Shown here one piece after another: positions 1 to 64,000 of a DNA stretch of 64,000 nucleotides. The translations under genes and the position numbers were made by a program. Each line of letters opens with the position of its first letter. The stretch's first letter is position 1. The notes beneath the pieces are model-generated. The model saw only the letters and a program-made list of their open reading frames with translations, searched no databases and was not told the origin of the DNA. Source of the stretch: Sphingosinicella flava (GTDB taxonomy: Bacteria; Pseudomonadota; Alphaproteobacteria; Sphingomonadales; Sphingomonadaceae); the NCBI RefSeq assembly GCF_016025255.1, contig NZ_CP065592.1, forward strand, positions 1,779,122 to 1,843,121, in the 5' to 3' direction.

Positions 1-127
1 CGGCACGCAGGAGCAATTTACCCGCATCGTCCATGACGGGCGGCGCACCGACCCCGTGCTGTTCACCGAATTTCGCGACCGCGATTACGGCCCGATCTTC
101 ACGCTGTCGATCAGCGGAAAATTCTAA
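1..127 (+). CDS. C-terminus of an outer-membrane beta-barrel protein (partial)
   Basis: Only the last 41 residues are present; the reading frame enters from the left edge at base 2 and stops at TAA 125-127. The end alternates polar and hydrophobic residues and finishes in phenylalanine (FTLSISGKF). That is the usual last strand and BamA-recognised signature of outer-membrane barrels, such as TonB-dependent receptors, which are abundant in sphingomonads. The exact family cannot be told from this fragment. Confidence 0.5.
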   Translation, partial: GTQEQFTRIVHDGRRTDPVLFTEFRDRDYGPIFTLSISGKF

Positions 128-131
128 CGGC

Positions 132-422
132 TCACCCCTTGGCGGGCGCCGGCTTTCCAAGCCCCGCCCGCCGCGTTTTCATCCGGTCAGGCTCGGGGAG
201 CCGGACCTCGTCCGCGGCAAGGACCGGAGCTGTTCCTGCCTCGCCGCATTGCGCGACGACGACAGGGAAAAGGATATCGCCCTGCCGGGCCAAGGCATCC
301 TCGGCCGCGGCATTGCAAGCCGCTTCGCTTTCATAACGGGCCGGGAGAGTCGCGACCTGCCGGCAAGCTCCGTCGGCTTCACCGCATCCTAAGATCGCCA
401 TGACAAAATAAACCGGTCCCAT
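132..422 (-). CDS. Small hypothetical protein, four cysteines
   Basis: A 96-residue protein starting MGPVYFVMAILGCGEADGAC. It has four cysteines (about residues 13, 20, 36 and 59) and no clear domain. The N-terminus is hydrophobic but too short for a confident signal peptide. It lies convergent to the barrel gene on its left and divergent from the ABC exporter on its right, with 110 bases between the two starts. I recall similar small proteins in Sphingomonadaceae but cannot name a function. The frame is supported by its clean fit into the gap between two real genes. Confidence 0.6.
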   Translation of the reverse strand: MGPVYFVMAILGCGEADGACRQVATLPARYESEAACNAAAEDALARQGDILFPVVVAQCGEAGTAPVLAADEVRLPEPDRMKTRRAGLGKPAPAKG

Positions 423-532
423 CGCCCGCTCTCCTGTGCCTCTGATGCGATAAACCGTTGAAGTAGGACGGCGTTCCTAACTTTACGCAGGCGTAATTTG
501 GTTCTCGCGAAAGTGTCCCTATCTTGGGCGCA

Positions 533-2350
533 ATGGCGTCTTCTTCCCAATCCACCGAACCCGAAGCAGGCTGGGCGGCGCTCCGCCGCTTCCTGCCCTA
601 CCTCTGGCCCAGCCATGCGCCCGCATTGCGCGCCCGGGTGATCCTGTCGCTACTGCTGGTGATTGTTTCGATCCTGATCACCACCCTCGTCATGCCGCTC
701 GCCTACAGCGCGGCGGTCAACCGGATGACGACGGGGATGGAGGCTGCTGCGCAGATCGCGATCGCCCTCGTCGCCGCTTACGCCGCCGCACGGTTCGGAG
801 GCGTCTTGTTCGACAATCTGCGTAACGGCATTTTCGAGCGCGTGGGGCAGGACGCGACGCGGCGGCTCGCCGAAACGACCTTCCGGCATCTCCACGACCT
901 GTCGTTGCGCTTCCATCTCGAGCGGCGCACCGGGGCGGTGACCAAGATCATCGAACGGGGAACGAAGAGCATCGATTCGATGCTGTATTTCCTCCTCTTC
1001 AACATCGGCCCGACGGTGATCCAGCTCGCCATCGTGCTTGGCCTCTTCTGGATCAAGTTCGGCATCGGTCTCGTCGTCGCCACGATCGTGATGGTCGTCG
1101 CCTATATCCAATTCACCCGGATCGTCACCGATTGGCGCGCGCGGCTGCGCGTCGAGATGAACGATCTTGACACCGGTGCCGTCGCCCGCGCGGTGGACAG
1201 CCTCCTCAATTTCGAAACGGTCAAATATTTCAACGCCGAGGATCGGGAAGCGGAGCGGTACGGCCGGGCCGTTGCCCGCTATGCCGACGCAGCGGTGAAG
1301 AACGAGACGTCGCTCGCCTGGCTCAACATTGGCCAATCGCTCATCACCAACCTGATGATGGCGGGCGCGATGGGCTTCACCGTCTGGGGGTGGTCGGTCG
1401 GTCGCTTCACGCCGGGCGACGTGGTGCTGGTGAACACGCTTCTCGCCCAGCTCTTCCGGCCGCTCGACATGCTCGGCTGGGTCTACCGCAACATCCGCCA
1501 GGGCCTGATCGACATGGAGGCGATGTTCGGCATCGTCGACACCAAGGCCGAAGTGGTCGACATTCCGGATGCCCCGCCGCTCCACGTTGCCCAGGGACAT
1601 GTCCGGTTCGAGGACGTACATTTCGGTTACGAGTTGGAACGGCCGATCCTGAAAGGCATCGATTTCGACGTACCGCCGGGCACGATGCTGGCCGTGGTTG
1701 GTCCGTCGGGGGCGGGCAAGTCCACCCTGTCGCGCCTCCTCTTCCGTTTTTACGATCCGCTGTCCGGGCGCATCACCATCGATGGCCAGGACATATCGCA
1801 GGTCAGCCAGCAAAGCCTGCGCGCCGCCATCGGCATCGTTCCGCAGGACAGCGTCCTTTTCAACGACACGATCGGCTACAATATCGGCTACGGCAAGGAC
1901 GGCGCGACGCAGGCGGATATCGAGGAGGCGGCGCGGGGCGCGGCCATCGCCGATTTCATCGCCGAGCTTCCGGACGGCTATCAGTCGCGCGTCGGCGAGC
2001 GGGGGCTCAAACTCTCCGGCGGCGAGAAGCAGCGCGTCGCCATCGCGCGTACCCTGCTCAAAAATCCGCCGATCCTGATCCTCGACGAAGCGACCAGTGC
2101 GCTCGACAGCCGCACCGAGGCCGCGATCCAGGCCACGTTGCGCGCCGTCGCCGCGCGCCGGACCAGCATCGTCATCGCCCACCGGCTTTCCACCATCGTC
2201 GACGCCGACCAGATCGTCGTCCTCGACCAAGGCGTGGTGGTGGAGAAAGGCACCCACGCCCAACTCCTCCGCGAGCGCGGCCTCTATGCCGAAATGTGGG
2301 AACGCCAGCAGAGCGAGCGCGAGGAAGAAGAACGGGAAGCGGCAGAGTAA
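533..2350 (+). CDS. ABC exporter of the Atm1/HMT1 type, fused permease and ATPase
   Basis: A 605-residue half-transporter: six membrane helices in residues 1-320 and one nucleotide-binding domain in the C-terminal 240 residues. Walker A GPSGAGKST is near residue 390, the signature LSGGEKQR near 493, and Walker B ILILDEATSALD near 513. The segment VKYFNAEDREAERY in the membrane domain is typical of the Atm1/ABCB7 group. Members export glutathione-linked compounds or metal complexes across the inner membrane and act as homodimers. The ATG at 533 was chosen over an in-frame TTG at 524. No partner gene is adjacent. Confidence 0.9.
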   Translation: MASSSQSTEPEAGWAALRRFLPYLWPSHAPALRARVILSLLLVIVSILITTLVMPLAYSAAVNRMTTGMEAAAQIAIALVAAYAAARFGGVLFDNLRNGIFERVGQDATRRLAETTFRHLHDLSLRFHLERRTGAVTKIIERGTKSIDSMLYFLLFNIGPTVIQLAIVLGLFWIKFGIGLVVATIVMVVAYIQFTRIVTDWRARLRVEMNDLDTGAVARAVDSLLNFETVKYFNAEDREAERYGRAVARYADAAVKNETSLAWLNIGQSLITNLMMAGAMGFTVWGWSVGRFTPGDVVLVNTLLAQLFRPLDMLGWVYRNIRQGLIDMEAMFGIVDTKAEVVDIPDAPPLHVAQGHVRFEDVHFGYELERPILKGIDFDVPPGTMLAVVGPSGAGKSTLSRLLFRFYDPLSGRITIDGQDISQVSQQSLRAAIGIVPQDSVLFNDTIGYNIGYGKDGATQADIEEAARGAAIADFIAELPDGYQSRVGERGLKLSGGEKQRVAIARTLLKNPPILILDEATSALDSRTEAAIQATLRAVAARRTSIVIAHRLSTIVDADQIVVLDQGVVVEKGTHAQLLRERGLYAEMWERQQSEREEEEREAAE

Positions 2351-2360
2351 TTCAGGCTAT

Positions 2361-2424
2361 CATTTCCGGCGAAGCCGAAATCTCGTGAAAGCACGGAAAT
2401 GAGATTCCGGCTTTCGCCGGAATG
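2361..2424. repeat. REP-like imperfect inverted repeat, copy A
   Basis: Two 24-base arms (2361-2384 and 2401-2424) are near-perfect reverse complements around a 16-base loop. The right arm contains ATTCCGGCTTTCGCCGGAAT. It sits between the ABC exporter stop and recQ, so it could act as a bidirectional terminator or be a mobile REP-type element. Related elements are at 6597-6664, 18050-18119 and 41388-41410. Confidence 0.7.
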
Positions 2425-2440
2425 ACGCTAAGGGGGTGGC

Positions 2441-4204
2441 GTGCAAGACCCTCTCGACATTCTCCACACGACCTTCGGCTTCTCCGATTTTCGCGGCGTT
2501 CAGGCTCAAGTCGTTGATCGCGTCATGGCCGGGCAGCATACGCTCGCGGTGATGCCGACCGGCGCGGGGAAATCGCTTTGCTATCAGGTGCCTGCGCTCG
2601 CCCGGCCCGGAACGGCGCTGGTTATTTCCCCGCTCATCGCGCTGATGCACGATCAGATTCGTTCGGCGGAAGGGTTCGGTATTCGTGCCGCATCCCTGAC
2701 GTCCGCCGACGATAACCGGCAGGAGACGCTCGCCCGCTTCCGGGCGGGAGAACTGGATCTCCTTTATGCTGCTCCGGAACGCGCATCGAGCGAGAGCTTC
2801 CGCAACCTGATCGCTCAAGTGCCATTAGCGCTGATCGCGATCGACGAGGCGCATTGCGTGAGCGAATGGGGTCATGATTTCCGGCCCGATTACCGTCTGC
2901 TCCGCCCTTTGCTCGACCGCTTTCCAGGCGTGCCGCGCCTGGCGCTGACGGCGACGGCGGACCGGCAGACGCGGGAGGATATTCTCCACCAGCTCGGCAT
3001 TCCCGATGAGGGGCTGATCGTTGCCGGGTTCGACCGGCCGAATATCCGCTATCATATCCGGCCACGCGATGGCCTGTCGGGCCAGTTGCAAACCCTGCTC
3101 GCCAACCAGCCGGGGGCAGGCATAGTCTATGCGCCAACCCGTGCGGCGGCCGAAAAGATCGCGGAGCAGGTCGGCAAGATGGGGCGTCCCACGGGGGTCT
3201 ATCATGCCGGTCTCGATCCTGGGGTGCGGGCACGGGCGCAGGCGGCATTCGTGCAGAGCGAAGACATGGTGATGGTCGCGACCATCGCTTTCGGCATGGG
3301 GATCGATAAGCCGGACGTGCGCTTCGTCGCTCATGCCGGCCTCCCGAAGTCCATCGAGGCTTATTATCAGGAAACGGGCCGCGCGGGCCGCGACGGAGAC
3401 CCATCGGAAGCGCATCTTTTCTGGGGAGCCGAAGACTTTTCCCGCGCTCGCGCCCGGGTCGAAAGCGAGGTGCCCGAGGATCGTCGTGGCGGGGAGCGGC
3501 AGCGGCTCAACGCGATGGGCGCGCTGGTCGAGGCGGCGGGATGCCGCCGCGCGATTCTGCTCCGCCACTTTGGAGAGACGCCCCCCGAAAGCTGCGGCAA
3601 TTGCGACAATTGCCTGGAGCCGCCCCAGGCGGTGGACGCGACCGAAATCGCCCGCAAGTTGCTTTCCGCCGCCTTCCGCACCGAAATGCGGTTCGGCATC
3701 GGACACCTGACCGACGTGCTGGCCGGCAAGGAAACCGACAAGATCCATAATTTCGCTCATCACCGCCTGAGCGTCTTCGGCATTGCAAGCGAGGACGAAC
3801 TGCCGCTCATCAAGCCTGTCGCGCGCGCATTGATGGCGCGCGACGCGCTGCGCGCCGACGAATATGGCGGCCTTTCCTTCGGCCCGGGCGCCCGTGCGAT
3901 CCTGAAGGGTGAGGAGGCCGTGGAGATCGTCCTGCCGCCCAAAAGAGAACGCCGCCGCAAAAGGCGCGACGCGGCCGATTACCCGCACGATCCGCTTTTC
4001 GAGGCTCTTCGCGCGTGCCGCCGCGACCTCGCGAAGGAGCAGGACGTGCCGCCTTATGTCATCTTCCACGACAGCACGCTTCGCGAAATGGCGGAATTGA
4101 AACCGGCAAGCCTGGATGCCCTTTCGCGCATTTCCGGCGTTGGTGTGGCGAAGCTGGAGAAATATGGCGCGGCCTTCGTCGCGGTCGTGAGGGATCATCA
4201 ATGA
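2441..4204 (+). CDS. recQ: ATP-dependent DNA helicase RecQ
   Basis: A 587-residue superfamily 2 3'-5' DNA helicase of recombination and fork repair. Motif I is MPTGAGKSLCYQ (about residues 36-47) and the DEAH box is IDEAHCVSEWGHDFRPDY (about 133-150), followed by TATAD. The RQC zinc cysteines are in CGNCDNC near residues 385-391. A C-terminal HRDC domain covers about residues 515-587 and ends in a helix-hairpin-helix-like ISGVGVAKLEKYG. The start is GTG at 2441 because no ATG fits the conserved N-terminus. Its stop overlaps the next gene in ATGA, suggesting co-translation. Confidence 0.96.
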   Translation: MQDPLDILHTTFGFSDFRGVQAQVVDRVMAGQHTLAVMPTGAGKSLCYQVPALARPGTALVISPLIALMHDQIRSAEGFGIRAASLTSADDNRQETLARFRAGELDLLYAAPERASSESFRNLIAQVPLALIAIDEAHCVSEWGHDFRPDYRLLRPLLDRFPGVPRLALTATADRQTREDILHQLGIPDEGLIVAGFDRPNIRYHIRPRDGLSGQLQTLLANQPGAGIVYAPTRAAAEKIAEQVGKMGRPTGVYHAGLDPGVRARAQAAFVQSEDMVMVATIAFGMGIDKPDVRFVAHAGLPKSIEAYYQETGRAGRDGDPSEAHLFWGAEDFSRARARVESEVPEDRRGGERQRLNAMGALVEAAGCRRAILLRHFGETPPESCGNCDNCLEPPQAVDATEIARKLLSAAFRTEMRFGIGHLTDVLAGKETDKIHNFAHHRLSVFGIASEDELPLIKPVARALMARDALRADEYGGLSFGPGARAILKGEEAVEIVLPPKRERRRKRRDAADYPHDPLFEALRACRRDLAKEQDVPPYVIFHDSTLREMAELKPASLDALSRISGVGVAKLEKYGAAFVAVVRDHQ

Positions 4205-4614
4205 GGAAAATCGACGAGTGCCTGTTCGTGGCGGGTCAGATCCGGCCGGAGGATATGCCCGCATTTGCCGCTCAAGGCATGAGGATGATCGTCAACAACC
4301 GTCCGGATGACGAAGAGCTTGGACAGCCGTCCCATGCCGAGATCGAAGCAGCAGCCGCAGCGGCGGGAATCGCCTGTCGCCATATTCCGGTTGCCGGTGG
4401 CTTTTCTGCGGATCAGGTGGCGGCCATGGGCGAAGCGCTTGGCGCCGCGAATGGACCTGTTCTCGCATTTTGCCGCTCGGGCACGCGTTCGACCTTTCTT
4501 TGGGCTTTGACCCGCGCCCAAGCCGGAGAAGAGGCCGTGGAGATCATGCGGAAGGCGGCAGAGGCGGGATACGATCTGACGCCGATCGCCCCTTACCTCA
4601 CCAGGGCGGGGTGA
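4201..4614 (+). CDS. DUF442 (TIGR01244-type) phosphatase/sulfurtransferase-like protein
   Basis: A 137-residue single-domain protein of the DUF442 family, the phosphatase-like domain also found fused to Blh-type metallo-hydrolases. The loop CRSGTR begins at about Cys91. It has four residues between Cys and Arg, so it matches the rhodanese CRxGxR loop rather than the CX5R loop of dual-specificity phosphatases. A conserved NNRPDDEE segment lies near residue 33. Its ATG lies inside the recQ stop (ATGA), so it is probably co-translated with recQ. Its 3' end overlaps the convergent DUF924 gene by 17 bases. Substrate unknown. Confidence 0.85.
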   Translation: MRKIDECLFVAGQIRPEDMPAFAAQGMRMIVNNRPDDEELGQPSHAEIEAAAAAAGIACRHIPVAGGFSADQVAAMGEALGAANGPVLAFCRSGTRSTFLWALTRAQAGEEAVEIMRKAAEAGYDLTPIAPYLTRAG

Positions 4615-5131
4615 GGCCGAATTCCCTTTCTTCCGGCCTGCTCTGCCGTCCGAGCACCGCATTGCGGTGCGGAAAGCGGCCGAAGCGGGCGATGACGTCG
4701 CGATGCTTGATCGCGAAGCCGAGAGAGAAATCGTCGCCCAACGCGCGGAACAGTTCGACCGAGCGTTCCTGATCCGACAGATCCTCGCTGTGCTGGAGCG
4801 GCATGATGAGGAAGGCCCGGCGTTCCTGCGGCAGCGCCTCGAAATAGCCTTTCGACAAGGCCCGGTTCGTGATCGCGAGCGCGAGCGGGTCGGTGGCGAA
4901 CGAGCGGGGATCGTCGCGGAACATGTTGCGCGGAAATTGATCGAACAGGATCACCGCCGCCAGCGCTGCGTCCGGGCTGCCGGTGAAATGATCGGGGGAA
5001 TGCGCCTGCTCGGCCTTCCACAGCTCGAGGAAACGAACGCGGATGGCGGCGTCCAATGCATCGTCTCGCGTCCACCACTGCTCCCGCGTCAGGCCGAACC
5101 AGAAATCCAGAATTTCGTCCTGCCGCTCCAT
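4598..5131 (-). CDS. DUF924 family protein
   Basis: A 177-residue cytosolic protein with the DUF924 hallmarks: ILDFWFGL near the start, ILFDQFPRNMFRD in the middle and HRDVIARFGRFPHRNAVLGR near the end. The fold is predicted to be all-helical and TPR-like, and no activity is established. The start MERQDEILDFWFG was chosen because the upstream extension is arginine-rich antisense-type sequence and because its ATG overlaps the tldD stop by one base (TGATG). It is therefore likely the second gene of a tldD operon. Confidence 0.85.
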   Translation of the reverse strand: MERQDEILDFWFGLTREQWWTRDDALDAAIRVRFLELWKAEQAHSPDHFTGSPDAALAAVILFDQFPRNMFRDDPRSFATDPLALAITNRALSKGYFEALPQERRAFLIMPLQHSEDLSDQERSVELFRALGDDFSLGFAIKHRDVIARFGRFPHRNAVLGRQSRPEEREFGLTPPW

Positions 5132-6558
5132 CAAGCGGCGGTTCCGCCGACAGTCAGGCCTTCGATCAGCAGGGTCGGCTGGCCGACGCCCGCCGGAACC
5201 GACTGGCCGCCCTTGCCGCAAACGCCGATGCCTTCGTCGAGGCACATGTCGTTGCCGATCGCCGCGACCTTGGTGAGGACGGTCGGCCCGTCGCCGATCA
5301 GGGTCGCGCCCTTGATCGGACTGCCGAGCTCTCCGTTCTCGATTTTATAGGCTTCGGTGCAGGTGAAGACGAACTTGCCGCTGGTAATGTCCACCTGGCC
5401 TCCGCCGAAACTCTTGGCGTAGATGCCGTTCTTCGCGCGGGAGAGGATTTCGCCGGGATCGTCCCTGCCGCCGAGCATGAACGTGTTGGTCATGCGGGGC
5501 ATCGGGGCATAAGCGAAATTCTCGCGGCGGCCGTTGCCGGTCGGCGCGACGCCCATCAGGCGGGCGTTGAGGCGGTCCTGGATATAGCCTTTGAGAATGC
5601 CATCCTCGATCAGGGTATTGCATTGGGTCGGCGTGCCTTCGTCGTCGATGGTGAGCGACCCGCGCCGCGCGCCGATCGAGCCGTCGTCGACCACGGTGAC
5701 GCCCGGCGCCGCGACTCGCTCGCCGATGCGGCCGGAGAAAGCCGAAGTGCCCTTGCGGTTGAAATCGCCCTCAAGGCCGTGGCCGATGGCTTCGTGAAGG
5801 AGGACACCCGGCCAGCCCGGGCCGAGGACCACCGTCATTTCGCCGGCAGGCGCCGCAACGGAGTCGAGGTTCACCAGCGCCTGCGCAAGCGCGATGTCGA
5901 TGGCGCGGTTCCACGCTTCCGGCTCGAACAGGCCGTCATAGAGGTAGCGGCCACCCATGCCGTGGTAACCGCTTTCGCGCCGTCCATTCTGTTCGACGAC
6001 GATCTGGACATTGAGGCGGACGAGGGGCCGCACGTCATGCGCGACGAAACCGTCGGGACGGACGATTTCTATCACGCTCCACGATCCGGCGAGGGTGACG
6101 GACACCTGCTTCACGCGCGGGTCGCGGGCGCGGGCGGCAGCATCGACTTCCTGGCAAAGCGCAACCTTCCTGGCGAAAGGAACGAGGCTCAAGGGATCGG
6201 CGTCGGTATAAAGGCTGGCGTTGGTGCGGCGCGGCGGCGCGGGGCGCTGGCCTCTCGCCGGATCGAGCACCGCCATCGTCTCGGCCGCGCGGGTGATGGC
6301 ATGCTGCGACAATTCGTTGGCATGGGCGAAGGCGGTGGTTTCGCCGGACACGCCGCGCAGGCCGAAACCCGCCTGCGTGTTGAAATCCGCCGTCTTCAGA
6401 CGCCCGTCATCGAAGCCGAAACTCTCCGATGCGATATATTGCAGGTAGAGTTCGCCGTCATCGCAGGCGCGCAGCGCATCGGCGGTGAGGCGCAAGGCAG
6501 CATCCGGATCGAGGTCGTTGCGGTAGAGGAAGCGGCGGGAGTCGGCGGTGCTGATCAT
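5131..6558 (-). CDS. tldD: Metalloprotease TldD
   Basis: A 475-residue subunit of the TldD/TldE zinc protease, which processes peptides such as microcin B17 precursor and degrades antitoxins in other bacteria. The zinc motif HEAIGHGLEGD lies at about residues 255-265, and a conserved Cys lies in the C-terminal FTCTEAYKIENG segment. The full family length is present. The start MISTADSRRFLYR was preferred; an extension to 6630 would be encoded by the REP-like repeat B. The partner tldE (pmbA) is not in the window. It overlaps the DUF924 gene downstream. Confidence 0.93.
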   Translation of the reverse strand: MISTADSRRFLYRNDLDPDAALRLTADALRACDDGELYLQYIASESFGFDDGRLKTADFNTQAGFGLRGVSGETTAFAHANELSQHAITRAAETMAVLDPARGQRPAPPRRTNASLYTDADPLSLVPFARKVALCQEVDAAARARDPRVKQVSVTLAGSWSVIEIVRPDGFVAHDVRPLVRLNVQIVVEQNGRRESGYHGMGGRYLYDGLFEPEAWNRAIDIALAQALVNLDSVAAPAGEMTVVLGPGWPGVLLHEAIGHGLEGDFNRKGTSAFSGRIGERVAAPGVTVVDDGSIGARRGSLTIDDEGTPTQCNTLIEDGILKGYIQDRLNARLMGVAPTGNGRRENFAYAPMPRMTNTFMLGGRDDPGEILSRAKNGIYAKSFGGGQVDITSGKFVFTCTEAYKIENGELGSPIKGATLIGDGPTVLTKVAAIGNDMCLDEGIGVCGKGGQSVPAGVGQPTLLIEGLTVGGTAA

Positions 6559-6596
6559 CCGATGAATATAGGCGCTTTGGGAAAGCGCGCCAGACG

Positions 6597-6664
6597 TGCT
6601 CCTGCGAAAGCAGGAGTCCATTCGTTCCAATGCTGCTGCTGGGTTCCTGCTTTCGCAAGAACAC
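6597..6664. repeat. REP-like imperfect inverted repeat, copy B
   Basis: The left arm (about 6597-6620) contains CTCCTGCGAAAGCAGGAG, itself a hairpin. The right arm (about 6642-6664) contains TTCCTGCTTTCGCAAGAAC. The two arms are near reverse complements. The element lies between the zinc-finger gene and the tldD start, both on the minus strand, so it could affect read-through. Confidence 0.65.
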
Positions 6665-6670
6665 TGATGA

Positions 6671-6874
6671 TCAGGCCGTTTGGTTCGTATCCGCCGGGCC
6701 GCCCTTCAGGACGAAGCGCTTGTCGCAATAGCCGCACTCGGCGAAACCCTTCTCGTCGATCTGCAGATAGACGCGCGGATGGCCGAGCGCGGGCGAAATG
6801 TCGGTTGCGCCGTCGCAAGCGACGCGGGGCGAATCGACGAAGACGGTTTCGGGCGTGAACGGATCGGTGGCCAT
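6671..6874 (-). CDS. Zinc-finger (zf-CHCC / NDUFS6-like) small protein
   Basis: A 67-residue protein with the CHCC zinc-binding spacing: Cys20, His32, Cys47 and Cys50 (CGYC). The family is related to the mitochondrial complex I subunit NDUFS6 and is near-universal in alphaproteobacteria. The ATG at 6874 is preceded by a perfect AGGAGG seven bases upstream, which fixes the start. It is divergent from the ABC ATPase gene and about 110 bases upstream of tldD on the same strand. A role in metal or complex I biogenesis is inference from the family. Confidence 0.88.
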
Positions 6875-6955
6875 GGCGCGCCTCCTAGCAACGGCCATGG
6901 CCCCACGCAATCTCCGGCGCTTTGCGGCGCGCCGCTTAGCCGCTATGCGAAGCGC

Positions 6956-7885
6956 ATGTCCGACGCCGCCATTTCGATCCGCGATCTCCAGAAAACCTAT
7001 AAGGGCGGGAAGCGCGCCCTCGACGGTGTGACGCTCGACGTACCGCGCGGCCAGATTTTCGGGCTTTTGGGGCCGAACGGCGCCGGCAAGTCGACCCTCA
7101 TCAACATCCTCGCGGGCCTTGTGAACAAAAGCGAGGGCGCGGTGTCGATCTGGGGGTTCGACATCGACAAGCATCCGCGCAACGCCAAGGCCTCGATCGG
7201 CATCGTGCCGCAGGAAATCCTGTTCGATCCCTTCTTCACGCCCGCCGAAACGCTGGAATTGCAGGCTGGTCTCTACGGCGTGCCCAAGGATCAGCGCCGT
7301 ACGATGGAGCTTTTGAAGGCCGTCCATCTCGAGGACAAGGCCAACGCCTATTCCCGCACTCTGTCCGGCGGGATGAAGCGCCGCCTGCTCGTCGCCAAGG
7401 CGATGGTGCACGCGCCGCCCATTCTCGTCCTCGACGAGCCGACGGCAGGCGTCGATATCGAGCTTCGCCAGCAGCTCTGGGATTATGTCCGCACCCTCCA
7501 CGCGCAGGGCGTGACGGTCGTGCTCACCACCCATTATCTCGAAGAAGCCGAGGAATTGTGCGACCGTATCGCGATCATCAACCATGGCCGCCTCATCGCC
7601 AACGAACCGACCCGCGCGCTGGTCGGCATGGCGCAGGAAAAGGTGGTCGAGGTGATCGTCGACAAGGATATCGCCGCCGCTCCTGACGCACCGTGCTTCG
7701 ACAAGATCGAACTGAAAGGCGAACGCACCTTGTCCATCACCTACCGCAAGGATCGGGTGAATGCGGGCGATGTCCTCGCCGCGCTTCAGGAACGCGGCCT
7801 CGGCATCGTCGACGTGTCGACCAAGGAAGCGGACCTTGAAGACGTGTTCCTGAACCTCACTCGCGCCGCCAACGCGAATGGTTGA
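6956..7885 (+). CDS. ABC transporter ATP-binding protein (ABC-2/YadG type)
   Basis: A 309-residue soluble ATPase with Walker [10 protein letters not shown] near residue 40, signature LSGGMKRR near 136, and Walker [11 protein letters not shown] near 156. The C-terminal 80 residues resemble the accessory domain of YadG/DrrA-type ABC-2 exporters. These normally pair with a separate ABC-2 permease, but none is adjacent: the gene instead overlaps nadB by eight bases. The ATG at 6956 matches the conserved N-terminus ([18 protein letters not shown]). Substrate unknown. Confidence 0.9.
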
Positions 7886-9494
7886 ACGCGCTTTCGACGT
7901 CATCGTCGTGGGCTCCGGTGCTGCGGGCCTCACGGCCGCGCTGAACCTGGCGCCGAATTTGAAGGTCGGCGTGCTGGCGAAAGGCGATATTTCTGCCGGT
8001 TCGACCGCCTGGGCGCAGGGCGGGATCGCTGCGGTGCTGGAGCCCGGCGACACGTTCGAAAGCCATGTCGAGGATACGATGGTCGCGGGCGCGGGCCTCA
8101 ACGACCGCAAGGCCGTGGAGTTCGTCGTCGGCAACGCGCCCGCCGCCATCGAGCGCCTGGCGGCCTTGGGCGTTCCCTTCAATCCCGGCGATCAGGAACG
8201 CTGGCATCTGACGCGCGAGGGCGGCCACAGCCACCGCCGCATCGTCCATGTGAATGACGCAACCGGCTGGGCGGTGCAGCAGGCGCTGGAAAAGGCCGCG
8301 GCCGATCATCCCAACATCACGCTCATCCCCGATGTCGCCGCGATCGACCTCATCACTGCGCGCCATACGGTGCCCGACGGGGCGGACGGCCATGCCTGGG
8401 GCGTCTATGGGCTCGATCGCAAGACCGGCCGCGTCTGCACTTATGCAGCGCGGGCCACGGTGCTCGCGACCGGCGGGGCGAGCCGGGCCTGGCTCTATTC
8501 GACCAACCCCAAGGGATCGACCGGCGACGGCATCGCCATGGCCTGGCGCGCGGGCTGCAGGGTGTCGAACATGGAATTCAACCAATTCCACCCGACCTGT
8601 CTCTACCATCATGACGTCAAGAATTTCCTGATCACCGAAGCGATGCGCGGCGAGGGCGGACAGCTGAAGATCCCGGGCAGCGGTCACCGCTTCATGCCGG
8701 ATTTCGATCCTCGCGCCGAGCTGGCGCCGCGCGACGTGGTGGCGCGCGCCATCGACCATGAGCTGAAGCGATTGGGTCTCGATTATGTCCATCTCGACAT
8801 CAGCCACCGCGATCCGGATTTCGTGAAGGGCCACTTTCCGACCATCCATGCGCGGCTCATGGAGCTTGGCATCGACATCACGAAGGAGCCGATTCCGGTC
8901 GTCCCGGCCGCTCATTATACGTGCGGCGGCGTTGTGGTGGACCTGAATGGGCGAACCGACCTCACCGGCCTCTATGCGGCGGGCGAAGTAACGCAGTCGG
9001 GGCTGCACGGCGCCAACCGCCTGGCGTCCAATTCGGTGCTTGAATGCCTCGTCTTCGGAACGGCGGCGGCGGAGCATATCAATCGCAACTGGGCCGATCT
9101 CCCGCCTCCGCCCGCCATCCGGCCGTGGGACGAAAGCCGCGTCACCGATTCCGATGAAGAAGTGGTCGTCCACCATAATTGGAAGGAAATTCGCCGCTTC
9201 ATGTGGGATTATGTCGGCATCGTCCGCACCACGAAGCGGCTGGAGCGCGCGGCGAACCGGGTGGAGCTGCTGCGGCAGGAGACGGCGGATTATTACGGCA
9301 ATTTCCGGGTGACGAGCGACCTCATCGAGCTTCGCAACCTCGTCGAGGTGGCAGGCCTCATCGTCCGCTGCGCCCTCGCCCGCAAGGAAAGCCGGGGGCT
9401 TCATTACACGCTCGACCATCCGGATTTGGCGCCCGAAGCGCTGGACACCGTGCTGACGCCGCTAAACGTTCCATCGGCCCCATCATTGCGCTAA
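7878..9494 (+). CDS. nadB: L-aspartate oxidase NadB
   Basis: A 538-residue FAD flavoenzyme that oxidises L-aspartate to iminoaspartate, the first step of de novo NAD synthesis. The dinucleotide fold [18 protein letters not shown] is at residues 6-23. [34 protein letters not shown] and [18 protein letters not shown] are diagnostic of the NadB/SdhA/FrdA group, and the length favours NadB. Its start overlaps the end of the ABC ATPase gene, and polA follows after nine bases. nadA and nadC are not in the window. Confidence 0.95.
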
Positions 9495-9503
9495 GCACGC
9501 CCG

Positions 9504-12278
9504 ATGGCTTCCCCGCATCTCTATCTGGTCGACGGCTCCAGCTACATTTTCCGGGCCTTTCACCGCCTGCCGCCACTTACCAATCGCCATGGCCTCAATG
9601 TCGGCGCGGTCTACGGCTATACGACGATGCTGTGGAAGCTCGCGGAAAGCCTGCACAAGGCGGACGGGCCGACCCACCTCGCGGTCATTTTCGACGCGTC
9701 GGCCAAGACGTTCCGCAACGAGATGTACGATCAGTATAAGGCGCACCGCCCGCCGCCGCCGCCGGAGCTGGTGCCGCAATTCCCGCTGATCCGCGACGCG
9801 ACCCGCGCTTTCTCCCTCCCCTGCATCGAGGAGGAAGGGCTTGAGGCCGACGACATCATCGCCTGTTATGCCAAGGCGGCGCTGAAGCAGGGTTGGAGCG
9901 TCACCATCGTCAGTTCCGACAAGGATCTGATGCAGCTGATCGAGCCTGGGCTCGACATGCTCGACACGATGAACGACCGCCGCATCGGCCGCGACTACGT
10001 CATCGAGAAATTCGGCGTGCCGCCCGAGCAATTGGGCGAGGTGCTGGCGCTGATGGGCGACAGCGTCGACAACGTGCCGGGCGTGCCGGGCATTGGGCCG
10101 AAGACGGCTTCGCAGCTCATCCAGGATTACGGCACGGTCGAGAATGTCCTCGCCAATGTCGAGGACATCAAGAAGCCCAAGCTCAAGGCCAATCTGATCG
10201 AGCATGCGGACGCGGCCCGGCTGTCGCGCGAGCTCGTCCGGCTCGTCTGCGATTCTCCGCTGCCCGAGCCGCTGGAAGACCTCGCCATGAAGGGCATTCC
10301 GGACGCGCCCTTGCGCGAATTTCTCGACTATCACGGCTTCAAGTCGCTGATCGCCAAATTGGACGGCGGGAGCGCGCGCGCAACGTCCAACGATTCCACC
10401 TCGCCCGCGGCGATGCCCAGGCAGCAGGAGGTGCGGCCGGAACCGGAGATCGACCGCTCGTCCTATGAGACGGTAACGGACGAAGCCGCCCTCGACCGCT
10501 GGATCGCCGCTGCCTTCGCGGAAGGGAGGGTCGCGCTCGACACGGAAACCGACAGCCGCGATTGCGTCAGCGCCACACTCGTCGGCATCAGCCTCGCGAC
10601 CGAATGCGGCAAGGCCTGCTACATTCCGCTCGAGCATGGCGGCCACGATCTGCTGAACGACCGTCCGGACCAGCTTCCCGCATCGCTGGTTCTTTCGAAG
10701 CTGAAGCCGCTGCTGGAAGATCCCGCAACGCTGAAGATCGGTCATAATTTCAAGTTCGATTGGGTCGTGCTCGACCGGCGCGGCATCAAGGTGGCGCCCT
10801 TGGACGACACGCTGGTCATGAGCTTCGATCTCGATGCGGGCGGCCTCAACAGCCATGGCATGGATGATCTCGCCAAGAAGCATCTCGACCATGACTGCCT
10901 GACCTACAAGGAGGTTTGCGGCACCGGCAAAAGCCAGATCACGTTCAACGAAGTGTCCCTCGCGCGCGCCACCGAATATGCGGCCGAGGATGCCGACGTC
11001 ACTCTGCGCCTCTGGACCCGCTTTCACGCACGGCTGGCGCCGGAAGGGGTGACGCGCGTCTATCAGATGGTCGACCGCCCTCTGGTCGCCGTGGTCGCCC
11101 GCATGGAACGGGAGGGCGTGAAGGTCGATAGGGAAGGACTGCAAGGGCTTTCCACCGAATTCGCGCACCAGATCGCCGAACTGGAAGACCGCATCTGCGA
11201 GGAAGCGGGATGCAAGTTCACCATCGGCAGCCCCAAGCAATTGGGCGACGTGCTGTTCGACAAAATGCAGCTGCAGGGCGGCCGCAAGGGCAAGTCCGGC
11301 ACTTGGTCGACCGACGTCAACGAGCTCGAACGTCTCGCCAAAGACGGCGTGCCGATCGCCAACATGATCCTCGAATGGCGGCAGCTGTCGAAATTGAAGG
11401 CGACCTATACCGACGCGCTCGTCCAGCAGATCAATCCGGACACCGGCCGCGTCCATACCAGCTACAGCCTGTCCGGCGCCCAGACGGGACGGCTGTCCTC
11501 GACCGATCCCAACCTCCAGAACATTCCGATCCGCACCGAAGTCGGCCGCCGTATTCGCGATATGTTCATCGCCGAGCCCGGGCACGTCATTCTTGCCGCC
11601 GACTATAGCCAGATCGAGCTTCGTCTTGCCGCCCACATGGCGGATGTGCCGGAGCTGAAGCACGCCTTTTCCGAAGGCGCGGACATTCACAACATCACCG
11701 CCCAGGAACTGTTCGGCGAAGTGAACCGCGACACGCGTGCCAGCGCCAAGACGATCAACTTCGCCATTCTCTACGGCATTTCGCGCTGGGGGCTTGCCGG
11801 CCGTCTCGGCATCACGGCGGACGAGGCGCAGGCGATGATCGACCGCTATTTCGAGCGCTTTCCCGGCATTTCAAACTACATTGCCGATACGCTCCACAAG
11901 GTCCGCGACCTCGGCTACACGACCACCCTTTTCGGGCGGAAAACACACTTCCCGAGCATCAAGAGCAAGGTCCAGCATGAGCGCCAGGGCGCCGAGCGGG
12001 CGGCGATCAATGCGCCGATCCAGGGCACCAGCGCCGACATCATCAAGCGCGCCATGGCCCGCATGTGCCCGGCGCTGGAAGCCGAAGGGCTCGGCGCCGT
12101 CCGCATGCTGATGCAGGTCCATGACGAACTGGTCTTCGAAGTGCCCGAGGATGACGTTGAACGCGCGAGCACCGTCATCCGCCGGATCATGGAGGGCGCC
12201 GCCGAACCGGCCGTCACCCTGTCCGTGCCGTTGGGCGTCGAAATCGGCACCGGCCCGAACTGGGGCGCTGCGCATTGA
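9504..12278 (+). CDS. polA: DNA polymerase I
   Basis: A 924-residue three-domain enzyme for gap repair and Okazaki fragment maturation. The 5'-3' nuclease domain occupies residues 1 to about 290 (YLVDGSSYIFRAFHRLPPL, GDSVDNVPGVPGIGPKTA). The 3'-5' proofreading domain keeps its acidic residues (LDTETDS near 344, GHNFKFDW near 415). The polymerase domain has AADYSQIELRLA near residue 699 and VHDELVFEVPE near 872. All three activities therefore look intact. It follows nadB by nine bases, and its stop overlaps the TTG start of the flippase gene. Confidence 0.97.
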   Translation: MASPHLYLVDGSSYIFRAFHRLPPLTNRHGLNVGAVYGYTTMLWKLAESLHKADGPTHLAVIFDASAKTFRNEMYDQYKAHRPPPPPELVPQFPLIRDATRAFSLPCIEEEGLEADDIIACYAKAALKQGWSVTIVSSDKDLMQLIEPGLDMLDTMNDRRIGRDYVIEKFGVPPEQLGEVLALMGDSVDNVPGVPGIGPKTASQLIQDYGTVENVLANVEDIKKPKLKANLIEHADAARLSRELVRLVCDSPLPEPLEDLAMKGIPDAPLREFLDYHGFKSLIAKLDGGSARATSNDSTSPAAMPRQQEVRPEPEIDRSSYETVTDEAALDRWIAAAFAEGRVALDTETDSRDCVSATLVGISLATECGKACYIPLEHGGHDLLNDRPDQLPASLVLSKLKPLLEDPATLKIGHNFKFDWVVLDRRGIKVAPLDDTLVMSFDLDAGGLNSHGMDDLAKKHLDHDCLTYKEVCGTGKSQITFNEVSLARATEYAAEDADVTLRLWTRFHARLAPEGVTRVYQMVDRPLVAVVARMEREGVKVDREGLQGLSTEFAHQIAELEDRICEEAGCKFTIGSPKQLGDVLFDKMQLQGGRKGKSGTWSTDVNELERLAKDGVPIANMILEWRQLSKLKATYTDALVQQINPDTGRVHTSYSLSGAQTGRLSSTDPNLQNIPIRTEVGRRIRDMFIAEPGHVILAADYSQIELRLAAHMADVPELKHAFSEGADIHNITAQELFGEVNRDTRASAKTINFAILYGISRWGLAGRLGITADEAQAMIDRYFERFPGISNYIADTLHKVRDLGYTTTLFGRKTHFPSIKSKVQHERQGAERAAINAPIQGTSADIIKRAMARMCPALEAEGLGAVRMLMQVHDELVFEVPEDDVERASTVIRRIMEGAAEPAVTLSVPLGVEIGTGPNWGAAH

Positions 12279-13849
12279 CGGCGCGAAGCCCGGCCGAGAC
12301 CGACGACGATATCGCCGCGCTGGCGCGCGGCGGCCGGACGAATTTCTTCGGCTTCCTGCTCCGCCTCGCCGCGCGCCTGCCCTTCCTGTTCATTGCGGGA
12401 CGGATCTATGGGCCCGAGCTTCTTGGCCGCTTCGCTTATGCCATCCTGATCGTCGAATTCGCCGCGCAGCTCGCAACCCTCGGCCTGAAGCGCGGCCTTG
12501 CCCAACAGCTCAGCCATACCGACAAGCCGCATGTCTGCGTGGTGGCGGATGCGTTGCTCGTCGCTTTCATCGCATCGGGCATCGCGACCGTCATTCTCGC
12601 CGTCTTTCCACAAGCCATGTTTCCCAACAGCCAGATCCACGGCTTCGAATGGCTGCTGCCGCTGATCGTCTTCGCGATCGCCGGGTCCGACGTGTCGCTG
12701 GCGGCGCTCGCCTACCGCCACAACGTGAAGGCGACTGTAACGGCACGCGCGATCGTCGAGCCGTGGACGATCAGCATCGCGGCCTTCGCTCTCTCCTACC
12801 TCTCGTCGCGCGACGGGCTCATTATCGCCTATGTGCTGTCGATGGTGGCGGCCCTGCTCGCCTCCTTATGGCCGCTCTACAAAAGCTACGGTCTGCCCAC
12901 CGGCTGGCGGCCCGATCCCGGCGCCTTGTGGAACCTTGCCCGGCGCAACACCCCGCTCGCTGCCGCCGACGCCATCGAATGGGGGTCTCGCCGCCTCGAC
13001 ATCGCTATCCTCGGCCTGTTCTTCTCGCCAGCCATCGTCGGCGTCTACTATGTCGCCCAGCAGGTCGCCTCGCTGCCGCAGAAACTGAAGACCAGTTTCG
13101 ATCCGATCCTGGGCCCGGTCATCACCGAAAAGCTCGCGGAGGACGACAAGGTCGCCGTGGCACGTCAGGTCCGCCAGGTCGGATTCTGGATCATTGCCGC
13201 CCAGACGGGCATCGCGCTGGCGCTCGCCATACCGGGTAAAGCGGTCATGGGATTGGTCGGTCCCGGCTTCACCGGCGGCACGGGCGCGCTCGCCTTCCTC
13301 CTCTTTGCCGAAGCGATTGCCGCGACCGCCGTGGTGTCGGAAGCGGCGCTCGTCTACATCGCGCGGCATCGCAATTTGATGATCTCGCTGCTGATGCTGG
13401 CGGTGCAGGCCGGGCTTTCGATCGCGCTTATCTTTCTGTTGCGAGAGGTCCGCCCCTTCTTCCCGCGCTACATGACCGACGCGGCCGGCAATCCCATTCC
13501 GGACAGTCAATCGACCTTCATCGCCGCCGGTGTCGCCATCGCGCTGATGGCGGCGGTCGGCCTTGCGTCCATCCTCAAGTCGCGGCTGCTCGGTCGCCTG
13601 CTCGGGGCGCCGGTGCAGGCATGGCGCTGGCCGCTCGTCTGGGCGGCGCTCGCGGCGGGGCTGATCGGCTATGGCGTGACGCGCATTCCGGAATGGAGCG
13701 AATTGATCCTGGGCGTGCCGCTTATCCTCCTCACCTTCGGCGCGATCGTCTGGCGCTGGGGTTTCACGCACGAGGATCGCGCGCTGTTCCGGATGAAGAA
13801 ACCAGAAGAGCCGACCTTGCCTCCGCCGGGGGGATCGGCCCCCGCCTGA
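12275..13849 (+). CDS. Polysaccharide/lipid flippase (Wzx/MATE-like membrane protein)
   Basis: A 524-residue integral membrane protein with about 12 to 14 hydrophobic helices, of the oligosaccharide flippase superfamily. The first conserved segment is FFGFLLRLAARLPFLFIAGR, followed by YGPELLGRFAYAILIVEF. Such proteins move lipid-linked sugars across the inner membrane. The only start compatible with this N-terminus is TTG at 12275, which overlaps the polA stop (TTGA). No glycosyltransferase is adjacent, so the substrate cannot be inferred. The final 25 residues are proline-rich. Confidence 0.85.
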   Translation: MTARSPAETDDDIAALARGGRTNFFGFLLRLAARLPFLFIAGRIYGPELLGRFAYAILIVEFAAQLATLGLKRGLAQQLSHTDKPHVCVVADALLVAFIASGIATVILAVFPQAMFPNSQIHGFEWLLPLIVFAIAGSDVSLAALAYRHNVKATVTARAIVEPWTISIAAFALSYLSSRDGLIIAYVLSMVAALLASLWPLYKSYGLPTGWRPDPGALWNLARRNTPLAAADAIEWGSRRLDIAILGLFFSPAIVGVYYVAQQVASLPQKLKTSFDPILGPVITEKLAEDDKVAVARQVRQVGFWIIAAQTGIALALAIPGKAVMGLVGPGFTGGTGALAFLLFAEAIAATAVVSEAALVYIARHRNLMISLLMLAVQAGLSIALIFLLREVRPFFPRYMTDAAGNPIPDSQSTFIAAGVAIALMAAVGLASILKSRLLGRLLGAPVQAWRWPLVWAALAAGLIGYGVTRIPEWSELILGVPLILLTFGAIVWRWGFTHEDRALFRMKKPEEPTLPPPGGSAPA

Positions 13850-13856
13850 TCCCGGC

Positions 13857-15446
13857 TCAGTGCCGGAAGTGACGCATGCCGGTGAAAACCATGGCGAGCC
13901 CCGCTTCATTGGCGGCCGCGATCACTTCATCGTCGCGGATCGAGCCGCCCGGCTGAATCACCGCCGTCGCGCCCGCCTCGACCGCTGCCATCAAACCGTC
14001 CGCGAATGGGAAGAAAGCGTCCGAGGCCACCGCAGAGCCGATGGTGCGCGGTTCGGCCCAACCCGCTTTTTCCGCCGCGTCCTTGGCCTTCCAGGCGGCG
14101 ATGCGCGCGGATTCGAGGCGGTTCATCTGGCCCGCGCCGATGCCCGCCGTCGCGCCGCCCTTGGCGTAGACGATGGCGTTCGACTTCACATGCTTGGCGA
14201 CCGTCCAGGCGAAGAGACAGTCCGCCAGCTCCTGTTCCGACGGCGCCCGGTCAGTGACGACCTTGAGATCGTCTCTGCCGATCATGCCATTGTCGCGCGA
14301 CTGGATCAGAAACCCGCCGGCGATCGACTTCATCACGCGCCCGCGCCGCGCGGGATCGGGCAGATCGCCGGTGAGGAGCAGCCGGAGATTCTTCTTGCGC
14401 GCAAAGACGGCGCGCGCCGCCTCATCCGCATCGGGAGCAACCACGACCTCGGTGAAAATGCCTGAAATCGCCTCGGCGGTGGGCCCATCGAGCGGACGGT
14501 TCACGGCGATGATCCCGCCAAAGGCCGAAACCGTGTCGCAAGCGAAGGCATGCCTGTAGGCGTCGATCAGCGTATCGGCCGAAGCGACGCCGCACGGATT
14601 GGCATGCTTCACGATCACCACGGTCGGCGGCCCATCCCGAAACTCGCTCACCAGTTCGAGAGCGGCGTCAGCATCGTTGTAATTGTTGTAGGAGAGTTCC
14701 TTGCCCTGGATCTGGCGCGCCTGGGCGATGCCGTTCACGCCGCCTGCCGCCTGCGTATAGAGCGCCGCGATCTGGTGCGGATTTTCGCCATAGCGAAGCT
14801 CCGCCTGCTTCACCATCGGAATGGCGACACTGTTGGGAAAGCGCTCGCCCTGATCGACATGGGCGAACCATCCGGCGATGGCGGAATCGTAAGCCGCCGT
14901 GGCAGCATAGGCCTTGGCGGCGAGGCGCTTGCGAAAGGCGAGCGACGTCGCGCCGCCATTCGCTTCCAGCTCTCCGATCAATTCCGCATAATCGGCGGGA
15001 TCGGTGACGATGGCGACATGCGCATGGTTCTTTGCGGCCGAGCGGACCATGGACGGGCCGCCAATATCGATATTCTCGATAATCTCGTCCCGCTCCGCGC
15101 CCTTTGCGACCGTCTCGGCAAAGGGGTAGAGATTGACGACGACGAGGTCGATGGCGCCAATCTCATGCTCCTCCATGGAGGCAACATGTTCGGGATTGTC
15201 GCGAACGGCGAGGAGGCCGCCATGGACCTTTGGGTGGAGCGTCTTCACCCGGCCGTCCATCATTTCCGGGAAACCGGTAAGGTCGGAAATGTCGCGCACG
15301 TCGAGACCGGCGTCGCGTAGCGCCTTGGCAGTGCCGCCGGTGGAGACGAGATCGACGCCTTGCGCGGCCAGCGCCCGGCCAAGCTCGACGAGCCCCGTCT
15401 TGTCCGAAACCGAAAGAAGGGCGCGCGTGACCTTGACCTGATCCAT
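13857..15446 (-). CDS. purH: Bifunctional AICAR transformylase / IMP cyclohydrolase
   Basis: A 529-residue enzyme for the last two steps of de novo purine synthesis. The N-terminal MGS-like IMP cyclohydrolase domain shows [18 protein letters not shown] and [14 protein letters not shown]. The C-terminal transformylase domain has [14 protein letters not shown] and [18 protein letters not shown]. Length is normal. It follows rpe on the same strand after 23 bases, so rpe-purH probably form one transcript. It is convergent with the flippase gene, only seven bases away. Confidence 0.97.
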
Positions 15447-15469
15447 CTTATCCTCGTGTGCGTGCGGCC

Positions 15470-16129
15470 TCAGCCGCGCAGGTTTCTGATATTCTCTGCG
15501 TATCTGCCCGGCCCGCCCCGGAAAGTGGCGGTGCCCGCGACCAGCGCGTCGGCACCGGCATCGACGATCCGGCGGCAGTTGGACTGGTCGACGCCGCCAT
15601 CCACTTCGAGGTCGATCTGCTTGCCGGTCTTGTCGATCTGCTTGCGGATCGCCTCGATCTTGCGGAGCTGGCTGTCGATGAAGCTCTGCCCGCCGAAGCC
15701 CGGGTTGACGCTCATGACGAGAACGAGGTCGACCTCCTCCAGCACATAATCGAGCATCTTGGCCGGCGTCGCCGGATTGAGGGAGACGCCCGCTTTCTTG
15801 CCCAGCGCCTTGATCGCCTGGATCGTGCGGTGGAGGTGCGGACCGGCTTCGGGATGGACGGTGATGATGTCCGCCCCGGCCTCCGCAAAGGCCTCTAGGA
15901 AATGATCCACCGGCGCGATCATCAGATGGACATCGAACGGCTTCGCCGTATGCGGGCGAAGCGCCTTCACGACTGCCGGGCCAATGGTGAGGTTCGGCAC
16001 GAAATGGCCGTCCATCACATCGATATGGATCCAGTCCGCGCCCGCCGCATCGATCGCCCGCACTTCCTCTCCCAGCTTCGAAAAATCGGCGGAGAGAATG
16101 GAGGGCGAGATGCGGACCGGCTGCTGCAT
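15470..16129 (-). CDS. rpe: Ribulose-phosphate 3-epimerase
   Basis: A 219-residue TIM-barrel enzyme of the pentose phosphate pathway that interconverts ribulose 5-phosphate and xylulose 5-phosphate. [17 protein letters not shown] at the start, [33 protein letters not shown] and [15 protein letters not shown] carry the metal ligands and phosphate loop. The ATG at 16129 gives the family's usual N-terminus. It is probably the first gene of an rpe-purH unit, with a 323-base spacer upstream. Confidence 0.97.
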
Positions 16130-16452
16130 GGCTGGGCCTTAACGGCTCGGGCGGCGAGGGGCAACCATCGGGCTTGATGGTGACGATGGCAGCGCGGCAG
16201 CCTGGGCTCTTCTACGCCGGGAAGTTGATGAAAATGAGGGTGTGGCGATGTTTTCAAAAGCCCAGAAAGGGAAATCGGATCGGGTCGAGCAGAGCGTTCG
16301 CCTAAGAGGAATATTGCAATGAGAAGGAGCGGTCGCAGCTTACGAGGCAAAGGGCCTGTAGGAAAGGGTGCGGCCGAGTTATTGAACGGTGTAGGATCCT
16401 TTCCCGCCGGATTGTGGCAAGGCGGCATCCATGAGGAGGCCTGGAGGGCCAA
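16130..16452. other. Intergenic stretch without a recognised gene
   Basis: This 323-base gap separates the divergent rpe and acetyltransferase genes. It is visibly less GC-rich than the flanking genes and has no open frame with coding character on either strand. It must hold the promoters of both genes, but I could not identify a convincing -35/-10 pair. The right end carries two GGAGG-like purine runs before the acetyltransferase ATG. Confidence 0.5.
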
Positions 16453-16899
16453 ATGCTGAGGACCGTTCGCCAAGAAGACCTGCAGGCTTTTTTCGAACAT
16501 CAGTGCGATCCAGTCGCGACGGAGCTCGCCGCTTTTCCTTCGCGCGGGCGGGAGGCGTTCGACGCCCATTGGGCGAAAATTCTGGATGATCCCGGCTTCT
16601 GGGTCCGAACCATCGAGGTCGAGGACGGCGTTGCCGGCTACGTCTGCGCTTTCCCGCGGGAAGGCCGGTGGGAAATCGCCTATTGGCTGGACCGGGCCTT
16701 ATGGGACCGGGGCATCGCGGCCCGGGCGGTTGCGGAATTCCTCACCCTGTTTCCCGAACGCCCCGTCTTCGCCACCGTCGCCGAACATAATCGGCCGTCC
16801 TTGCGCGTGCTCGAGAAATCCGGCTTCCGCTTCGTCGAGCGGTACGAAAGCGAGGGCGATGTGGCCGAGTTGCTGATGACGCTCGAACGGGCGGACTGA
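16453..16899 (+). CDS. GNAT-family N-acetyltransferase
   Basis: A 148-residue GNAT enzyme of the RimJ/RimL-like group. It opens with LRTVRQEDLQAFFEHQCDP. It has the beta-strand and turn GRWEIAYWLDRALWDRGIAARAV, matching the acetyl-CoA-binding motif A region, and ends with HNRPSLRVLEKSGFRFVERY. The ATG at 16453 follows a GGAGG run. Its substrate cannot be predicted. With the neighbouring gamma-glutamylcyclotransferase-like gene it forms a small insert between rsmB and rpe. Confidence 0.88.
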   Translation: MLRTVRQEDLQAFFEHQCDPVATELAAFPSRGREAFDAHWAKILDDPGFWVRTIEVEDGVAGYVCAFPREGRWEIAYWLDRALWDRGIAARAVAEFLTLFPERPVFATVAEHNRPSLRVLEKSGFRFVERYESEGDVAELLMTLERAD

Positions 16900-16909
16900 G
16901 CCCTCCGGC

Positions 16910-17263
16910 TCAAGCGCGCACATAGACGAATGCGGTGCTACCCGAAGCAAGAGGCGCTTCGATGCGGGTGTAGGCTTCAACTTCATAGGCGTCGGATGCG
17001 GCCAGCTCCTCTGCCGTGATCTGGAAGACGGTACCCGGCACCTGGTCGGCGGAATCGCTACTCGGGACGGCGATATGGTGGACGGCAAGTCCGCTCGCCG
17101 CGACCACCGCCGGATCGTCGATGGTTATAGCTTCGAGACGATAGCCCGCGAGCGCATCCGCCCGCCCCTCCAGAAGGCGCCCGAAAGTAGCGAGCTGCAC
17201 ATTTTCCTGCTGAAGCGTGCCGTAGGAGAAGAGAGGAATATTCAGCTGCGGATTACAGATCAC
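16910..17263 (-). CDS. Gamma-glutamylcyclotransferase-like (AIG2/GGCT) protein
   Basis: A 117-residue protein of the AIG2/GGCT fold. The hallmark LFSYGTLQ is at residues 11-18 and forms the substrate loop of gamma-glutamylcyclotransferases. GTVFQITAEELAASDAYEV supplies the conserved acidic residue usually needed for catalysis. Members cleave gamma-glutamyl amines or peptides to 5-oxoproline, but many bacterial ones are uncharacterised. It is convergent with the GNAT gene, ten bases apart. Confidence 0.85.
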   Translation of the reverse strand: MICNPQLNIPLFSYGTLQQENVQLATFGRLLEGRADALAGYRLEAITIDDPAVVAASGLAVHHIAVPSSDSADQVPGTVFQITAEELAASDAYEVEAYTRIEAPLASGSTAFVYVRA

Positions 17264-17314
17264 AGAGCCTAACTCATATCAGAAAAACAAGGAAGTTATG
17301 CCTTCTGCTGGACT

Positions 17315-18667
17315 TCATCTTAGCTTTCGCATCCGCACCATGAAGAACCCGTCAGCACCGCCTTGTTCGGCTAGTGCGCCAGGCAGGATACGAAGATATC
17401 CTTCTTGTGAGGGCGCCGTGCCGTCCGCCATTTCATCCGGGCGGATCGGGAGGATTTCGAAATCGGGGTGGGCTTCGCGGAAGGCTTCGACCACTCTCTC
17501 GCCTTCTTCCGGCTCCAGCGAGCAAACGGAATAGACGAGGGTGCCGCCGGGTTTCAGCCACCCCGCCGCCCTTGCCAGCATCGCTTTCTGGGCCTCCGCT
17601 AGTTCCGCGATCACGCGCGGCCTTGCGCGGTAGAGGACATCAGGATGGCGGCGGAAGATGCCCGTCGCCGAGCAGGGGGCGTCGAGCAGGATGGCGTCGA
17701 CTTGTTCCCTCGGCTGCCAATGCATGACATCGGCGGCAATCGTTGTGGCGTTCAATTTCGTGCGGGCGAAATTTTCGGCGAGGCGTTCGAGGCGCTTTGC
17801 GGAGGCATCCACCGCCGTCACGTCATATCCGGCGGCGGCGAGCTGCATCGTCTTGCCGCCGGGCGCGGCGCACAGATCGAGGGCGGTCTTGCCCTTGCCG
17901 TCCCCCAGCAAGCGAGCGGGGAGGCTGGCGGAAATGTCCTGCACCCACCAGTCGCCCGCTTCGAATTCCGGAAGGTCGGACACGCGGGTGCGGGCGGGGA
18001 GGCGAAGGTGGCGGGGCATGAGGGAGAGGGGCTCTTCAACTCCGCTTGCGTTCCCCGGCGAAGGCCGGGGTCCAGCTTCTTCGCCCGGCGCCGCTGGGCT
18101 CCGGCCTGCGCCGGAGCACAATGCGTGTTTGAAACGCTCCAGCGCCGCATCGTCCTTGAAGATGAGGTCGAGCGGCGGGGGCGTGGCGAGGGCGTGGGAG
18201 GCGGCTTCGACGACGAGGCCGCCCCAGGCCTGCTGCCAGCGGTGGCGGACGTTTCCGGGGAGGTTCGGGATTTCGGGGAGGGCCGCGCCCTTCTTGATTA
18301 CGCTGCTGAACACACCGTGGACGAGGCGGCGGGGGCCACCGTCGACCAGCGGCAGCACGGTCGAGATGGCGGCGTGATGCGGCGTATCCATCGCCAGCGC
18401 CTGGACGAGCGCGATGCGGAGCGCCGCGCGAGCCTTGGAATCGTCGGGCAGCGGCTTCTTCGTCGCGCCATCGATCAGAGCGTCGAGATCGGCGAGGCGG
18501 CGGAGCGCTTCGGCGACGATGGCGTGGGCGAAGGCGCGGTCGTCCGGGCGCTTCACGTCGCGGGCGGCGGTGTCGAGCGCCGCTTCGAGCGGCAGGCCCT
18601 TGCGCAACACCGCGTCCATCAGGCGCAGGGCCGCACGGCGCGAGGCCGTGCCCTGAGGTTCCTTCAC
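17315..18667 (-). CDS. rsmB: 16S rRNA (cytosine-967-C5)-methyltransferase RsmB, with an in-frame repeat insert
   Basis: A 450-residue protein with an N-terminal NusB-like RNA-binding domain (about residues 1-145) and a C-terminal SAM-dependent m5C methyltransferase domain. APGGKTMQLAAAGYDVTAVD is the SAM loop. DAPCSATGIFRRHPD (Cys near 330) and VYSVCSLEPEEGE (Cys near 380) hold the two catalytic cysteines. Residues of about 181-209, rich in G, P, A and E, are encoded by REP-like repeat copy C and look like an insertion between the two domains. It follows htpX on the same strand. Confidence 0.93.
   Translation of the reverse strand: MKEPQGTASRRAALRLMDAVLRKGLPLEAALDTAARDVKRPDDRAFAHAIVAEALRRLADLDALIDGATKKPLPDDSKARAALRIALVQALAMDTPHHAAISTVLPLVDGGPRRLVHGVFSSVIKKGAALPEIPNLPGNVRHRWQQAWGGLVVEAASHALATPPPLDLIFKDDAALERFKHALCSGAGRSPAAPGEEAGPRPSPGNASGVEEPLSLMPRHLRLPARTRVSDLPEFEAGDWWVQDISASLPARLLGDGKGKTALDLCAAPGGKTMQLAAAGYDVTAVDASAKRLERLAENFARTKLNATTIAADVMHWQPREQVDAILLDAPCSATGIFRRHPDVLYRARPRVIAELAEAQKAMLARAAGWLKPGGTLVYSVCSLEPEEGERVVEAFREAHPDFEILPIRPDEMADGTAPSQEGYLRILPGALAEQGGADGFFMVRMRKLR
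18050..18119. repeat. REP-like inverted repeat, copy C, inside rsmB
   Basis: The left arm (18050-18073) starts GTTCCCCGGCGAAGGCCGG and the right arm (18096-18119) contains CTCCGGCCTGCGCCGGAGCA. They are imperfect reverse complements of each other and match copies A and B in layout. The element lies within the rsmB coding frame and adds codons without shifting the frame. Confidence 0.7.
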
Positions 18668-18669
18668 GC

Positions 18670-19596
18670 TCAGCGGCGCCGACCGTGAGGGTCGAGTGCG
18701 CTCGATTTGCGGCGACTGGGGGGAACGGCGGTCATGCCCGACGCTGTGGCGACAGGCGGTGGCGAGGACAAGCCCATTTCGTCGGCGATGGCGTGAAGGG
18801 CGGCGATGCGGTTGCCGGTATCGGGATGGGTGGAGAACAGGCTATCGCTCCCGCCGGGCACGATGTAGAGCGCCGCCGCAGCCGGATTGCGGGCCGTTAC
18901 CGGATTGGGGATGCGGGCCGCGCCCCCCGCGAGCTTCGCCAGCGCCGAAGCGAGGGCACGAGGATTGCCGCTGATTTCCGCGCCGCCCCGGTCGGCCGAA
19001 TATTCGCGGGTGCGGCTGATCGCCATCTGCACGATCATCGCCGCGAAGGGCGCGACGATGACGGCGAGGATCATGGCGAGCGCGTTGCCACGATTGTCGC
19101 CGCCCCGGAAGAAGAGGCCGAAATTGGCGAGGAAGGAGATGGCCCCCGCGATGGTCGCGGTCATCGTCATGATGAGCGTGTCGCGATTCTTCACATGGGC
19201 AAGCTCGTGCGCCATCACGGCGGCGACTTCTTCGCGATCGAGGATGGCGAGGAGGCCCGTAGTCGCGGCGACGGCGGCGTTGGCCGGATTGCGGCCGGTG
19301 GCGAAGGCGTTGGGATGGGGGCTGTCGATCAAATAAACGCGCGGCATGGGAAGGCCGGCGCGGGCGGCGAGGCCGGCCACGATGGCGTGGAATTGCGGCG
19401 CGGTGCGGGCGTCGACCTCATGCGCGTCGTGCATCTTGAGCACGATCCTGTCCGCGTTCCAGAAGGTGAAGAGGTTCATGAGCGCCGCGAAGGCGAGCGC
19501 CATCATGGCCCCGCCCGCGCCGCCGAGCGTGTAGCCCAACGCCATGAACAAGGCGGTCAGCGCCGAAAGAAGCAGGATCGTCCTCAAACCGTTCAT
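18670..19596 (-). CDS. htpX: Membrane zinc metalloprotease HtpX
   Basis: A 308-residue M48-family inner-membrane protease for quality control of membrane proteins. Two N-terminal hydrophobic helices precede the zinc site [12 protein letters not shown], the third ligand is the Glu in [14 protein letters not shown], and there is a further hydrophobic pair between them. The start [18 protein letters not shown] was chosen as it begins the first membrane helix; the upstream extension would be cysteine-rich and is not conserved. It is followed at once by rsmB, three bases away, a common pairing in this group. Confidence 0.95.
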
Positions 19597-19664
19597 CTTG
19601 CCTTTGCACCCTCCACACCCGAAATGTGGGGACGACAGCACGTCTTATCAACGGAAAGAAGACC

Positions 19665-19835
19665 ATGCCCGGCCAGCGCCCGCCTCACGCCACCCCGCCC
19701 GCTCATCTGTCGGAAAGCCCGCCGGTGCCCGCGCCCCAACCGGCGGCCGAAGCCGAGGAGCATGGCGGGCCCAAGGGCGAAGAGCCGACACGCTACGGGG
19801 ATTGGGAAAATAAGGGCATTTGCTGGGATTTTTAG
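19665..19835 (+). CDS. DUF1674 protein (SDHAF4-like)
   Basis: A 56-residue protein ending in GPKGEEPTRYGDWENKGICW plus DF, the DUF1674 signature shared with eukaryotic succinate dehydrogenase assembly factor 4 (Sdh8). The N-terminal half is proline- and alanine-rich and likely disordered. The start MPGQRPPH has a GGAAAGAAG ribosome-binding site. It is divergent from htpX. A role in protecting or assembling flavinylated SdhA is inferred from the mitochondrial homologue. Confidence 0.87.
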   Translation: MPGQRPPHATPPAHLSESPPVPAPQPAAEAEEHGGPKGEEPTRYGDWENKGICWDF

Positions 19836-19955
19836 GACGGTTGGCGGGATCACCCCGCCGCCCGGCGGAAATTACCCACGGAGAATGCGCAGGTCGACGA
19901 ACAGGGCAAGCGGAGGCATCATGGCCCTACCGCCCGTGCCGTTGAGGAGGTTTGC

Positions 19956-20189
19956 ATGCGCCCGATCCGCTTATCCGTTGCCGCCGCCTTGATAGTCGCG
20001 CTGCCCGCGCACGCCATCGCCAATCCGGCGAGCGCGTTGTCGATCGCGCGGGCGGGACCGGTGCTGGAGGCGGAGAGCGGCCTCACCAGAGGAGAACTCT
20101 ATCCGCTGATCGGCCTTGCCGCCCTCGCGGTGCTGGTGCTGGCGCTCGCCAATGAGAAGGTCGAGGGCGAGGGGCCGATCAGCGCCTAA
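19956..20189 (+). CDS. Small exported single-pass membrane protein
   Basis: A 77-residue protein with a signal peptide (MRPIRLSVAAALIVALPAHA), a short polar stretch and one C-terminal transmembrane helix (PLIGLAALAVLVLALA), followed by a short acidic tail. This layout resembles small sphingomonad proteins of unknown role that have a signal peptide plus a late helix and an acidic end. GAGGAGG lies 8 bases before the ATG. The stop overlaps the convergent gpsA stop region by a few bases. Confidence 0.7.
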   Translation: MRPIRLSVAAALIVALPAHAIANPASALSIARAGPVLEAESGLTRGELYPLIGLAALAVLVLALANEKVEGEGPISA

Positions 20190-21166
20190 ACGCCTTCGCT
20201 CCTGAGCGGCCGGGCGAGGAGACGCTCGACCGCCTCGTCGGCGGTGCAGTCCCCCGCAAGCAAGGCGCAGACCGCCGCCGCGATCGGCATATCGACATTG
20301 GCAGCCTTCGCGACCCGCAGGAGCACCGGCGCGGTGAATGCGCCTTCGGCCACGGTGCGGCGGTCGGCCATCAGTTCCGCCGCGCTTTTGCCTTCGCCCA
20401 AGCCCTTGCCGAGGCTGAAATTGCGCGAACTGATGGACGAGCAGGTAAGGACGAGATCGCCGAGGCCGGACAGGCCCGCCAGCGTTTCGACGCGAGCGCC
20501 CTTGGCGAGGCCGAAACGAGTCATTTCGGCAAAGCCCCGCGAAATAAGGGCCGCGCGGGCATTCTGCCCCAGTCTCTTCCCTTCGACAACGCCGCAAGCG
20601 ATGGCGAGGACGTTTTTCACCGCGCCGCCGATTTCCGCGCCGGCCACGTCGCTGGACAGATAGGGGCGGAAGGCAGGTCCGGCGAGCCGGTCGCGCAGCC
20701 TTTCCCCCATCGCCTGATCCTCGATCGCGAGGGTGACGGCGGTGGGCAGTCCGGCGGCGACTTCGTGGGCAAAGGTGGGGCCCGACAAGACGGCGATCGC
20801 CCCGCGCGGCTGCATGGTGCGCGCGACATCGTGGAGAAAGAGGCCGGTCTTGTCCTCGATCCCCTTCGCGCACAGGACGAGCGGGACGTCGCGCGGCGGA
20901 AGATCGGCAATCACAGTCCGCATATGCTGGGCGGGGGTGACGATGAGCAAGGCATCGCAGTCCGCGGTATCGGCGAGATCTCCGGTCGCGCGGATCGCCG
21001 GGTTGAGCGGAATGCCGGGAAGATAGAGGCGGTTTTCATGCGCGGCGTTGACGCTCGCCACGACGTCCGGCTCGCGCGCCCAGAGAAGGGTTTCCTGCCC
21101 CTTCGCCGCCGCGACCTGCGCCAGGGCGGTGCCCCAGGCGCCGCCGCCGATCACACCCAGTTTCAT
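20186..21166 (-). CDS. gpsA: NAD(P)-dependent glycerol-3-phosphate dehydrogenase GpsA
   Basis: A 326-residue enzyme making sn-glycerol 3-phosphate from dihydroxyacetone phosphate for phospholipid synthesis. The Rossmann motif [14 protein letters not shown] is at residues 4-17. [37 protein letters not shown] (catalytic Lys) and [20 protein letters not shown] are diagnostic. Its start overlaps the tsaD stop in ATGA, so tsaD-gpsA are probably co-translated. Confidence 0.96.
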
Positions 21167-22197
21167 GCCTTGACCCCCGCTCCCCGTGCCTTTTCCGCCG
21201 CCGGATCGAGTGGCCAGCGCGCCCGCGCCGCGGCGTCCAATCCGTCGACCATCCCGGCTTCATAACGCAGCGCCCCTGCCCAGGCGATCATCGCGGCATT
21301 GTCGGTGCAGAGCCAGAGCGGCGGCGCGACGAAGGGCAGATCGTGCGCGTCGGCAAGCGCTTGAAGCGCGCCGCGCACCGCTTGATTGGCGGCCACCCCG
21401 CCAGCGACGACGAGCGCCGTCGCACCGGCGGCATGGGTCAAGGCACGTTTCGTGCGGTCGAGGAGGCAATCGACGACCGCCCTCTGGAAAGAGGCGGCGA
21501 TGTCGGGAACCGAATAATGGCCGGAGTCGTGTGCGCGCAGCACCGCGCTCTTGAGGCCCGCGAAGGAAAAATGCGGCTCCGCGGTGCCGGTGAGCGGGCG
21601 TGGCAGGGGCACGGCCTCAGAATCGCCGTCCTTCGCCGCTTTTTCGACCGCCGGACCGCCGGGAAAGCCGAGGCCGAGGAGCTTCGCGCTCTTGTCGAAC
21701 GCCTCGCCCGCCGCGTCGTCGATGGTGGTGGCGAGGCGGCGGTAGCGGCCGACGCCTTCGACGAAGAGCAATTGGCAATGGCCGCCCGACACGAGGAGAA
21801 GGAGATAGGGGAAGGCGAGATTCGGGTCGGTCAGCATCGGCGAAAGGGCATGGCCTTCCAGATGGTTGACCGCGATGAGCGGCTTGTTCGCGGCGAGGGC
21901 CAAGCCCTTGCCGGTCATCAGCCCGACCATGACGCCGCCGATAAGGCCCGGGCCCGCCGTCGCGGCGATGGCGTCGACGCCGGCAAGCGCGATCCGGGCT
22001 TCGGCCAGCACGTCCGCGATCAAGGCGGGCAGGATTTCGACATGGGCGCGCGCGGCGATTTCCGGGACGACGCCGCCGAACGGACGGTGCGCGCTTTCCT
22101 GTCCCGCGACGCGCTGCGCGAGGATATGGCGGTCGGATGTGACCAAAGCCGCCGCCGTTTCGTCGCAGCTCGATTCAATGCCGAGAATGAGGCTCAT
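21163..22197 (-). CDS. tsaD: tRNA N6-adenosine threonylcarbamoyltransferase TsaD
   Basis: A 344-residue ASKHA-fold protein that transfers threonylcarbamoyl to A37 of ANN-decoding tRNAs, acting with TsaB, TsaE and Tsa[17 protein letters not shown] opens the protein. The iron/zinc site is NHLEGHALS (two His). [12 protein letters not shown] and [14 protein letters not shown] carry the nucleotide and substrate loops. It is divergent from hemC, with only 43 bases between the two starts. Confidence 0.97.
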
Positions 22198-22240
22198 ATA
22201 TTCTTCCCTGCCACCGCCTTAGCCGCTAGCACAAGCGCCG

Positions 22241-23149
22241 ATGAACCGTCCCCTTCGCATCGGAACCCGCGGATCGCCGCTCGCGCTTGCCCAGGCCCGC
22301 ATGACGGCCGATGCGTTGAAGGCCGCGCACGGCCTCTCTGACGCCGATATCGAGATCGTCCCGATCACCACGACGGGCGACATCATTCAGGACCGGCCGC
22401 TCGCCGAAGTCGGCGGCAAGGCGCTGTGGACGAAGGAACTGGACCGCTGCCTCCTCGACGGACGCACCGATCTCTCCGTCCATTCGATGAAGGATGTCGA
22501 GACGATCCGGCCCGGCGCGCTGACCGTGGCGGCGATGCTGCCCCGCGCCGACGTGCGCGACCGGCTGATCGGCGCGGAGAGCCTCGACGCACTCGCGGAT
22601 GGCGCCCGGGTCGGCACTTCTTCTCCACGCCGGGCCGCGCAAGTGCTGGCGCGGCGGCCGGACCTCAACATCGTGCCCATTCGCGGCAATGTCGCGACGC
22701 GGTTGCGTAAGCTGGCTGGAGGCGAGGCGGACGCAACCTTGCTCGCTGCCGCAGGATTGGACCGGCTGGACGAGGCGGCGGGCGTCGCGATCGAGGACAT
22801 GCTGCCCGCCCCGTCGCAAGGCGCGGTCGGAGTCGAAGTGCTGACGGACAACGCTGAAGTCCGCGCCCTCGTCGTTGCGATCGATCACCGGCCGACGAGC
22901 CTGTGCGTGCGCGCCGAGCGGCGGCTGCTGGAACGGCTGGGCGGCGATTGCCGATCCCCCATCGCGGCACTGGCCACGATTGCGGATGGAGAGATCCTGC
23001 TGCGCGCCGAAATCCTGACCAATGACGGGCGGGAGCGGCAGGCGGGCGAAATCCTGTTCGCCGTCGATGACGGCGCCGCTCCGGAACGGCTCGCGGCCAT
23101 GCTCCTCGAAAGGGCAAGCCCGGCCTTGCGCGGCCTGTTCGTGGGATGA
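22241..23149 (+). CDS. hemC: Porphobilinogen deaminase (hydroxymethylbilane synthase)
   Basis: A 302-residue enzyme that polymerises four porphobilinogens into hydroxymethylbilane. RIGTRGSPLALAQARM is at residues 5-20. LPRADVRDRLIG, GTSSPRRAAQVLARRPDL and the cofactor cysteine in GGDCRSPIAALA (about residue 240) are all present. hemD follows with an ATGA overlap. The gene is the first of a hemC-hemD-mitofilin-like unit. Confidence 0.97.
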   Translation: MNRPLRIGTRGSPLALAQARMTADALKAAHGLSDADIEIVPITTTGDIIQDRPLAEVGGKALWTKELDRCLLDGRTDLSVHSMKDVETIRPGALTVAAMLPRADVRDRLIGAESLDALADGARVGTSSPRRAAQVLARRPDLNIVPIRGNVATRLRKLAGGEADATLLAAAGLDRLDEAAGVAIEDMLPAPSQGAVGVEVLTDNAEVRALVVAIDHRPTSLCVRAERRLLERLGGDCRSPIAALATIADGEILLRAEILTNDGRERQAGEILFAVDDGAAPERLAAMLLERASPALRGLFVG

Positions 23150-23841
23150 CCAGGGACGTTCTGATCCTGCGTCCGGAACCGGCGGCGTCGGAATCGGCAC
23201 TGCGGGCCAAGAGCCTGGGCCTTCAGCCAATCGTCGCCCCTTTGTTCGAAACGAAACCCATTCCCTGGGATCCGCCCGGCCGGCCTCCCTTCGATGCCGT
23301 CCTTATGACGAGCGCCAACGCGGCGCGCCTGGGCGGGCCCAAGCTCGAAGCCTTTTTCGACCTTCCCTGCTACGCGGTCGGCGCGGCGACGGCCCAAGCG
23401 GCGGCGCTCGCGGGTTTTTCCGACATCCGCACGGGGCCCGCCGACGGCGCTGCCCTGGCCCGGATGGCGGAAGAACAGGGCGTCAGGCATGGCCTTCATT
23501 TATGCGGGCGCGATCACATTCCCTTAAGCTGCGGCCGATTGTCGGTCACGGCCTGCCCCGTCTACGCCGCCGAAGCCGCCGATTCCCTCCCGTCCCGGGC
23601 GGTGAGCGCGCTGATGGATGGCACTCTCATCCTCCTTCATTCCCCGCGCGCGGCGGAAACCTTCGGAAAATTGGTGGATGAGGGCGGTGTTGACCGGGCG
23701 CGCGTGACTCTGGCCGCCATCAGTCCGGCGGCCGCCGAAGCGGCGGGCGGCGGATGGGCCGCGAAGAGCATTGCCGCGCACCCGCGCGATGAAAGCCTGC
23801 TGGAACTTGCCGCGCGGCTGTGCGGTGTTAAGGTTCCGTGA
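23146..23841 (+). CDS. hemD: Uroporphyrinogen-III synthase
   Basis: A 231-residue protein assigned by its place directly after hemC and by recognisable family pieces: LILRPEPAASESALRAKSLG at the start, VLMTSANAARLGGP in the middle and LLHSPRAAETFGKL later. HemD sequences are poorly conserved, so the context carries much weight. It cyclises hydroxymethylbilane with inversion of ring D. It overlaps hemC by four bases and the next gene by one. Confidence 0.92.
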   Translation: MTRDVLILRPEPAASESALRAKSLGLQPIVAPLFETKPIPWDPPGRPPFDAVLMTSANAARLGGPKLEAFFDLPCYAVGAATAQAAALAGFSDIRTGPADGAALARMAEEQGVRHGLHLCGRDHIPLSCGRLSVTACPVYAAEAADSLPSRAVSALMDGTLILLHSPRAAETFGKLVDEGGVDRARVTLAAISPAAAEAAGGGWAAKSIAAHPRDESLLELAARLCGVKVP

Positions 23842-24716
23842 TGGACATGACCGACCCCGCGCCCCAGGCTCCGGCCGCCCCGCCGCAAAGAAAACGGGGC
23901 GGGCTGCTGGGCCCGCTGATCCTTGCGATCCTTGCTTTCCTCATCGGCCTTGCCGCCATGGGCTGGGTTCTGACGCGCTGGGATGCGGCGGCGGATTATC
24001 TCGGTTTGCGCAAGGAAGTGCGGATAGCCGTGCCGGTAGCAACGCCCCAGCCTCAGTCGCCCGGTGTCGCGCCGGCCGCCGATCCCTATCTCGCGCAGCG
24101 CCTCTCTTTGCTGGAACAGCGGGTGACCGACATCGCCAATCAGAGCCAAGCCGCCGTCGGCAACGCCGACCGGGCGGAAGGCCTGCTGGTCGCCTTCGCC
24201 GCGCGGCGCGCGCTCGACCGGGGCGTGGCGCTCGGCTATCTCGAAGGGCTGTTGCGCCAGCGTTTCGGCACCAGCCAGCCACAAGCCGTCGGCACGATCA
24301 TCGCCGCCGCGCGCGAGCCGATCACGTTGCAGGAATTGCAGGACGGCCTGCAAGAAACCGGGCCGGCGCTGATGAGCGGCGGCGGCGACCGGAATTGGTG
24401 GCACGCCTTCAAGGCGGAGCTCGGATCGCTGATCACCGTCCGCAAGACCGGCACCCCTTCCACCGTGCCGGGCGACCGGCTGGCGCGCGCCACGCGGCGG
24501 CTGGAGGCCGGGCAAGTCGACGTCGCGCTCGCCGAAGTGCTTCGCATTCCCGGGCATGAAGCGGCATCCGGCTGGATCGCCGATGCGCGCCGCTACGTCG
24601 CCGCGCGCCGTGCGCTGGACACGATCGAGACGGCAGCCCTTCTCGAACCGCGCGCGGCAACCGCCGCTCCGCCTGTGACCCCTTCCGGTCCCGGCGCGGT
24701 GCCGCCGCCCGCCTGA
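23841..24716 (+). CDS. Mitofilin/Mic60-like inner-membrane protein (COG4223 type)
   Basis: A 291-residue protein with a proline-rich cytoplasmic N-terminus and one transmembrane helix at about residues 25-45 (LLGPLILAILAFLIGLAAMG). A periplasmic predicted helical region follows (LSLLEQRVTDIANQSQA onward), with a C-terminal domain and a proline-rich tail. Alphaproteobacterial Mic60 homologues sit directly after hemD with this topology, which is the main reason for the call. The ATG at 23841 overlaps the hemD stop (TGATG); GTG at 23838 is possible. Sequence conservation could not be tested here. Confidence 0.7.
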   Translation: MDMTDPAPQAPAAPPQRKRGGLLGPLILAILAFLIGLAAMGWVLTRWDAAADYLGLRKEVRIAVPVATPQPQSPGVAPAADPYLAQRLSLLEQRVTDIANQSQAAVGNADRAEGLLVAFAARRALDRGVALGYLEGLLRQRFGTSQPQAVGTIIAAAREPITLQELQDGLQETGPALMSGGGDRNWWHAFKAELGSLITVRKTGTPSTVPGDRLARATRRLEAGQVDVALAEVLRIPGHEAASGWIADARRYVAARRALDTIETAALLEPRAATAAPPVTPSGPGAVPPPA

Positions 24717-24738
24717 CATTCCGCGCCACCGAACCTAT

Positions 24739-25248
24739 ATGCAGACCATGCCGATCAACGCTGGACTTTTGATCTTCCTTGCCACCGTCGCCGCGATGGA
24801 AGGCGTCGCTTATGCCGCCCATCGCTGGATCATGCATGGACCGGGCTGGTTCCTGCACGAAAGCCACCACCGCGAGCGCACCGGCCTGTTCGAGGCGAAC
24901 GATCTTTACGCGGTTATCTTCGCGGTGCCGTCCATCCTGTTGCTGTTGGGCGGCGTGCAGCTCGGCTGGGGGGCATGGGCGATATGGGCCGGGGCAGGGA
25001 TCGCGGCTTATGGCGCCATTTATTTCGGTTTTCATGACGTCATCGTCCACCGCCGCGTCGATCACCGCTATGTGCCACGCTCCCCTTACATGAAGCGCAT
25101 CGTGCAGGCCCACCGCCTCCACCATGCGACGGAAGGGAAGGAGGGATCGGTGAGTTTCGGTTTCCTGTGGGCGCCGCGGGCCGAGGTGCTGAAAGCGGAA
25201 CTGGCACGGAGCGCCGCGAAGAGGATGCGGGCGCCGAAAGGCCGCTAG
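24739..25248 (+). CDS. crtZ: Beta-carotene 3-hydroxylase CrtZ
   Basis: A 169-residue di-iron membrane hydroxylase adding 3-hydroxyls to beta-ionone rings, giving zeaxanthin. All His boxes are visible: HRWIMH at 28-33, HESHH at 40-44, FHDVIVHRRVDHRY near 98-111 and HRLHH near 125-129, with hydrophobic helices between. The last bases overlap the convergent crtB by four. The gene stands upstream of, and opposite to, the crtB-crtI-crtY unit, so it has its own promoter. Confidence 0.95.
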   Translation: MQTMPINAGLLIFLATVAAMEGVAYAAHRWIMHGPGWFLHESHHRERTGLFEANDLYAVIFAVPSILLLLGGVQLGWGAWAIWAGAGIAAYGAIYFGFHDVIVHRRVDHRYVPRSPYMKRIVQAHRLHHATEGKEGSVSFGFLWAPRAEVLKAELARSAAKRMRAPKGR

Positions 25249-26192
25249 GCGCGCGGCCGGGTCCAGAGGCCGTCGCGGCTGACCTCGCCGCCGCGCCCCG
25301 GAAACCGGGCTTCCTTCAATGCTGCCGCGACATGGCGGAGCTTTTCCGCCTTGCCGATGACGACGCGCCGGTCCCAGGCTTGCGCCCCGCGTTTCGCGAC
25401 TTCGCGGCCGATCGCCCCATAAATGTTGGCGGCGGACAGGACCGCCCAACGCGCGCGGAAGGGAAGGCGTGCAGCCCCGGTGCGCGCTGACGACTCATGG
25501 CGTTCGGCGAGTAGGGAAAGCCGTTTCGCGGCGATAGCCATGCGGGGGCGGTAATGCGGGCGCATATGTTCGCCGGGCGGAATGTCGAACTCCGCCAGCC
25601 AATCGAGCGGCAGGTAGCAGCGGCCGATGGCGTCGTCCTCGCCAAGGTCGCGGGCGATGTTGGCGAGCTGGAAGGCGAGGCCGAGGTCGCAAGCGCGGTC
25701 GAGCGTGTCGGCGTCGGCGGGATCGACCCCCATCAGCACCGCCATCATGCAGCCGACCGCGCCCGCGACATGATAGCAATATTGCAGGAGATCCTCTTCG
25801 GTGCGCGGCCGCCAGCCGCGCGCGTCCATCGCGAATCCGTCCAGATGATCGCGGATGAAGGCGTGGGGTATCGCGCATTCGGCGGCGACGATGCGCAAGG
25901 CGTCGAACGGCAGCTCTCCAGTGTCGCGGCCGGAAAGAGCGAAGGCGGTTTGGGATTGAATATGGTCGATCGCGGAGAATGCCCCCCCGCTTTCCGGGAG
26001 AGGCGCCTTATGCCCAAGGACTTGCCCGTCCGCATAATCGTCGCAGGCGCGGCACCAGGCGTAGAGCAGCCAGGCCCGTTCCCGCGTTGCCGGATCGAAC
26101 AGGCGGCTGGCGCTGGCGAAGGATTTGGAGCCCGCGCGGATCGTCGTCCAAGCCCCCGCGACGATCGCGGCGCGATCAGCCGCCGAGGTCAT
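25245..26192 (-). CDS. crtB: Phytoene synthase CrtB
   Basis: A 315-residue squalene/phytoene synthase that condenses two geranylgeranyl diphosphates. The first Asp-rich motif is in YAWCRACDDYAD (about residues 45-55) and the second in FQLANIARDLGEDD (about 175-187). It is the last gene of the minus-strand crtY-crtI-crtB unit and its start overlaps the crtI stop by 17 bases. crtE, which makes its substrate, is not in the window. Confidence 0.96.
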   Translation of the reverse strand: MTSAADRAAIVAGAWTTIRAGSKSFASASRLFDPATRERAWLLYAWCRACDDYADGQVLGHKAPLPESGGAFSAIDHIQSQTAFALSGRDTGELPFDALRIVAAECAIPHAFIRDHLDGFAMDARGWRPRTEEDLLQYCYHVAGAVGCMMAVLMGVDPADADTLDRACDLGLAFQLANIARDLGEDDAIGRCYLPLDWLAEFDIPPGEHMRPHYRPRMAIAAKRLSLLAERHESSARTGAARLPFRARWAVLSAANIYGAIGREVAKRGAQAWDRRVVIGKAEKLRHVAAALKEARFPGRGGEVSRDGLWTRPRA

Positions 26193-27654
26193 CGATCATC
26201 AATCCCGCCGTCGCCTTGGCGCTGCCGACGACGCCGGGAATGCCCGCGCCGGGATGCGTGCCCGCGCCCACGAAATAGAGGTTGGGGATATGGTCGTCGC
26301 GATTGTGGACGCGGAACCAGGCGCTTTGGGTCAGCACCGGCTCCAGGCTGAAGGCGGAGCCGAGATGGGCGGCGAGATCGCTGGTGAAATCCTGCGGCGT
26401 ATAGTGGAAACAGACCTCGATCTTGTCGCGCAGCCCCGGTGCCACGCGCTGTTCGACGACTTCAAGGATGCGGTCGCGATATTTCGGCCCTTCCACCGCC
26501 CAGTCGACGTCGAGCTTGCCCCGGTGCGGCACCGGCGCGAGCGCGTAAAAGGTTGAGCAGCCCGGCGGGGCCATGGCCGGATCGGTGACCGTCGGATGAT
26601 GGAGATAGAGCGCCGGATCGTCCGCCAGGCGCCCCCCATTATAGATATCGCCGAGCAGGCCCTGATAGCGCGGGCCGAACAGGATCATGTGGTGGGGAAT
26701 GTCCCGCCATTCCCCCTTCACGCCGAAATGGACGACGAAGAGCGAGGGTGAGAAACGCTTCTTGCGGAGGCGCGCGGCGGTTTTGCGCCCCGCATCCTTC
26801 AGGAGATCGTAGCTGTGCACGACATCGGCGTTGGAAGCGATGGCGTCGAACGACCCGCGCCAGCCGCTCGCGGTGCGGAGCCCAGTCGCGCGGCCGCCCG
26901 CCATTTCGATCTCCGCCACCGGATCACCGAGACGGATCGTGCCGCCTAGCCGTTCGAAATGACGCACCATGCCAGCGACCAGCCGGTTGGTGCCGCCACG
27001 CGCGAACCAGACGCCCCCGTCCCGTTCCAGCTTGTGGATGAGGGCGTATATCGCGCTGGTCGTCAGCGGATTGCCGCCGACCAGCAGGGTGTGGAAGGAG
27101 AGGGCCTGGCGCAGCTTTTCGCTGCGCACGAACCCCGATACGATCGAATAGACCGAGCGCCAAGCCTGGTAGCGGGCGAGGGCGGGAGCCGCCTTCAGCA
27201 TCGACGTGAAATCGAGAAAGGGGACGGCGCCCAATTTCTCATAGCCTTCGGCGTAGACGCCCGCCGAATAATCGAGGAAGCGGCGATAGCCCGCGACATC
27301 GGCGGGATCGAGCTTCGCGATCTCCTGGTTCAGCACCGCGTCGTCATTGGTGTAATCGAAATTGGTGCCGTCCGGCCAGTTGAGGCGATAGAAAGGGGAG
27401 ACCGGCATCAGGTCGACATCCGCCGCCATGTCGTGGCCGCTGAGCGCCCAAAGCTGGCGCAGGCAATCGGGATCGGTGATGACGGTCGGCCCGGCATCGA
27501 AGGTGTAGCCGCCCTTTTCCCAGAAATAAGCGCGGCCGCCGGGCTTGTCGCGCGCTTCAACGATCGTCGTTGCGATTCCCGCCGATTGGAGGCGGATGGC
27601 GAGGGCAAGGCCGCCGAAACCCGATCCGATAACCGCCGCGCTCTTCATTGTCAT
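26176..27654 (-). CDS. crtI: Phytoene desaturase CrtI
   Basis: A 492-residue FAD enzyme converting phytoene to lycopene in four steps. The N-terminal FAD motif AAVIGSGFGGLALAIRL is followed by the ARDKPGGRAYFWEKGGYTFD segment, and the C-terminus has YFVGAGTHPGAGIPGVVGSA, the bacterial CrtI signature. The start MTMKSAAV was chosen because its ATG overlaps the crtY stop (ATGA) and gives the usual length. Confidence 0.96.
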   Translation of the reverse strand: MTMKSAAVIGSGFGGLALAIRLQSAGIATTIVEARDKPGGRAYFWEKGGYTFDAGPTVITDPDCLRQLWALSGHDMAADVDLMPVSPFYRLNWPDGTNFDYTNDDAVLNQEIAKLDPADVAGYRRFLDYSAGVYAEGYEKLGAVPFLDFTSMLKAAPALARYQAWRSVYSIVSGFVRSEKLRQALSFHTLLVGGNPLTTSAIYALIHKLERDGGVWFARGGTNRLVAGMVRHFERLGGTIRLGDPVAEIEMAGGRATGLRTASGWRGSFDAIASNADVVHSYDLLKDAGRKTAARLRKKRFSPSLFVVHFGVKGEWRDIPHHMILFGPRYQGLLGDIYNGGRLADDPALYLHHPTVTDPAMAPPGCSTFYALAPVPHRGKLDVDWAVEGPKYRDRILEVVEQRVAPGLRDKIEVCFHYTPQDFTSDLAAHLGSAFSLEPVLTQSAWFRVHNRDDHIPNLYFVGAGTHPGAGIPGVVGSAKATAGLMIDDLGG

Positions 27655-28787
27655 AATGCCTTCATCGCCTTCATGATTGAAACGGGAGGACGGCCGCTCA
27701 ACGTGCGGACCTTGTCGAGGAGGGTGGTGCGTCCGGCGTAGAAACGGCCGATCAATGCCGGATCGAGCCGGTAGAAATGCTGGAGCACCCTGTAGCGTTC
27801 GGACGGCGGGGCGGCGCGGAACAGCATGCGGTTCAACAAGCGGTAAAAGCCGCGCTGCCGCCAGAGCCGATCGGCTTCTTTGCGGAAAATAGTATGAAGC
27901 GCCGCGCTGCCGAAATCCTGTTGGCGCGCGAGAAGAGCGGCATTGCGCACCGCATCCGGAAGCGAATAGCCGGTGGTCGGATGAAAGAAGCCGCCGCGCA
28001 GGCCAAGACGCGCGACCGGCACACCTTCCCACAGGTCCGCGATCCTGCCGCCCATGGCGACGGGCAGCACGCCCGATTCCTCGCCGATGATGCGCGCCGC
28101 GCGCCACCCCCGATCCGCGGCATAAGCATCGATGCGGGCGGCGATTTCACCACGGTCGAGATCGGACGACAGGCTATAATAGGTGTCTTCGACCAGCATC
28201 GTGCAGTCGGTGAAAGGCAGGGAATAGACGAAACGATAGCCGTCCGCCTGATCGACGCAGGCGTCCATGATGATTGGCCGGTCCAGCCCATGCGGGGTGT
28301 CAAAGGCATAGATGCGCCCGGCGAATTTCTGCCAGCCAAGGTCGAGGCTGTCGAGATTGGCGGCGCCGCGCGCGTCGATCACGCCGGCGGCATCGATCCG
28401 TTCTCCGCCGTCCAGCACGATATGATCGGCGGCAATCGCCGCGATCGGCGCGCCGAGACGAAGCTGATCGGGCCGGAGCCGTTCACGGATCGCGGCGTCG
28501 AGGCGGTCCGACGTGATGCTGTTATAGCCGAAGGGCAGAGTCCGCCGCCGCTTTGGAAAAATGACGTCATGGCGGCTCCAGCGCGCATGGATCAGGGAAT
28601 CAATCAGCCAGCGATCCTCCGCCGTCACGTCGCCGTCGAAAAAGGACCAGGTGTGATTGCCGCCGATCCGATCCTCACCCTCGACGAGGAGAAAGGGAAC
28701 GTCCGGCCGCCGCTGGGCAAGCGCCAGCGCCGCGAGCGCGCCCGCGAGCCCGCCGCCCGCGATGACGAGGCGTCCCCCGCCCGCCAT
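27651..28787 (-). CDS. crtY: Lycopene beta-cyclase CrtY
   Basis: A 378-residue flavoprotein that closes both ends of lycopene to beta-carotene. The dinucleotide motif LVIAGGGLAGALAALALAQR starts at about residue 6, followed by GEDRIGGNHTWSFFDGDVT. LVEDTYYS and HPTTGYSLPDAVRNA are characteristic of the CrtY type. It overlaps crtI by four bases. The gene before it on the same strand ends one base away, so transcription may begin further upstream. Confidence 0.95.
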   Translation of the reverse strand: MAGGGRLVIAGGGLAGALAALALAQRRPDVPFLLVEGEDRIGGNHTWSFFDGDVTAEDRWLIDSLIHARWSRHDVIFPKRRRTLPFGYNSITSDRLDAAIRERLRPDQLRLGAPIAAIAADHIVLDGGERIDAAGVIDARGAANLDSLDLGWQKFAGRIYAFDTPHGLDRPIIMDACVDQADGYRFVYSLPFTDCTMLVEDTYYSLSSDLDRGEIAARIDAYAADRGWRAARIIGEESGVLPVAMGGRIADLWEGVPVARLGLRGGFFHPTTGYSLPDAVRNAALLARQQDFGSAALHTIFRKEADRLWRQRGFYRLLNRMLFRAAPPSERYRVLQHFYRLDPALIGRFYAGRTTLLDKVRTLSGRPPVSIMKAMKAL

Positions 28788-28788
28788 G

Positions 28789-29373
28789 TCAGGGCGCGGC
28801 GGTCAGGGTGCCGCCATCCTCTCCCAATGGCGGCTCGACGCGCGCCTCATTCCCGGCCTTGACGGCGATCAGGAAGGATTTCGGCTTTTTCATGAGTTTC
28901 GGGTCGAACGTGACGTCAAGGCCCACCGCCTGCGCCAATTCCCCGACGAAGTGAACGCAATTGGCCCGGTTCAGATTGTAGGAGGGCTGCGCGGCGTTGC
29001 GCCACCTTTCCACCACCGCCATCAATGCATGATAGCGTTCGTCCGGCAGCGTCACCGTGAAATGCCGCTTGCTGTGCCTGACGTATGCCTGTGTTTCGAC
29101 CTGCACCTTGCCGGAGACCGAACCCGCGAGAATGGCGGGGCTCAGCGTCTTGGCGGTAAAGCCGTAAGCCGTGTCGACGGTCTCGCCGGTTGCATCGACA
29201 ACGCCCTTCAGGCTGACGAAGGCATGGGGAAAGGTTGCCCCCAGATCGCGGGAATGGAACGTGACCTTCACTTCCGCCGGCGCAGCGGCCGGCAGCAGGA
29301 ACAGGATGGCGAGGAACAGCCGGACCGCCGGCCTGAAACCCTGGATCACGAAAAACTCCAGCTTCTGACGCAC
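28789..29373 (-). CDS. Exported protein with an NCxHFV (NlpC/P60-like, permuted) motif
   Basis: A 194-residue protein with a signal peptide ending near Ala33. The mature part contains FPHAFVSLKG (His50) and, near the C-terminus, YNLNRANCVHFVGELAQAVG with Cys139 and His141. An early His with a later NC-x-HFV block is the layout of circularly permuted papain-like enzymes, including LRAT and H-rev107 (NCEHFV). It could be a hydrolase or acyltransferase; this is inference from motif only. It lies directly upstream of crtY, one base apart, so it may be the first gene of the carotenoid operon. Confidence 0.72.
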   Translation of the reverse strand: MRQKLEFFVIQGFRPAVRLFLAILFLLPAAAPAEVKVTFHSRDLGATFPHAFVSLKGVVDATGETVDTAYGFTAKTLSPAILAGSVSGKVQVETQAYVRHSKRHFTVTLPDERYHALMAVVERWRNAAQPSYNLNRANCVHFVGELAQAVGLDVTFDPKLMKKPKSFLIAVKAGNEARVEPPLGEDGGTLTAAP

Positions 29374-29444
29374 GCTTGGCTATTGCGGCATGGGGCGCGA
29401 CTTTTCAACTGTCTGGCGCGGCGGCGATCGGCTAATGAAAGCGG

Positions 29445-30200
29445 ATGGATGCGCTTCCCGCCCTTCTCCTCTCCGCGCTCGCCATGACCTTGATCGTGGG
29501 GGGGCGCTATTTGGTGGTGAGCGGCGGCTTCGCAATGCTGACGGCGTGGCGCTTTCCCGGCCTGTACGGCGGACAACGGCGACAGATCGACCGGGAAATC
29601 CGCTGGTCGCTGGCGAGCGCCGCCATTTACGGCGTTCCGGCGGGGATCGCGGCTTGGGGCTGGCAGGCGCGGGGGTGGACGCAAATCTACACCGATGCCG
29701 GGGCCTATCCGGTTTGGTGGATCCCCCTCTCCATCCTCCTCTACCTCTTTCTCCACGACAGCTGGTTCTATTGGACCCACCGCTGGATGCACCGCCCGAA
29801 GCTGTTCCGCGTCGCGCACAAGGTGCATCACGACAGCCGTCCGCCGACCGCCTGGGCGGCGATGAGCTTCCACCCGATCGAGGCGCTGACCGGCGCGGTG
29901 GTGATCCCCGCCCTCGTCTTCCTGATCCCCATTCATGCCGGCGCCTTGCTCGCCGTCCTGCTCGTCATGACGGTGATGGGCGTCACCAATCACATGGGGT
30001 GGGAGATGTTTCCGCAATGGCTGGTTCAGGGTCGCGCGGGCAAATGGCTGATCACGGCCAGCCACCATCATCGCCATCACCGCGAATATAAGTGCAATTA
30101 CGGCCTCTATTTCCGTTTCTGGGACCGCCTGTGCGGGACCGACAAGGGCCTTGGGGAATTCGATCATGCGTCTCGCGATCCTCGCGCTTCTCGCGCCTAG
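29445..30200 (+). CDS. Fatty-acid/sterol hydroxylase superfamily membrane protein
   Basis: A 251-residue membrane di-iron oxygenase. The His boxes are HDSWFYWTHRWMH (about 104-116), HKVHH (about 125-129) and SHHHRHH (about 206-212), with at least four hydrophobic helices. The superfamily hydroxylates or desaturates lipids, sterols and some carotenoids. Its place between the crt cluster and a DUF2141 gene makes a carotenoid or envelope lipid substrate plausible but unproven. It overlaps the DUF2141 gene by 35 bases, implying co-expression. Confidence 0.88.
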   Translation: MDALPALLLSALAMTLIVGGRYLVVSGGFAMLTAWRFPGLYGGQRRQIDREIRWSLASAAIYGVPAGIAAWGWQARGWTQIYTDAGAYPVWWIPLSILLYLFLHDSWFYWTHRWMHRPKLFRVAHKVHHDSRPPTAWAAMSFHPIEALTGAVVIPALVFLIPIHAGALLAVLLVMTVMGVTNHMGWEMFPQWLVQGRAGKWLITASHHHRHHREYKCNYGLYFRFWDRLCGTDKGLGEFDHASRDPRASRA

Positions 30201-30591
30201 CCTCGCCGCCGCGGCACCGGCGGGCAGCGACCTCACCGTCCGCTTCGAAAATTTGCGGAGCGGCAAAGGGAGCGTGCGCGTCTGCCTGACCCAGAACGCC
30301 CGCTACTTTCCCGACTGCAAGGACGATCCCGCCGCCCGCAAGATGCTGATTCCGGCAAGGGATGGCATCGCGCATTTCCGCGGCATCCCGCCCGGCCAAT
30401 ATGCGCTGTCCGCCTTTCATGACGAAAACGGCAATGGGAAGCTCGACAAGATGGCCATCATGCCGCGCGAAGGCTTCGGTTTTTCCCGCAATCCCGTCAT
30501 CCGCTTCGGCCCGCCCAAATATGACGATGCCCGTTTTTCGGTGGGTGCCGGGCAGAGCGAGCAGAAGGTGAAGCTTCGCTACATGCTGTAA
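30166..30591 (+). CDS. DUF2141 exported protein
   Basis: A 141-residue secreted protein with a signal peptide (MRLAILALLAPSLAAAAPA). The DUF2141 pattern follows: LTVRFENLRSGKGSVRVCLT, a central GIPPGQYALSAFHDENGNGK resembling an acidic calcium-like loop, and FGFSRNP near the end. It has an immunoglobulin-like beta fold by family. Function is unknown. Its ATG at 30166 lies inside the hydroxylase gene; an earlier in-frame TTG was rejected because the signal peptide begins at the ATG. Confidence 0.88.
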   Translation: MRLAILALLAPSLAAAAPAGSDLTVRFENLRSGKGSVRVCLTQNARYFPDCKDDPAARKMLIPARDGIAHFRGIPPGQYALSAFHDENGNGKLDKMAIMPREGFGFSRNPVIRFGPPKYDDARFSVGAGQSEQKVKLRYML

Positions 30592-30600
30592 GCGCGCCGC

Positions 30601-31845
30601 TCATTCGTGCAGCAGGCGCCAGCCTTCCGGCAGGAAATCCGTCGACATGTAATAATAGAAGTTGCAGGTGCCGTCCTTGCGGTAGCTGGCGCCTTTCACG
30701 ATGCCGAAAGCGATAGTGCCGTTGAAAACCGGCGCGCCGCTGTCGCCGCCTTTGCACACCGGACCGGCAACCGTCACCCAAGTCGGCGCGCACGGGCCGC
30801 CGCATAGATCGCCCGATGGCGCGAAATCGGTATATTCCACCTCGGCGCAACTGTAGCCGGTTGTCTCCCCGCGATGGCAGACCACGTCGCCCGCCCGCAT
30901 GCTCGCGCGGTTGCGCCAGCTCGTCACCGGGCGGATCACGCTTTTCGCGCTGTCCGCATAGAAAAGGGGCTTGAGCGGCGTGGCGCTGAGATGGACCTGA
31001 ACGTCGCGATAGCTCCACCCCCATTGGCCTTTAAAGGCCAGGGATGTGGCACCGCCGTCCGTGCCGATCACGGAGATATCGTCCGGGCAATGGGCGGCGG
31101 TGACGATGCCATGACTGATGCCGTCGGTCACGGCGAAGCCCGCGGTGCAGGTATAGCGCCTGCCGTCCGCCACGCCCACGAGCCGCGCTCCGCCTTCGAC
31201 GGACAGATCCTCCTGTCGGTCCACGGCCATGAACCGCACCGGAACCCCGGTCAGCGCCTCCAGCCTCGCCTGCATGCCGGCGGCGCGATAATCGTCCGCA
31301 TCTGCACCGCTCACCGCGACGACCAGCGCGCCAGTGCGCGGATCGTGGCCGAGGCCCGGCGGATTGCGCAGCATGGCGCGGATCGCCGCCTGATCCCGGC
31401 GGATCGAGGCGACCACCTGCTCCTGCGTCGCGGCGGCGCCGGTGCGGAAGAGGACGGGCACGTCCGTGCCTGCAGCCTTGATCAGCCGGTCCGGCACAGC
31501 CTCTTCACCGGTCAGAAGGACGACGATCCGGAACGCCGGGCGGTGCTCGAGAGCCATGCCGGCGAACCGGCCGCGATACTCCTCCCTGATCCGGTCGGTG
31601 GTCGCCACGCTGTCTTCCTGCGCGCGAAGCCGCTGGAGCGCTTCGGCATGGGAAACGCCATAACGCGCGGCATAATCGCGCGCGTCCTGCGCCAACGCCT
31701 CGAACGCGTTCATCAGTTTCCCGCTTTGGGAGGCAAAAACCGCGGGCGCGGGCGCATCCTGCGCGCGAGCAAAGGCGGGCGCGAGCATCAAGAGCCCCAC
31801 CGCCAATCCTTTCAAATATCCGCCAAGTCCTGCCGCCACCGGCAT
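30601..31845 (-). CDS. Secreted trypsin-like serine protease (S1 family)
   Basis: A 414-residue protein with a signal peptide (GLAVGLLMLAPAFARAQ), a pro-region of about 170 residues and a chymotrypsin-like domain. The triad is visible: His in TAAHC near 250, Asp in RDVQVHLS near 281 and Ser in CKGGDSGAPVF near 368. Several cysteine pairs suggest disulfides, fitting an exported enzyme. A long N-terminal pro-segment resembles streptogrisin/alpha-lytic protease precursors. The start MPVAAGLGG was chosen because further extension would run into the tRNA-Gly gene. Confidence 0.86.
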   Translation of the reverse strand: MPVAAGLGGYLKGLAVGLLMLAPAFARAQDAPAPAVFASQSGKLMNAFEALAQDARDYAARYGVSHAEALQRLRAQEDSVATTDRIREEYRGRFAGMALEHRPAFRIVVLLTGEEAVPDRLIKAAGTDVPVLFRTGAAATQEQVVASIRRDQAAIRAMLRNPPGLGHDPRTGALVVAVSGADADDYRAAGMQARLEALTGVPVRFMAVDRQEDLSVEGGARLVGVADGRRYTCTAGFAVTDGISHGIVTAAHCPDDISVIGTDGGATSLAFKGQWGWSYRDVQVHLSATPLKPLFYADSAKSVIRPVTSWRNRASMRAGDVVCHRGETTGYSCAEVEYTDFAPSGDLCGGPCAPTWVTVAGPVCKGGDSGAPVFNGTIAFGIVKGASYRKDGTCNFYYYMSTDFLPEGWRLLHE

Positions 31846-31914
31846 GCGATGGCAAATCGCCGCGAAACGCAGGCTGAACGAAGGAATGAATGGAGGCAAG
31901 AAAATGCTGAAAAC

Positions 31915-31989
31915 TGGAGCGGGCGAAGGGATTCGAACCCTCGACCCCAACCTTGGCAAGGTTGTGCTCTACCCCTGAGCTACGCCCGC
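31915..31989 (-). tRNA. tRNA-Gly (anticodon GCC)
   Basis: The 75-base minus-strand gene starts GCGGGCGTAGCTC and ends in an encoded CCA. The acceptor stem GCGGGCG pairs with CGCCCGC, the anticodon loop is TTGCCAA inside a five-pair stem, and the T loop has GGTTCGAATCC. The anticodon GCC reads GGC and GGT glycine codons. The protease gene lies about 70 bases downstream on the same strand. Confidence 0.97.
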
Positions 31990-32030
31990 TCTGGCGGAGC
32001 CGTTTCTTGTCGAACGGCTCGGGTGCCGGG

Positions 32031-32059
32031 CTGCTAGCAGGGAGTCAGGCGGGCGGCAA
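32031..32059 (-). promoter_or_regulatory. Probable promoter of tRNA-Gly
   Basis: On the minus strand TTGCCG (32059-32054) and TAGCAG (32036-32031) are separated by 17 bases, a fair sigma-70 promoter. Transcription would start about 35-40 bases before the mature tRNA. An 8-bp hairpin GAGCCGTT/AACGGCTC lies in that leader. Confidence 0.45.
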
Positions 32060-32152
32060 GCCCCTTTCCTTTTCTTGGATCGAGGCTTGGCAGGAGGCGG
32101 GCCGATCCCACATAGAAGCCCGAGCCTGCCGGCGGATGTGAAGAGGATGAAT

Positions 32153-33064
32153 ATGGCGACCCTGGGGATGAGCGCAGCGGACAAGGAGGCTCTGGACGCT
32201 TTCAAGCGCGACGTAGTCGATCCGTCGATGACGTCCCTCGTGATTCTCGATTTCTGGGCGGAATGGTGCGGCCCGTGCAAGCAATTGGCGCCTGTCCTCG
32301 ACAAGATCGCCGCCGATTATGCGGCCAGGGGCGTGAGGCTCGTCAAGATCAACGTCGAAGAGAATCGCGCCATCGCCGCCCAGTTCCGGGTGCAGTCCAT
32401 ACCCACCCTTTATGCCGTGTTCCAGGGCCAGATCGTCGCCGACCTGACGCCCGCGCGCACGGAAGGGCAGCTGACCCGCGCGATCGACCAGATCCTTGCC
32501 CAGCTTCCGGTCGAGGGCGAAGCGCAGCAGGCCGAGGCGCAGATCGCGCCGCTGATCGCCATGGGCGAGGAAGTGCTGGCGGGTGGCGACGCGCCGCGCG
32601 CCGTTTCCATTTTCCGGCAGATCGCCGACATGGCGCCCGACAATGTCGAGGCGATGGCGGGCCTGGTTCGCGCGCTGGCCGCCGATGGGGCGCTCGACGA
32701 GGCGCGTGCCGTTCTGGCGGCCATGCCCGAAGCGGCGGCGAACGATCCGGCCGTCGGGCGGGCGAAATCGGCGCTCGACCTCGCCGCAGCAGGCCAGTCC
32801 GGCGCGGAAAGCGGGGCGCTTCAGGCGCGAGTCGCCGCCGATCCGGCGGATTTCGAGGCGCGATACGATCTTGCCGGCTTGCTGATGAATGCCGGCGAGC
32901 GCGATGCCGCTGCCGACCAATTGTTCGAAATCATCGCCCGCGACCGCGATTGGAACGAGGGTGCCGCGCGCAAGCGGCTGCTGCAATTCCTGGACGTCGT
33001 CGGTCTCGAGGATCCTTGGGCGGGGGCACAGAGACGGCGGCTGTCCGCCATCCTGTTCACATGA
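32153..33064 (+). CDS. Thioredoxin-TPR chaperone (CnoX/YbbN family)
   Basis: A 303-residue protein with an N-terminal thioredoxin domain and a C-terminal helical TPR-like domain, the layout of CnoX (YbbN). Here the active site is WCGPC (Cys39, Cys42), so unlike E. coli CnoX it keeps a redox-capable pair. The cis-proline is in VQSIPTLYAV. CnoX proteins protect unfolding proteins from oxidation and pass them to GroEL. The start at 32153 gives better spacing from GAAGAGG than ATG 32147. It overlaps the next gene in ATGA. Confidence 0.88.
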   Translation: MATLGMSAADKEALDAFKRDVVDPSMTSLVILDFWAEWCGPCKQLAPVLDKIAADYAARGVRLVKINVEENRAIAAQFRVQSIPTLYAVFQGQIVADLTPARTEGQLTRAIDQILAQLPVEGEAQQAEAQIAPLIAMGEEVLAGGDAPRAVSIFRQIADMAPDNVEAMAGLVRALAADGALDEARAVLAAMPEAAANDPAVGRAKSALDLAAAGQSGAESGALQARVAADPADFEARYDLAGLLMNAGERDAAADQLFEIIARDRDWNEGAARKRLLQFLDVVGLEDPWAGAQRRRLSAILFT

Positions 33065-33696
33065 GCGGCGAGCCGTTCCGCGTTCCCGTTTTCCCGCTTG
33101 CGGGCGCGGTGCTGTTTCCCCGCAGCCAGTTGCCGCTCCATATTTTCGAGCCGTGCTACCGGGCAATGACGAAGGATGCGCTGGACGGCGAAGGGCTGAT
33201 CGCCATGGTCCAGCCGCGCGAGACCGGCGATCGCCCGGCCCTGTTCGATATCGGCTGCCTCGGCCAGATCGTCGATTCCGAAGCGCTGGACGACGGGCGC
33301 TTCAACATCGTGCTGGAAGGGGTGAAACGCTTCCGCATCCTGCGCGAGATACCGGTCGAGACTCCTTACCGCCAGATCGAGATCGACATGGCGCCGTTCG
33401 TCCGCGACGACGAGGAAGCCGAAGCGCTGGCGAGCATCCAGCGCGCCAGCCTGGAGCGCGAGGCGCGGCGCTATGCCGAGGCGTTGGGTTATGCGGTGGA
33501 CTGGAATGCGGTCAGCCGCCTGGATGACGAAATGCTGGTGAACGGCATTGCACAGATCGCGCCGCTCGACGTCGGATCGAAACAGGCGTTGCTGGAAGCC
33601 GATACCATCGCGGAGCGCGGCGACCTCCTAGCCCAGTTCATGCAATTCCAAGTGCTGGTTCCCGGCGGCGCGGACATGCCGGAGACGATGCAATAA
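33061..33696 (+). CDS. Lon N-terminal (substrate-binding) domain protein
   Basis: A 211-residue stand-alone Lon-N domain (PUA-like fold). It opens with FRVPVFPLAGAVLFPRSQLP and LHIFEPCYRAM, then shows IGCLGQIVDSEALDDGRFNI and a helical C-terminal half. No AAA or protease domain follows, which is normal for this family in alphaproteobacteria. It is translationally coupled to the CnoX-like gene. A role in proteostasis is likely but undefined. Confidence 0.9.
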   Translation: MSGEPFRVPVFPLAGAVLFPRSQLPLHIFEPCYRAMTKDALDGEGLIAMVQPRETGDRPALFDIGCLGQIVDSEALDDGRFNIVLEGVKRFRILREIPVETPYRQIEIDMAPFVRDDEEAEALASIQRASLEREARRYAEALGYAVDWNAVSRLDDEMLVNGIAQIAPLDVGSKQALLEADTIAERGDLLAQFMQFQVLVPGGADMPETMQ

Positions 33697-33710
33697 TCAG
33701 GATATGACCA

Positions 33711-34919
33711 TCAAATGGCGAGGCCGCGCAGCAGGAGCGGCAAATCGCCGCTTTCGCCACGCGCTTCGGCCATCAGCCGGTTCTTCAGCGGCCCGGCGCG
33801 GTGGACGATCCCCATGCCGAAGCGGCGCACCGCGGACGCGGCCTTGCCCGGCACCCCGTAGAGGCGGGTGAGGAGATCGGTCGATGCCGCGACCATGAAG
33901 GTGTCGAGGCTCCGCCAGCGCGCATAGCGATCGAGCAATTGCGCATCGCCTAGATCGAGGCCAAGGCGCGCGCCCTCCACCAGTACCTGCGCCAATGCGG
34001 CGGCGTCGCGGAAGCCGAGATTGAGGCCTTGGCCCGCAATCGGATGGATGCCATGCGCGGCATCGCCGGCCAGCGCCAGCCGCTCGCCCGTGATGGTCGC
34101 GGCATGGTGGAAGCCGAGCGGGTAGCTCGAGCGCGGACCCGCGAGCGCGATCGGCCCAAGAAAACCGCCCATCCTTTTCTCGATCTCCGCCACGATGGCG
34201 CGATCGGACAAGCCCAGGGTCGCGGGCGCGTCGGCGGCTGGAATCGACCAGACGATGGCGGAGCGGGTGCCGGGCAGCATCGGCAGAATCGCGAATGGCC
34301 CATCGGGATAAAAGATTTCATAGGCGATGTTGCCGTGCGGGCGATCGTGCGTGATCGTCTGGATGATCGCGACATGGTCGTAGCGCCAGCGCGCCACCGG
34401 GATTTGCGCCGCCTCGCGGGTCGGCGAATTCCGGCCCTCCGCCCCGACGAGCAGCGGTGCTTCTAGGAGGCGCCCATCCTCCAGCGCGACGCGCACACCC
34501 GTCCCGTCGCGCACCACCGCGCCGGGGCGCGTGCGCGAAAGAAAATGAAGGTTCGGCGCGGCCCTTGCCGCTTCGTGAAGCGCGGCCCGAATCAGCCGGT
34601 TTTCGAACATCATGCCAAGCGGGTCGTCGCCTTGGGGGGGATCGAAGGTGAGGCCGCCGGGCGCAAGGCCGTCGCTGACCTCGATCGCCCGGATCGGGCA
34701 GCCATGCCCTTCCAGCCGTTCGGCCACGCCGATCGCTTGCAGCATGCGGTAGGAGGACGAAGACACCGCCGTCGCGCGGCCATCATAGACCGGCGAGATG
34801 GACGTTTCCGGATCGGCGGGATCGACGACCAGGCTCGACACGCCGTGCCTGTCGAGAGCGATGGCGAGGGTCAGGCCGACCAGCCCGCCGCCAAGAATGA
34901 TCACATCCGCGCGTTCCAT
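33711..34919 (-). CDS. UbiH/UbiF/Coq6-type FAD hydroxylase for ubiquinone synthesis
   Basis: A 402-residue class A flavin monooxygenase. VIILGGGLVGLTLAIALDRH is the N-terminal FAD motif and LALAGDAAHGIHPIAGQGLN is the second FAD-binding motif. PRSSYPLGFHHA matches the UbiH/Coq6 group. These enzymes add a ring hydroxyl during coenzyme Q synthesis. Which carbon this one hydroxylates cannot be decided from sequence alone, so no symbol is given. It is convergent with the Lon-N gene and divergent from ftsK. Confidence 0.92.
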   Translation of the reverse strand: MERADVIILGGGLVGLTLAIALDRHGVSSLVVDPADPETSISPVYDGRATAVSSSSYRMLQAIGVAERLEGHGCPIRAIEVSDGLAPGGLTFDPPQGDDPLGMMFENRLIRAALHEAARAAPNLHFLSRTRPGAVVRDGTGVRVALEDGRLLEAPLLVGAEGRNSPTREAAQIPVARWRYDHVAIIQTITHDRPHGNIAYEIFYPDGPFAILPMLPGTRSAIVWSIPAADAPATLGLSDRAIVAEIEKRMGGFLGPIALAGPRSSYPLGFHHAATITGERLALAGDAAHGIHPIAGQGLNLGFRDAAALAQVLVEGARLGLDLGDAQLLDRYARWRSLDTFMVAASTDLLTRLYGVPGKAASAVRRFGMGIVHRAGPLKNRLMAEARGESGDLPLLLRGLAI

Positions 34920-35023
34920 TCATCTGAAATAGTCCCGGACGCGGCAAGAACCAAGCGTCTCGCGCCTTGACCTGGGAGTCCGCGGGAGCGCATGGTAAAT
35001 AAGCGGAACATTTGGGGGCCATT

Positions 35024-37330
35024 ATGGCGGCATCGGTAGCGCGCAACGGGCGGATCGCCCGCATCGGCGACGGCATGAAACGGGGGGCACGGCGCACCGG
35101 CGCGGTGCTGGCCGGGGGGAGCGTGGCAATTCTCTCGTTGCTCCTCGCAAGCGCCCTGATCAGCTACCGGCCGAGCGATCCTTCGCTCAATACCGCCGCC
35201 GGCGGCCCGGTCGGCAATTGGGCGGCAGCGCCGGGGGCTTACGCATCCGATTTGCTGCTCAGCCTGTTCGGCCTCCCGGCTGGGCTGATCGTGCCGATCC
35301 TCCTCCTTGCCGGTTTGCGCACCGCCCGCGGCGCCGTTCCCGGACGGCGCCTAAGGGCGGGGCTGTTCACACTTTTCGGCATCGTGCTCATCGGGACGGC
35401 GGCCGCGCTCATATCGGGCGGCGCGATCAACGGGCTGCCCGCCGGATGGGGTGGCGCGACCGGCTTGTCGCTTGCCGCCTTCGTCGACATGGGCCTCGCC
35501 GCCATTCGCGAGCCGAGCTTCACCGAGCCTTTCCGAATCGTGCTGATCGGCCTGTTCGCATTGACCGGCTTGGCCCTGTGGTTTTTCGGCCTCGACCTCC
35601 GTCCTGAGGAGAAAAGCTGGATGGCCGGAAGACGGCGCAAGACCTTCCGCTCCGCCGTTGCCGATTACGAAGATGACGATCTCTTCGAAGAGCCGGAAGA
35701 GCGCACTCCGGTGGCGCCGCCCCCGCCGAACCGCACCGTCATCAACGACCGGCCGCAATCCCCCAACAGCGGCAAGCGCCCGCAACGCGAGCGACAGACG
35801 TCGCTGGCGCTGGGCGATTCCTATGCGTTGCCGACGCTCGACCTGCTCAATCCGCCGCCGCCGCCGGTCAACAATGCGCTCGACAAAGCGAGCCTGGAGC
35901 GCAACGCCCGCCTCCTCGAAACGGTGCTTGAGGACTTTTCGGTCAAGGGAGAGATCGTTGAGGTGCGCCCCGGCCCCGTCGTCACCATGTACGAACTGGA
36001 ACCGGCGAGCGGGATCAAGGCGAGCCGCGTCATCCAGCTGGCCGACGACATCGCGCGCAACATGTCCGCTTTGTCCGCCCGCGTCGCGACCATTCCGGGC
36101 CGCACCGTGATCGGCATTGAGCTCCCCAACGCCAAGCGCGAGACGGTGTCGCTGTCTGAGCTGATCGCGAGCGATGCGTTCGAGAACCAGCAGGCTTCGC
36201 TGCCGCTCATCCTCGGCAAGAATATCGCGGGCGACCCGGTCGTCGCGGATCTGGCGCCGATGCCCCATTTGCTCGTCGCGGGCACGACCGGGTCGGGCAA
36301 GTCGGTCGGGCTCAACTGCATGATCCTTTCGCTCCTTTACCGGCTGACCCCGGATGAGTGCCGGATGATCATGATCGATCCCAAGATGCTGGAGCTCAGC
36401 ATCTATGACGATATCCCCCACCTCCTCTCGCCGGTCGTGACCGAGCCGGCCAAGGCGATCCGCGCCCTCAAATGGACGGTCGAGCAGATGGAGGAACGCT
36501 ACCGGATGATGGCGTCGGTCGGTGTCCGTTCCCTCGCCAGCTTCAACCAGAAGGTGCGCGAGGCGAAGGGAAAGGGCCAAGCGCTCGGCCGCCGCGTCCA
36601 AACCGGCTACGACCCCGAAACCGGCCAGCCCAAATATGAGAATGAGGAGCTGGATTTCGACATCCTGCCGCAGATCGTCGTGGTGGTGGACGAACTCGCC
36701 GACCTGATGATGACGGCGGGCAAGGAAGTCGAATTTCTGATCCAACGCCTGGCCCAGAAGGCGCGCGCGGCGGGCATCCACCTCATCATGGCGACGCAGC
36801 GTCCGTCCGTCGACGTCATCACCGGCGTCATCAAGGCCAATCTGCCGACCCGCATCTCCTTCTCCGTCACCTCGAAGATCGATTCGCGTACGATCTTGGG
36901 TGAACAGGGCGCCGAGCAGCTGCTGGGCAAGGGCGACATGCTCTACATGCCCGGCGGCAAGCAGATCGCGCGCGTCCACGGCCCCTTCGTGTCCGACGAG
37001 GAAGTGCGCGCCGTCGCCGACCATTGGCGGGCGCAGGGCACGCCGGACTATATCCAAGCGGTGACCGAGGAACCGGCGGACGGCGGGTATATGTTCGAAG
37101 GCCAGCCGACCGGCGACGACGATCCCGAGGCGCAACTTTACCGCAAGGCCGTGCAGACGGTCGCCGAGAGCCAGAAGGCGTCGACCAGCTATATCCAGCG
37201 CCAGCTTCGCATCGGCTATAACAGCGCCGCGCGGCTCATCGAGCGGATGGAGAAGGACGGCATCGTGTCCTCCCCCGATCATGTCGGGCGGCGCGAAGTT
37301 CTGATCGATGCCGAGGGGCACGCCATCTGA
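35024..37330 (+). CDS. ftsK: DNA translocase FtsK
   Basis: A 768-residue septal DNA pump. About four N-terminal membrane helices (residues 25-195) anchor it. A rather short proline-rich linker follows, then the motor with Walker A VAGTTGSGKSVGLN (about 422-435), Walker B IVVVVDELADLMM, and MATQRPSVDVITGVIKANLP. The C-terminal gamma winged-helix domain that reads KOPS/FtsK-orienting sites is present (AVQTVAESQKASTSYIQRQL onward). The ATG at 35024 was preferred over TTG 35012. lolA follows. Confidence 0.96.
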   Translation: MAASVARNGRIARIGDGMKRGARRTGAVLAGGSVAILSLLLASALISYRPSDPSLNTAAGGPVGNWAAAPGAYASDLLLSLFGLPAGLIVPILLLAGLRTARGAVPGRRLRAGLFTLFGIVLIGTAAALISGGAINGLPAGWGGATGLSLAAFVDMGLAAIREPSFTEPFRIVLIGLFALTGLALWFFGLDLRPEEKSWMAGRRRKTFRSAVADYEDDDLFEEPEERTPVAPPPPNRTVINDRPQSPNSGKRPQRERQTSLALGDSYALPTLDLLNPPPPPVNNALDKASLERNARLLETVLEDFSVKGEIVEVRPGPVVTMYELEPASGIKASRVIQLADDIARNMSALSARVATIPGRTVIGIELPNAKRETVSLSELIASDAFENQQASLPLILGKNIAGDPVVADLAPMPHLLVAGTTGSGKSVGLNCMILSLLYRLTPDECRMIMIDPKMLELSIYDDIPHLLSPVVTEPAKAIRALKWTVEQMEERYRMMASVGVRSLASFNQKVREAKGKGQALGRRVQTGYDPETGQPKYENEELDFDILPQIVVVVDELADLMMTAGKEVEFLIQRLAQKARAAGIHLIMATQRPSVDVITGVIKANLPTRISFSVTSKIDSRTILGEQGAEQLLGKGDMLYMPGGKQIARVHGPFVSDEEVRAVADHWRAQGTPDYIQAVTEEPADGGYMFEGQPTGDDDPEAQLYRKAVQTVAESQKASTSYIQRQLRIGYNSAARLIERMEKDGIVSSPDHVGRREVLIDAEGHAI

Positions 37331-37408
37331 ACGATTGGGAACCCGCAGGTTCAGTAGGCATTCAAGCCTGAAACCCTATCTTCTCTGCAAACAGCTACGG
37401 AGACTTTC

Positions 37409-38023
37409 ATGCCGCGTTTCACAACGCTTGCCCTTGCCGCCGCGCCCATCGCCCTTGTCGCGATGGCGCCCGCGACCGCGCAGACGTCCGGCCTGTCGCA
37501 GGTCCAAGCGCATTTGAAGGCGGTCAACACGATGACCGCCGCATTCAGTCAGTCGAGCCGGGGGCAGACCCTGACCGGCACCTTGTCGCTGAAGCGCCCG
37601 GGCAAGATCCGGTTTCAATATCAAAAGGGCGTGCCGATGCTGATCGTCGGCGACGGCCGCCGCCTCACCATGGTCGATTATGAGGTGAAGCAGGTGCAGA
37701 GCTGGCCGATCGGCGGATCGCCGCTCGCCGTCTTGCTCGACCCCAACAAGGATTTGTCCAAGGTCGCCAAGGTGACGCGCAACGACGGCCAGGTCATCCT
37801 GGTCCAGGCGCGCGACCCGAAAAAGCCGGAATTTGGCACCATCACCCTTTCTTTCGCCAAGGTGGCGAGCGCGCCGGGCGGCTTGCTGTTGAGCGGTTGG
37901 ACGACGCGGGACGCGCAGAACAACAATACGACGGTGCGCCTGTCAAACCACCGCTTCAACGTGAACGTCGCCGACAGCCTGTTCCGCTACGCCGACCCGC
38001 GGAAGCGCGGGCCGAAAGGTTAA
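37409..38023 (+). CDS. lolA: Outer-membrane lipoprotein carrier LolA
   Basis: A 204-residue periplasmic protein with a signal peptide ending near PATAQ (residues 20-25). VNTMTAAFSQSSRGQTLTGT, SLKRPGKIRFQYQKGVPMLI and WTTRDAQNNNTTVRLSN are characteristic of alphaproteobacterial LolA. It ferries lipoproteins from LolCDE to the outer-membrane receptor. It lies 78 bases after ftsK, its common partner, and is followed by two hairpins. Confidence 0.95.
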   Translation: MPRFTTLALAAAPIALVAMAPATAQTSGLSQVQAHLKAVNTMTAAFSQSSRGQTLTGTLSLKRPGKIRFQYQKGVPMLIVGDGRRLTMVDYEVKQVQSWPIGGSPLAVLLDPNKDLSKVAKVTRNDGQVILVQARDPKKPEFGTITLSFAKVASAPGGLLLSGWTTRDAQNNNTTVRLSNHRFNVNVADSLFRYADPRKRGPKG

Positions 38024-38131
38024 CGCGTTCATCGCGCCGACAGGTTCGGCTTTCTATATCCCAAGACGCAATTGCGGGTTTCCGCGCCGGGTTTACCCCC
38101 TGTTGCCCGGCAGGGAGCCTGCAATTGACCT

Positions 38132-38188
38132 CGCGGAACCTCCGCGTTTGGTAGGCCCCTGCTCCAAGCCCCCGGAGTGGGGGCCTTT
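38132..38188 (+). terminator. Tandem hairpins with an intrinsic terminator, between lolA and xthA
   Basis: A first hairpin (CGCGGA-ACC-TCCGCG, 38132-38146) is followed by a 12-bp stem (38154-38165 with 38174-38185, two G-T pairs), an eight-base loop and TTT. The second has all features of a Rho-independent terminator. TTGACC (38125) and TTTGGT (38047 plus 100, that is 38147-38152) could also be read as a promoter, with 16-base spacing. So this may end lolA, attenuate xthA, or end a short RNA. Confidence 0.6.
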
Positions 38189-38235
38189 CCATGTCCATCG
38201 ACAGTCTTCGCACCGAACGCTACAGCCGCTTTTCC

Positions 38236-39030
38236 ATGGCCCCGAACCTCAAGATCGCATCCTGGAACATCAATTCGGTCCGCGCACGGATCGGCATCGT
38301 CGAGCGCTTCCTGATCGAGGAGCAGCCGGACATTTTGTGCCTCCAGGAAACCAAGGTGATGGACGGGGACTTCCCGCGCGCCGCCTTCCACCGCCTCGGC
38401 TACAAGCATATCATGCTGTGCGGCCAGCGCATGCACCATGGCGTGGCGATCATTTCCAAGCTGCCGATCGAGGCGGACCACCGCCACGACTGGCAGGACA
38501 ATGGCGAGGCGCGGCATCTGGGCGTGAACCTCGCCTGCGGGATCCGGCTTGAGAATGTCTATATTCCGGCGGGCGGCGACATTCCGGACCGCGATCTCAA
38601 CCCGAAATTCGGCCAGAAGCTCGACTTCATCGAACGGATGACGCGCTGGTCGGAGACGTGCGACCGCCCCACCATCCTCGTCGGCGACTTCAACGTCGCG
38701 CCGCTCGAATGCGACGTGTGGAGCCACAAGCAGCTGCTGAACGTCGTCAGCCATACGCCGGTCGAGGTCGACGCGCTGAACCGCCTCCAGGCGGCGGGCG
38801 ACTGGGTCGACCTTGGCCGCCATTTCTTCCCGGCGCCGGGACGGCTTCACACCTGGTGGAGCTATCGCTCGCCCGACTGGACGAAGAACGACCGGGGCCG
38901 CCGCCTCGACCATATGTGGGCGTCGAAGGAGGTCGCGGCGCTCGCCGTCGCGCACAAGGTGCACGAGCCGTGCCGGAGCTGGGAACGGCCATCCGACCAC
39001 GTCCCGCTTGTCACCGAGTTCGTCGTGTGA
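38236..39030 (+). CDS. xthA: Exodeoxyribonuclease III (AP endonuclease)
   Basis: A 264-residue EEP-fold nuclease for base excision repair. KIASWNINSVRARIG, LCLQETKVMDGDFP (catalytic Glu), LVGDFNVAP and the C-terminal PSDHVPLVTEF are all present. The ATG at 38236 begins the conserved domain; an upstream ATG at 38191 would add 15 residues and starts three bases after the terminator T-run, so I consider it less likely. Its stop overlaps the ribA GTG start. Confidence 0.95.
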   Translation: MAPNLKIASWNINSVRARIGIVERFLIEEQPDILCLQETKVMDGDFPRAAFHRLGYKHIMLCGQRMHHGVAIISKLPIEADHRHDWQDNGEARHLGVNLACGIRLENVYIPAGGDIPDRDLNPKFGQKLDFIERMTRWSETCDRPTILVGDFNVAPLECDVWSHKQLLNVVSHTPVEVDALNRLQAAGDWVDLGRHFFPAPGRLHTWWSYRSPDWTKNDRGRRLDHMWASKEVAALAVAHKVHEPCRSWERPSDHVPLVTEFVV

Positions 39031-40115
39031 CGAAGGAACGGCAGGTCGCGCGGGCGGTGGACGCGCTGCGGCGCGGCTGGCCGGTGCGGGTGGACGGCCT
39101 TTATATTCTCGCCATCGAGACGGCGGATGAAGCGGGTCTTGCCGCCTTCGACGGGGACCGGCCCGCCGATATCCTGATTTCGGGCAACCGCGCCGCGACG
39201 CTGAAACTTACCAATCAACGAGAAGGCACGCCGACCGGGCCGGTGCGGATCGCCCGCGCGCCATGGATCGATTTGGCCGAGGCCACGGCGATTGCCGACC
39301 CGGCGCTCGATCTTGCGACGCCGCTGAAAGGCCCGTTCCAGACGATGCCCCCGATGTTGGCGGATGTTGACGCCGTGCGCGCGGAAGATGGCGGACCGGC
39401 GGCCGATGCCGCCTCTGCGGCCATCCGGCTGGCACGCCTCGCCGGGCTGCTGCCGGCATTGTTCGTCAGCGAAACAGCCGAGACGGAACTGACCGTGGCG
39501 GCAGCGGACATAGCGTCCCATCGCGAATCCGATACGCTCGTCGTCGCATCGCGCGCGCGGCTGCCGGTCGCGGCGGCGGAGAAAGCAGAGATCGTCGCCT
39601 TCCGCTCCACGGGCGACGCCGCCGAACATGTCGCCTTGCTGATCGGCAGCCCGGACGGCCGCCCGCCGCTCGTCCGCCTGCACAGCGAATGCCTGACCGG
39701 CGACGTGCTGGGGTCACTCAAATGCGATTGCGGCCCGCAATTGAGCGGCGCGCTGGACGCGATCCGCGCCGCGGGCTGGGGCATCCTCCTCTATCTGCGC
39801 CAGGAAGGGCGGGGCATCGGCCTGGTCAACAAGCTCCGCGCCTATGCGCTGCAGGATCAAGGGTTCGACACGGTCGACGCCAACCTCCGCCTCGGCTTCG
39901 GCGACGACGAGCGCGATTTCGGCGTCGCGGCGCGGATGTTGACGCTCCTGTCGCAAGACAAGGTCCGGCTGCTCACCAACAATCCGCGCAAGGCGGCGGC
40001 GCTGGAAGCGGAAGGCATTGCCGTCGTCGAACGCGTGCCCCTGCAAATTGCCGCCAACCCGCATAACGAAGCCTATCTCGCCGCGAAACGCGACAGGAGC
40101 GGCCACCAGCTTTAG
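39027..40115 (+). CDS. ribA: GTP cyclohydrolase II
   Basis: A 362-residue protein whose C-terminal about 190 residues are GTP cyclohydrolase II, the entry step of riboflavin synthesis. The zinc ligands are in HSECLTGDVLGSLKCDCGPQ (about residues 219-238) and the catalytic loop is RQEGRGIGLVNK. The N-terminal 165 residues do not show the acidic and Glu/His motifs of DHBP synthase, so this is not a classic RibBA. The start is GTG at 39027, overlapping the xthA stop (GTGA). Confidence 0.92.
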   Translation: MTKERQVARAVDALRRGWPVRVDGLYILAIETADEAGLAAFDGDRPADILISGNRAATLKLTNQREGTPTGPVRIARAPWIDLAEATAIADPALDLATPLKGPFQTMPPMLADVDAVRAEDGGPAADAASAAIRLARLAGLLPALFVSETAETELTVAAADIASHRESDTLVVASRARLPVAAAEKAEIVAFRSTGDAAEHVALLIGSPDGRPPLVRLHSECLTGDVLGSLKCDCGPQLSGALDAIRAAGWGILLYLRQEGRGIGLVNKLRAYALQDQGFDTVDANLRLGFGDDERDFGVAARMLTLLSQDKVRLLTNNPRKAAALEAEGIAVVERVPLQIAANPHNEAYLAAKRDRSGHQL

Positions 40116-40780
40116 GCGCGTTCCCCGAAGAGGGCGGTGCCGACCCTCACATGGGTGGCGCCGATCATGATCGCCGTTTCGAAATCGCTGGACATGCCCA
40201 TGCTGAGCCCGTCGAGCCCATGGTCTTTGGCGAGCTTCGCCAGCAAGGCAAAATAAGGCGCGGGCTCGACAGCGGCGGGCGGAATGCACATCAGCCCCGC
40301 GATAGGCAGGCCGCATTCGCGCGCGAACGTCAGGAGTTCGGGGAGCTGGTCGACGGCGCAGCCGCCCTTTTGCGGCTCGGCGCCGATATTGACCTGAATG
40401 AAGCAGCCGGGGCGGCGTCCGAACCGGTCCATCGCCTTGGCGAGAGCCTCGACCAGCGACGGGCGGTCGACGCTATGGATGGCGTCGAACAGGGCCACGG
40501 CCTCGTCCGCCTTGTTCGATTGCAGCTGGCCGACGAGGTGCAGCGCGACATCCGAATGTTCGGCGCGCAGGGCGGGCCATTTATCCGCCGCTTCCTGAAC
40601 GCGATTTTCGCCGAAGATACGGTGCCCGGCATCCAGCAACGGGCGAATCTCCTCCACGCCCTTCGTCTTGGAGACGGCGATCAGGGTCACCTCTTCGGGC
40701 TTGCGCCCGGCGCGCTTCGCGGATTTCAGGATCGTTGCGCGCACGGCGCCAAGGCGAGCTTCGGGAGATGCGCTGGTCAT
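40112..40780 (-). CDS. PLP-binding homeostasis protein (YggS/PLPBP)
   Basis: A 222-residue single-domain TIM-barrel PLP protein. The cofactor lysine is in IAVSKTKG (about Lys38). IFGENRVQEAADKWP, HLVGQLQSNKADEAVALFD, IHSVDRPSLVEAL and LSMGMSSDFETAIMIGATHV, followed by RVGTALFG, define the family. It keeps vitamin B6 and amino-acid pools balanced rather than catalysing a known reaction. It is convergent with ribA and divergent from the ThiE-like gene. Confidence 0.95.
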   Translation of the reverse strand: MTSASPEARLGAVRATILKSAKRAGRKPEEVTLIAVSKTKGVEEIRPLLDAGHRIFGENRVQEAADKWPALRAEHSDVALHLVGQLQSNKADEAVALFDAIHSVDRPSLVEALAKAMDRFGRRPGCFIQVNIGAEPQKGGCAVDQLPELLTFARECGLPIAGLMCIPPAAVEPAPYFALLAKLAKDHGLDGLSMGMSSDFETAIMIGATHVRVGTALFGERA

Positions 40781-40803
40781 GGGCTTTGCCTATAGGAAGG
40801 GCC

Positions 40804-41352
40804 ATGCGCCGCCGCCAGTCCCCTTCCCCGCCCATTCCGCGCCTGTGGCTGATGACCGACGAGCGGCTGGGCGACAGGCTGTGGGCGGCACTTGAACGGC
40901 TTCCGCGCGGAAGCGGGATCGTCTTCCGGCACTATCGGCTGCCAAAGGCGGAGCGGCGGAAGATGTTCGGCCAGGTCGCCCGCATCGCCCGCCGCCGCAA
41001 TCTCATGCTCGTGGCGGCGGCTGCGGATGGATTGACGACAGCCCGCCTGGACGGCGTGCATAATCATACCGGCCGGCCGCATATTCATGCCGGCTTCCGC
41101 ACCGCCTCCGCGCACAATTTGCGGGAAGTGATCGCGGCGTGCCGAAGGGGCGCCGATATCGTCTTTCTCTCCCCTGTCTACGCCACCCGCTCGCATCCGG
41201 GCGCCAAAGGCATCGGAGCGCTGCGTTTCGGCCTGCTGGCGCGGGGTTCCAGGGTTCCGGTCATCGCGTTGGGGGGCATGAACGCGGCGCGAGGGCGGCG
41301 GATGAAAGGTCTCGGCGCCTATGGCTGGGCGGGGATCGATGCGTGGAGCTGA
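40804..41352 (+). CDS. Thiamine phosphate synthase-like (ThiE/TenI) protein
   Basis: A 182-residue TIM-barrel protein related to ThiE and TenI. LWLMTDERLGDRLWAALERL begins the barrel, IVFRHYRL and ADIVFLSPVYATRSHPGAKG carry the phosphate and substrate loops, and PVIALGGMNAARGRRMKGLG the C-terminal phosphate site. HNHTGRPHIHAGFRTASAHN replaces the usual ThiE Mg-Asp region, so activity as a synthase is uncertain. Only 23 bases separate its start from the divergent yggS-type gene. No TPP riboswitch was seen. Confidence 0.78.
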   Translation: MRRRQSPSPPIPRLWLMTDERLGDRLWAALERLPRGSGIVFRHYRLPKAERRKMFGQVARIARRRNLMLVAAAADGLTTARLDGVHNHTGRPHIHAGFRTASAHNLREVIAACRRGADIVFLSPVYATRSHPGAKGIGALRFGLLARGSRVPVIALGGMNAARGRRMKGLGAYGWAGIDAWS

Positions 41353-41387
41353 TTGAGACCCCTGGGTGCGATACCGGCATCGCCGAA

Positions 41388-41410
41388 ATTCCAGCTTTCG
41401 CTGGAATGAC
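41388..41410. repeat. REP-like single hairpin, copy D
   Basis: ATTCCAGCTTTCGCTGGAAT forms a hairpin and is followed by GACG, as in the right arm of copy A with compensatory changes that keep the stem. No matching left arm was seen nearby. It lies downstream of the ThiE-like gene and could end its transcript. Confidence 0.6.
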
Positions 41411-41526
41411 GGTTGAGGGGGGAGGTCTCTCCATCAAATCAACGCTGCTGGCCGATGCGGTCCTTAACCGGCCAGTGCATGAACGGCCTTTGCAGGAAGA
41501 CGCTATAGGATAAGGGGAAGCGCCGC

Positions 41527-42249
41527 CTAGAAGCGGAAGGCGGTGCCGACGTAGACCGACTGGCTGTCGCGGCGATCGTCTTCCAGCGGCTCCAGGCGGT
41601 CGCGCTGGATGCGATAGCGGGCGCCGGCCGTGACCGCGACGTTGCGCGCGATCGAATAGGAACCGCCGACGCCGAGCGAATAGCTTTCCTCCGGCACCAC
41701 GATGCGCGGCAGCGGGCTGGTGGCGCGTTCGGCGCCGACTTCGACTCGGCCGGTGAATTTCTTCGCCGAATAGGAGACGCCGATATCCGCGGCCTGGCGT
41801 TCGCCGGGCAGCACGCCGCCCTGAATGCGCGCGACGTCGCCGGAAAGCGCGAAACGCTTCCAGCCCACGGCCAGGCCGAGATTGTAGGATACGGGGGTCA
41901 GGGCCGTCACCGCGCTGGCCGAGGCTTCGCCCGCAATGCCGCGATCCTGGACCGGGCGCGTGGTCGACGCGCGGACGGCGACGCGCACCGCCTTGTTCTT
42001 TTCGGTCGCCGCCGAAGGCGTGAAGCTATAGCTGCCGAGCCGGGCGCCGCGACGCGCGAATTCGGCGGCCAAACGGGGGTCGGCGATGGCGGGCGTGAAC
42101 GAACCGACGCCGGCGAGGCTGAAGGACCGCGCGGTCCGCACATTCTTCTTCGCCTTCGATTCGGTCGCGGCAAGGGCGGGCGACAGCAGAAGCGCGAGCG
42201 CTGCGAGCGCCGTCCCCCCTGTTCCAACCATCCAAGCCTGCCTGCTCAC
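41527..42249 (-). CDS. Predicted outer-membrane beta-barrel protein
   Basis: A 240-residue exported protein: signal peptide TALAALALLLSPALAA, then a basic stretch and repeated amphipathic strands such as YNLGLAVGWKRFALSGDVAR and SYSLGVGGSYSIARNVAV. It ends VYVGTAFRF, a barrel-type terminal Phe. It is probably a small outer-membrane porin-like or structural protein; no family is recognised. The start is GTG at 42249, chosen because GGGAG precedes it at good spacing; an ATG six codons later is possible. Confidence 0.75.
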   Translation of the reverse strand: MSRQAWMVGTGGTALAALALLLSPALAATESKAKKNVRTARSFSLAGVGSFTPAIADPRLAAEFARRGARLGSYSFTPSAATEKNKAVRVAVRASTTRPVQDRGIAGEASASAVTALTPVSYNLGLAVGWKRFALSGDVARIQGGVLPGERQAADIGVSYSAKKFTGRVEVGAERATSPLPRIVVPEESYSLGVGGSYSIARNVAVTAGARYRIQRDRLEPLEDDRRDSQSVYVGTAFRF

Positions 42250-42400
42250 GCCATTCGTCTCCCGTAACGATATGGTTTGTAGAACGACTCCCGTGCCGGC
42301 ACTATAGCAGCAACGCACAATTTACGGGAATCTCCTCGCAATGTTGCCCATTTCCCACAAACCGGACTGACCCAGCATGAACGGCAAACGCGAACAGCGC

Positions 42401-42428
42401 TTGCCGGTTGCGCGAGGGCAACTATAAA
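42401..42428 (+). promoter_or_regulatory. Probable promoter of the DUF3576-leuS-lptE-holA operon
   Basis: TTGCCG (42401-42406) and TATAAA (42423-42428) are 16 bases apart, about 40 bases before the DUF3576 ATG. This is one of the clearest -35/-10 pairs in the window. Confidence 0.5.
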
Positions 42429-42469
42429 CGGCGGGAAACCTTATTTTCAGCGTCGAGGATTGTCAGTCG

Positions 42470-42943
42470 ATGAAGCGTTCCCTCCACCTTGGCGCGGCCC
42501 TTGCCGCCGCCCTCGCCCTTTCCGGTTGCCAATGGATACGGGACGACATCAACAAATCCCTCGGCAAGGATCAGGCCGATCCGGTGCAGAAGGCGGATCT
42601 GGCGGCCAGCCAGGTGACGTCGATCGGCGTCAACGCCTATTTGTGGAAAGCCGCGCTCGAGACCTTGTCCTTCGCGCCACTCGCCCAGGTCGATTCGAAC
42701 GGTGGCGTGATCGTCACCGATTGGTATGCCAACCCGAACAGCCCGGCCGAGCGGATGAAGGTGACCGCGACGATCCTCGACCGCGATCTGCGCGCCGACG
42801 CGTTGCGCGTCGCGGCGTCGCGCCAGGTTTCGCAGAACGGCCAGTGGGTGGATGCGCCGGTCGCCGCCGCGACCGTCCAGAAGCTGGAGGAGATCATCCT
42901 CACCAAGGCCCGCGACTTGCGCCGGGCAGCCGTGGTCAACTAA
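42470..42943 (+). CDS. DUF3576 lipoprotein
   Basis: A 157-residue lipoprotein: the signal peptide ends in the lipobox ALSGC with Cys20. The mature part shows IGVNAYLWKAALETLSFAPL and GVIVTDWYANPNSPAERMK, typical of DUF3576, then DLRADALRVAASRQV. Function is unknown. It sits before leuS, lptE and holA, a conserved order in alphaproteobacteria, and the lptE link suggests an envelope role. Confidence 0.9.
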   Translation: MKRSLHLGAALAAALALSGCQWIRDDINKSLGKDQADPVQKADLAASQVTSIGVNAYLWKAALETLSFAPLAQVDSNGGVIVTDWYANPNSPAERMKVTATILDRDLRADALRVAASRQVSQNGQWVDAPVAAATVQKLEEIILTKARDLRRAAVVN

Positions 42944-42966
42944 TCTTCCAAGCAAAAGGCTGATCC

Positions 42967-45483
42967 ATGGCAGCGCGTTTCAACCCGCTCGACGCCGACG
43001 CCCGTTGGCAAAGGGTCTGGGAAGAAAGGGGCGTGTTCCACGCGTCCGACACGAGCCCCAAGCCCAAAAGCTATGTGCTGGAGATGTTTCCCTATCCGTC
43101 GGGACGCATCCATATGGGCCACGTCCGCAATTACACGATGGGCGACGTCCTCGCCCGCTATCGCCGCATGCAGGGCTTCGAGGTCTTGCACCCGATGGGC
43201 TGGGACGCCTTCGGCATGCCCGCCGAAAATGCCGCGATGGAAAAGAAGGTGCATCCGGGCGACTGGACCCGCGCCAATATCGCGACGATGCGGGCGCAGC
43301 TGAAGCGCCTCGGCTTCGCGTTCGACTGGAGCCGCGAGCTCGCCACCTGCGAGCCCGATTATTACGGGCAGGAACAGGCGCTGTTCCTCGATCTTTATGA
43401 AGCGGGCCTCGTCTACCGCAAGCAGAGCGAGGTGAATTGGGATCCGGTCGACATGACCGTGCTCGCCAACGAGCAAGTGATCGATGGGCGCGGCTGGCGT
43501 TCCGGTGCCTTAGTCGAGCGGCGTAAGCTCAATCAATGGTTCCTGAAGATCACCGATTTCGCGGAGGAATTGCTCGACGGCCTCGATGCCCTGGAGGATT
43601 GGCCGGAAAAGGTCCGGCTGATGCAGAAGAACTGGATCGGCAAGAGCATGGGGCTCCGCTTCCGGTTCCAGCTCGCATCGCCCATAACAGGGCATGACGA
43701 GGTCGAGGTGTTCACCACCCGGCCCGACACGATCTTCGGCGCGAGCTTTGTCGCCGTCGCCGCCGACCACCCAATCGCGCTGGGCCTCTCGGACAATCCC
43801 GAGGTCGCCGCCTTCATCGCCGAATGCAAGCAGGGCGGCACGACCGCCGCCGAGCTCGAAACGGCGGAAAAGAAGGGGTTCGACACCGGCATCCGCGTAC
43901 GCCACCCGCTCGATCCCGACTGGCACTTGCCGCTCTACATCGCCAATTTCGTGCTGATGGATTATGGCACCGGCGCCGTGTTCGGTGTGCCGGGGCACGA
44001 CCAGCGCGATTTCGAATTCGCGTCCAAATATGGGCTTCCCATCAACCGCGTCGTTGCCTCGAGCCTTGACGAAGCGGGCCAGCCAATCGGCGGTGAAGCG
44101 GAAACGGGCGGCGGCGTGATCGTCAACAGCCGCTTTCTCGACGGCATGGACGTCGAAGCCGCCAAGGCCGCCGTCATCGCCCGCGCCGAGAACGGCGGCT
44201 GGGGCCGGGGCACGACCGTCTGGCGCCTGCGCGACTGGGGCGTGTCGCGCCAGCGTTATTGGGGCACGCCGATCCCGATCATCCATTGCGAGGCGTGCGG
44301 TCCCGTGGGGGTGCCGAAGGATCAGCTGCCGGTGGCACTGCCGGAAGATGTCAGTTTCGACATTCCCGGCAACCCGCTGGAACGTCATCCCACTTGGAGC
44401 AAGGCCGATTGCCCGCAATGCGGCGCGGCGGCGCGGCGGGAGACGGACACGCTCGACACCTTCGTCGATTCGAGCTGGTATTTCATCCGCTTCGCCAGCC
44501 AGCCGGACGACAAGCCGTTCGACAAGGCGGTCGCGGCCAGCTGGCTGCCCGTCGCCCAATATATTGGCGGCGTGGAACATGCGATCCTGCACCTGCTCTA
44601 CGCCCGTTTCTGGACGCGCGCGCTGCAGCGGATCGGCAAGCTGGACGTCGCCGAGCCGTTCCAGGGCCTGTTCACGCAAGGGATGGTGACGCACGAAACC
44701 TATAGAGCGGGCGACGGCAGCTGGCTGTCCCCTGACGAAGTGCGCTGCGAAGGCGACGATTGGATCCACATCGAAAGCGGCCAGCCGGTCACCGCCGGCC
44801 GCGTCGAGAAGATGTCGAAATCCAAGAAGAACGTCGTCGATCCCGAGCCGATCGTCGACCAATATGGCGCCGACGCCGTGCGCTGGTTCATGCTGTCCGA
44901 CAGCCCGCCCGAGCGCGACCTGCCGTGGAGCGAGGCGGGGATCGAAGGCGCCTGGCGCTTCGTCCAGCGCCTGTGGCGCCTGGCGGATGAGAATGTGGCG
45001 GCAGAGGGGCAGGACAAGGCGCTCGACCGCAAGCTCCACCAGACCATCGCCAGTGTCGCCGCCAACATTGAGTCGCTCGCCTTCAACAAGGCGGTGGCGA
45101 ATATCTACGAATTGACCAGCGCGATCGAGAAAGCGGCGCCTTCGGCCTCGCGTAGCGCCGCCATCCGCGCCCTCCTGCGCATCGTCGCGCCGATGGTGCC
45201 GCATCTCGCCGAGGAGGCCTGGGCCGCGCTTGGCGAGCCGGGCTTGATCGCCGACGCCGCCTGGCCCGAGGTGGATGCCGCCCTTTTGGTCGAGGATGAG
45301 GTGACCATCGCCGTCCAGGTCAACGGCAAACTGCGCGACACGCTCACCGTCGCGAAAGATCTGCCCGGACCGGAGCTGGAACAGGCCGCCTTGGCCAGCG
45401 ACAAGATCGCCCGCGCGCTCGACGGCAAGGCGCCGCGCAAGGTGATCGTCGTTCCGAACCGGCTGGTCAACATCGTCGCATGA
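42967..45483 (+). CDS. leuS: Leucyl-tRNA synthetase
   Basis: An 838-residue class I synthetase. The HIGH-type motif is [18 protein letters not shown] near residue 40, an editing (CP1) domain follows ([20 protein letters not shown]), and the KMSKS motif is [14 protein letters not shown] near residue 617. The C-terminal anticodon-binding and tail domains are complete. It lies 23 bases after the DUF3576 gene and its stop overlaps the lptE ATG (ATGA). Confidence 0.98.
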
Positions 45484-45971
45484 GGACCGCGATCGCCCTC
45501 GCCGCCGCTTTCTTGATGAGCGGGTGCGGCTTGCGCCCGCTCTATGGGGGCGGAGGCCAAGGCGCGGTGGTGCGGACGTTGAGCGGGGTCGATGTCGCGC
45601 CGATCCCGGGACGCGCCGGGTGGCTGGTACGCACCGCGCTCCAGGACCGGCTCCGCGCCGCCGGTGACGCCGCGCCGCGCTATCGCCTGCAGATCGTGCT
45701 GGACGATGAGATTACCGGCTACGGCATCCGCGCCGACAATGCCACGACGCGCGAGCGGCGGACCTTGCGGGCGCGCTACCAGCTCGTCGACGCCGCGCTC
45801 GGCACCGTGCTGCTCGATGCGACGGCGGGGTCGGATGCGGGCATCGACGTGGTGAGTTCCGAATATGCGACGGTCGCCGCCGAGGAAACCGCGCTCGAGC
45901 GCCTGTCGGCGGAGCTCGCCGACCAGATCGTGGCGCGTGTCGCGCTCTACGCCGCGCGCGAAAATCCGTGA
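45480..45971 (+). CDS. lptE: LPS assembly lipoprotein LptE
   Basis: A 163-residue lipoprotein with lipobox LMSGC (Cys16) followed by GLRPLYGGG, the conserved start of mature Lpt[21 protein letters not shown] and [20 protein letters not shown] fit the family's alpha/beta layout. It plugs LptD in the outer membrane for lipopolysaccharide (or, in sphingomonads, glycosphingolipid-type) surface delivery; the latter is inference. It is coupled to leuS and holA by four-base overlaps. Confidence 0.9.
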
Positions 45972-46993
45972 AGGCCAATCGCGGGCAGGTCGAAAAGGCG
46001 CTGCGGGCGCCAGGGCCGGATACTCGCTTCATCCTGCTCCACGGTCCCGACGATGCGGGATCGCGCGCGCTTGCCAAGCTCCTCGGCCAGGCGCTGGGCG
46101 GCGATGCCGAGCGGATCGACCTCAGCGGCGCGGAGCTTAAGGCCGATCCTGCGCGGCTGGCCGATGAGGCGGCGTCCATCTCCATGTTCGGCGGCGCGCG
46201 CTATATCGAGGTCGATCCGGCGGGCGACGAATGCGCCGCGGCGGTGGAAGCGCTGATCGAAGCCCCGGCGGCGGGCAATCCCGTCCTGCTGCTCGGCGGC
46301 GCGCTCAAGGGAACGTCGCGCCTGCTGAAACTCGCGCTCGCCGCGCCCAATGCCCTCGCCTTCGCCAGCTATGCGCCGGAGGGACGCGATGCGGGCCGGG
46401 TCGCGATGGATCTGGCGCGGGAACAGGGCCTGACCTTGCGTCCCGACGTCGCCCAGCGCATCGCCGACATCACCGGCGGCAACCGGGCGCTGATCGATCA
46501 GGAAATGCGCAAATATGCGCTCTATGCCGATGCCGAACCGGATCGGCCGCAGGCAATCGACCATGACGTGATCGATGCCGTCGGCGCGGCCAGCGACGAG
46601 GGCGATTTGTCGCGGATCGTCGATGCGGTCGCTGGCGGCGACCCGGCCCTGCTGAAAATCGAGCTGGCGCGTTTGGCGACCGAGAATGTGGAGGGCATCG
46701 CCCTGCTGCGCGCGGTGCTGCGCCGCTTCACCCTGCTCGCCCGGATGCGGGCATCGGTCGAGGGAGGAAACAGCCTCGATGCCGTCATGACGTCAGAAGG
46801 CAAGGCGTTGTTCTGGAAAGAAAAGCCCGCCGTTCAGCAGCAGCTTGGCCGGTGGCGGGGCGCATTGCTTGCCCGCGCCCTGGAGCGGCTTCTCGATGCC
46901 GAACGGCTGGTCAAAAGTTCAGGAGGCCCCGGCCCCATCGCGGCCGAGGAAACCTTGTTCGCGATCGCGCGCCAGGCAGCGCGCCTGCGCTGA
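45968..46993 (+). CDS. holA: DNA polymerase III delta subunit
   Basis: A 341-residue clamp-loader subunit. FILLHGPDDAGSRALAKLLG, NPVLLLGGALKGTSRLLKLA and DITGGNRALIDQEMRKYALY match HolA, and the length is normal. The degenerate ATPase loop is expected. The start is GTG at 45968, overlapping the lptE stop (GTGA). It is convergent with parB, four bases apart. Confidence 0.94.
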   Translation: MKANRGQVEKALRAPGPDTRFILLHGPDDAGSRALAKLLGQALGGDAERIDLSGAELKADPARLADEAASISMFGGARYIEVDPAGDECAAAVEALIEAPAAGNPVLLLGGALKGTSRLLKLALAAPNALAFASYAPEGRDAGRVAMDLAREQGLTLRPDVAQRIADITGGNRALIDQEMRKYALYADAEPDRPQAIDHDVIDAVGAASDEGDLSRIVDAVAGGDPALLKIELARLATENVEGIALLRAVLRRFTLLARMRASVEGGNSLDAVMTSEGKALFWKEKPAVQQQLGRWRGALLARALERLLDAERLVKSSGGPGPIAAEETLFAIARQAARLR

Positions 46994-46997
46994 GGGT

Positions 46998-47888
46998 TTA
47001 TATCCGTTCGTTGCTGAGGCGCTGGCAGATCATGTCGAGCTGATCGAGCGTCGAATAAGTGAGGGTCACCGTGCCGCCCGCGCCGTCCTGATAGCCGATT
47101 GCTACCTTGAGGCCGAGCATGTCGCCAAGCTGGCGCTCGAGCGCCGCAAGGTCCGCATCCTTGGCGCCGCCCCCGGACGGCACCCGGTCTCCCGCCGCCT
47201 TGCGCGGCTTCGCATCGCGGACCAATTTCTCGACGTCGCGCACCGACAAGCCGCGCGCGACGATATCATCCGCCAGCTGCTCGGCATCGGGCGCAGAAAC
47301 GAGCGCGCGGGCATGGCCCATGCTGATCTCGCCCGACGCCACCTTGGCGCGGACCGACGCCGGCAGGTCGAGCAGGCGGAGGAGATTGGCGACGTGGCTG
47401 CGCGATTTGTGGACGATCTTGCCCAGCGCGTCCTGGGTGTGCCCGAAATCGGCGATGAGGCGCTGATAGGCTTCCGCTTCCTCGACCGCATTCAGATCCT
47501 GGCGCTGGATGTTTTCGATCAGCGCGACTTCAAGCGTGTTGGGATCGTCGAACTCGCGGACGACGACCGGCACTTCGTGAAGCTGGGCACGCTGTGCCGC
47601 CCGCCAACGCCGCTCGCCCGCAACGATTTGATACCGGCCGCCATGGGGACGGACGACGAGCGGCTGGAGCACGCCGCGCGCACGGATCGACTCGGCGAGT
47701 TCGTTCAGAGCGGCTTCGTCGAAATGGCGGCGCGGCTGATCGGGATTGGGAGCGATGCTCGCTACGGGCACGAGTTGAACGCCCTTGCCGGCGCCGGGGC
47801 GTTCTTCGGAGGGGGCGCTTTCGCCCAGCAGGGCGGACAGGCCGCGGCCCAATCCCGGCGCGCGCTTTCTCATCGGAATTTCGCTCAT
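46998..47888 (-). CDS. parB: Chromosome partition protein ParB
   Basis: A 296-residue CTP-dependent DNA clamp. It begins with the ParA-contact segment APGLGRGLSALLGE. It then has the CTP/nuclease-like domain with IAPNPDQPRRHFDEAALNEL and YQIVAGERRWRAAQRAQL (box GERRWRA), the helix-turn-helix DFGHTQDALGKIVHKSRSHV that reads parS, and a C-terminal dimer helix. Its ATG overlaps the parA stop (ATGA). Two parS-like sites lie nearby. Confidence 0.97.
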   Translation of the reverse strand: MSEIPMRKRAPGLGRGLSALLGESAPSEERPGAGKGVQLVPVASIAPNPDQPRRHFDEAALNELAESIRARGVLQPLVVRPHGGRYQIVAGERRWRAAQRAQLHEVPVVVREFDDPNTLEVALIENIQRQDLNAVEEAEAYQRLIADFGHTQDALGKIVHKSRSHVANLLRLLDLPASVRAKVASGEISMGHARALVSAPDAEQLADDIVARGLSVRDVEKLVRDAKPRKAAGDRVPSGGGAKDADLAALERQLGDMLGLKVAIGYQDGAGGTVTLTYSTLDQLDMICQRLSNERI

Positions 47889-48667
47889 GCGGCTTCTGCT
47901 TTCTCCGGCAAGCGGGCGATCAATTCCCGCGCGAGGGACATATAGGCTTCGGACCCCGGACAACGCATGTCGTAGATGAGCGCCGGTATGCCATGGCTAG
48001 GCGCCTCGGACAGGCGGACATTTCGCGGAATAACCGTATCGAACACGGTTTTGCCGAGCACGGCGCGGACATCGTCGGCCACTTGGCCGGACAAATTGTT
48101 GCGGCGATCGAACATGGTGAGGGCAACGCCGACCACGGAAAGCCCCGGATTGAAGCGGTCGCGGACGAGCTCGATTGTACGGAGCAGCTGGCTTAGGCCT
48201 TCCAAAGCGAAAAATTCCGCCTGCAACGGTACGAAAATCGACTCCGCGGCGACCAGCGCGTTGACGGTGAGAAGACCGAGCGAGGGCGGGCAATCGATCA
48301 GGCAAATGTCCCAGCGGGCCGCGCCGGACGCGTTCAGCGCGGCGTCCAATCGATGGGTGCGGTCGGGCTCGCCCACCAGCTCGACCTCGGCGCCGGAGAG
48401 GTTCACGGTCGCGGGAACGACATGAAGGTTGGGAACGATGGTGGCGACCGCGACGTCCTCCAATCCGCCATTGCCGAGGAGGAGATCGTAACTGGACGAT
48501 TCGCGTTGGGAATGATCGACTCCGAGGCCCGTCGACGCGTTGCCCTGCGGATCGAGATCGACGACCAAAACCTTCCAGCCGGTCGCGGCGAGCGCGGTGG
48601 CTATGTTGATTGTCGTGGTGGTCTTCCCCACCCCGCCTTTCTGGTTGGCGACCGCGAGCTTGATCAT
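47885..48667 (-). CDS. parA: Chromosome partition ATPase ParA
   Basis: A 260-residue deviant Walker ATPase that moves ParB-parS complexes. NQKGGVGKTTTTINIATALA is at residues 8-27 with the signature Lys. VDLDPQGNASTGLGVD, CLIDCPPSLGLLTVNAL and ALTMFDRRNNLSGQVADDVR follow. The start at 48667 was chosen because it overlaps the rsmG stop and starts the conserved IKLAVANQKGG strand. It forms an mnmG-rsmG-parA-parB unit. Confidence 0.97.
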   Translation of the reverse strand: MIKLAVANQKGGVGKTTTTINIATALAATGWKVLVVDLDPQGNASTGLGVDHSQRESSSYDLLLGNGGLEDVAVATIVPNLHVVPATVNLSGAEVELVGEPDRTHRLDAALNASGAARWDICLIDCPPSLGLLTVNALVAAESIFVPLQAEFFALEGLSQLLRTIELVRDRFNPGLSVVGVALTMFDRRNNLSGQVADDVRAVLGKTVFDTVIPRNVRLSEAPSHGIPALIYDMRCPGSEAYMSLARELIARLPEKAEAA

Positions 48668-49293
48668 GTGCGCCTCGTCCCCTTCGCCCGCTGAACCCCC
48701 TGCGCCACGATGATTCCAGCGTCGGAATCGGTCAGGCTGGGCTCGACCCGGAAGAAACCGTGCCACAAACCCGCCTGCGCTTCCAGTTCCGATGCAGCAT
48801 TGCGTCCTTTCGGCAAGATCCAGGTCGTGCCCTTATCCGAAAACGGCAATCCGAGCGGCAGGATAGTGTGCAGGGGCGCAAAAGCGCGGGCGCTGATGAC
48901 GTCATAGCGGCGCGGCGGTACCCGCTCCACTTTGGCGCACAGAATTTGCGTTTTGCCTGAAAGAGCGAGCGTGTCGGCGGCACGGCGGAGAAAATCGACG
49001 CGTTTCGGCCGCGTTTCGACCATAGTCACTTTTGCCTGAGAGAGCGCTGCGATAATCAGGCCAGGAAAGCCTGCGCCAGTCCCGAGATCGATCCAGCTTT
49101 TGGCATCGGGCGCGAATCGCAAAAGTTGCGCAGAGTCCCAAATATGGCGTTCCCAAATAGAATCCAGGGTTGCGCGGGATATCAGATTTTGGACTTCATT
49201 TTCTGAACGGAGCAGCGCGACAAAGGCCTCCATCCTTTCCAATGTTTCACGTGAAACATTGCAGTGTCTTTCAACCCATGCCCGCCCGTTCAT
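48664..49293 (-). CDS. rsmG: 16S rRNA (guanine-527-N7)-methyltransferase RsmG (GidB)
   Basis: A 209-residue SAM methyltransferase. The SAM loop is SWIDLGTGAGFPGLIIAALS. NLISRATLDSIWERHIWDSA and VISARAFAPLHTILPLGLP are family blocks. The codons for NVSRET near the N-terminus contain a perfect parS palindrome. The ATG overlaps the mnmG stop by one base (TAATG), and its own stop overlaps parA. Confidence 0.96.
   Translation of the reverse strand: MNGRAWVERHCNVSRETLERMEAFVALLRSENEVQNLISRATLDSIWERHIWDSAQLLRFAPDAKSWIDLGTGAGFPGLIIAALSQAKVTMVETRPKRVDFLRRAADTLALSGKTQILCAKVERVPPRRYDVISARAFAPLHTILPLGLPFSDKGTTWILPKGRNAASELEAQAGLWHGFFRVEPSLTDSDAGIIVAQGVQRAKGTRRT
49241..49260. promoter_or_regulatory. parS centromere site inside rsmG
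   Basis: The core TGTTTCACGTGAAACA (49243-49258) is identical to the universal chromosomal parS consensus, and the palindrome extends two bases on each side. It lies within the first codons of rsmG, 0.6 kb upstream of parA. ParB would nucleate and spread here. Confidence 0.95.
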
Positions 49294-51140
49294 TACGCCG
49301 CTCTCCGGCGAACGTGGACTAAAATGGCTGCCAATGCCGCAGGCGTGATCCCCCTGATGCGGCTTGCCGCCCCCAAGGTGGATGGCTGCGATGCCTGGAG
49401 CCGTTCCATCATTTCACCGGAGAGCCCCGCAATATCGCAGTAATTGAGATCGGCCGGCAAACGTACGGCTTCGTCCGACCGTAGCCGTGCAACCTCCGCT
49501 GCCTGCCGTTCGAGATAAGGCGCATAGCGATGATCCTGGACTGCCGTTTCGATCAGATTTGTCGAAAACTGTCCGGCTTCAGGAAGGAGCCTCTTTATCG
49601 CCGCTTCATGCACCTCGGGAAAGCGAAGCCATTCGGTCAGGGGACGCCGCACTCCATCGTCACGCACGGAAATGTCTTCCCGTTGAAGGTCGGCACCGCG
49701 ATATCTGGCCGATAACAACGTCTCCAAGGCAGCGCGATCGGCCTGCTTGGCGTCGAAAGCGGCTTTACGCTCTTCCGATACGCAACCGGCCGCAATGGCC
49801 TTGGGCGTGAGTCGCACATCGGCATTGTCCGCGCGCAGGTGCAAGCGGTATTCGGCGCGCGCGGTCAGCATGCGATAGGGTTCGGTGACGCCTTGCAACA
49901 CCAAATCATCGACCATGACGCCAATATAGCTGTCGCTGCGGTCGAACAGGATAGGAGCCGTTTCCTTTGCGAATGCCGCTGCGTTCAAGCCGGCGACCAA
50001 CCCTTGCGCGGCAGCTTCCTCATAGCCCGTAGTGCCGTTGATTTGGCCGGCGAGATAGAGGCCGGGAATGTTGCGGACGCCCAGCGTGGGTTCCAGAATG
50101 CGCGGATCGACATAATCATATTCCACGGCATAGCCGGGCTGGGCGATGTCCACATTTTCTAGGCCTTCCATGGAGCGCACCATGGCCAATTGAACGTCCT
50201 CCGGCAGGGAGGTCGATATGCCGTTTGGATAAATGAGCGGATCGTTCAAACCCTCGGGCTCGAGAAAAATCTGATGCCCTTCGCGGTCGCCGAAGCGATG
50301 AATCTTGTCCTCGATGGACGGACAATAACGCGGCCCTACGCCTTCGATGTCGCCGGAGAAAAGCGGGGACCGATCCAACGACGCGCGGATGATATCATGC
50401 GTAACGGCATTTGTGCGCGTGATCGCACAAAAAAGCTGAGGCGCGGATCGTCCCGGGCTCAGCTCCGACATGGTCCAGTGCCCATCATCGGAGGGCTGCC
50501 GTTCGAGCCTCGCCCAATCGATGCCGCGCCCATCAAGACGTGGCGGCGTCCCGGTCTTGAGACGGCCGAGCGGCAAATCAAGATGCCGCAATTGCATGCC
50601 GAGATCGCGGGCGGCCTGCTCGCCGACCCGACCTCCAGCCGTGTTGCGCAGCCCGAAATGCAACTTGCCGTTGAGGAACGTGCCCGTTGCCAGGATAACG
50701 GCGCGCGCCCGGATCGCCGAACCATCCGCCAATTGCAGGCCGTTAATTCTGCCGGACTCGATCAGCAGCGATTGGGCCTCTCCTTCAAGGATATCGAGAT
50801 TGGCCTGGCGTTCGAGCAAGGTGTGGATGGCGCGCTTGAACAGGCGCCGGTCGGCCTGGATACGCGGACCGCGAACGGCAGCTCCCTTGCTGGCGTTGAG
50901 CATGCGGTAGTGAATGGCCGCTTGGTCGGCGGCGCGGCCGAGGAGACCGTCAAAGGCGTCGACTTCACGAACGAGATGCCCTTTTCCGAGGCCTCCGATG
51001 GCCGGATTGCAGGACATGGCTCCAATCATATCCCGCCTGAAGCTGACCAGCATTGTCGACACGTCCATGCGTGCCGCCGCCGCGGCAGCTTCACAGCCGG
51101 CGTGGCCGCCGCCGACAACGATAACATCATAATGACGCAT
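49293..51140 (-). CDS. mnmG: tRNA uridine-5-carboxymethylaminomethyl modification enzyme MnmG (GidA)
   Basis: A 615-residue FAD protein that, with MnmE, modifies wobble U34. The FAD motif [20 protein letters not shown] is at residues 6-25. [39 protein letters not shown] and [20 protein letters not shown] are diagnostic, as is the C-terminal helical domain. It lies between mnmE and rsmG, the classical gidA locus near replication origins. Confidence 0.98.
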
Positions 51141-51176
51141 GAAGCTCAGCTACGGTCTGCCACCCATTCTGTCAAA

Positions 51177-51194
51177 ATGTTCCACGTGGAACAT
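51177..51194. promoter_or_regulatory. Variant parS-like site between mnmE and mnmG
   Basis: TGTTCCACGTGGAACA (51178-51193) is a perfect 16-base palindrome that differs from consensus parS by one symmetrical base pair change in each half. It sits in the short spacer between the mnmE stop and the mnmG start, 1.9 kb from the perfect site. Known parS sets tolerate a change at this position. Confidence 0.75.
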
Positions 51195-52483
51195 CATTTG
51201 CCGATGCAAAATCGTCCGAAAAGTGCATCGAGCATGTCCTCCACCCCGGATTGGCCCGTTACCCTGTCGAAATGGAGGCGCACCTGGCGCAGTTCCTCGG
51301 CGACAAGCAGGAGATCGCTTTCATGCGCCGCGTTCTTCAAACTTTCGGCAGCGTGGCTAAAGGCTTCGCGATGGCGGCGATTGATCGCCACTTCGCCCTC
51401 TGCGGGCAGCATGCCGGCACTTATTTCAATAAGGAGGGCCAGGAGCCTGTCCAGGCCCTCGCCACCCAGCGCCGACACTGCGAGATCGGCGCCCGGCTCG
51501 AACGGGGCAATATCGCTTTTCGCGGAGATTCGAATGATTCGTGGGCCCGAAGGTCGGTCGTCCGGCTTGCCGAGCCACAGGATCACATCCGCCGCCTCGA
51601 GATGCGCTTCCGCCCTTTCGACGCCGATCGCTTCGATCATGTCTTGCGATTCCCGCAATCCCGCTGTGTCGATCAGGATGAAAGGATAGCCGCCCAGAGA
51701 GACTGGCGCTTCAATGCTGTCTCGCGTCGTGCCGGCAAGAGGCGAGGTGATCGCGACATCCCGCCCGGCGAGCGCATTCATCAAGGTCGACTTGCCGGCA
51801 TTGGGCGGACCCGCGATCACCACCCGAATGCCGTCGCGAAGCCGTTCCGCCGACGGGCGCTTCAAGGCTCGCGCGACATCCCGCTCGAGTTCGGCCAAGG
51901 CGGGCCGCCAGCGCTCAGCCGACTCCGCACCGACATCGCCTTCATCTGAGAAGTCGATCTCCGCTTCGACCTGAGCGGCGATCGCAAGCAGCTGCTCTTG
52001 CCATCCCCGGATTTCACGGCTGAGAGCCCCACCCGCCATGGCGAGCGCCGATCGGCGCTGGCTCTCGGTTTCCGCGGTCAGCAGGTCGGCAATGCCTTCG
52101 GCTTCGGTCAGGTCGATCCGGCCGTTTTCGAATGCGCGGCGCGTGAATTCGCCCGCTTCGGCAGCGCGCAGACCGGGAACCGTTGACAGGGCCTCCAGCA
52201 CCGCTGCCACGACCGAACGGCCGCCATGCACATGGAGCTCGCACAGATCCTCGCCCGTCGCCGTGCGCGGTCCAGGAAAGAACAGGATGAGCGCGTGGTC
52301 GAGCAAATCCCCGCTTTTGGGATGCCTCAACCGGGCATAGGAAGCCCGGCGCGGCTGCGGCACCCGCCCGGCCAATGCCGCCAGCGCCCCGGCGGCCAGC
52401 GGGCCGCTCACCCGAATGATTCCGATCGCGGCGGGAGGCGTTCCGGACGACAGCGCATAGATGGTGTCGGGCCGGGCGTTCAC
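51194..52483 (-). CDS. mnmE: tRNA modification GTPase MnmE (TrmE)
   Basis: A 429-residue protein with the N-terminal folate-binding domain (TIYALSSGTPPAAIGIIRVS), a helical domain and an inserted G domain: GPPNAGKSTLMNALAG (P-loop, about residue 222), ITSPLAGTTRDSIEAPVSLG, and DTAGLRESQDMIEAIG. The C-terminal end LFGRFCIGK holds the conserved catalytic Cys. It works with MnmG. Its start overlaps the DUF6489 stop (ATGA). Confidence 0.97.
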   Translation of the reverse strand: MNARPDTIYALSSGTPPAAIGIIRVSGPLAAGALAALAGRVPQPRRASYARLRHPKSGDLLDHALILFFPGPRTATGEDLCELHVHGGRSVVAAVLEALSTVPGLRAAEAGEFTRRAFENGRIDLTEAEGIADLLTAETESQRRSALAMAGGALSREIRGWQEQLLAIAAQVEAEIDFSDEGDVGAESAERWRPALAELERDVARALKRPSAERLRDGIRVVIAGPPNAGKSTLMNALAGRDVAITSPLAGTTRDSIEAPVSLGGYPFILIDTAGLRESQDMIEAIGVERAEAHLEAADVILWLGKPDDRPSGPRIIRISAKSDIAPFEPGADLAVSALGGEGLDRLLALLIEISAGMLPAEGEVAINRRHREAFSHAAESLKNAAHESDLLLVAEELRQVRLHFDRVTGQSGVEDMLDALFGRFCIGK

Positions 52484-52710
52484 CTCTTGCCGCTCATCCC
52501 GTCCATCATCTGACGCCAGAGGGCCATGCCGTTCTCACCCAGCGGCGCCCAGCTCTTCATCATCTCGCCAAAGGCTTCCTGGCCGATGCCGTCGGTCATC
52601 GCCTTGCGCATCTGTTCGAGATAGAGGTCGTGAATGGGCGTCAGATCGGGAAGGCCGAGAAAGCGCCGCGCCTCCTCCGGCGTGCAATCGATGTCGACGG
52701 AAACCTTCAT
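52480..52710 (-). CDS. DUF6489 small protein
   Basis: A 76-residue soluble protein beginning MKVSVDIDCTPEEARRFLGL and ending in a helical, methionine-rich tail (ALWRQMMDGMSGKR). It belongs to DUF6489, a family found before mnmE in alphaproteobacteria. Function is unknown. The stop overlaps the mnmE start, so expression levels of the two are probably linked. The ATG has GGAGAG upstream. Confidence 0.88.
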   Translation of the reverse strand: MKVSVDIDCTPEEARRFLGLPDLTPIHDLYLEQMRKAMTDGIGQEAFGEMMKSWAPLGENGMALWRQMMDGMSGKR

Positions 52711-52817
52711 GCCGCTCTCCTTTGCTGACGAGGGATTCAGCTTATCGAACTGCGGGGGGAAGAACCATCCTCGGATGCTTCGAAGCCGGAAATCCGGCTC
52801 CGTGCCTTACCAGCCGT

Positions 52818-53531
52818 TCAACCCAGAGTCGCCGCGAGCACCGGCTCCACTTCGTGCCAGCCTTCCCAGATCATCTTCAGCGCAACGTAGACGATGACCG
52901 CAAGGCCTACCCAAGCGATCCAGCGGAAGCGTTCGATATATTTGGCGATGACGTTGGCGGCGAGGCCCATCAGGGCGACCGACAGCAGCAAGCCGATGAT
53001 CAGGATGCCGGGATGGTCGCGCGCCGCGCCAGCGACGGCGAGGACATTGTCGAGGCTCATCGACACATCGGCCAGCGCGACCGCCCAGGCGGCGCCCGCG
53101 AAGGTCTTGGCGGACCGGAGTCCGGTATGCTCGTCGCCGTCGACTTCGGGCGAGCCCGCGGATTCGCCGGTGTGGCGGATTTCGCGATACATCTTCCAGG
53201 CGACCCAGAGCAGCAGGAATCCGCCCGCCAGCACCAGCCCGACGATGCCGAGCAGCCAGCTCACCATCAGCGCGAAAATGATGCGCAGGACGAGAGCGGC
53301 GACGATGCCAATCAGGATGACTTTCTTGCGCTGATCGGCCGGGAGACCCGCCGCCAGCGCGCCGACGACGATGGCATTGTCGCCCGCCAGCATGATGTCG
53401 ATCATCAGCACCTGGCCGAAGGCGGACAAAGCGGAGGGCGAACCCAGATTGGAGAAATCGGCGACGATATGCCCCCAGATGTCGCCAAGGCCGCCGATCG
53501 TGGCGGAGAAGGTCAGAAACAGGTCCAGCAT
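52818..53531 (-). CDS. TerC/YjbE-family integral membrane protein
   Basis: A 237-residue membrane protein with about seven helices. The two TerC signature repeats are visible: FGQVLMIDIMLAGDNAIVVG and VALADVSMSLDNVLAVAGAA, each with an Asp-Asn pair in a helix. Such proteins are manganese exporters or help load metal onto exported enzymes. The ATG at 53531 follows GGAGGGG; a TTG seven codons earlier was rejected. It lies 25 bases after rho on the same strand, so it may be transcribed from the rho operon. Confidence 0.9.
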   Translation of the reverse strand: MLDLFLTFSATIGGLGDIWGHIVADFSNLGSPSALSAFGQVLMIDIMLAGDNAIVVGALAAGLPADQRKKVILIGIVAALVLRIIFALMVSWLLGIVGLVLAGGFLLLWVAWKMYREIRHTGESAGSPEVDGDEHTGLRSAKTFAGAAWAVALADVSMSLDNVLAVAGAARDHPGILIIGLLLSVALMGLAANVIAKYIERFRWIAWVGLAVIVYVALKMIWEGWHEVEPVLAATLG

Positions 53532-53556
53532 AGCCCCTCCGAACGCCTCCAAGCCC

Positions 53557-54813
53557 TTACTGGTTCATCGACGCGAAGAAATCCTCGTTGGACTTGGCGT
53601 CCTTCATCTTGTCGAGGAGGAACTGCATCGCGTCGACCGTGCCCATCTGCATGAGGATGCGGCGGAGCACCCACATCTTCGACAGGGTCGCCGGATCGAC
53701 CAGCAATTCTTCCTTGCGGGTGCCGGACTTGCCGACGTCCAACGCCGGGAAGATACGCTTGTCGGCGACCTTGCGGTCGAGGACGATTTCCGAGTTGCCG
53801 GTGCCCTTGAACTCTTCGAAGATCACCTCGTCCATCTTCGAACCGGTGTCGATGAGCGCGGTGGCGATGATCGACAGCGAGCCCCCTTCCTCGATATTGC
53901 GGGCGGCGCCGAAGAAGCGCTTCGGCCGCTGCAGGGCGTTGGCGTCGACGCCGCCGGTCAGCACCTTGCCGGAGCTGGGCACGACCGTGTTGTAGGCGCG
54001 CCCCAAGCGGGTGATGGAGTCGAGCAGGATCACGACATCCTTCTTGTGCTCGACCAGGCGCTTCGCCTTTTCGATCACCATTTCAGCCACTTGCACGTGG
54101 CGCTGCGCCGGTTCGTCGAAAGTCGAGGAGATGACCTCGCCATTCACGCTGCGCTGCATGTCGGTGACTTCTTCCGGGCGCTCGTCGATGAGGAGCACGA
54201 TCAGGAAGACTTCGGGGTGGTTGTCGGTGATCGCCTTGGCGATGTTCTGAAGGAGAACGGTCTTGCCGACGCGCGGCGGCGCGACGATCAGGGCGCGCTG
54301 GCCCTTGCCCTGCGGCGAGACGATGTCGATGACGCGGGCGGACTTGTCCTTGACGGTCGGATCGAGCGTGTCGAGGCGGAGCTTCTCGTTCGGGTAGAGC
54401 GGCGTCAGATTGTCGAAATTGACGCGGTGACGCACCGCTTCGGGATTGTCGTAATTGATCGAGACGATGCGGGTCAGCGCGAAATAACGTTCGCCGTCCT
54501 TCGGCGCGCGGATCTCGCCTTCCACCGTGTCGCCCGTGCGCAGGCCGAAGCGGCGCACCTGGTTCGGCGCCACGTAAATGTCGTCCGGCCCGGCGAGATA
54601 ATTGGCGTCTGGCGAGCGGAGGAAGCCGAAACCGTCGGGCAGCACCTCGATCGTGCCCATGCCCATGATCTCGTCGCCCTGTTCGGCCTGGACCTTGAGG
54701 ATCGAGAACATCAGCTCCTGCTTGCGGAGCGTGGAGGCGCTTTCGACCCCGATTTCTTCGGCCATCGCAACGAGCTCTGCCGGGGTTTTTTGCTTCAAGT
54801 CTTTTAAATGCAT
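53557..54813 (-). CDS. rho: Transcription termination factor Rho
   Basis: A 418-residue RNA helicase. The N-terminal domain and RNA-binding cold-shock fold ([20 protein letters not shown]) precede the motor: Walker [21 protein letters not shown] near residue 177, [15 protein letters not shown], and the R-loop [19 protein letters not shown]. The start [20 protein letters not shown] is the family's usual N-terminus. The 143-base leader between hemJ and rho contains an imperfect hairpin at 54889-54911 and may hold autoregulation, as in E. coli rho. Confidence 0.97.
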
Positions 54814-54956
54814 GAGGAATCTCAAAGGAAGGAGGTGTCGTCCGAAAGCGGCAGAACAGCGGCAAGAGGAAAGCCCGCGCCAAGGACTGGCAGGCAACGA
54901 CTTGCCCTGCCGTTAGGCTCCCGCTTTTTTCAAGTCAAGCGGGTGAAAGCCGCCGG

Positions 54957-55418
54957 TCAGAACGGCCGGACGATGACCAGAATAACGATAAGGGCGGTGG
55001 CGATGCCCGGCACTTCGTTCATAATGCGAAGCGCTTTGCCGCTGACCGGGCGCTCGCCCCGCGCCAGCTTCTTGCCGTAGCTCACCATATAGCCATGATA
55101 GCCCGACAAAATAAGGACCAGCGCAAATTTCGCGTGGAACCAGCCTTGGCTCCAGGCTCCCGTCGTATAGGCAAGGGTCAAACCGAAGACCCAGACCAGG
55201 ATCATCGCCGGCGTGAGGATGATGTTGCGAAGTTTCCGCTCGCGGTCGATCCAGCGCGCTTCCTCGTCCGAGCCCGGCGCCGCTTCCTGATGATAGATGT
55301 AATAACGCGGCAGCATGAACAGGCCCGCGATCCAGAAGATCACGAAGATGAGGTGGCCCGCCTTGATCCACGCATAGGTCATGCTGAGCGCCGTAGCGAG
55401 GTTGAGCCCGTCCGTCAC
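54957..55418 (-). CDS. hemJ: Protoporphyrinogen oxidase HemJ
   Basis: A 153-residue protein with four membrane helices. YAWIKAGHLIFVIFWIAGLF contains the essential His, followed by MLPRYYIYH, and FHAKFALVLILSGYHGYMVS carries further conserved residues. It oxidises protoporphyrinogen IX to protoporphyrin IX in heme synthesis and is the usual version in alphaproteobacteria. It overlaps hemE by four bases. Confidence 0.95.
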   Translation of the reverse strand: MTDGLNLATALSMTYAWIKAGHLIFVIFWIAGLFMLPRYYIYHQEAAPGSDEEARWIDRERKLRNIILTPAMILVWVFGLTLAYTTGAWSQGWFHAKFALVLILSGYHGYMVSYGKKLARGERPVSGKALRIMNEVPGIATALIVILVIVRPF

Positions 55419-56440
55419 GCGCGGACGATCCTCAGCAAGGCTTCGACATGGTTGATCGGTGTATCCGGCAAGATGCCATGCCCCAGGTTGAAGACGTGCG
55501 GACGATCTTCGAAGGCCGATATGATATGGCGCGCCGCCTTTTCAAGCGCGTTTCCGCCGGCAATGAGCGCGAGAGGATCGAGATTGCCCTGCACCGGAAG
55601 GGTCGCGGGCAGTTCCCGCGCCGCCCAGAGCGGATCCACGGTTTCATCAAGCCCGATCGCGTCGACGCCCGTTTCGCGCGCATAAGCGGCGAGCTTGCCG
55701 CCCGCGCCTTTGGGAAAGCCGATGACCGGCACATTAGGATGGCGTGCCTTGAAAGCGGCGACGATGGCGGCGGTCGGCACGACGACCCAGCGTTCGAATT
55801 GCTCCGGCGACAGGCTTCCAGCCCAGCTGTCGAACAGCTGCACGGCTTCCACGCCTGCCCGCACCTGACCCGACAGATAGTCCACGGTCATGCCGGATAT
55901 GGCGTCGATGATCGCCTGGAAGGCCTGGGGGTCGCGATAAGCGTAACGCCGCGCCTCGGCCTGCTCGCGGCTGCCCTGGCCGGCCACCATATAGGTCGCG
56001 ACGGTCCAGGGACTGCCCGCGAAGCCGAGGAAGGTCGTTTGCGCCGGCAATGCGGCCGCCACCTTTTCCACAGTCCGGTATATGGGCTGCAAACGGCCGG
56101 AAACGGCCTCCAGAGCGCGTAAATCGCTATCGACGAGAGGTGGGGTCAATCGCGGGCCTTCTCCGGCCACAAAGGTCAAATCCTGGCCAAGCGCATGGGG
56201 GATGACGAGAATGTCGGAGAATAAGATCGCGCCGTCGAACCCGAACCGGCGGATCGGCTGAAGCGTGATTTCGGCCGCCGCCTCCGGATCGTAGGCCATG
56301 TCGAGAAAGCCGCCCTTGGCCGCCCGGAGCGCGCGATATTCGGGCAGATAGCGTCCGGCCTGACGCATCAGCCAGATCGGCCGGACGCCCGGATTTCCGC
56401 CATTCAGGACGGTCAGCAAAGGCTTCGATATTCCGCTCAT
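55415..56440 (-). CDS. hemE: Uroporphyrinogen decarboxylase
   Basis: A 341-residue enzyme converting uroporphyrinogen III to coproporphyrinogen III. RPIWLMRQAGRYLPEYRALR near residue 20, FDGAILFSDILVIPHALG, GFAGSPWTVATYMVAG and VFNLGHGILPDTPINHVEAL are all diagnostic. The ATG at 56440 was chosen over one nine codons upstream because MSGISKPLL is the family-like start. Its 5' end borders the putative replication origin, as in Caulobacter. Confidence 0.97.
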   Translation of the reverse strand: MSGISKPLLTVLNGGNPGVRPIWLMRQAGRYLPEYRALRAAKGGFLDMAYDPEAAAEITLQPIRRFGFDGAILFSDILVIPHALGQDLTFVAGEGPRLTPPLVDSDLRALEAVSGRLQPIYRTVEKVAAALPAQTTFLGFAGSPWTVATYMVAGQGSREQAEARRYAYRDPQAFQAIIDAISGMTVDYLSGQVRAGVEAVQLFDSWAGSLSPEQFERWVVVPTAAIVAAFKARHPNVPVIGFPKGAGGKLAAYARETGVDAIGLDETVDPLWAARELPATLPVQGNLDPLALIAGGNALEKAARHIISAFEDRPHVFNLGHGILPDTPINHVEALLRIVRA

Positions 56441-56464
56441 GGCAAGGCTGGCTCCGCTCGGTCC

Positions 56465-56489
56465 CAAAAATAATATTATATTTATAGAG
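56465..56489. other. AT-rich block, candidate DNA unwinding element
   Basis: A run of about 25 bases made almost only of A and T (AAAAATAATATTATATTTAT and on), striking in a 65 percent GC genome. It sits between hemE and the DnaA-box cluster, the expected place for the unwinding element; it could also contain the hemE promoter. Confidence 0.65.
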
Positions 56490-56607
56490 AGTCTGATGAA
56501 GGAAGTAGGGCGCTGGATGCCGGGGTTTATTGGCTTGCCCCGTTCTTGCCAACAGTTTGACTCTGGCGCGGCCGCGGAAGCGCGCGGATTCGCCGGATTT
56601 ATCCCCG

Positions 56608-56616
56608 TGATCCACA
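56608..56616 (+). promoter_or_regulatory. DnaA box (Caulobacter G-box type)
   Basis: TGATCCACA is one base from the E. coli R1 consensus TTATCCACA and identical to the G-box of the Caulobacter origin. A weaker TTATCCCCG touches it on the left. Confidence 0.65.
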
Positions 56617-56731
56617 GGATGAACGTGGAACCTTTCCGATGTTCGCCAAAGTGTGGATGGAAATTGTGGAAGCGGGGGCAAAAGCTTTCCTTGAATCGAT
56701 CCCAAGCCTTCCGCTAGCCCTATCCCCATGG

Positions 56732-56740
56732 TTTTCCACA
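56732..56740 (+). promoter_or_regulatory. DnaA box
   Basis: TTTTCCACA fits the general consensus TT(A/T)TNCACA. It lies 23 bases before the ppsR-type ATG and between the arms of the 9-base inverted repeat. Confidence 0.6.
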
Positions 56741-56762
56741 AGCAGTTCGGGCGGGATAGGGA

Positions 56763-57584
56763 ATGAATCGGCTGCATCTCCACCTGCTGTCGGATTCGAC
56801 CGGCGAAACCCTTGAAATGATTGCCAAGGCTTGTCTTTCCCAATTCGACGAGGTCGAGACGATCAAGCATTTCTGGCCGATGGTCCGGTCCGAAGGCCAT
56901 CTCGATCGCGTGCTGGAGGATATCGAGCGGCGGCCGGGCCTCGTTCTCTTCACCCTCGCCAACAACATGGTGCGGCGCGAGCTGGAGCAAAAATGCCGCC
57001 GCAAGGGAATAGCCGCCGTTTCGGCGCTGGATCCCGTGATCGACGCATTGACCGTCGCCTTCGGTCAGCAAGCCAAGGCGCGGCCTGGACGGCAGCACGC
57101 CCTTGATGAGGCTTATTTCGCCCGCGTCGACGCCATTCAGTTCACCATCGCCCATGACGACGGGATCGGGTGGGAGAATTGGGAAGAGGCCGACGTGGTG
57201 CTGGCCGGGGTTTCCCGCACCTCGAAGACGCCGACGTCCATCTATCTTGCCAACAAGGGTTATAAGGTCGCCAATATTCCACTGGTTCCCGAATTGCCGC
57301 TGCCGCCCAGCCTGTTCGCCCTCAACCATCCGCTCGTCGTCGGCCTCACCACCAATTCCGACCGGCTGATCCAGATAAGGCGCAACCGGCTGCTGTCGCT
57401 CAACCAGGCGCCGGAAACCGATTATGTGGACGAGCAAGCGGTCGCCGCCGAACTGGCCTTCGCGCGCCGCCTGTTCGCAGACAATGGCTGGCCGGTCATC
57501 GACGTGACCCGCCGTTCGATCGAAGAAACCGCCTTCGCGATCGTCAAGCTCGTCAATCAGCGGCTGGACGCCGCGGAAGAATGA
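56763..57584 (+). CDS. Pyruvate, phosphate dikinase / PEP synthase regulatory protein (DUF299)
   Basis: A 273-residue bifunctional kinase/pyrophosphorylase that switches PPDK or PEP synthetase on and off by ADP-dependent threonine phosphorylation. RLHLHLLSDSTGETLEMIAK opens the protein and the P-loop is LAGVSRTSKTPTSIYLANKG near residue 150. RLIQIRRNRL follows. It starts directly at the origin region and leads a chain of coupled genes (maf, aroE, coaE). The same gene is beside the origin in other alphaproteobacteria. Confidence 0.94.
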   Translation: MNRLHLHLLSDSTGETLEMIAKACLSQFDEVETIKHFWPMVRSEGHLDRVLEDIERRPGLVLFTLANNMVRRELEQKCRRKGIAAVSALDPVIDALTVAFGQQAKARPGRQHALDEAYFARVDAIQFTIAHDDGIGWENWEEADVVLAGVSRTSKTPTSIYLANKGYKVANIPLVPELPLPPSLFALNHPLVVGLTTNSDRLIQIRRNRLLSLNQAPETDYVDEQAVAAELAFARRLFADNGWPVIDVTRRSIEETAFAIVKLVNQRLDAAEE

Positions 57585-58165
57585 TCGGCCTCGCATCCCG
57601 GAGCGAAACGCGGCAGCGCATGCTGGCGGCGGCGGGCGTACCCTTCGACGTCGTTTCCGCGCCGCTGGATGAAGAAAAGGTCAAGGAACGGCTCCGGGCG
57701 AATGGGATGGACGCGTCCTCGCTCGCTCTGGCGCTTGCCGAGGCGAAGGCGCGCGCTGCCGCGGCACCTCTTCCGGTCCTGGGCGCCGATCAGACGCTTG
57801 AGCTCGACGACGGCACCATGCTCGACAAGCCTGTCTCGCGGGCCGATGCGGAAGGCCAGCTTCGCCTGCTGTCCGGGCGGACGCACAGGCTTCATTCGGC
57901 TGCCGTCCTGATCGAACGAGGGGCGGTGACGTGGCGCGCGACGGAAAGTGTAGCGCTGACCGTCAGGCCGCTCAGCGACGCGTTCATCCAGTCCTATCTC
58001 GACCGGGAATATGAGGCGATACGCTGGAGCGTCGGCGGCTATCGCATCGAGGGCCTCGGCGCTCAGCTTTTCTCGAGCATCGAGGGAAGCCATTTCGCCA
58101 TTCTGGGCTTGCCGCTCCTGCCCTTGCTCGATCATCTGCGCACCAGCGGAAAGATGCCGGCATGA
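57581..58165 (+). CDS. Maf-family nucleotide pyrophosphatase
   Basis: A 194-residue protein of the Maf/HAM1 fold. It opens with the loop GLASRSETRQRMLAAAGVPF, has LGADQTLELDDGTMLDKPVS with the catalytic acidic residues, and LLSGRTHRLHSAAVLI. Members hydrolyse dTTP, UTP or modified nucleotides and slow division. Its ATG overlaps the preceding stop, and its stop overlaps aroE. Which nucleotide it prefers cannot be told here. Confidence 0.92.
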   Translation: MIGLASRSETRQRMLAAAGVPFDVVSAPLDEEKVKERLRANGMDASSLALALAEAKARAAAAPLPVLGADQTLELDDGTMLDKPVSRADAEGQLRLLSGRTHRLHSAAVLIERGAVTWRATESVALTVRPLSDAFIQSYLDREYEAIRWSVGGYRIEGLGAQLFSSIEGSHFAILGLPLLPLLDHLRTSGKMPA

Positions 58166-58962
58166 GCGTGCCCTATGCCGAAGTGATCGGAGATCCGGTC
58201 GCCCACAGCCTGTCGCCGATCATCCACGCATTCTGGCTGGCCCGCCTCGGCTTGCCGGGCGCTTATCGGGCGTTGCGGCTCGTTGCGGACGACCTCCCCG
58301 CCTATTTCGCCGCTCGCGCGAAAGATCCGGCATGGCGGGGCTGCAATGTCACGATGCCGTTGAAGGAAGCGATTCTGCCTTATCTCACCAGCCAGTCCGA
58401 GGGCGTCCGGCTGACGGGGGCGTGCAACACCGTCTCTTCGGCGGGAACGGCGTATAATAGCGACATAGCGGGCGTTCGGGACACGCTGACCGGGCATGGA
58501 ATCGGGAAGGACGGCGCCGTCCGGATCATCGGGACCGGCGGCGCGGCACGGGCCGCGATCGCCGGATGCCTCGCCGCAGGCATTTCCGCGCACCGCATCA
58601 CCGTTCACGGCCGCAGCGCCGATAAAGCAAGCGCGCTGGCGGCGGCTCTGCTCGGCGACTCAGGACGCATAGGGGCGTTGGACGACGACGACCTGGCGGG
58701 GGCCGATATTCTGATCAACGCTTCGCCGCTCGGCATGGCCGGTTTTCCGCCGCTCGCCGTCGAGCCCCAGGGCCTCGTTTTCGACATGGTCTACCATCCG
58801 CGCGAGACCGCGCTCCTGGCTTCGGCACGGGCGCGCGGCCTGCCGACCGTCGACGGCATCGACATGCTGATCGCGCAGGCCGCCGCTGCCTTTCCCATCT
58901 TTTTCGGCCATCCCGCCCCGCGCGACGCGGACGCCGCCCTGCGGCAAAGGCTGACGTCATGA
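58162..58962 (+). CDS. aroE: Shikimate dehydrogenase
   Basis: A 266-residue NADPH enzyme of aromatic amino acid synthesis. AEVIGDPVAHSLSPIIHAFW binds shikimate, NVTMPLKEAILPYL has the catalytic Lys, GACNTV follows, and IIGTGGAARAAIAGCLAAG binds NADP. It overlaps maf and coaE by four bases on each side, so the group is probably one transcript. Confidence 0.96.
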   Translation: MSVPYAEVIGDPVAHSLSPIIHAFWLARLGLPGAYRALRLVADDLPAYFAARAKDPAWRGCNVTMPLKEAILPYLTSQSEGVRLTGACNTVSSAGTAYNSDIAGVRDTLTGHGIGKDGAVRIIGTGGAARAAIAGCLAAGISAHRITVHGRSADKASALAAALLGDSGRIGALDDDDLAGADILINASPLGMAGFPPLAVEPQGLVFDMVYHPRETALLASARARGLPTVDGIDMLIAQAAAAFPIFFGHPAPRDADAALRQRLTS

Positions 58963-59552
58963 TCGTGCTTGGCCTGACCGGATCGATCGGCATGGGAAAA
59001 TCCACCGTTGCGCGGATGTTCGCCGACGAAGGAATTCCGGTGTTCGACGCGGACGCCGCCGTCCACCGGCTGCAGGGGCCGGAAGGGCGACTCGTCGCCG
59101 CCATCGAGGCGCATTTTCCGGGAACGACCGGCGCGGCGGGGGTCGACCGGACCAGCCTCGCCGAACGCGTGCTCGGCGACCCTGCGGCGCTCGAAAGGCT
59201 GGAAGGGCTGATTCATCCCGCCGTCGCCAAGGAAAGGCGGCTGTTCCTGGAGGCGCATTCGGATTCACCGCTGGTCGTGCTGGATATCCCGTTGCTGCTT
59301 GAAAAAGGCGGGAGCGGACAGACCGACAAGATCGCCGTCGTCTCCGCCCCTGCCGAGGTGCAGCGCGCCCGGGTGCTCGCGCGCGCCGGCATGACGCCCG
59401 AAAAGTTTGCCCGCATAGTGGCGCTTCAGATGCCGGACGCGGACAAACGGGCCCTGGCCGATTTCGTGATTCCGACCGGCGGCCCGATCGAAGACACGCG
59501 GTCATCGGTTCGCCGCATCATTGCTTGCCTGACCGGCGGGGCCGATTCATAA
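58959..59552 (+). CDS. coaE: Dephospho-CoA kinase
   Basis: A 197-residue P-loop kinase for the last step of coenzyme A synthesis. GLTGSIGMGKSTVARMFADE (residues 5-24) is the P-loop; FDADAAVHRL and VVLDIPLLLEKGG are the CoA-site segments. Length is normal. It is coupled to aroE, and dnaQ starts seven bases later. Confidence 0.96.
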   Translation: MIVLGLTGSIGMGKSTVARMFADEGIPVFDADAAVHRLQGPEGRLVAAIEAHFPGTTGAAGVDRTSLAERVLGDPAALERLEGLIHPAVAKERRLFLEAHSDSPLVVLDIPLLLEKGGSGQTDKIAVVSAPAEVQRARVLARAGMTPEKFARIVALQMPDADKRALADFVIPTGGPIEDTRSSVRRIIACLTGGADS

Positions 59553-59559
59553 GCGCGCC

Positions 59560-60273
59560 ATGCGCGAAATCGTTTTCGATACCGAAACCACCGGCCTCAG
59601 CCCCTTGAACGGCGACCGGATGGTCGAGATCGGCTGCGTCGAATTGTTCAACCGGGTCGAAACTGGACGCACCTTCCACGCTTATTTCAATCCCCGGCGT
59701 GCCATGCCCTCCGAGGCGGAAGCGGTGCACGGGCTCAGCGACATCTTTCTGTCCGACAAGCCTTTCTTCGAGGAGAGTTGCGAGGAATTGCTTGAGTTTA
59801 TCGGTGATTCGCCCCTCGTCGCGCACAATGCGAGCTTCGACTTCGGCTTTTTGAACGCGGAGCTCGATTTGTGCGGCAGGCCCCTCATCCCCATGACGCG
59901 GATGGTGGACACGCTGGTGCTGGCGCGATCCCGCCATCCGGGCGCCAAGCACAGCCTGGACGCGCTCTGCACCCGCTATGGCGTCGATCGGAGCCTGCGC
60001 ATCAAGCATGGCGCCTTGATCGACGCGCAGCTTCTTGCCCAAGTCTATGTCGAATTGTGCGGGGGCCGCCAGATCGGTTTCTCGCTGGCCGCGGAGATGG
60101 CCGAAGCGGGGCCGTCGGCACCCGTCGCCACGGTCATTGCGGCGGCCGCACGCACCGTGCGCCCCCCGCGCCCGCATGCTGCGAGCCAGGAGGAATTGGC
60201 GCGCCACGCCGCTTTTCTGGCGGAAATTACCGAGCCCTTGTGGAACCGGCTGAAGGCGGTGCGGTTGACGTAA
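59560..60273 (+). CDS. dnaQ: DNA polymerase III epsilon subunit (proofreading exonuclease)
   Basis: A 237-residue DEDD exonuclease. The first acidic pair is in FDTETTGLSPLNGDRMVEIG (Asp7, Glu9). VAHNASFDFGFLNAEL is Exo II and the third block has KHGALIDAQLLAQVYVEL. A flexible Arg/Pro/Ala linker and a C-terminal helix, which binds the alpha subunit, follow. coaE-dnaQ next to the origin is a common alphaproteobacterial order. Confidence 0.95.
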   Translation: MREIVFDTETTGLSPLNGDRMVEIGCVELFNRVETGRTFHAYFNPRRAMPSEAEAVHGLSDIFLSDKPFFEESCEELLEFIGDSPLVAHNASFDFGFLNAELDLCGRPLIPMTRMVDTLVLARSRHPGAKHSLDALCTRYGVDRSLRIKHGALIDAQLLAQVYVELCGGRQIGFSLAAEMAEAGPSAPVATVIAAAARTVRPPRPHAASQEELARHAAFLAEITEPLWNRLKAVRLT

Positions 60274-60320
60274 GATGGGAGCGGGTCCAGTTTGACGACC
60301 TTGCCAGTACGGAGAAGACG

Positions 60321-60890
60321 ATGGAAATTCTGGTCTCTGGTCATCAGGTCGATACGGGAGATTCCCTGCGGCAGCATGTTCAGGATCGAATGGCAGCAAT
60401 TGCCGATAAATATTTCTCCCGCGCTATTTCCAGCCAGGTGACGTTCGGCAAAGCGCCTTTCGGCCATTTCAGCTGCGACATCGTCGCCCATGTCATGCAA
60501 GGCGTGGTCCTTAAAGGGTCGGCCCGGGCGAGCGAGGCGCACCCGGCTTTCGATCAGGCCGCGGACCGCATCGAGAAACAATTGCGCCGTTATATGCGGC
60601 GGCTCAAGGACAAGCATGGACGCGGCCTCAACGGCGCGGCCTATGAAATGGACGCCGGTTATACGGTGTTCGAATCCGGCGACGAGGAGGCGGAGCCTTC
60701 GGACAACCCCCCGATCGTCGCGGAAACCCGGGTCGACATTCCCGAAGCATCGGTGTCGGATGCGGTCATGCAGCTCGATCTTCGCAACACCAACGCCCTT
60801 CTCTTCCGCAACAGCGGGACGGGACATTTCAACATGGTCTATCGCCGGGGCGACGGAACCATCGGGTGGGTCGAACCGGAACGCGGCTGA
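60321..60890 (+). CDS. hpf: Ribosome hibernation promoting factor, long form
   Basis: A 189-residue protein with the N-terminal S30AE/HPF domain (MEILVSGHQVDTGDSLRQHV) of about 110 residues. A linker and the C-terminal dimerisation domain of long HPF (LDLRNTNALLFRNSGTGHFN and VYRRGDGTIGWVEPERG) follow. The long form pairs 70S ribosomes into 100S dimers in stationary phase. ptsN follows 67 bases later, as in many proteobacterial rpoN regions, though rpoN is not here. Confidence 0.94.
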   Translation: MEILVSGHQVDTGDSLRQHVQDRMAAIADKYFSRAISSQVTFGKAPFGHFSCDIVAHVMQGVVLKGSARASEAHPAFDQAADRIEKQLRRYMRRLKDKHGRGLNGAAYEMDAGYTVFESGDEEAEPSDNPPIVAETRVDIPEASVSDAVMQLDLRNTNALLFRNSGTGHFNMVYRRGDGTIGWVEPERG

Positions 60891-60957
60891 CGCCGCTTCA
60901 CGGGCGCGCATTTTTGGTGCACAGGGCCTCCGCCGGGGGCCGAGGTATTCTATCGGT

Positions 60958-61422
60958 ATGACAATTTTGTCGGACATTCTGTCGATCGATGCGATCGACT
61001 CGCATCTGGGCGCGACCAGCAAGAAGGCGCTGTTTCAGCAGCTGGCCGGTGCGGCCGCGCGCCAGACGGGCCTCGATGCCAAGGCGATCGCCGCCTGCCT
61101 GCTGGAGCGGGAAAAATTGGGGTCGACGGGCTTTGGCGGCGGCATCGCCATTCCCCATGGCAAGATCGATGGCCTGGACCATGTCTACGGCTTCTTCGCC
61201 CGGCTTACCGGTCCGATCGATTATCAGGCGGTCGATGCCTTGCCCGTGGATCTCGTTTTCCTGATTCTCTCTCCGCCAGACGCCGGGGCGGATCATTTGA
61301 AGGCGCTGGCCAGCGTCAGCCGGGCGTTGCGCGACAAGAATTGCGTCGCCAAATTGCGCGGCGCGAGATCCAATGACGCGATCTATGCGCTTCTCGCCGG
61401 GGTGGAGTCGCTTGCGGCCTGA
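60958..61422 (+). CDS. ptsN: PTS IIA nitrogen-regulatory protein PtsN (EIIA-Ntr)
   Basis: A 154-residue EIIA domain. The phosphorylated His is in FGGGIAIPHGKIDGLDHVYG (His67), and VDLVFLILSPPDAGADHLKA is a family block. It acts in the PTS-Ntr phosphorelay that couples carbon and nitrogen state to potassium and stress control. The ATG at 60958 gives the usual N-terminus MTILSDILSIDAI. The next gene overlaps it by 11 bases. Confidence 0.94.
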   Translation: MTILSDILSIDAIDSHLGATSKKALFQQLAGAAARQTGLDAKAIAACLLEREKLGSTGFGGGIAIPHGKIDGLDHVYGFFARLTGPIDYQAVDALPVDLVFLILSPPDAGADHLKALASVSRALRDKNCVAKLRGARSNDAIYALLAGVESLAA

Positions 61423-61873
61423 CGGGGGCGCTTCAGGGGCCGAAGCCCACTTTCGCGCGCTCGAATCCCTTTATGCCGCGGCGCCGATCAACACCCTGTT
61501 CGAATCGAAACTTGAAATCGTCGAGGAAGGGTTCGCCCGCATCCGGTTCGACGTGGATCGGCACGTCTTTCATGCGGCCGGCGCGGCGCATGGAACCCTT
61601 TATTTCAAGATGCTGGACGATGCGGCATTCTATGCGTGCAACAGCATGGTGTCGGACCGCTTCCTGCTGACCACCGCCTTCAACCTCCTCTTCACCCGGC
61701 CGCTCAAAGGGGGAAGCGTCGTGGCGGAGGGCCGCTGGGCGAGCGGTCGCCGCCGCGTGATGGTCGCCGACGCGCGGCTCATCGATTCGGATGGGGAGGA
61801 AGCGGCGCGCGGCACCGGCACCTTCATGCGCTCCCACATCCCGCTCGCCTCCCTTCCCGGCTATCGGTCTTGA
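61412..61873 (+). CDS. PaaI-type thioesterase (hotdog fold)
   Basis: A 153-residue hotdog-fold protein with HAAGAAHGTLYFKMLDDAAF, the substrate helix carrying the catalytic acidic residue, and TTAFNLLFTRPLKGGSVVAE. Such enzymes cleave acyl-CoA thioesters. I placed the start at TTG 61412 because GGTGGAG precedes it and homologues I recall begin near here; ATG 61385 is an alternative. It overlaps ptsN by 11 bases and DUF1491 by four. Confidence 0.85.
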   Translation: MRPDGGASGAEAHFRALESLYAAAPINTLFESKLEIVEEGFARIRFDVDRHVFHAAGAAHGTLYFKMLDDAAFYACNSMVSDRFLLTTAFNLLFTRPLKGGSVVAEGRWASGRRRVMVADARLIDSDGEEAARGTGTFMRSHIPLASLPGYRS

Positions 61874-62211
61874 CGCCCCGCCTCGCCTCTTCGGTGCTGG
61901 TCAGTGCATTATTGCGCAAAGCCCAGGATGAAGGCGGCTTCGGCGCAGTGCTGTTCAAAGGCGATGAAAAAGCGGGCGAAATCATTGTAATTCTTAACGA
62001 ACGCGGCCAGAAAAAGGGGGTTTTCCAAAGGTTTCTGCAGGCGGACGGCCTTTATTCCTGGCAAGGAATGACTGGTCAAGTCATTGAAAATGAAGGTGAA
62101 TTTTCTAAATTCATAGACAGGCGCCGCCGTTTCGACCCCGATCTATGGTTAATAGAACTGGACATCGCATCTGCCGAACGGTTCGCCGCTGAAATGAATG
62201 CGTTCGATTGA
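61870..62211 (+). CDS. DUF1491 protein
   Basis: A 113-residue cytosolic protein: LTPRLASSVLVSALLRKAQD, EGGFGAVLFKGDEKAGEIIV and FIDRRRRFDPDLWLIELDIA match DUF1491, a family confined to alphaproteobacteria with no known role. The start is TTG at 61870, overlapping the preceding stop (TTGA). The 3' part is less GC-rich than its neighbours. Confidence 0.85.
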   Translation: MTPRLASSVLVSALLRKAQDEGGFGAVLFKGDEKAGEIIVILNERGQKKGVFQRFLQADGLYSWQGMTGQVIENEGEFSKFIDRRRRFDPDLWLIELDIASAERFAAEMNAFD

Positions 62212-62371
62212 CTCGGTCACGCAGCCGAAACTAATGGGCGGCACTTCCAAAGCGGAGGGCCGCGCAACGTGCCAGAGTTTCGGCACGGCGGCCACGCAGA
62301 CGGAGGGCGATCAGGGATGCATTTTCCAGGCATCCGGCGTTGGATCGACCGCCGCACTTGATAGAGTTTAG

Positions 62372-63079
62372 ATGCTTGTTTCCGTGCGCGCTGCGGCCTT
62401 TGCCGTGGCCTCTTTTGCTGTTGCGCTTACCGCTACCTTCCGGCCGTCCATGGCCGAAGAGGCGGATGCGGCTCCGGTGGCCGCCTCTTATGCGGTCCAT
62501 GCCGCCGCCGCCATCGAGGACGGCGTTCAAAATGTCGACACGCTGGCTCCGGCCGCGACTGAAATTTCCACCGATCCTGCCGCTTCCATTGCAGAGCATG
62601 CCGTCGCGATCACGGATCCTGCCGACGCAGCGGATGAATCCGACAATGCGGGCAAAACCCTCGCCCAACCCAAGACCCTGAGCGCGATGGTCGACGATCT
62701 TGCCGACAATGGCCTCGACGCCGAAATGGAATGCCTTGCCGGCGCCGTCTATTTCGAATCGAAGGGCGAACCGCTGGAAGGGCAGCTCGCCGTCGCCGAG
62801 GTCATCATCAACCGCATGAAGTCGGGACGTTTCGCCTCTACCCTGTGCGGCGTCGTGAAACAGCGCGGGCAGTTTTCCTTCGTTCGCGGCGGCAAGTTCC
62901 CGCCGATCGCGCGCGGTTCCGCCCATTGGAAAAAAGCGGTCGGCATCGCCCATGTCGCGATGCAGGATCTGGCCGACAGCAAGGTCGACGATGCCCTATT
63001 CTTCCACGCCCGCCGCGTATCGCCGGGTTGGAAGCTGAAGCGCCTGGCGACCGTCGGGAATCACGTTTTTTATCGCTGA
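62372..63079 (+). CDS. Exported cell-wall hydrolase (SleB/CwlJ-like, Hydrolase_2)
   Basis: A 235-residue protein with a signal peptide (VRAAAFAVASFAVALTATFR), a low-complexity Ala/Asp/Glu linker, and a C-terminal Hydrolase_2 domain from about residue 120: LAGAVYFESKGEPLEGQLAV with catalytic Glu candidates, INRMKSGRFASTLCGVVKQR and a terminal FYR. The family cuts peptidoglycan as lytic transglycosylases or amidases. It stands alone, with a terminator downstream. Confidence 0.88.
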   Translation: MLVSVRAAAFAVASFAVALTATFRPSMAEEADAAPVAASYAVHAAAAIEDGVQNVDTLAPAATEISTDPAASIAEHAVAITDPADAADESDNAGKTLAQPKTLSAMVDDLADNGLDAEMECLAGAVYFESKGEPLEGQLAVAEVIINRMKSGRFASTLCGVVKQRGQFSFVRGGKFPPIARGSAHWKKAVGIAHVAMQDLADSKVDDALFFHARRVSPGWKLKRLATVGNHVFYR

Positions 63080-63103
63080 CCGCCTGAAGCGGTGGGGAAA
63101 TCT

Positions 63104-63136
63104 GGGCCTGTCGCCGTTTCGGCGCAGGCCCTTTTT
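63104..63136 (+). terminator. Rho-independent terminator after the cell-wall hydrolase gene
   Basis: GGGCCTG (63104-63110) pairs with CAGGCCC (63125-63131), with an inner CGCCG/CGGCG stem, a TTT loop and a T-run after it. It is 25 bases past the stop codon. Confidence 0.85.
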
Positions 63137-63157
63137 CTTGGGGCCGGCCTTTCATCC

Positions 63158-63172
63158 GTTCCCGTTTCATTC
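63158..63172 (+). promoter_or_regulatory. LexA-like box before mmcB
   Basis: GTTC-N7-ATTC matches the alphaproteobacterial SOS box GTTC-N7-GTTC with one mismatch, 12 bases before the mmcB ATG. mmcB is SOS-induced in Caulobacter, which makes the match plausible. Confidence 0.4.
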
Positions 63173-63184
63173 TAGGGCAAGGGC

Positions 63185-63670
63185 ATGGCGAGCCTGCCCG
63201 ATTCCTGCTTCCTCGACGCGCCGCTTGCCGCCCAGGATGTCGCGCGCGGCGTATCCCGCCTGTTTCACCGCCTGGATCTCTGCGCCTTGTGCGAGGTGCC
63301 GCTGCCCAACGGCCGCCGCGCCGACATGATGGCGGTGGACGCCAAGGGCCTGCTCACCATCGTCGAGATCAAGGTGTCCCGCGCCGATCTGCTCGGCGAT
63401 TGCAAGTGGCGCGATTATCTCGACCATTGCGACCGCTTCTTCTGGGCGGTGCCGGCCGGCTTCGCGCTCGATCCTTTCGACGGCGATCATTGCGGGCCGG
63501 ACCTTTCGGGACTGATCGTCGCCGACCGCTACGATGCGGCAATCCTGCGCGATGCTCCGACGCGCACGCTTTCCGCTGGGCGCCGCAAAGCCGAAATGCT
63601 GCGTTTCGCGCGTCGGGCCGCGCGCCGGATCATGGGCGCCGCCGATTCAGGGTTGGACGGATTGGATTGA
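63185..63670 (+). CDS. mmcB: MmcB-family DNA repair putative endonuclease
   Basis: A 161-residue protein with a PD-(D/E)xK nuclease core: Asp47 in RRADMMAV and Glu61-x-Lys63 in LLTIVEIKVSRADLLGD. The rest, WRDYLDHCDRFFWAVPAGF, matches MmcB, needed for mitomycin C resistance in Caulobacter. It is the last plus-strand gene of the origin-proximal series and is convergent with the ankyrin gene. Confidence 0.92.
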   Translation: MASLPDSCFLDAPLAAQDVARGVSRLFHRLDLCALCEVPLPNGRRADMMAVDAKGLLTIVEIKVSRADLLGDCKWRDYLDHCDRFFWAVPAGFALDPFDGDHCGPDLSGLIVADRYDAAILRDAPTRTLSAGRRKAEMLRFARRAARRIMGAADSGLDGLD

Positions 63671-63679
63671 GCCGGCGCG

Positions 63680-64000
63680 TCAGAATTTCGGGCCGACAAT
63701 GTCCTTCTGTTTCGGCTTCGGATTTTCCAGCAGGCGCAATATCGCCTCGGCGCGATTGTCGCGACGGGCATAATCGAGCGCGTTATACCCTGCGATCCGG
63801 TCGCTGACCCGGGGATCGGCTCCGGCATCGAGAAGAAAGCGTACCATCGGCAGGTCGCGCCCCTGAACCGCGAGGATGAGCGGCGTCTGACCCCGGCTGT
63901 CCGTGGCGTTCACATTGGCCCGGTGCGCGACCAGGATCTCCGCGCCGCCGATCCAGCCCATTTGCGCGACGAGCGTGAAGGCGGTGTCGCCGCTGCGCGA
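63680..64000 (-). CDS. Ankyrin-repeat protein (partial)
   Basis: The last 106 residues of a gene that enters from the right edge. At least three ankyrin repeats are visible: GDTAFTLVAQMGWIGGAEIL, DSRGQTPLILAVQGRDLPMV and FLLDAGADPRVSDRIAGYNA. A short Lys/Pro tail ends in VGPKF. Such repeats bind other proteins; the start and any signal peptide are outside the window. Confidence 0.9.
   Translation of the reverse strand, partial: SRSGDTAFTLVAQMGWIGGAEILVAHRANVNATDSRGQTPLILAVQGRDLPMVRFLLDAGADPRVSDRIAGYNALDYARRDNRAEAILRLLENPKPKQKDIVGPKF

Follow-up and report, generated by a model that had tools for sequence, protein, structure and literature searches.

The closest described relatives of the locus studied here are replication origins bordered by hemE; published work is quoted below from the available portions of the cited papers. 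In Caulobacter, the experimentally identified origin (Cori) lies between hemE and a COG1806/DUF299 gene, and the Rickettsia origin is bounded by the same pair; in Wolbachia and its kin the pairing is broken, so it is not universal (PMC1914354). The origin of Sphingopyxis granuli TFA was placed near hemE, where the DoriC predictions also put the origins of most Sphingomonadaceae (PMC4741004), and that of Novosphingobium PP1Y was likewise predicted at hemE (PMC4059872). Proximity of dnaA to the origin is not conserved in Sphingomonadales, where a distant dnaA is ordinary (PMC8116508). Our literature search, by title and beginning of the abstract and with subscription journals mostly outside its coverage, found no experimental origin mapping in Sphingomonadaceae.

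We analyzed a 64-kb stretch of DNA, hereafter the window (64,000 nucleotides; G000:C1:1779122-1843121), from a genome consisting of one contig of 2,421,597 bases that is 99.94% complete. A first-pass annotation made from the letters alone had read the gap between hemE and the gene for a PPDK/PEPS regulator as the chromosomal origin. This intergenic gap of 322 bp runs from the hemE start (56440) to the regulator start (56763) and has hemE on one side and a COG1806/DUF299 gene on the other, the arrangement of Cori. We regard it as highly probable that the gap serves this bacterium as its chromosomal replication origin (oriC), a prediction supported by the sampled GC skew, a dif-like site, the parS sites, a group of DnaA boxes and the hemE/COG1806 pairing. 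Because the Cori, TFA, PP1Y and DoriC precedents also lie at hemE, the locus would be a new example of an established origin type. The coordinates of its features are collected in Table 1.

Table 1. Features of the predicted origin and its surroundings (window coordinates)
Feature	Position	Strand	Remarks
parB	46998..47963	-	TIGR00180, 200.3 bits, above cut-off
parA	47885..48766	-	ParA-type matches, none over curated cut-off
parS TGTTTCACGTGAAACA	49243..49258		in rsmG coding region or between mnmG and mnmE (one parS each)
parS TGTTCCACGTGGAACA	51178..51193		in rsmG coding region or between mnmG and mnmE (one parS each)
hemE, uroporphyrinogen decarboxylase	55415..56440	-	left origin border; TIGR01464, 390.7 bits, above cut-off
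DnaA-box-like TTTTCCACA	56064..56072	+	within hemE
Intergenic gap, predicted oriC	56441..56762		G000:C1:1835562-1835883
All-A/T block, likely DNA unwinding element	56466..56486		21 bp, 21/21 A/T
GANTC site 1 of 4	56489..56493		
Triplet tract, DnaA-trio-like layout	56496..56508	+	four WWG triplets, one slipped base (ATG AAG g AAG TAG)
Conserved 16-bp element TTGCCAACAGTTTGAC	56546..56561		also given as TTGCCAACAGYTTGAC; overlaps the IHF-like match
IHF-like match	56550..56562	-	12 of 13 consensus positions
GANTC site 2 of 4	56559..56563		
GANTC site 3 of 4	56587..56591		conserved position
Weak W-box-like TCCCC site TTATCCCCG	56599..56607	+	abuts the TGATCCACA box
DnaA box TGATCCACA	56608..56616	+	identical to Caulobacter G-box (PMC4285127)
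Weaker DnaA-like box CCATCCACA	56652..56660	-	
Weaker DnaA-like box GCTTCCACA	56665..56673	-	
GANTC site 4 of 4	56693..56697		
TCCCCA, Caulobacter W-box consensus	56723..56728	+	consensus from PMC4285127
DnaA box TTTTCCACA	56732..56740	+	adjoins regulator gene; conserved position
PPDK/PEPS regulator (DUF299/COG1806)	56763..57584	+	right origin border; PRK05339, 331.4 bits, above cut-off

Coding direction switches at the gap, as the first-pass annotation had stated. To the right, all eleven plus-strand genes it counted have family hits, some of which score under the curated cut-off (e.g. maf, aroE and a SleB-like gene). To the left, it had counted ten minus-strand genes; the strand was right and the number was not, with nine genes having family hits (hemE, hemJ, rho, a TerC-family gene, mnmE, mnmG, rsmG, parA and parB), past which leuS and lptE lie on the plus strand. 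The gap has a GC content of 0.543, whereas 2-kb windows along the 64 kb have 0.599-0.693; its AT content is therefore above average. Elsewhere in the window, carotenoid-type genes for a phytoene/squalene synthase, an amine-oxidoreductase-family protein and a lycopene cyclase are grouped at 25245-28787 (GC 0.65-0.68), and an FtsK translocase gene (35012-37330) lies about 20 kb from the predicted origin. The SleB-like gene (62372-63079), under the curated cut-off, is named after a spore cortex hydrolase family; since we know of no spore formation in sphingomonads, it probably encodes an ordinary cell-wall hydrolase.

The arrangement of the two border genes is nearly invariant among relatives. 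Of 110 loci, the one studied here included, 109 (79/80 named, 30/30 in the order set) have a divergent hemE upstream of the regulator gene, and the single exception, L096, contains just 297 bp of upstream DNA. Gap length ranges from 271 to 554 bp, with a median of 314. At least 582 loci were confirmed by the regulator protein; the best 80 of them (70-84% identical) serve as the named loci and belong mostly to Sphingosinicella, Sphingomonas and other sphingomonad records, which places the organism itself in Sphingomonadales, probably close to Sphingosinicella. The order loci are the best 30 among 57 genomes with a match, 60 having been searched; NCBI taxonomy places Sphingosinicella in Sphingosinicellaceae, Sphingomonadales. 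The gap alignment used below comprises 77 of the 79 named gaps, two gaps of at least 420 bp being left out.

At the scale of the chromosome, cumulative GC skew was sampled in 60 segments of 8 kb (20% of the sequence, with a step of about 40 kb and masked bases in one sample). Its minimum falls at the sample starting at 1,777,601 and its maximum at the one starting at 767,601. With the correlation of neighbours ignored, the half-circle skew contrast centred on the gap was matched by 4 of 10,000 permutations and the best contrast anywhere by 7 of 2000. A two-break fit placed the origin between the samples starting at 1,777,601 and 1,818,001, a little to the left of the gap; under a block bootstrap, 73% of the fitted origins fell within 100 kb, and the terminus ranged over 0.55-1.00 Mb. 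Sampled densely over 303 kb, the skew bottoms out locally near 1.78 Mb, some 55 kb to the left of the gap, and is near-flat from there to about 1.92 Mb. A skew minimum at the gap, the check proposed in the first-pass annotation, was thus found regionally in the samples but not at fine scale, and because of this offset and the flat slope the skew backs the region, not the base pair.

Further landmarks are arranged around the gap. A pattern that we take to describe dif found a sole match in the genome, at 691,080-691,101 with two mismatches, and its reversed control found none. Measured from the gap to this dif-like site, the two arms are 1.277 and 1.145 Mb long, so the two lie roughly opposite each other; at least about 80 kb separate the site from the sampled skew maximum, and it falls inside the bootstrap terminus range. 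Within one mismatch of the presumed parS pattern, the genome holds two places only; both belong to the window and are 5.2 and 7.2 kb away from the gap, with parA and parB (46998-48766) nearby, as had been described.

The dnaA gene (945,096-946,424) is 890 kb away, in agreement with the earlier remark that it is not adjacent. We consider an origin at dnaA, as in many bacteria, to be extremely unlikely: although the gene holds one TTTTCCACA, the genome has no second TKWTCCACA within 39 kb of it, the skew contradicts this placement, with dnaA closer to the sampled maximum (about 0.77-0.81 Mb) than to the minimum, and in the order at large dnaA does not keep to the origin (PMC8116508). The first-pass annotation had also supposed that a distant dnaA would hide the origin from searches. 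This seems mistaken, as current tools would probably find it, hemE-linked Sphingomonadaceae origins having already been predicted with Ori-Finder (PMC4741004, PMC4059872).

The DnaA boxes point to the gap itself. All the boxes proposed earlier, namely one identical to the Caulobacter G-box, a second strong one and two weaker ones, were located there. Genome-wide, the pattern TKWTCCACA has 51 sites and its reversed control 35; two of the 51 are inside the gap and a third in hemE, all three within 677 bp. This trio is the tightest such group of the genome and forms a DnaA-box cluster; elsewhere, the two closest pairs of neighbours have spacings of 978 and 1271 bp. Three of 51 sites fell within 677 bp anywhere in 0.45% of simulations, and the Poisson chance of at least two in the gap is 2.3e-5. 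Dinucleotide shuffles of the gap contained 0.004 strong boxes on average versus the two observed, and none of 1000 reached two. Across 109 gaps, the locus itself included, the mean is 1.10 strong boxes per gap (0.012 in dinucleotide shuffles), with at least one in 77 and at least two in 33. As a raw count taken without a shuffle control, a TCCCCR site stands beside a box in 43 of 79 named gaps and in 7 of 29 order-level gaps.

The gap might instead do no more than carry promoters in both directions, for hemE and for the regulator, with its DnaA boxes used for transcription control and the true origin some kilobases off. The gap must hold promoters for both genes anyway, and the fine skew minimum about 55 kb to the left would suit such a displacement. 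Yet a consensus scan of 56400-56800, of a kind that alphaproteobacterial promoters can escape, found 0 sigma-70-like promoters versus 0.3 in shuffles, every other pair of neighbouring TKWTCCACA sites is at least 978 bp apart, and the box group, parS, the gene pairing and an extreme of helical stability described below all favour the gap. We therefore judge the promoter-only reading to be quite unlikely and keep to that of an origin. An Rfam scan of 55901-57300 returned zero matches at the gathering score. The first-pass annotation had also listed a 9-bp inverted repeat (56718-56726 / 56753-56761); it exists, but we rejected it as an origin feature, since its right arm falls in sequence that the alignment shows to be unconserved, which leaves it weak evidence.

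The part of the gap nearer to hemE contains the AT-rich block reported earlier. By nearest-neighbour energies, for which we assumed standard values, the least stable 25-bp stretch of the whole 64 kb starts at 56466, the first base of this block, and the least stable 50-bp stretch at 56457. In the named relatives, the most AT-rich 40 nt are about as far from the regulator gene as here. A tract of WWG triplets stands beside the block. Such tracts are terminated by a G[TA][TA]G anchor, and their longest chain averages 3.4 triplets versus 1.8 in shuffles over 80 loci; the locus itself, present both as the window and as L144, was entered twice in one triplet-tract count. The anchor precedes the 16-bp element discussed below by exactly 41 nt in 56 of 72 relatives, whereas the other tested offsets gave 4.9 on average and 29 at most. 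According to the available text of PMC8287927, a strict DnaA-trio requires NAN trios, at least three of them, no more than 16 bp from a box that has up to two mismatches. By this definition, and with both box orientations allowed, the gap has 0 candidates for a strict trio module of the basal unwinding system (BUS). We therefore rejected that assignment for this gap and retained the label of a trio-like triplet tract. Over 109 gaps, 57 contain the strict module while simple shuffles give 24.2; local AT richness may account for part of this excess.

A strongly conserved feature is the 16-bp element TTGCCAACAGYTTGAC, found with up to three mismatches in 72 of 79 named relatives; one shuffle of each named gap left at least four mismatches in all 79. 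In its own genome the 16-mer is single-copy within two mismatches. A search of 12 other genus members found it within one mismatch in 11, each time upstream of the regulator gene by about 200-250 bp. In the order set, up to three mismatches allowed, 7 of the 13 same-family loci contain it and none of the 16 other-family loci does. One-mismatch copies off the origin, either far from the regulator gene or on a different contig, are present in five of eight other-family genomes, so the bare 16-mer pattern is not origin-specific at that level; G071 also carries one extra off-origin copy at one mismatch.

As to what the element is, we rejected a degenerate DnaA box, since its first nine bases are 3 or 4 off TTATCCACA in 75 of 80 loci. 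A promoter seems unlikely as well: there is no sigma-70-like pair in 56400-56800, and no conserved -10-like block follows TTGAC in the alignment. The minus strand also reads TTGGCA, with which a promoter would still be compatible. The overlapping IHF-like match, scored against a consensus that we presume to be that of IHF, is expected 0.12 times per 322 bp in the window, and an IHF-alpha gene is present in the genome. Judged by sequence conservation, a strongly conserved 16-bp element inside the putative origins of sphingomonad relatives appears to be a new detail.

GANTC sites are unusually dense in the gap. From 780 kb of sampled sequence (including overlaps), 0.48 sites would be expected per 322 bp; the gap has four, an approximately eightfold excess, and only 13 of 4723 windows of 322 bp have at least four. 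The named relatives average 4.9 sites per 322 bp in the gap versus 0.73 in the remainder of the locus, with the gap being the GANTC-richest stretch of the locus in 58 of 79; both controls (windows from the whole genome, and each locus outside its gap) are mostly coding. The mean over 16 other-family order loci is 2.2 per 322 bp. A GcrA-family gene is present in the genome. Since GANTC sites in the Caulobacter origin and a general intergenic GANTC excess were reported earlier (PMC3973325, available portion), we regard the present excess as an extension of those observations.

The gap has no TTAA, so Caulobacter-style CtrA binding is not expected there, and full CtrA sites (TTAA-N7-TTAA), absent from the gap, are rare among relatives (three of the 79 named gaps, one of the 29 at order level). 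An origin timed by CtrA as in Caulobacter is accordingly very unlikely, even though the gene pair and the G-box sequence are shared with Cori and Sphingomonadales retain the CckA-ChpT-CtrA relay (PMC2877005); in Sphingomonas melonis, growth did not suffer from the loss of ctrA (PMC8116508). CtrA sites mark Caulobacter-type control, not origin status, and for this reason we do not class the gap as a CtrA-controlled Cori, while we retain its assignment as an origin.

From the anatomy, conservation and position of the gap, we infer that DnaA, IHF and methylation act there and that replication initiates there. In the sequence of events that we propose, DnaA would first occupy the stronger 9-mers TGATCCACA and TTTTCCACA and then spread to weaker neighbours, namely the TCCCC sites and the inverted boxes. 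The 16-bp element, perhaps bent by IHF, would carry the complex toward hemE, where DnaA might load on one strand of the triplet tract and the AT block would melt. Helicases could then enter and forks leave both ways, and ParB on the two nearby parS sites would segregate the new origins.

A more tentative proposal is that sphingomonads possess an origin architecture of their own, in which a near-invariant TTGCCAACAGYTTGAC is locked 41 bp from a triplet tract beside the unwinding block, weak and strong DnaA boxes are paired, and dense GANTC takes the place of CtrA sites. Initiation would then be timed by the CcrM methylation state as read by GcrA or DnaA, not by CtrA. We consider this possible, though rather doubtful as a whole. 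The predicted origin would set position zero and the two replication arms for a genome with a far-off dnaA, and the 16-mer and the GANTC cluster offer leads on replication timing in alphaproteobacteria without CtrA sites at the origin. The remainder of the finding confirms an established rule.

Compared with known systems, the locus resembles the Bacillus-type basal unwinding system in that the triplet tract sits between the AT block and the boxes, and is unlike it in failing the trio definition as given in the available part of PMC8287927. Like the predicted oriC of TFA, PP1Y and other Sphingomonadaceae, it adjoins hemE and contains several DnaA boxes, and with TFA it also shares a putative unwinding element. 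In PP1Y, hemE and the DnaA gene are near each other (PMC4059872), unlike the 890 kb that separate dnaA from the gap here, and the accessible portions of the reports on these predicted origins do not mention the 16-mer or the GANTC excess. Relative to Caulobacter crescentus Cori, as far as the available descriptions go, the gap is without CtrA (TTAA-N7-TTAA) sites, has one G-box and one TTTTCCACA where Cori has two G-boxes, and differs in its candidate IHF sequence. It shares with Cori the hemE/DUF299 (COG1806) borders, the TGATCCACA G-box, the TCCCCA W-box, an AT-rich stretch and GANTC sites, and the pairing of TCCCCR sites with boxes in sphingomonad gaps resembles the Caulobacter W-box and G-box classes (PMC4285127).
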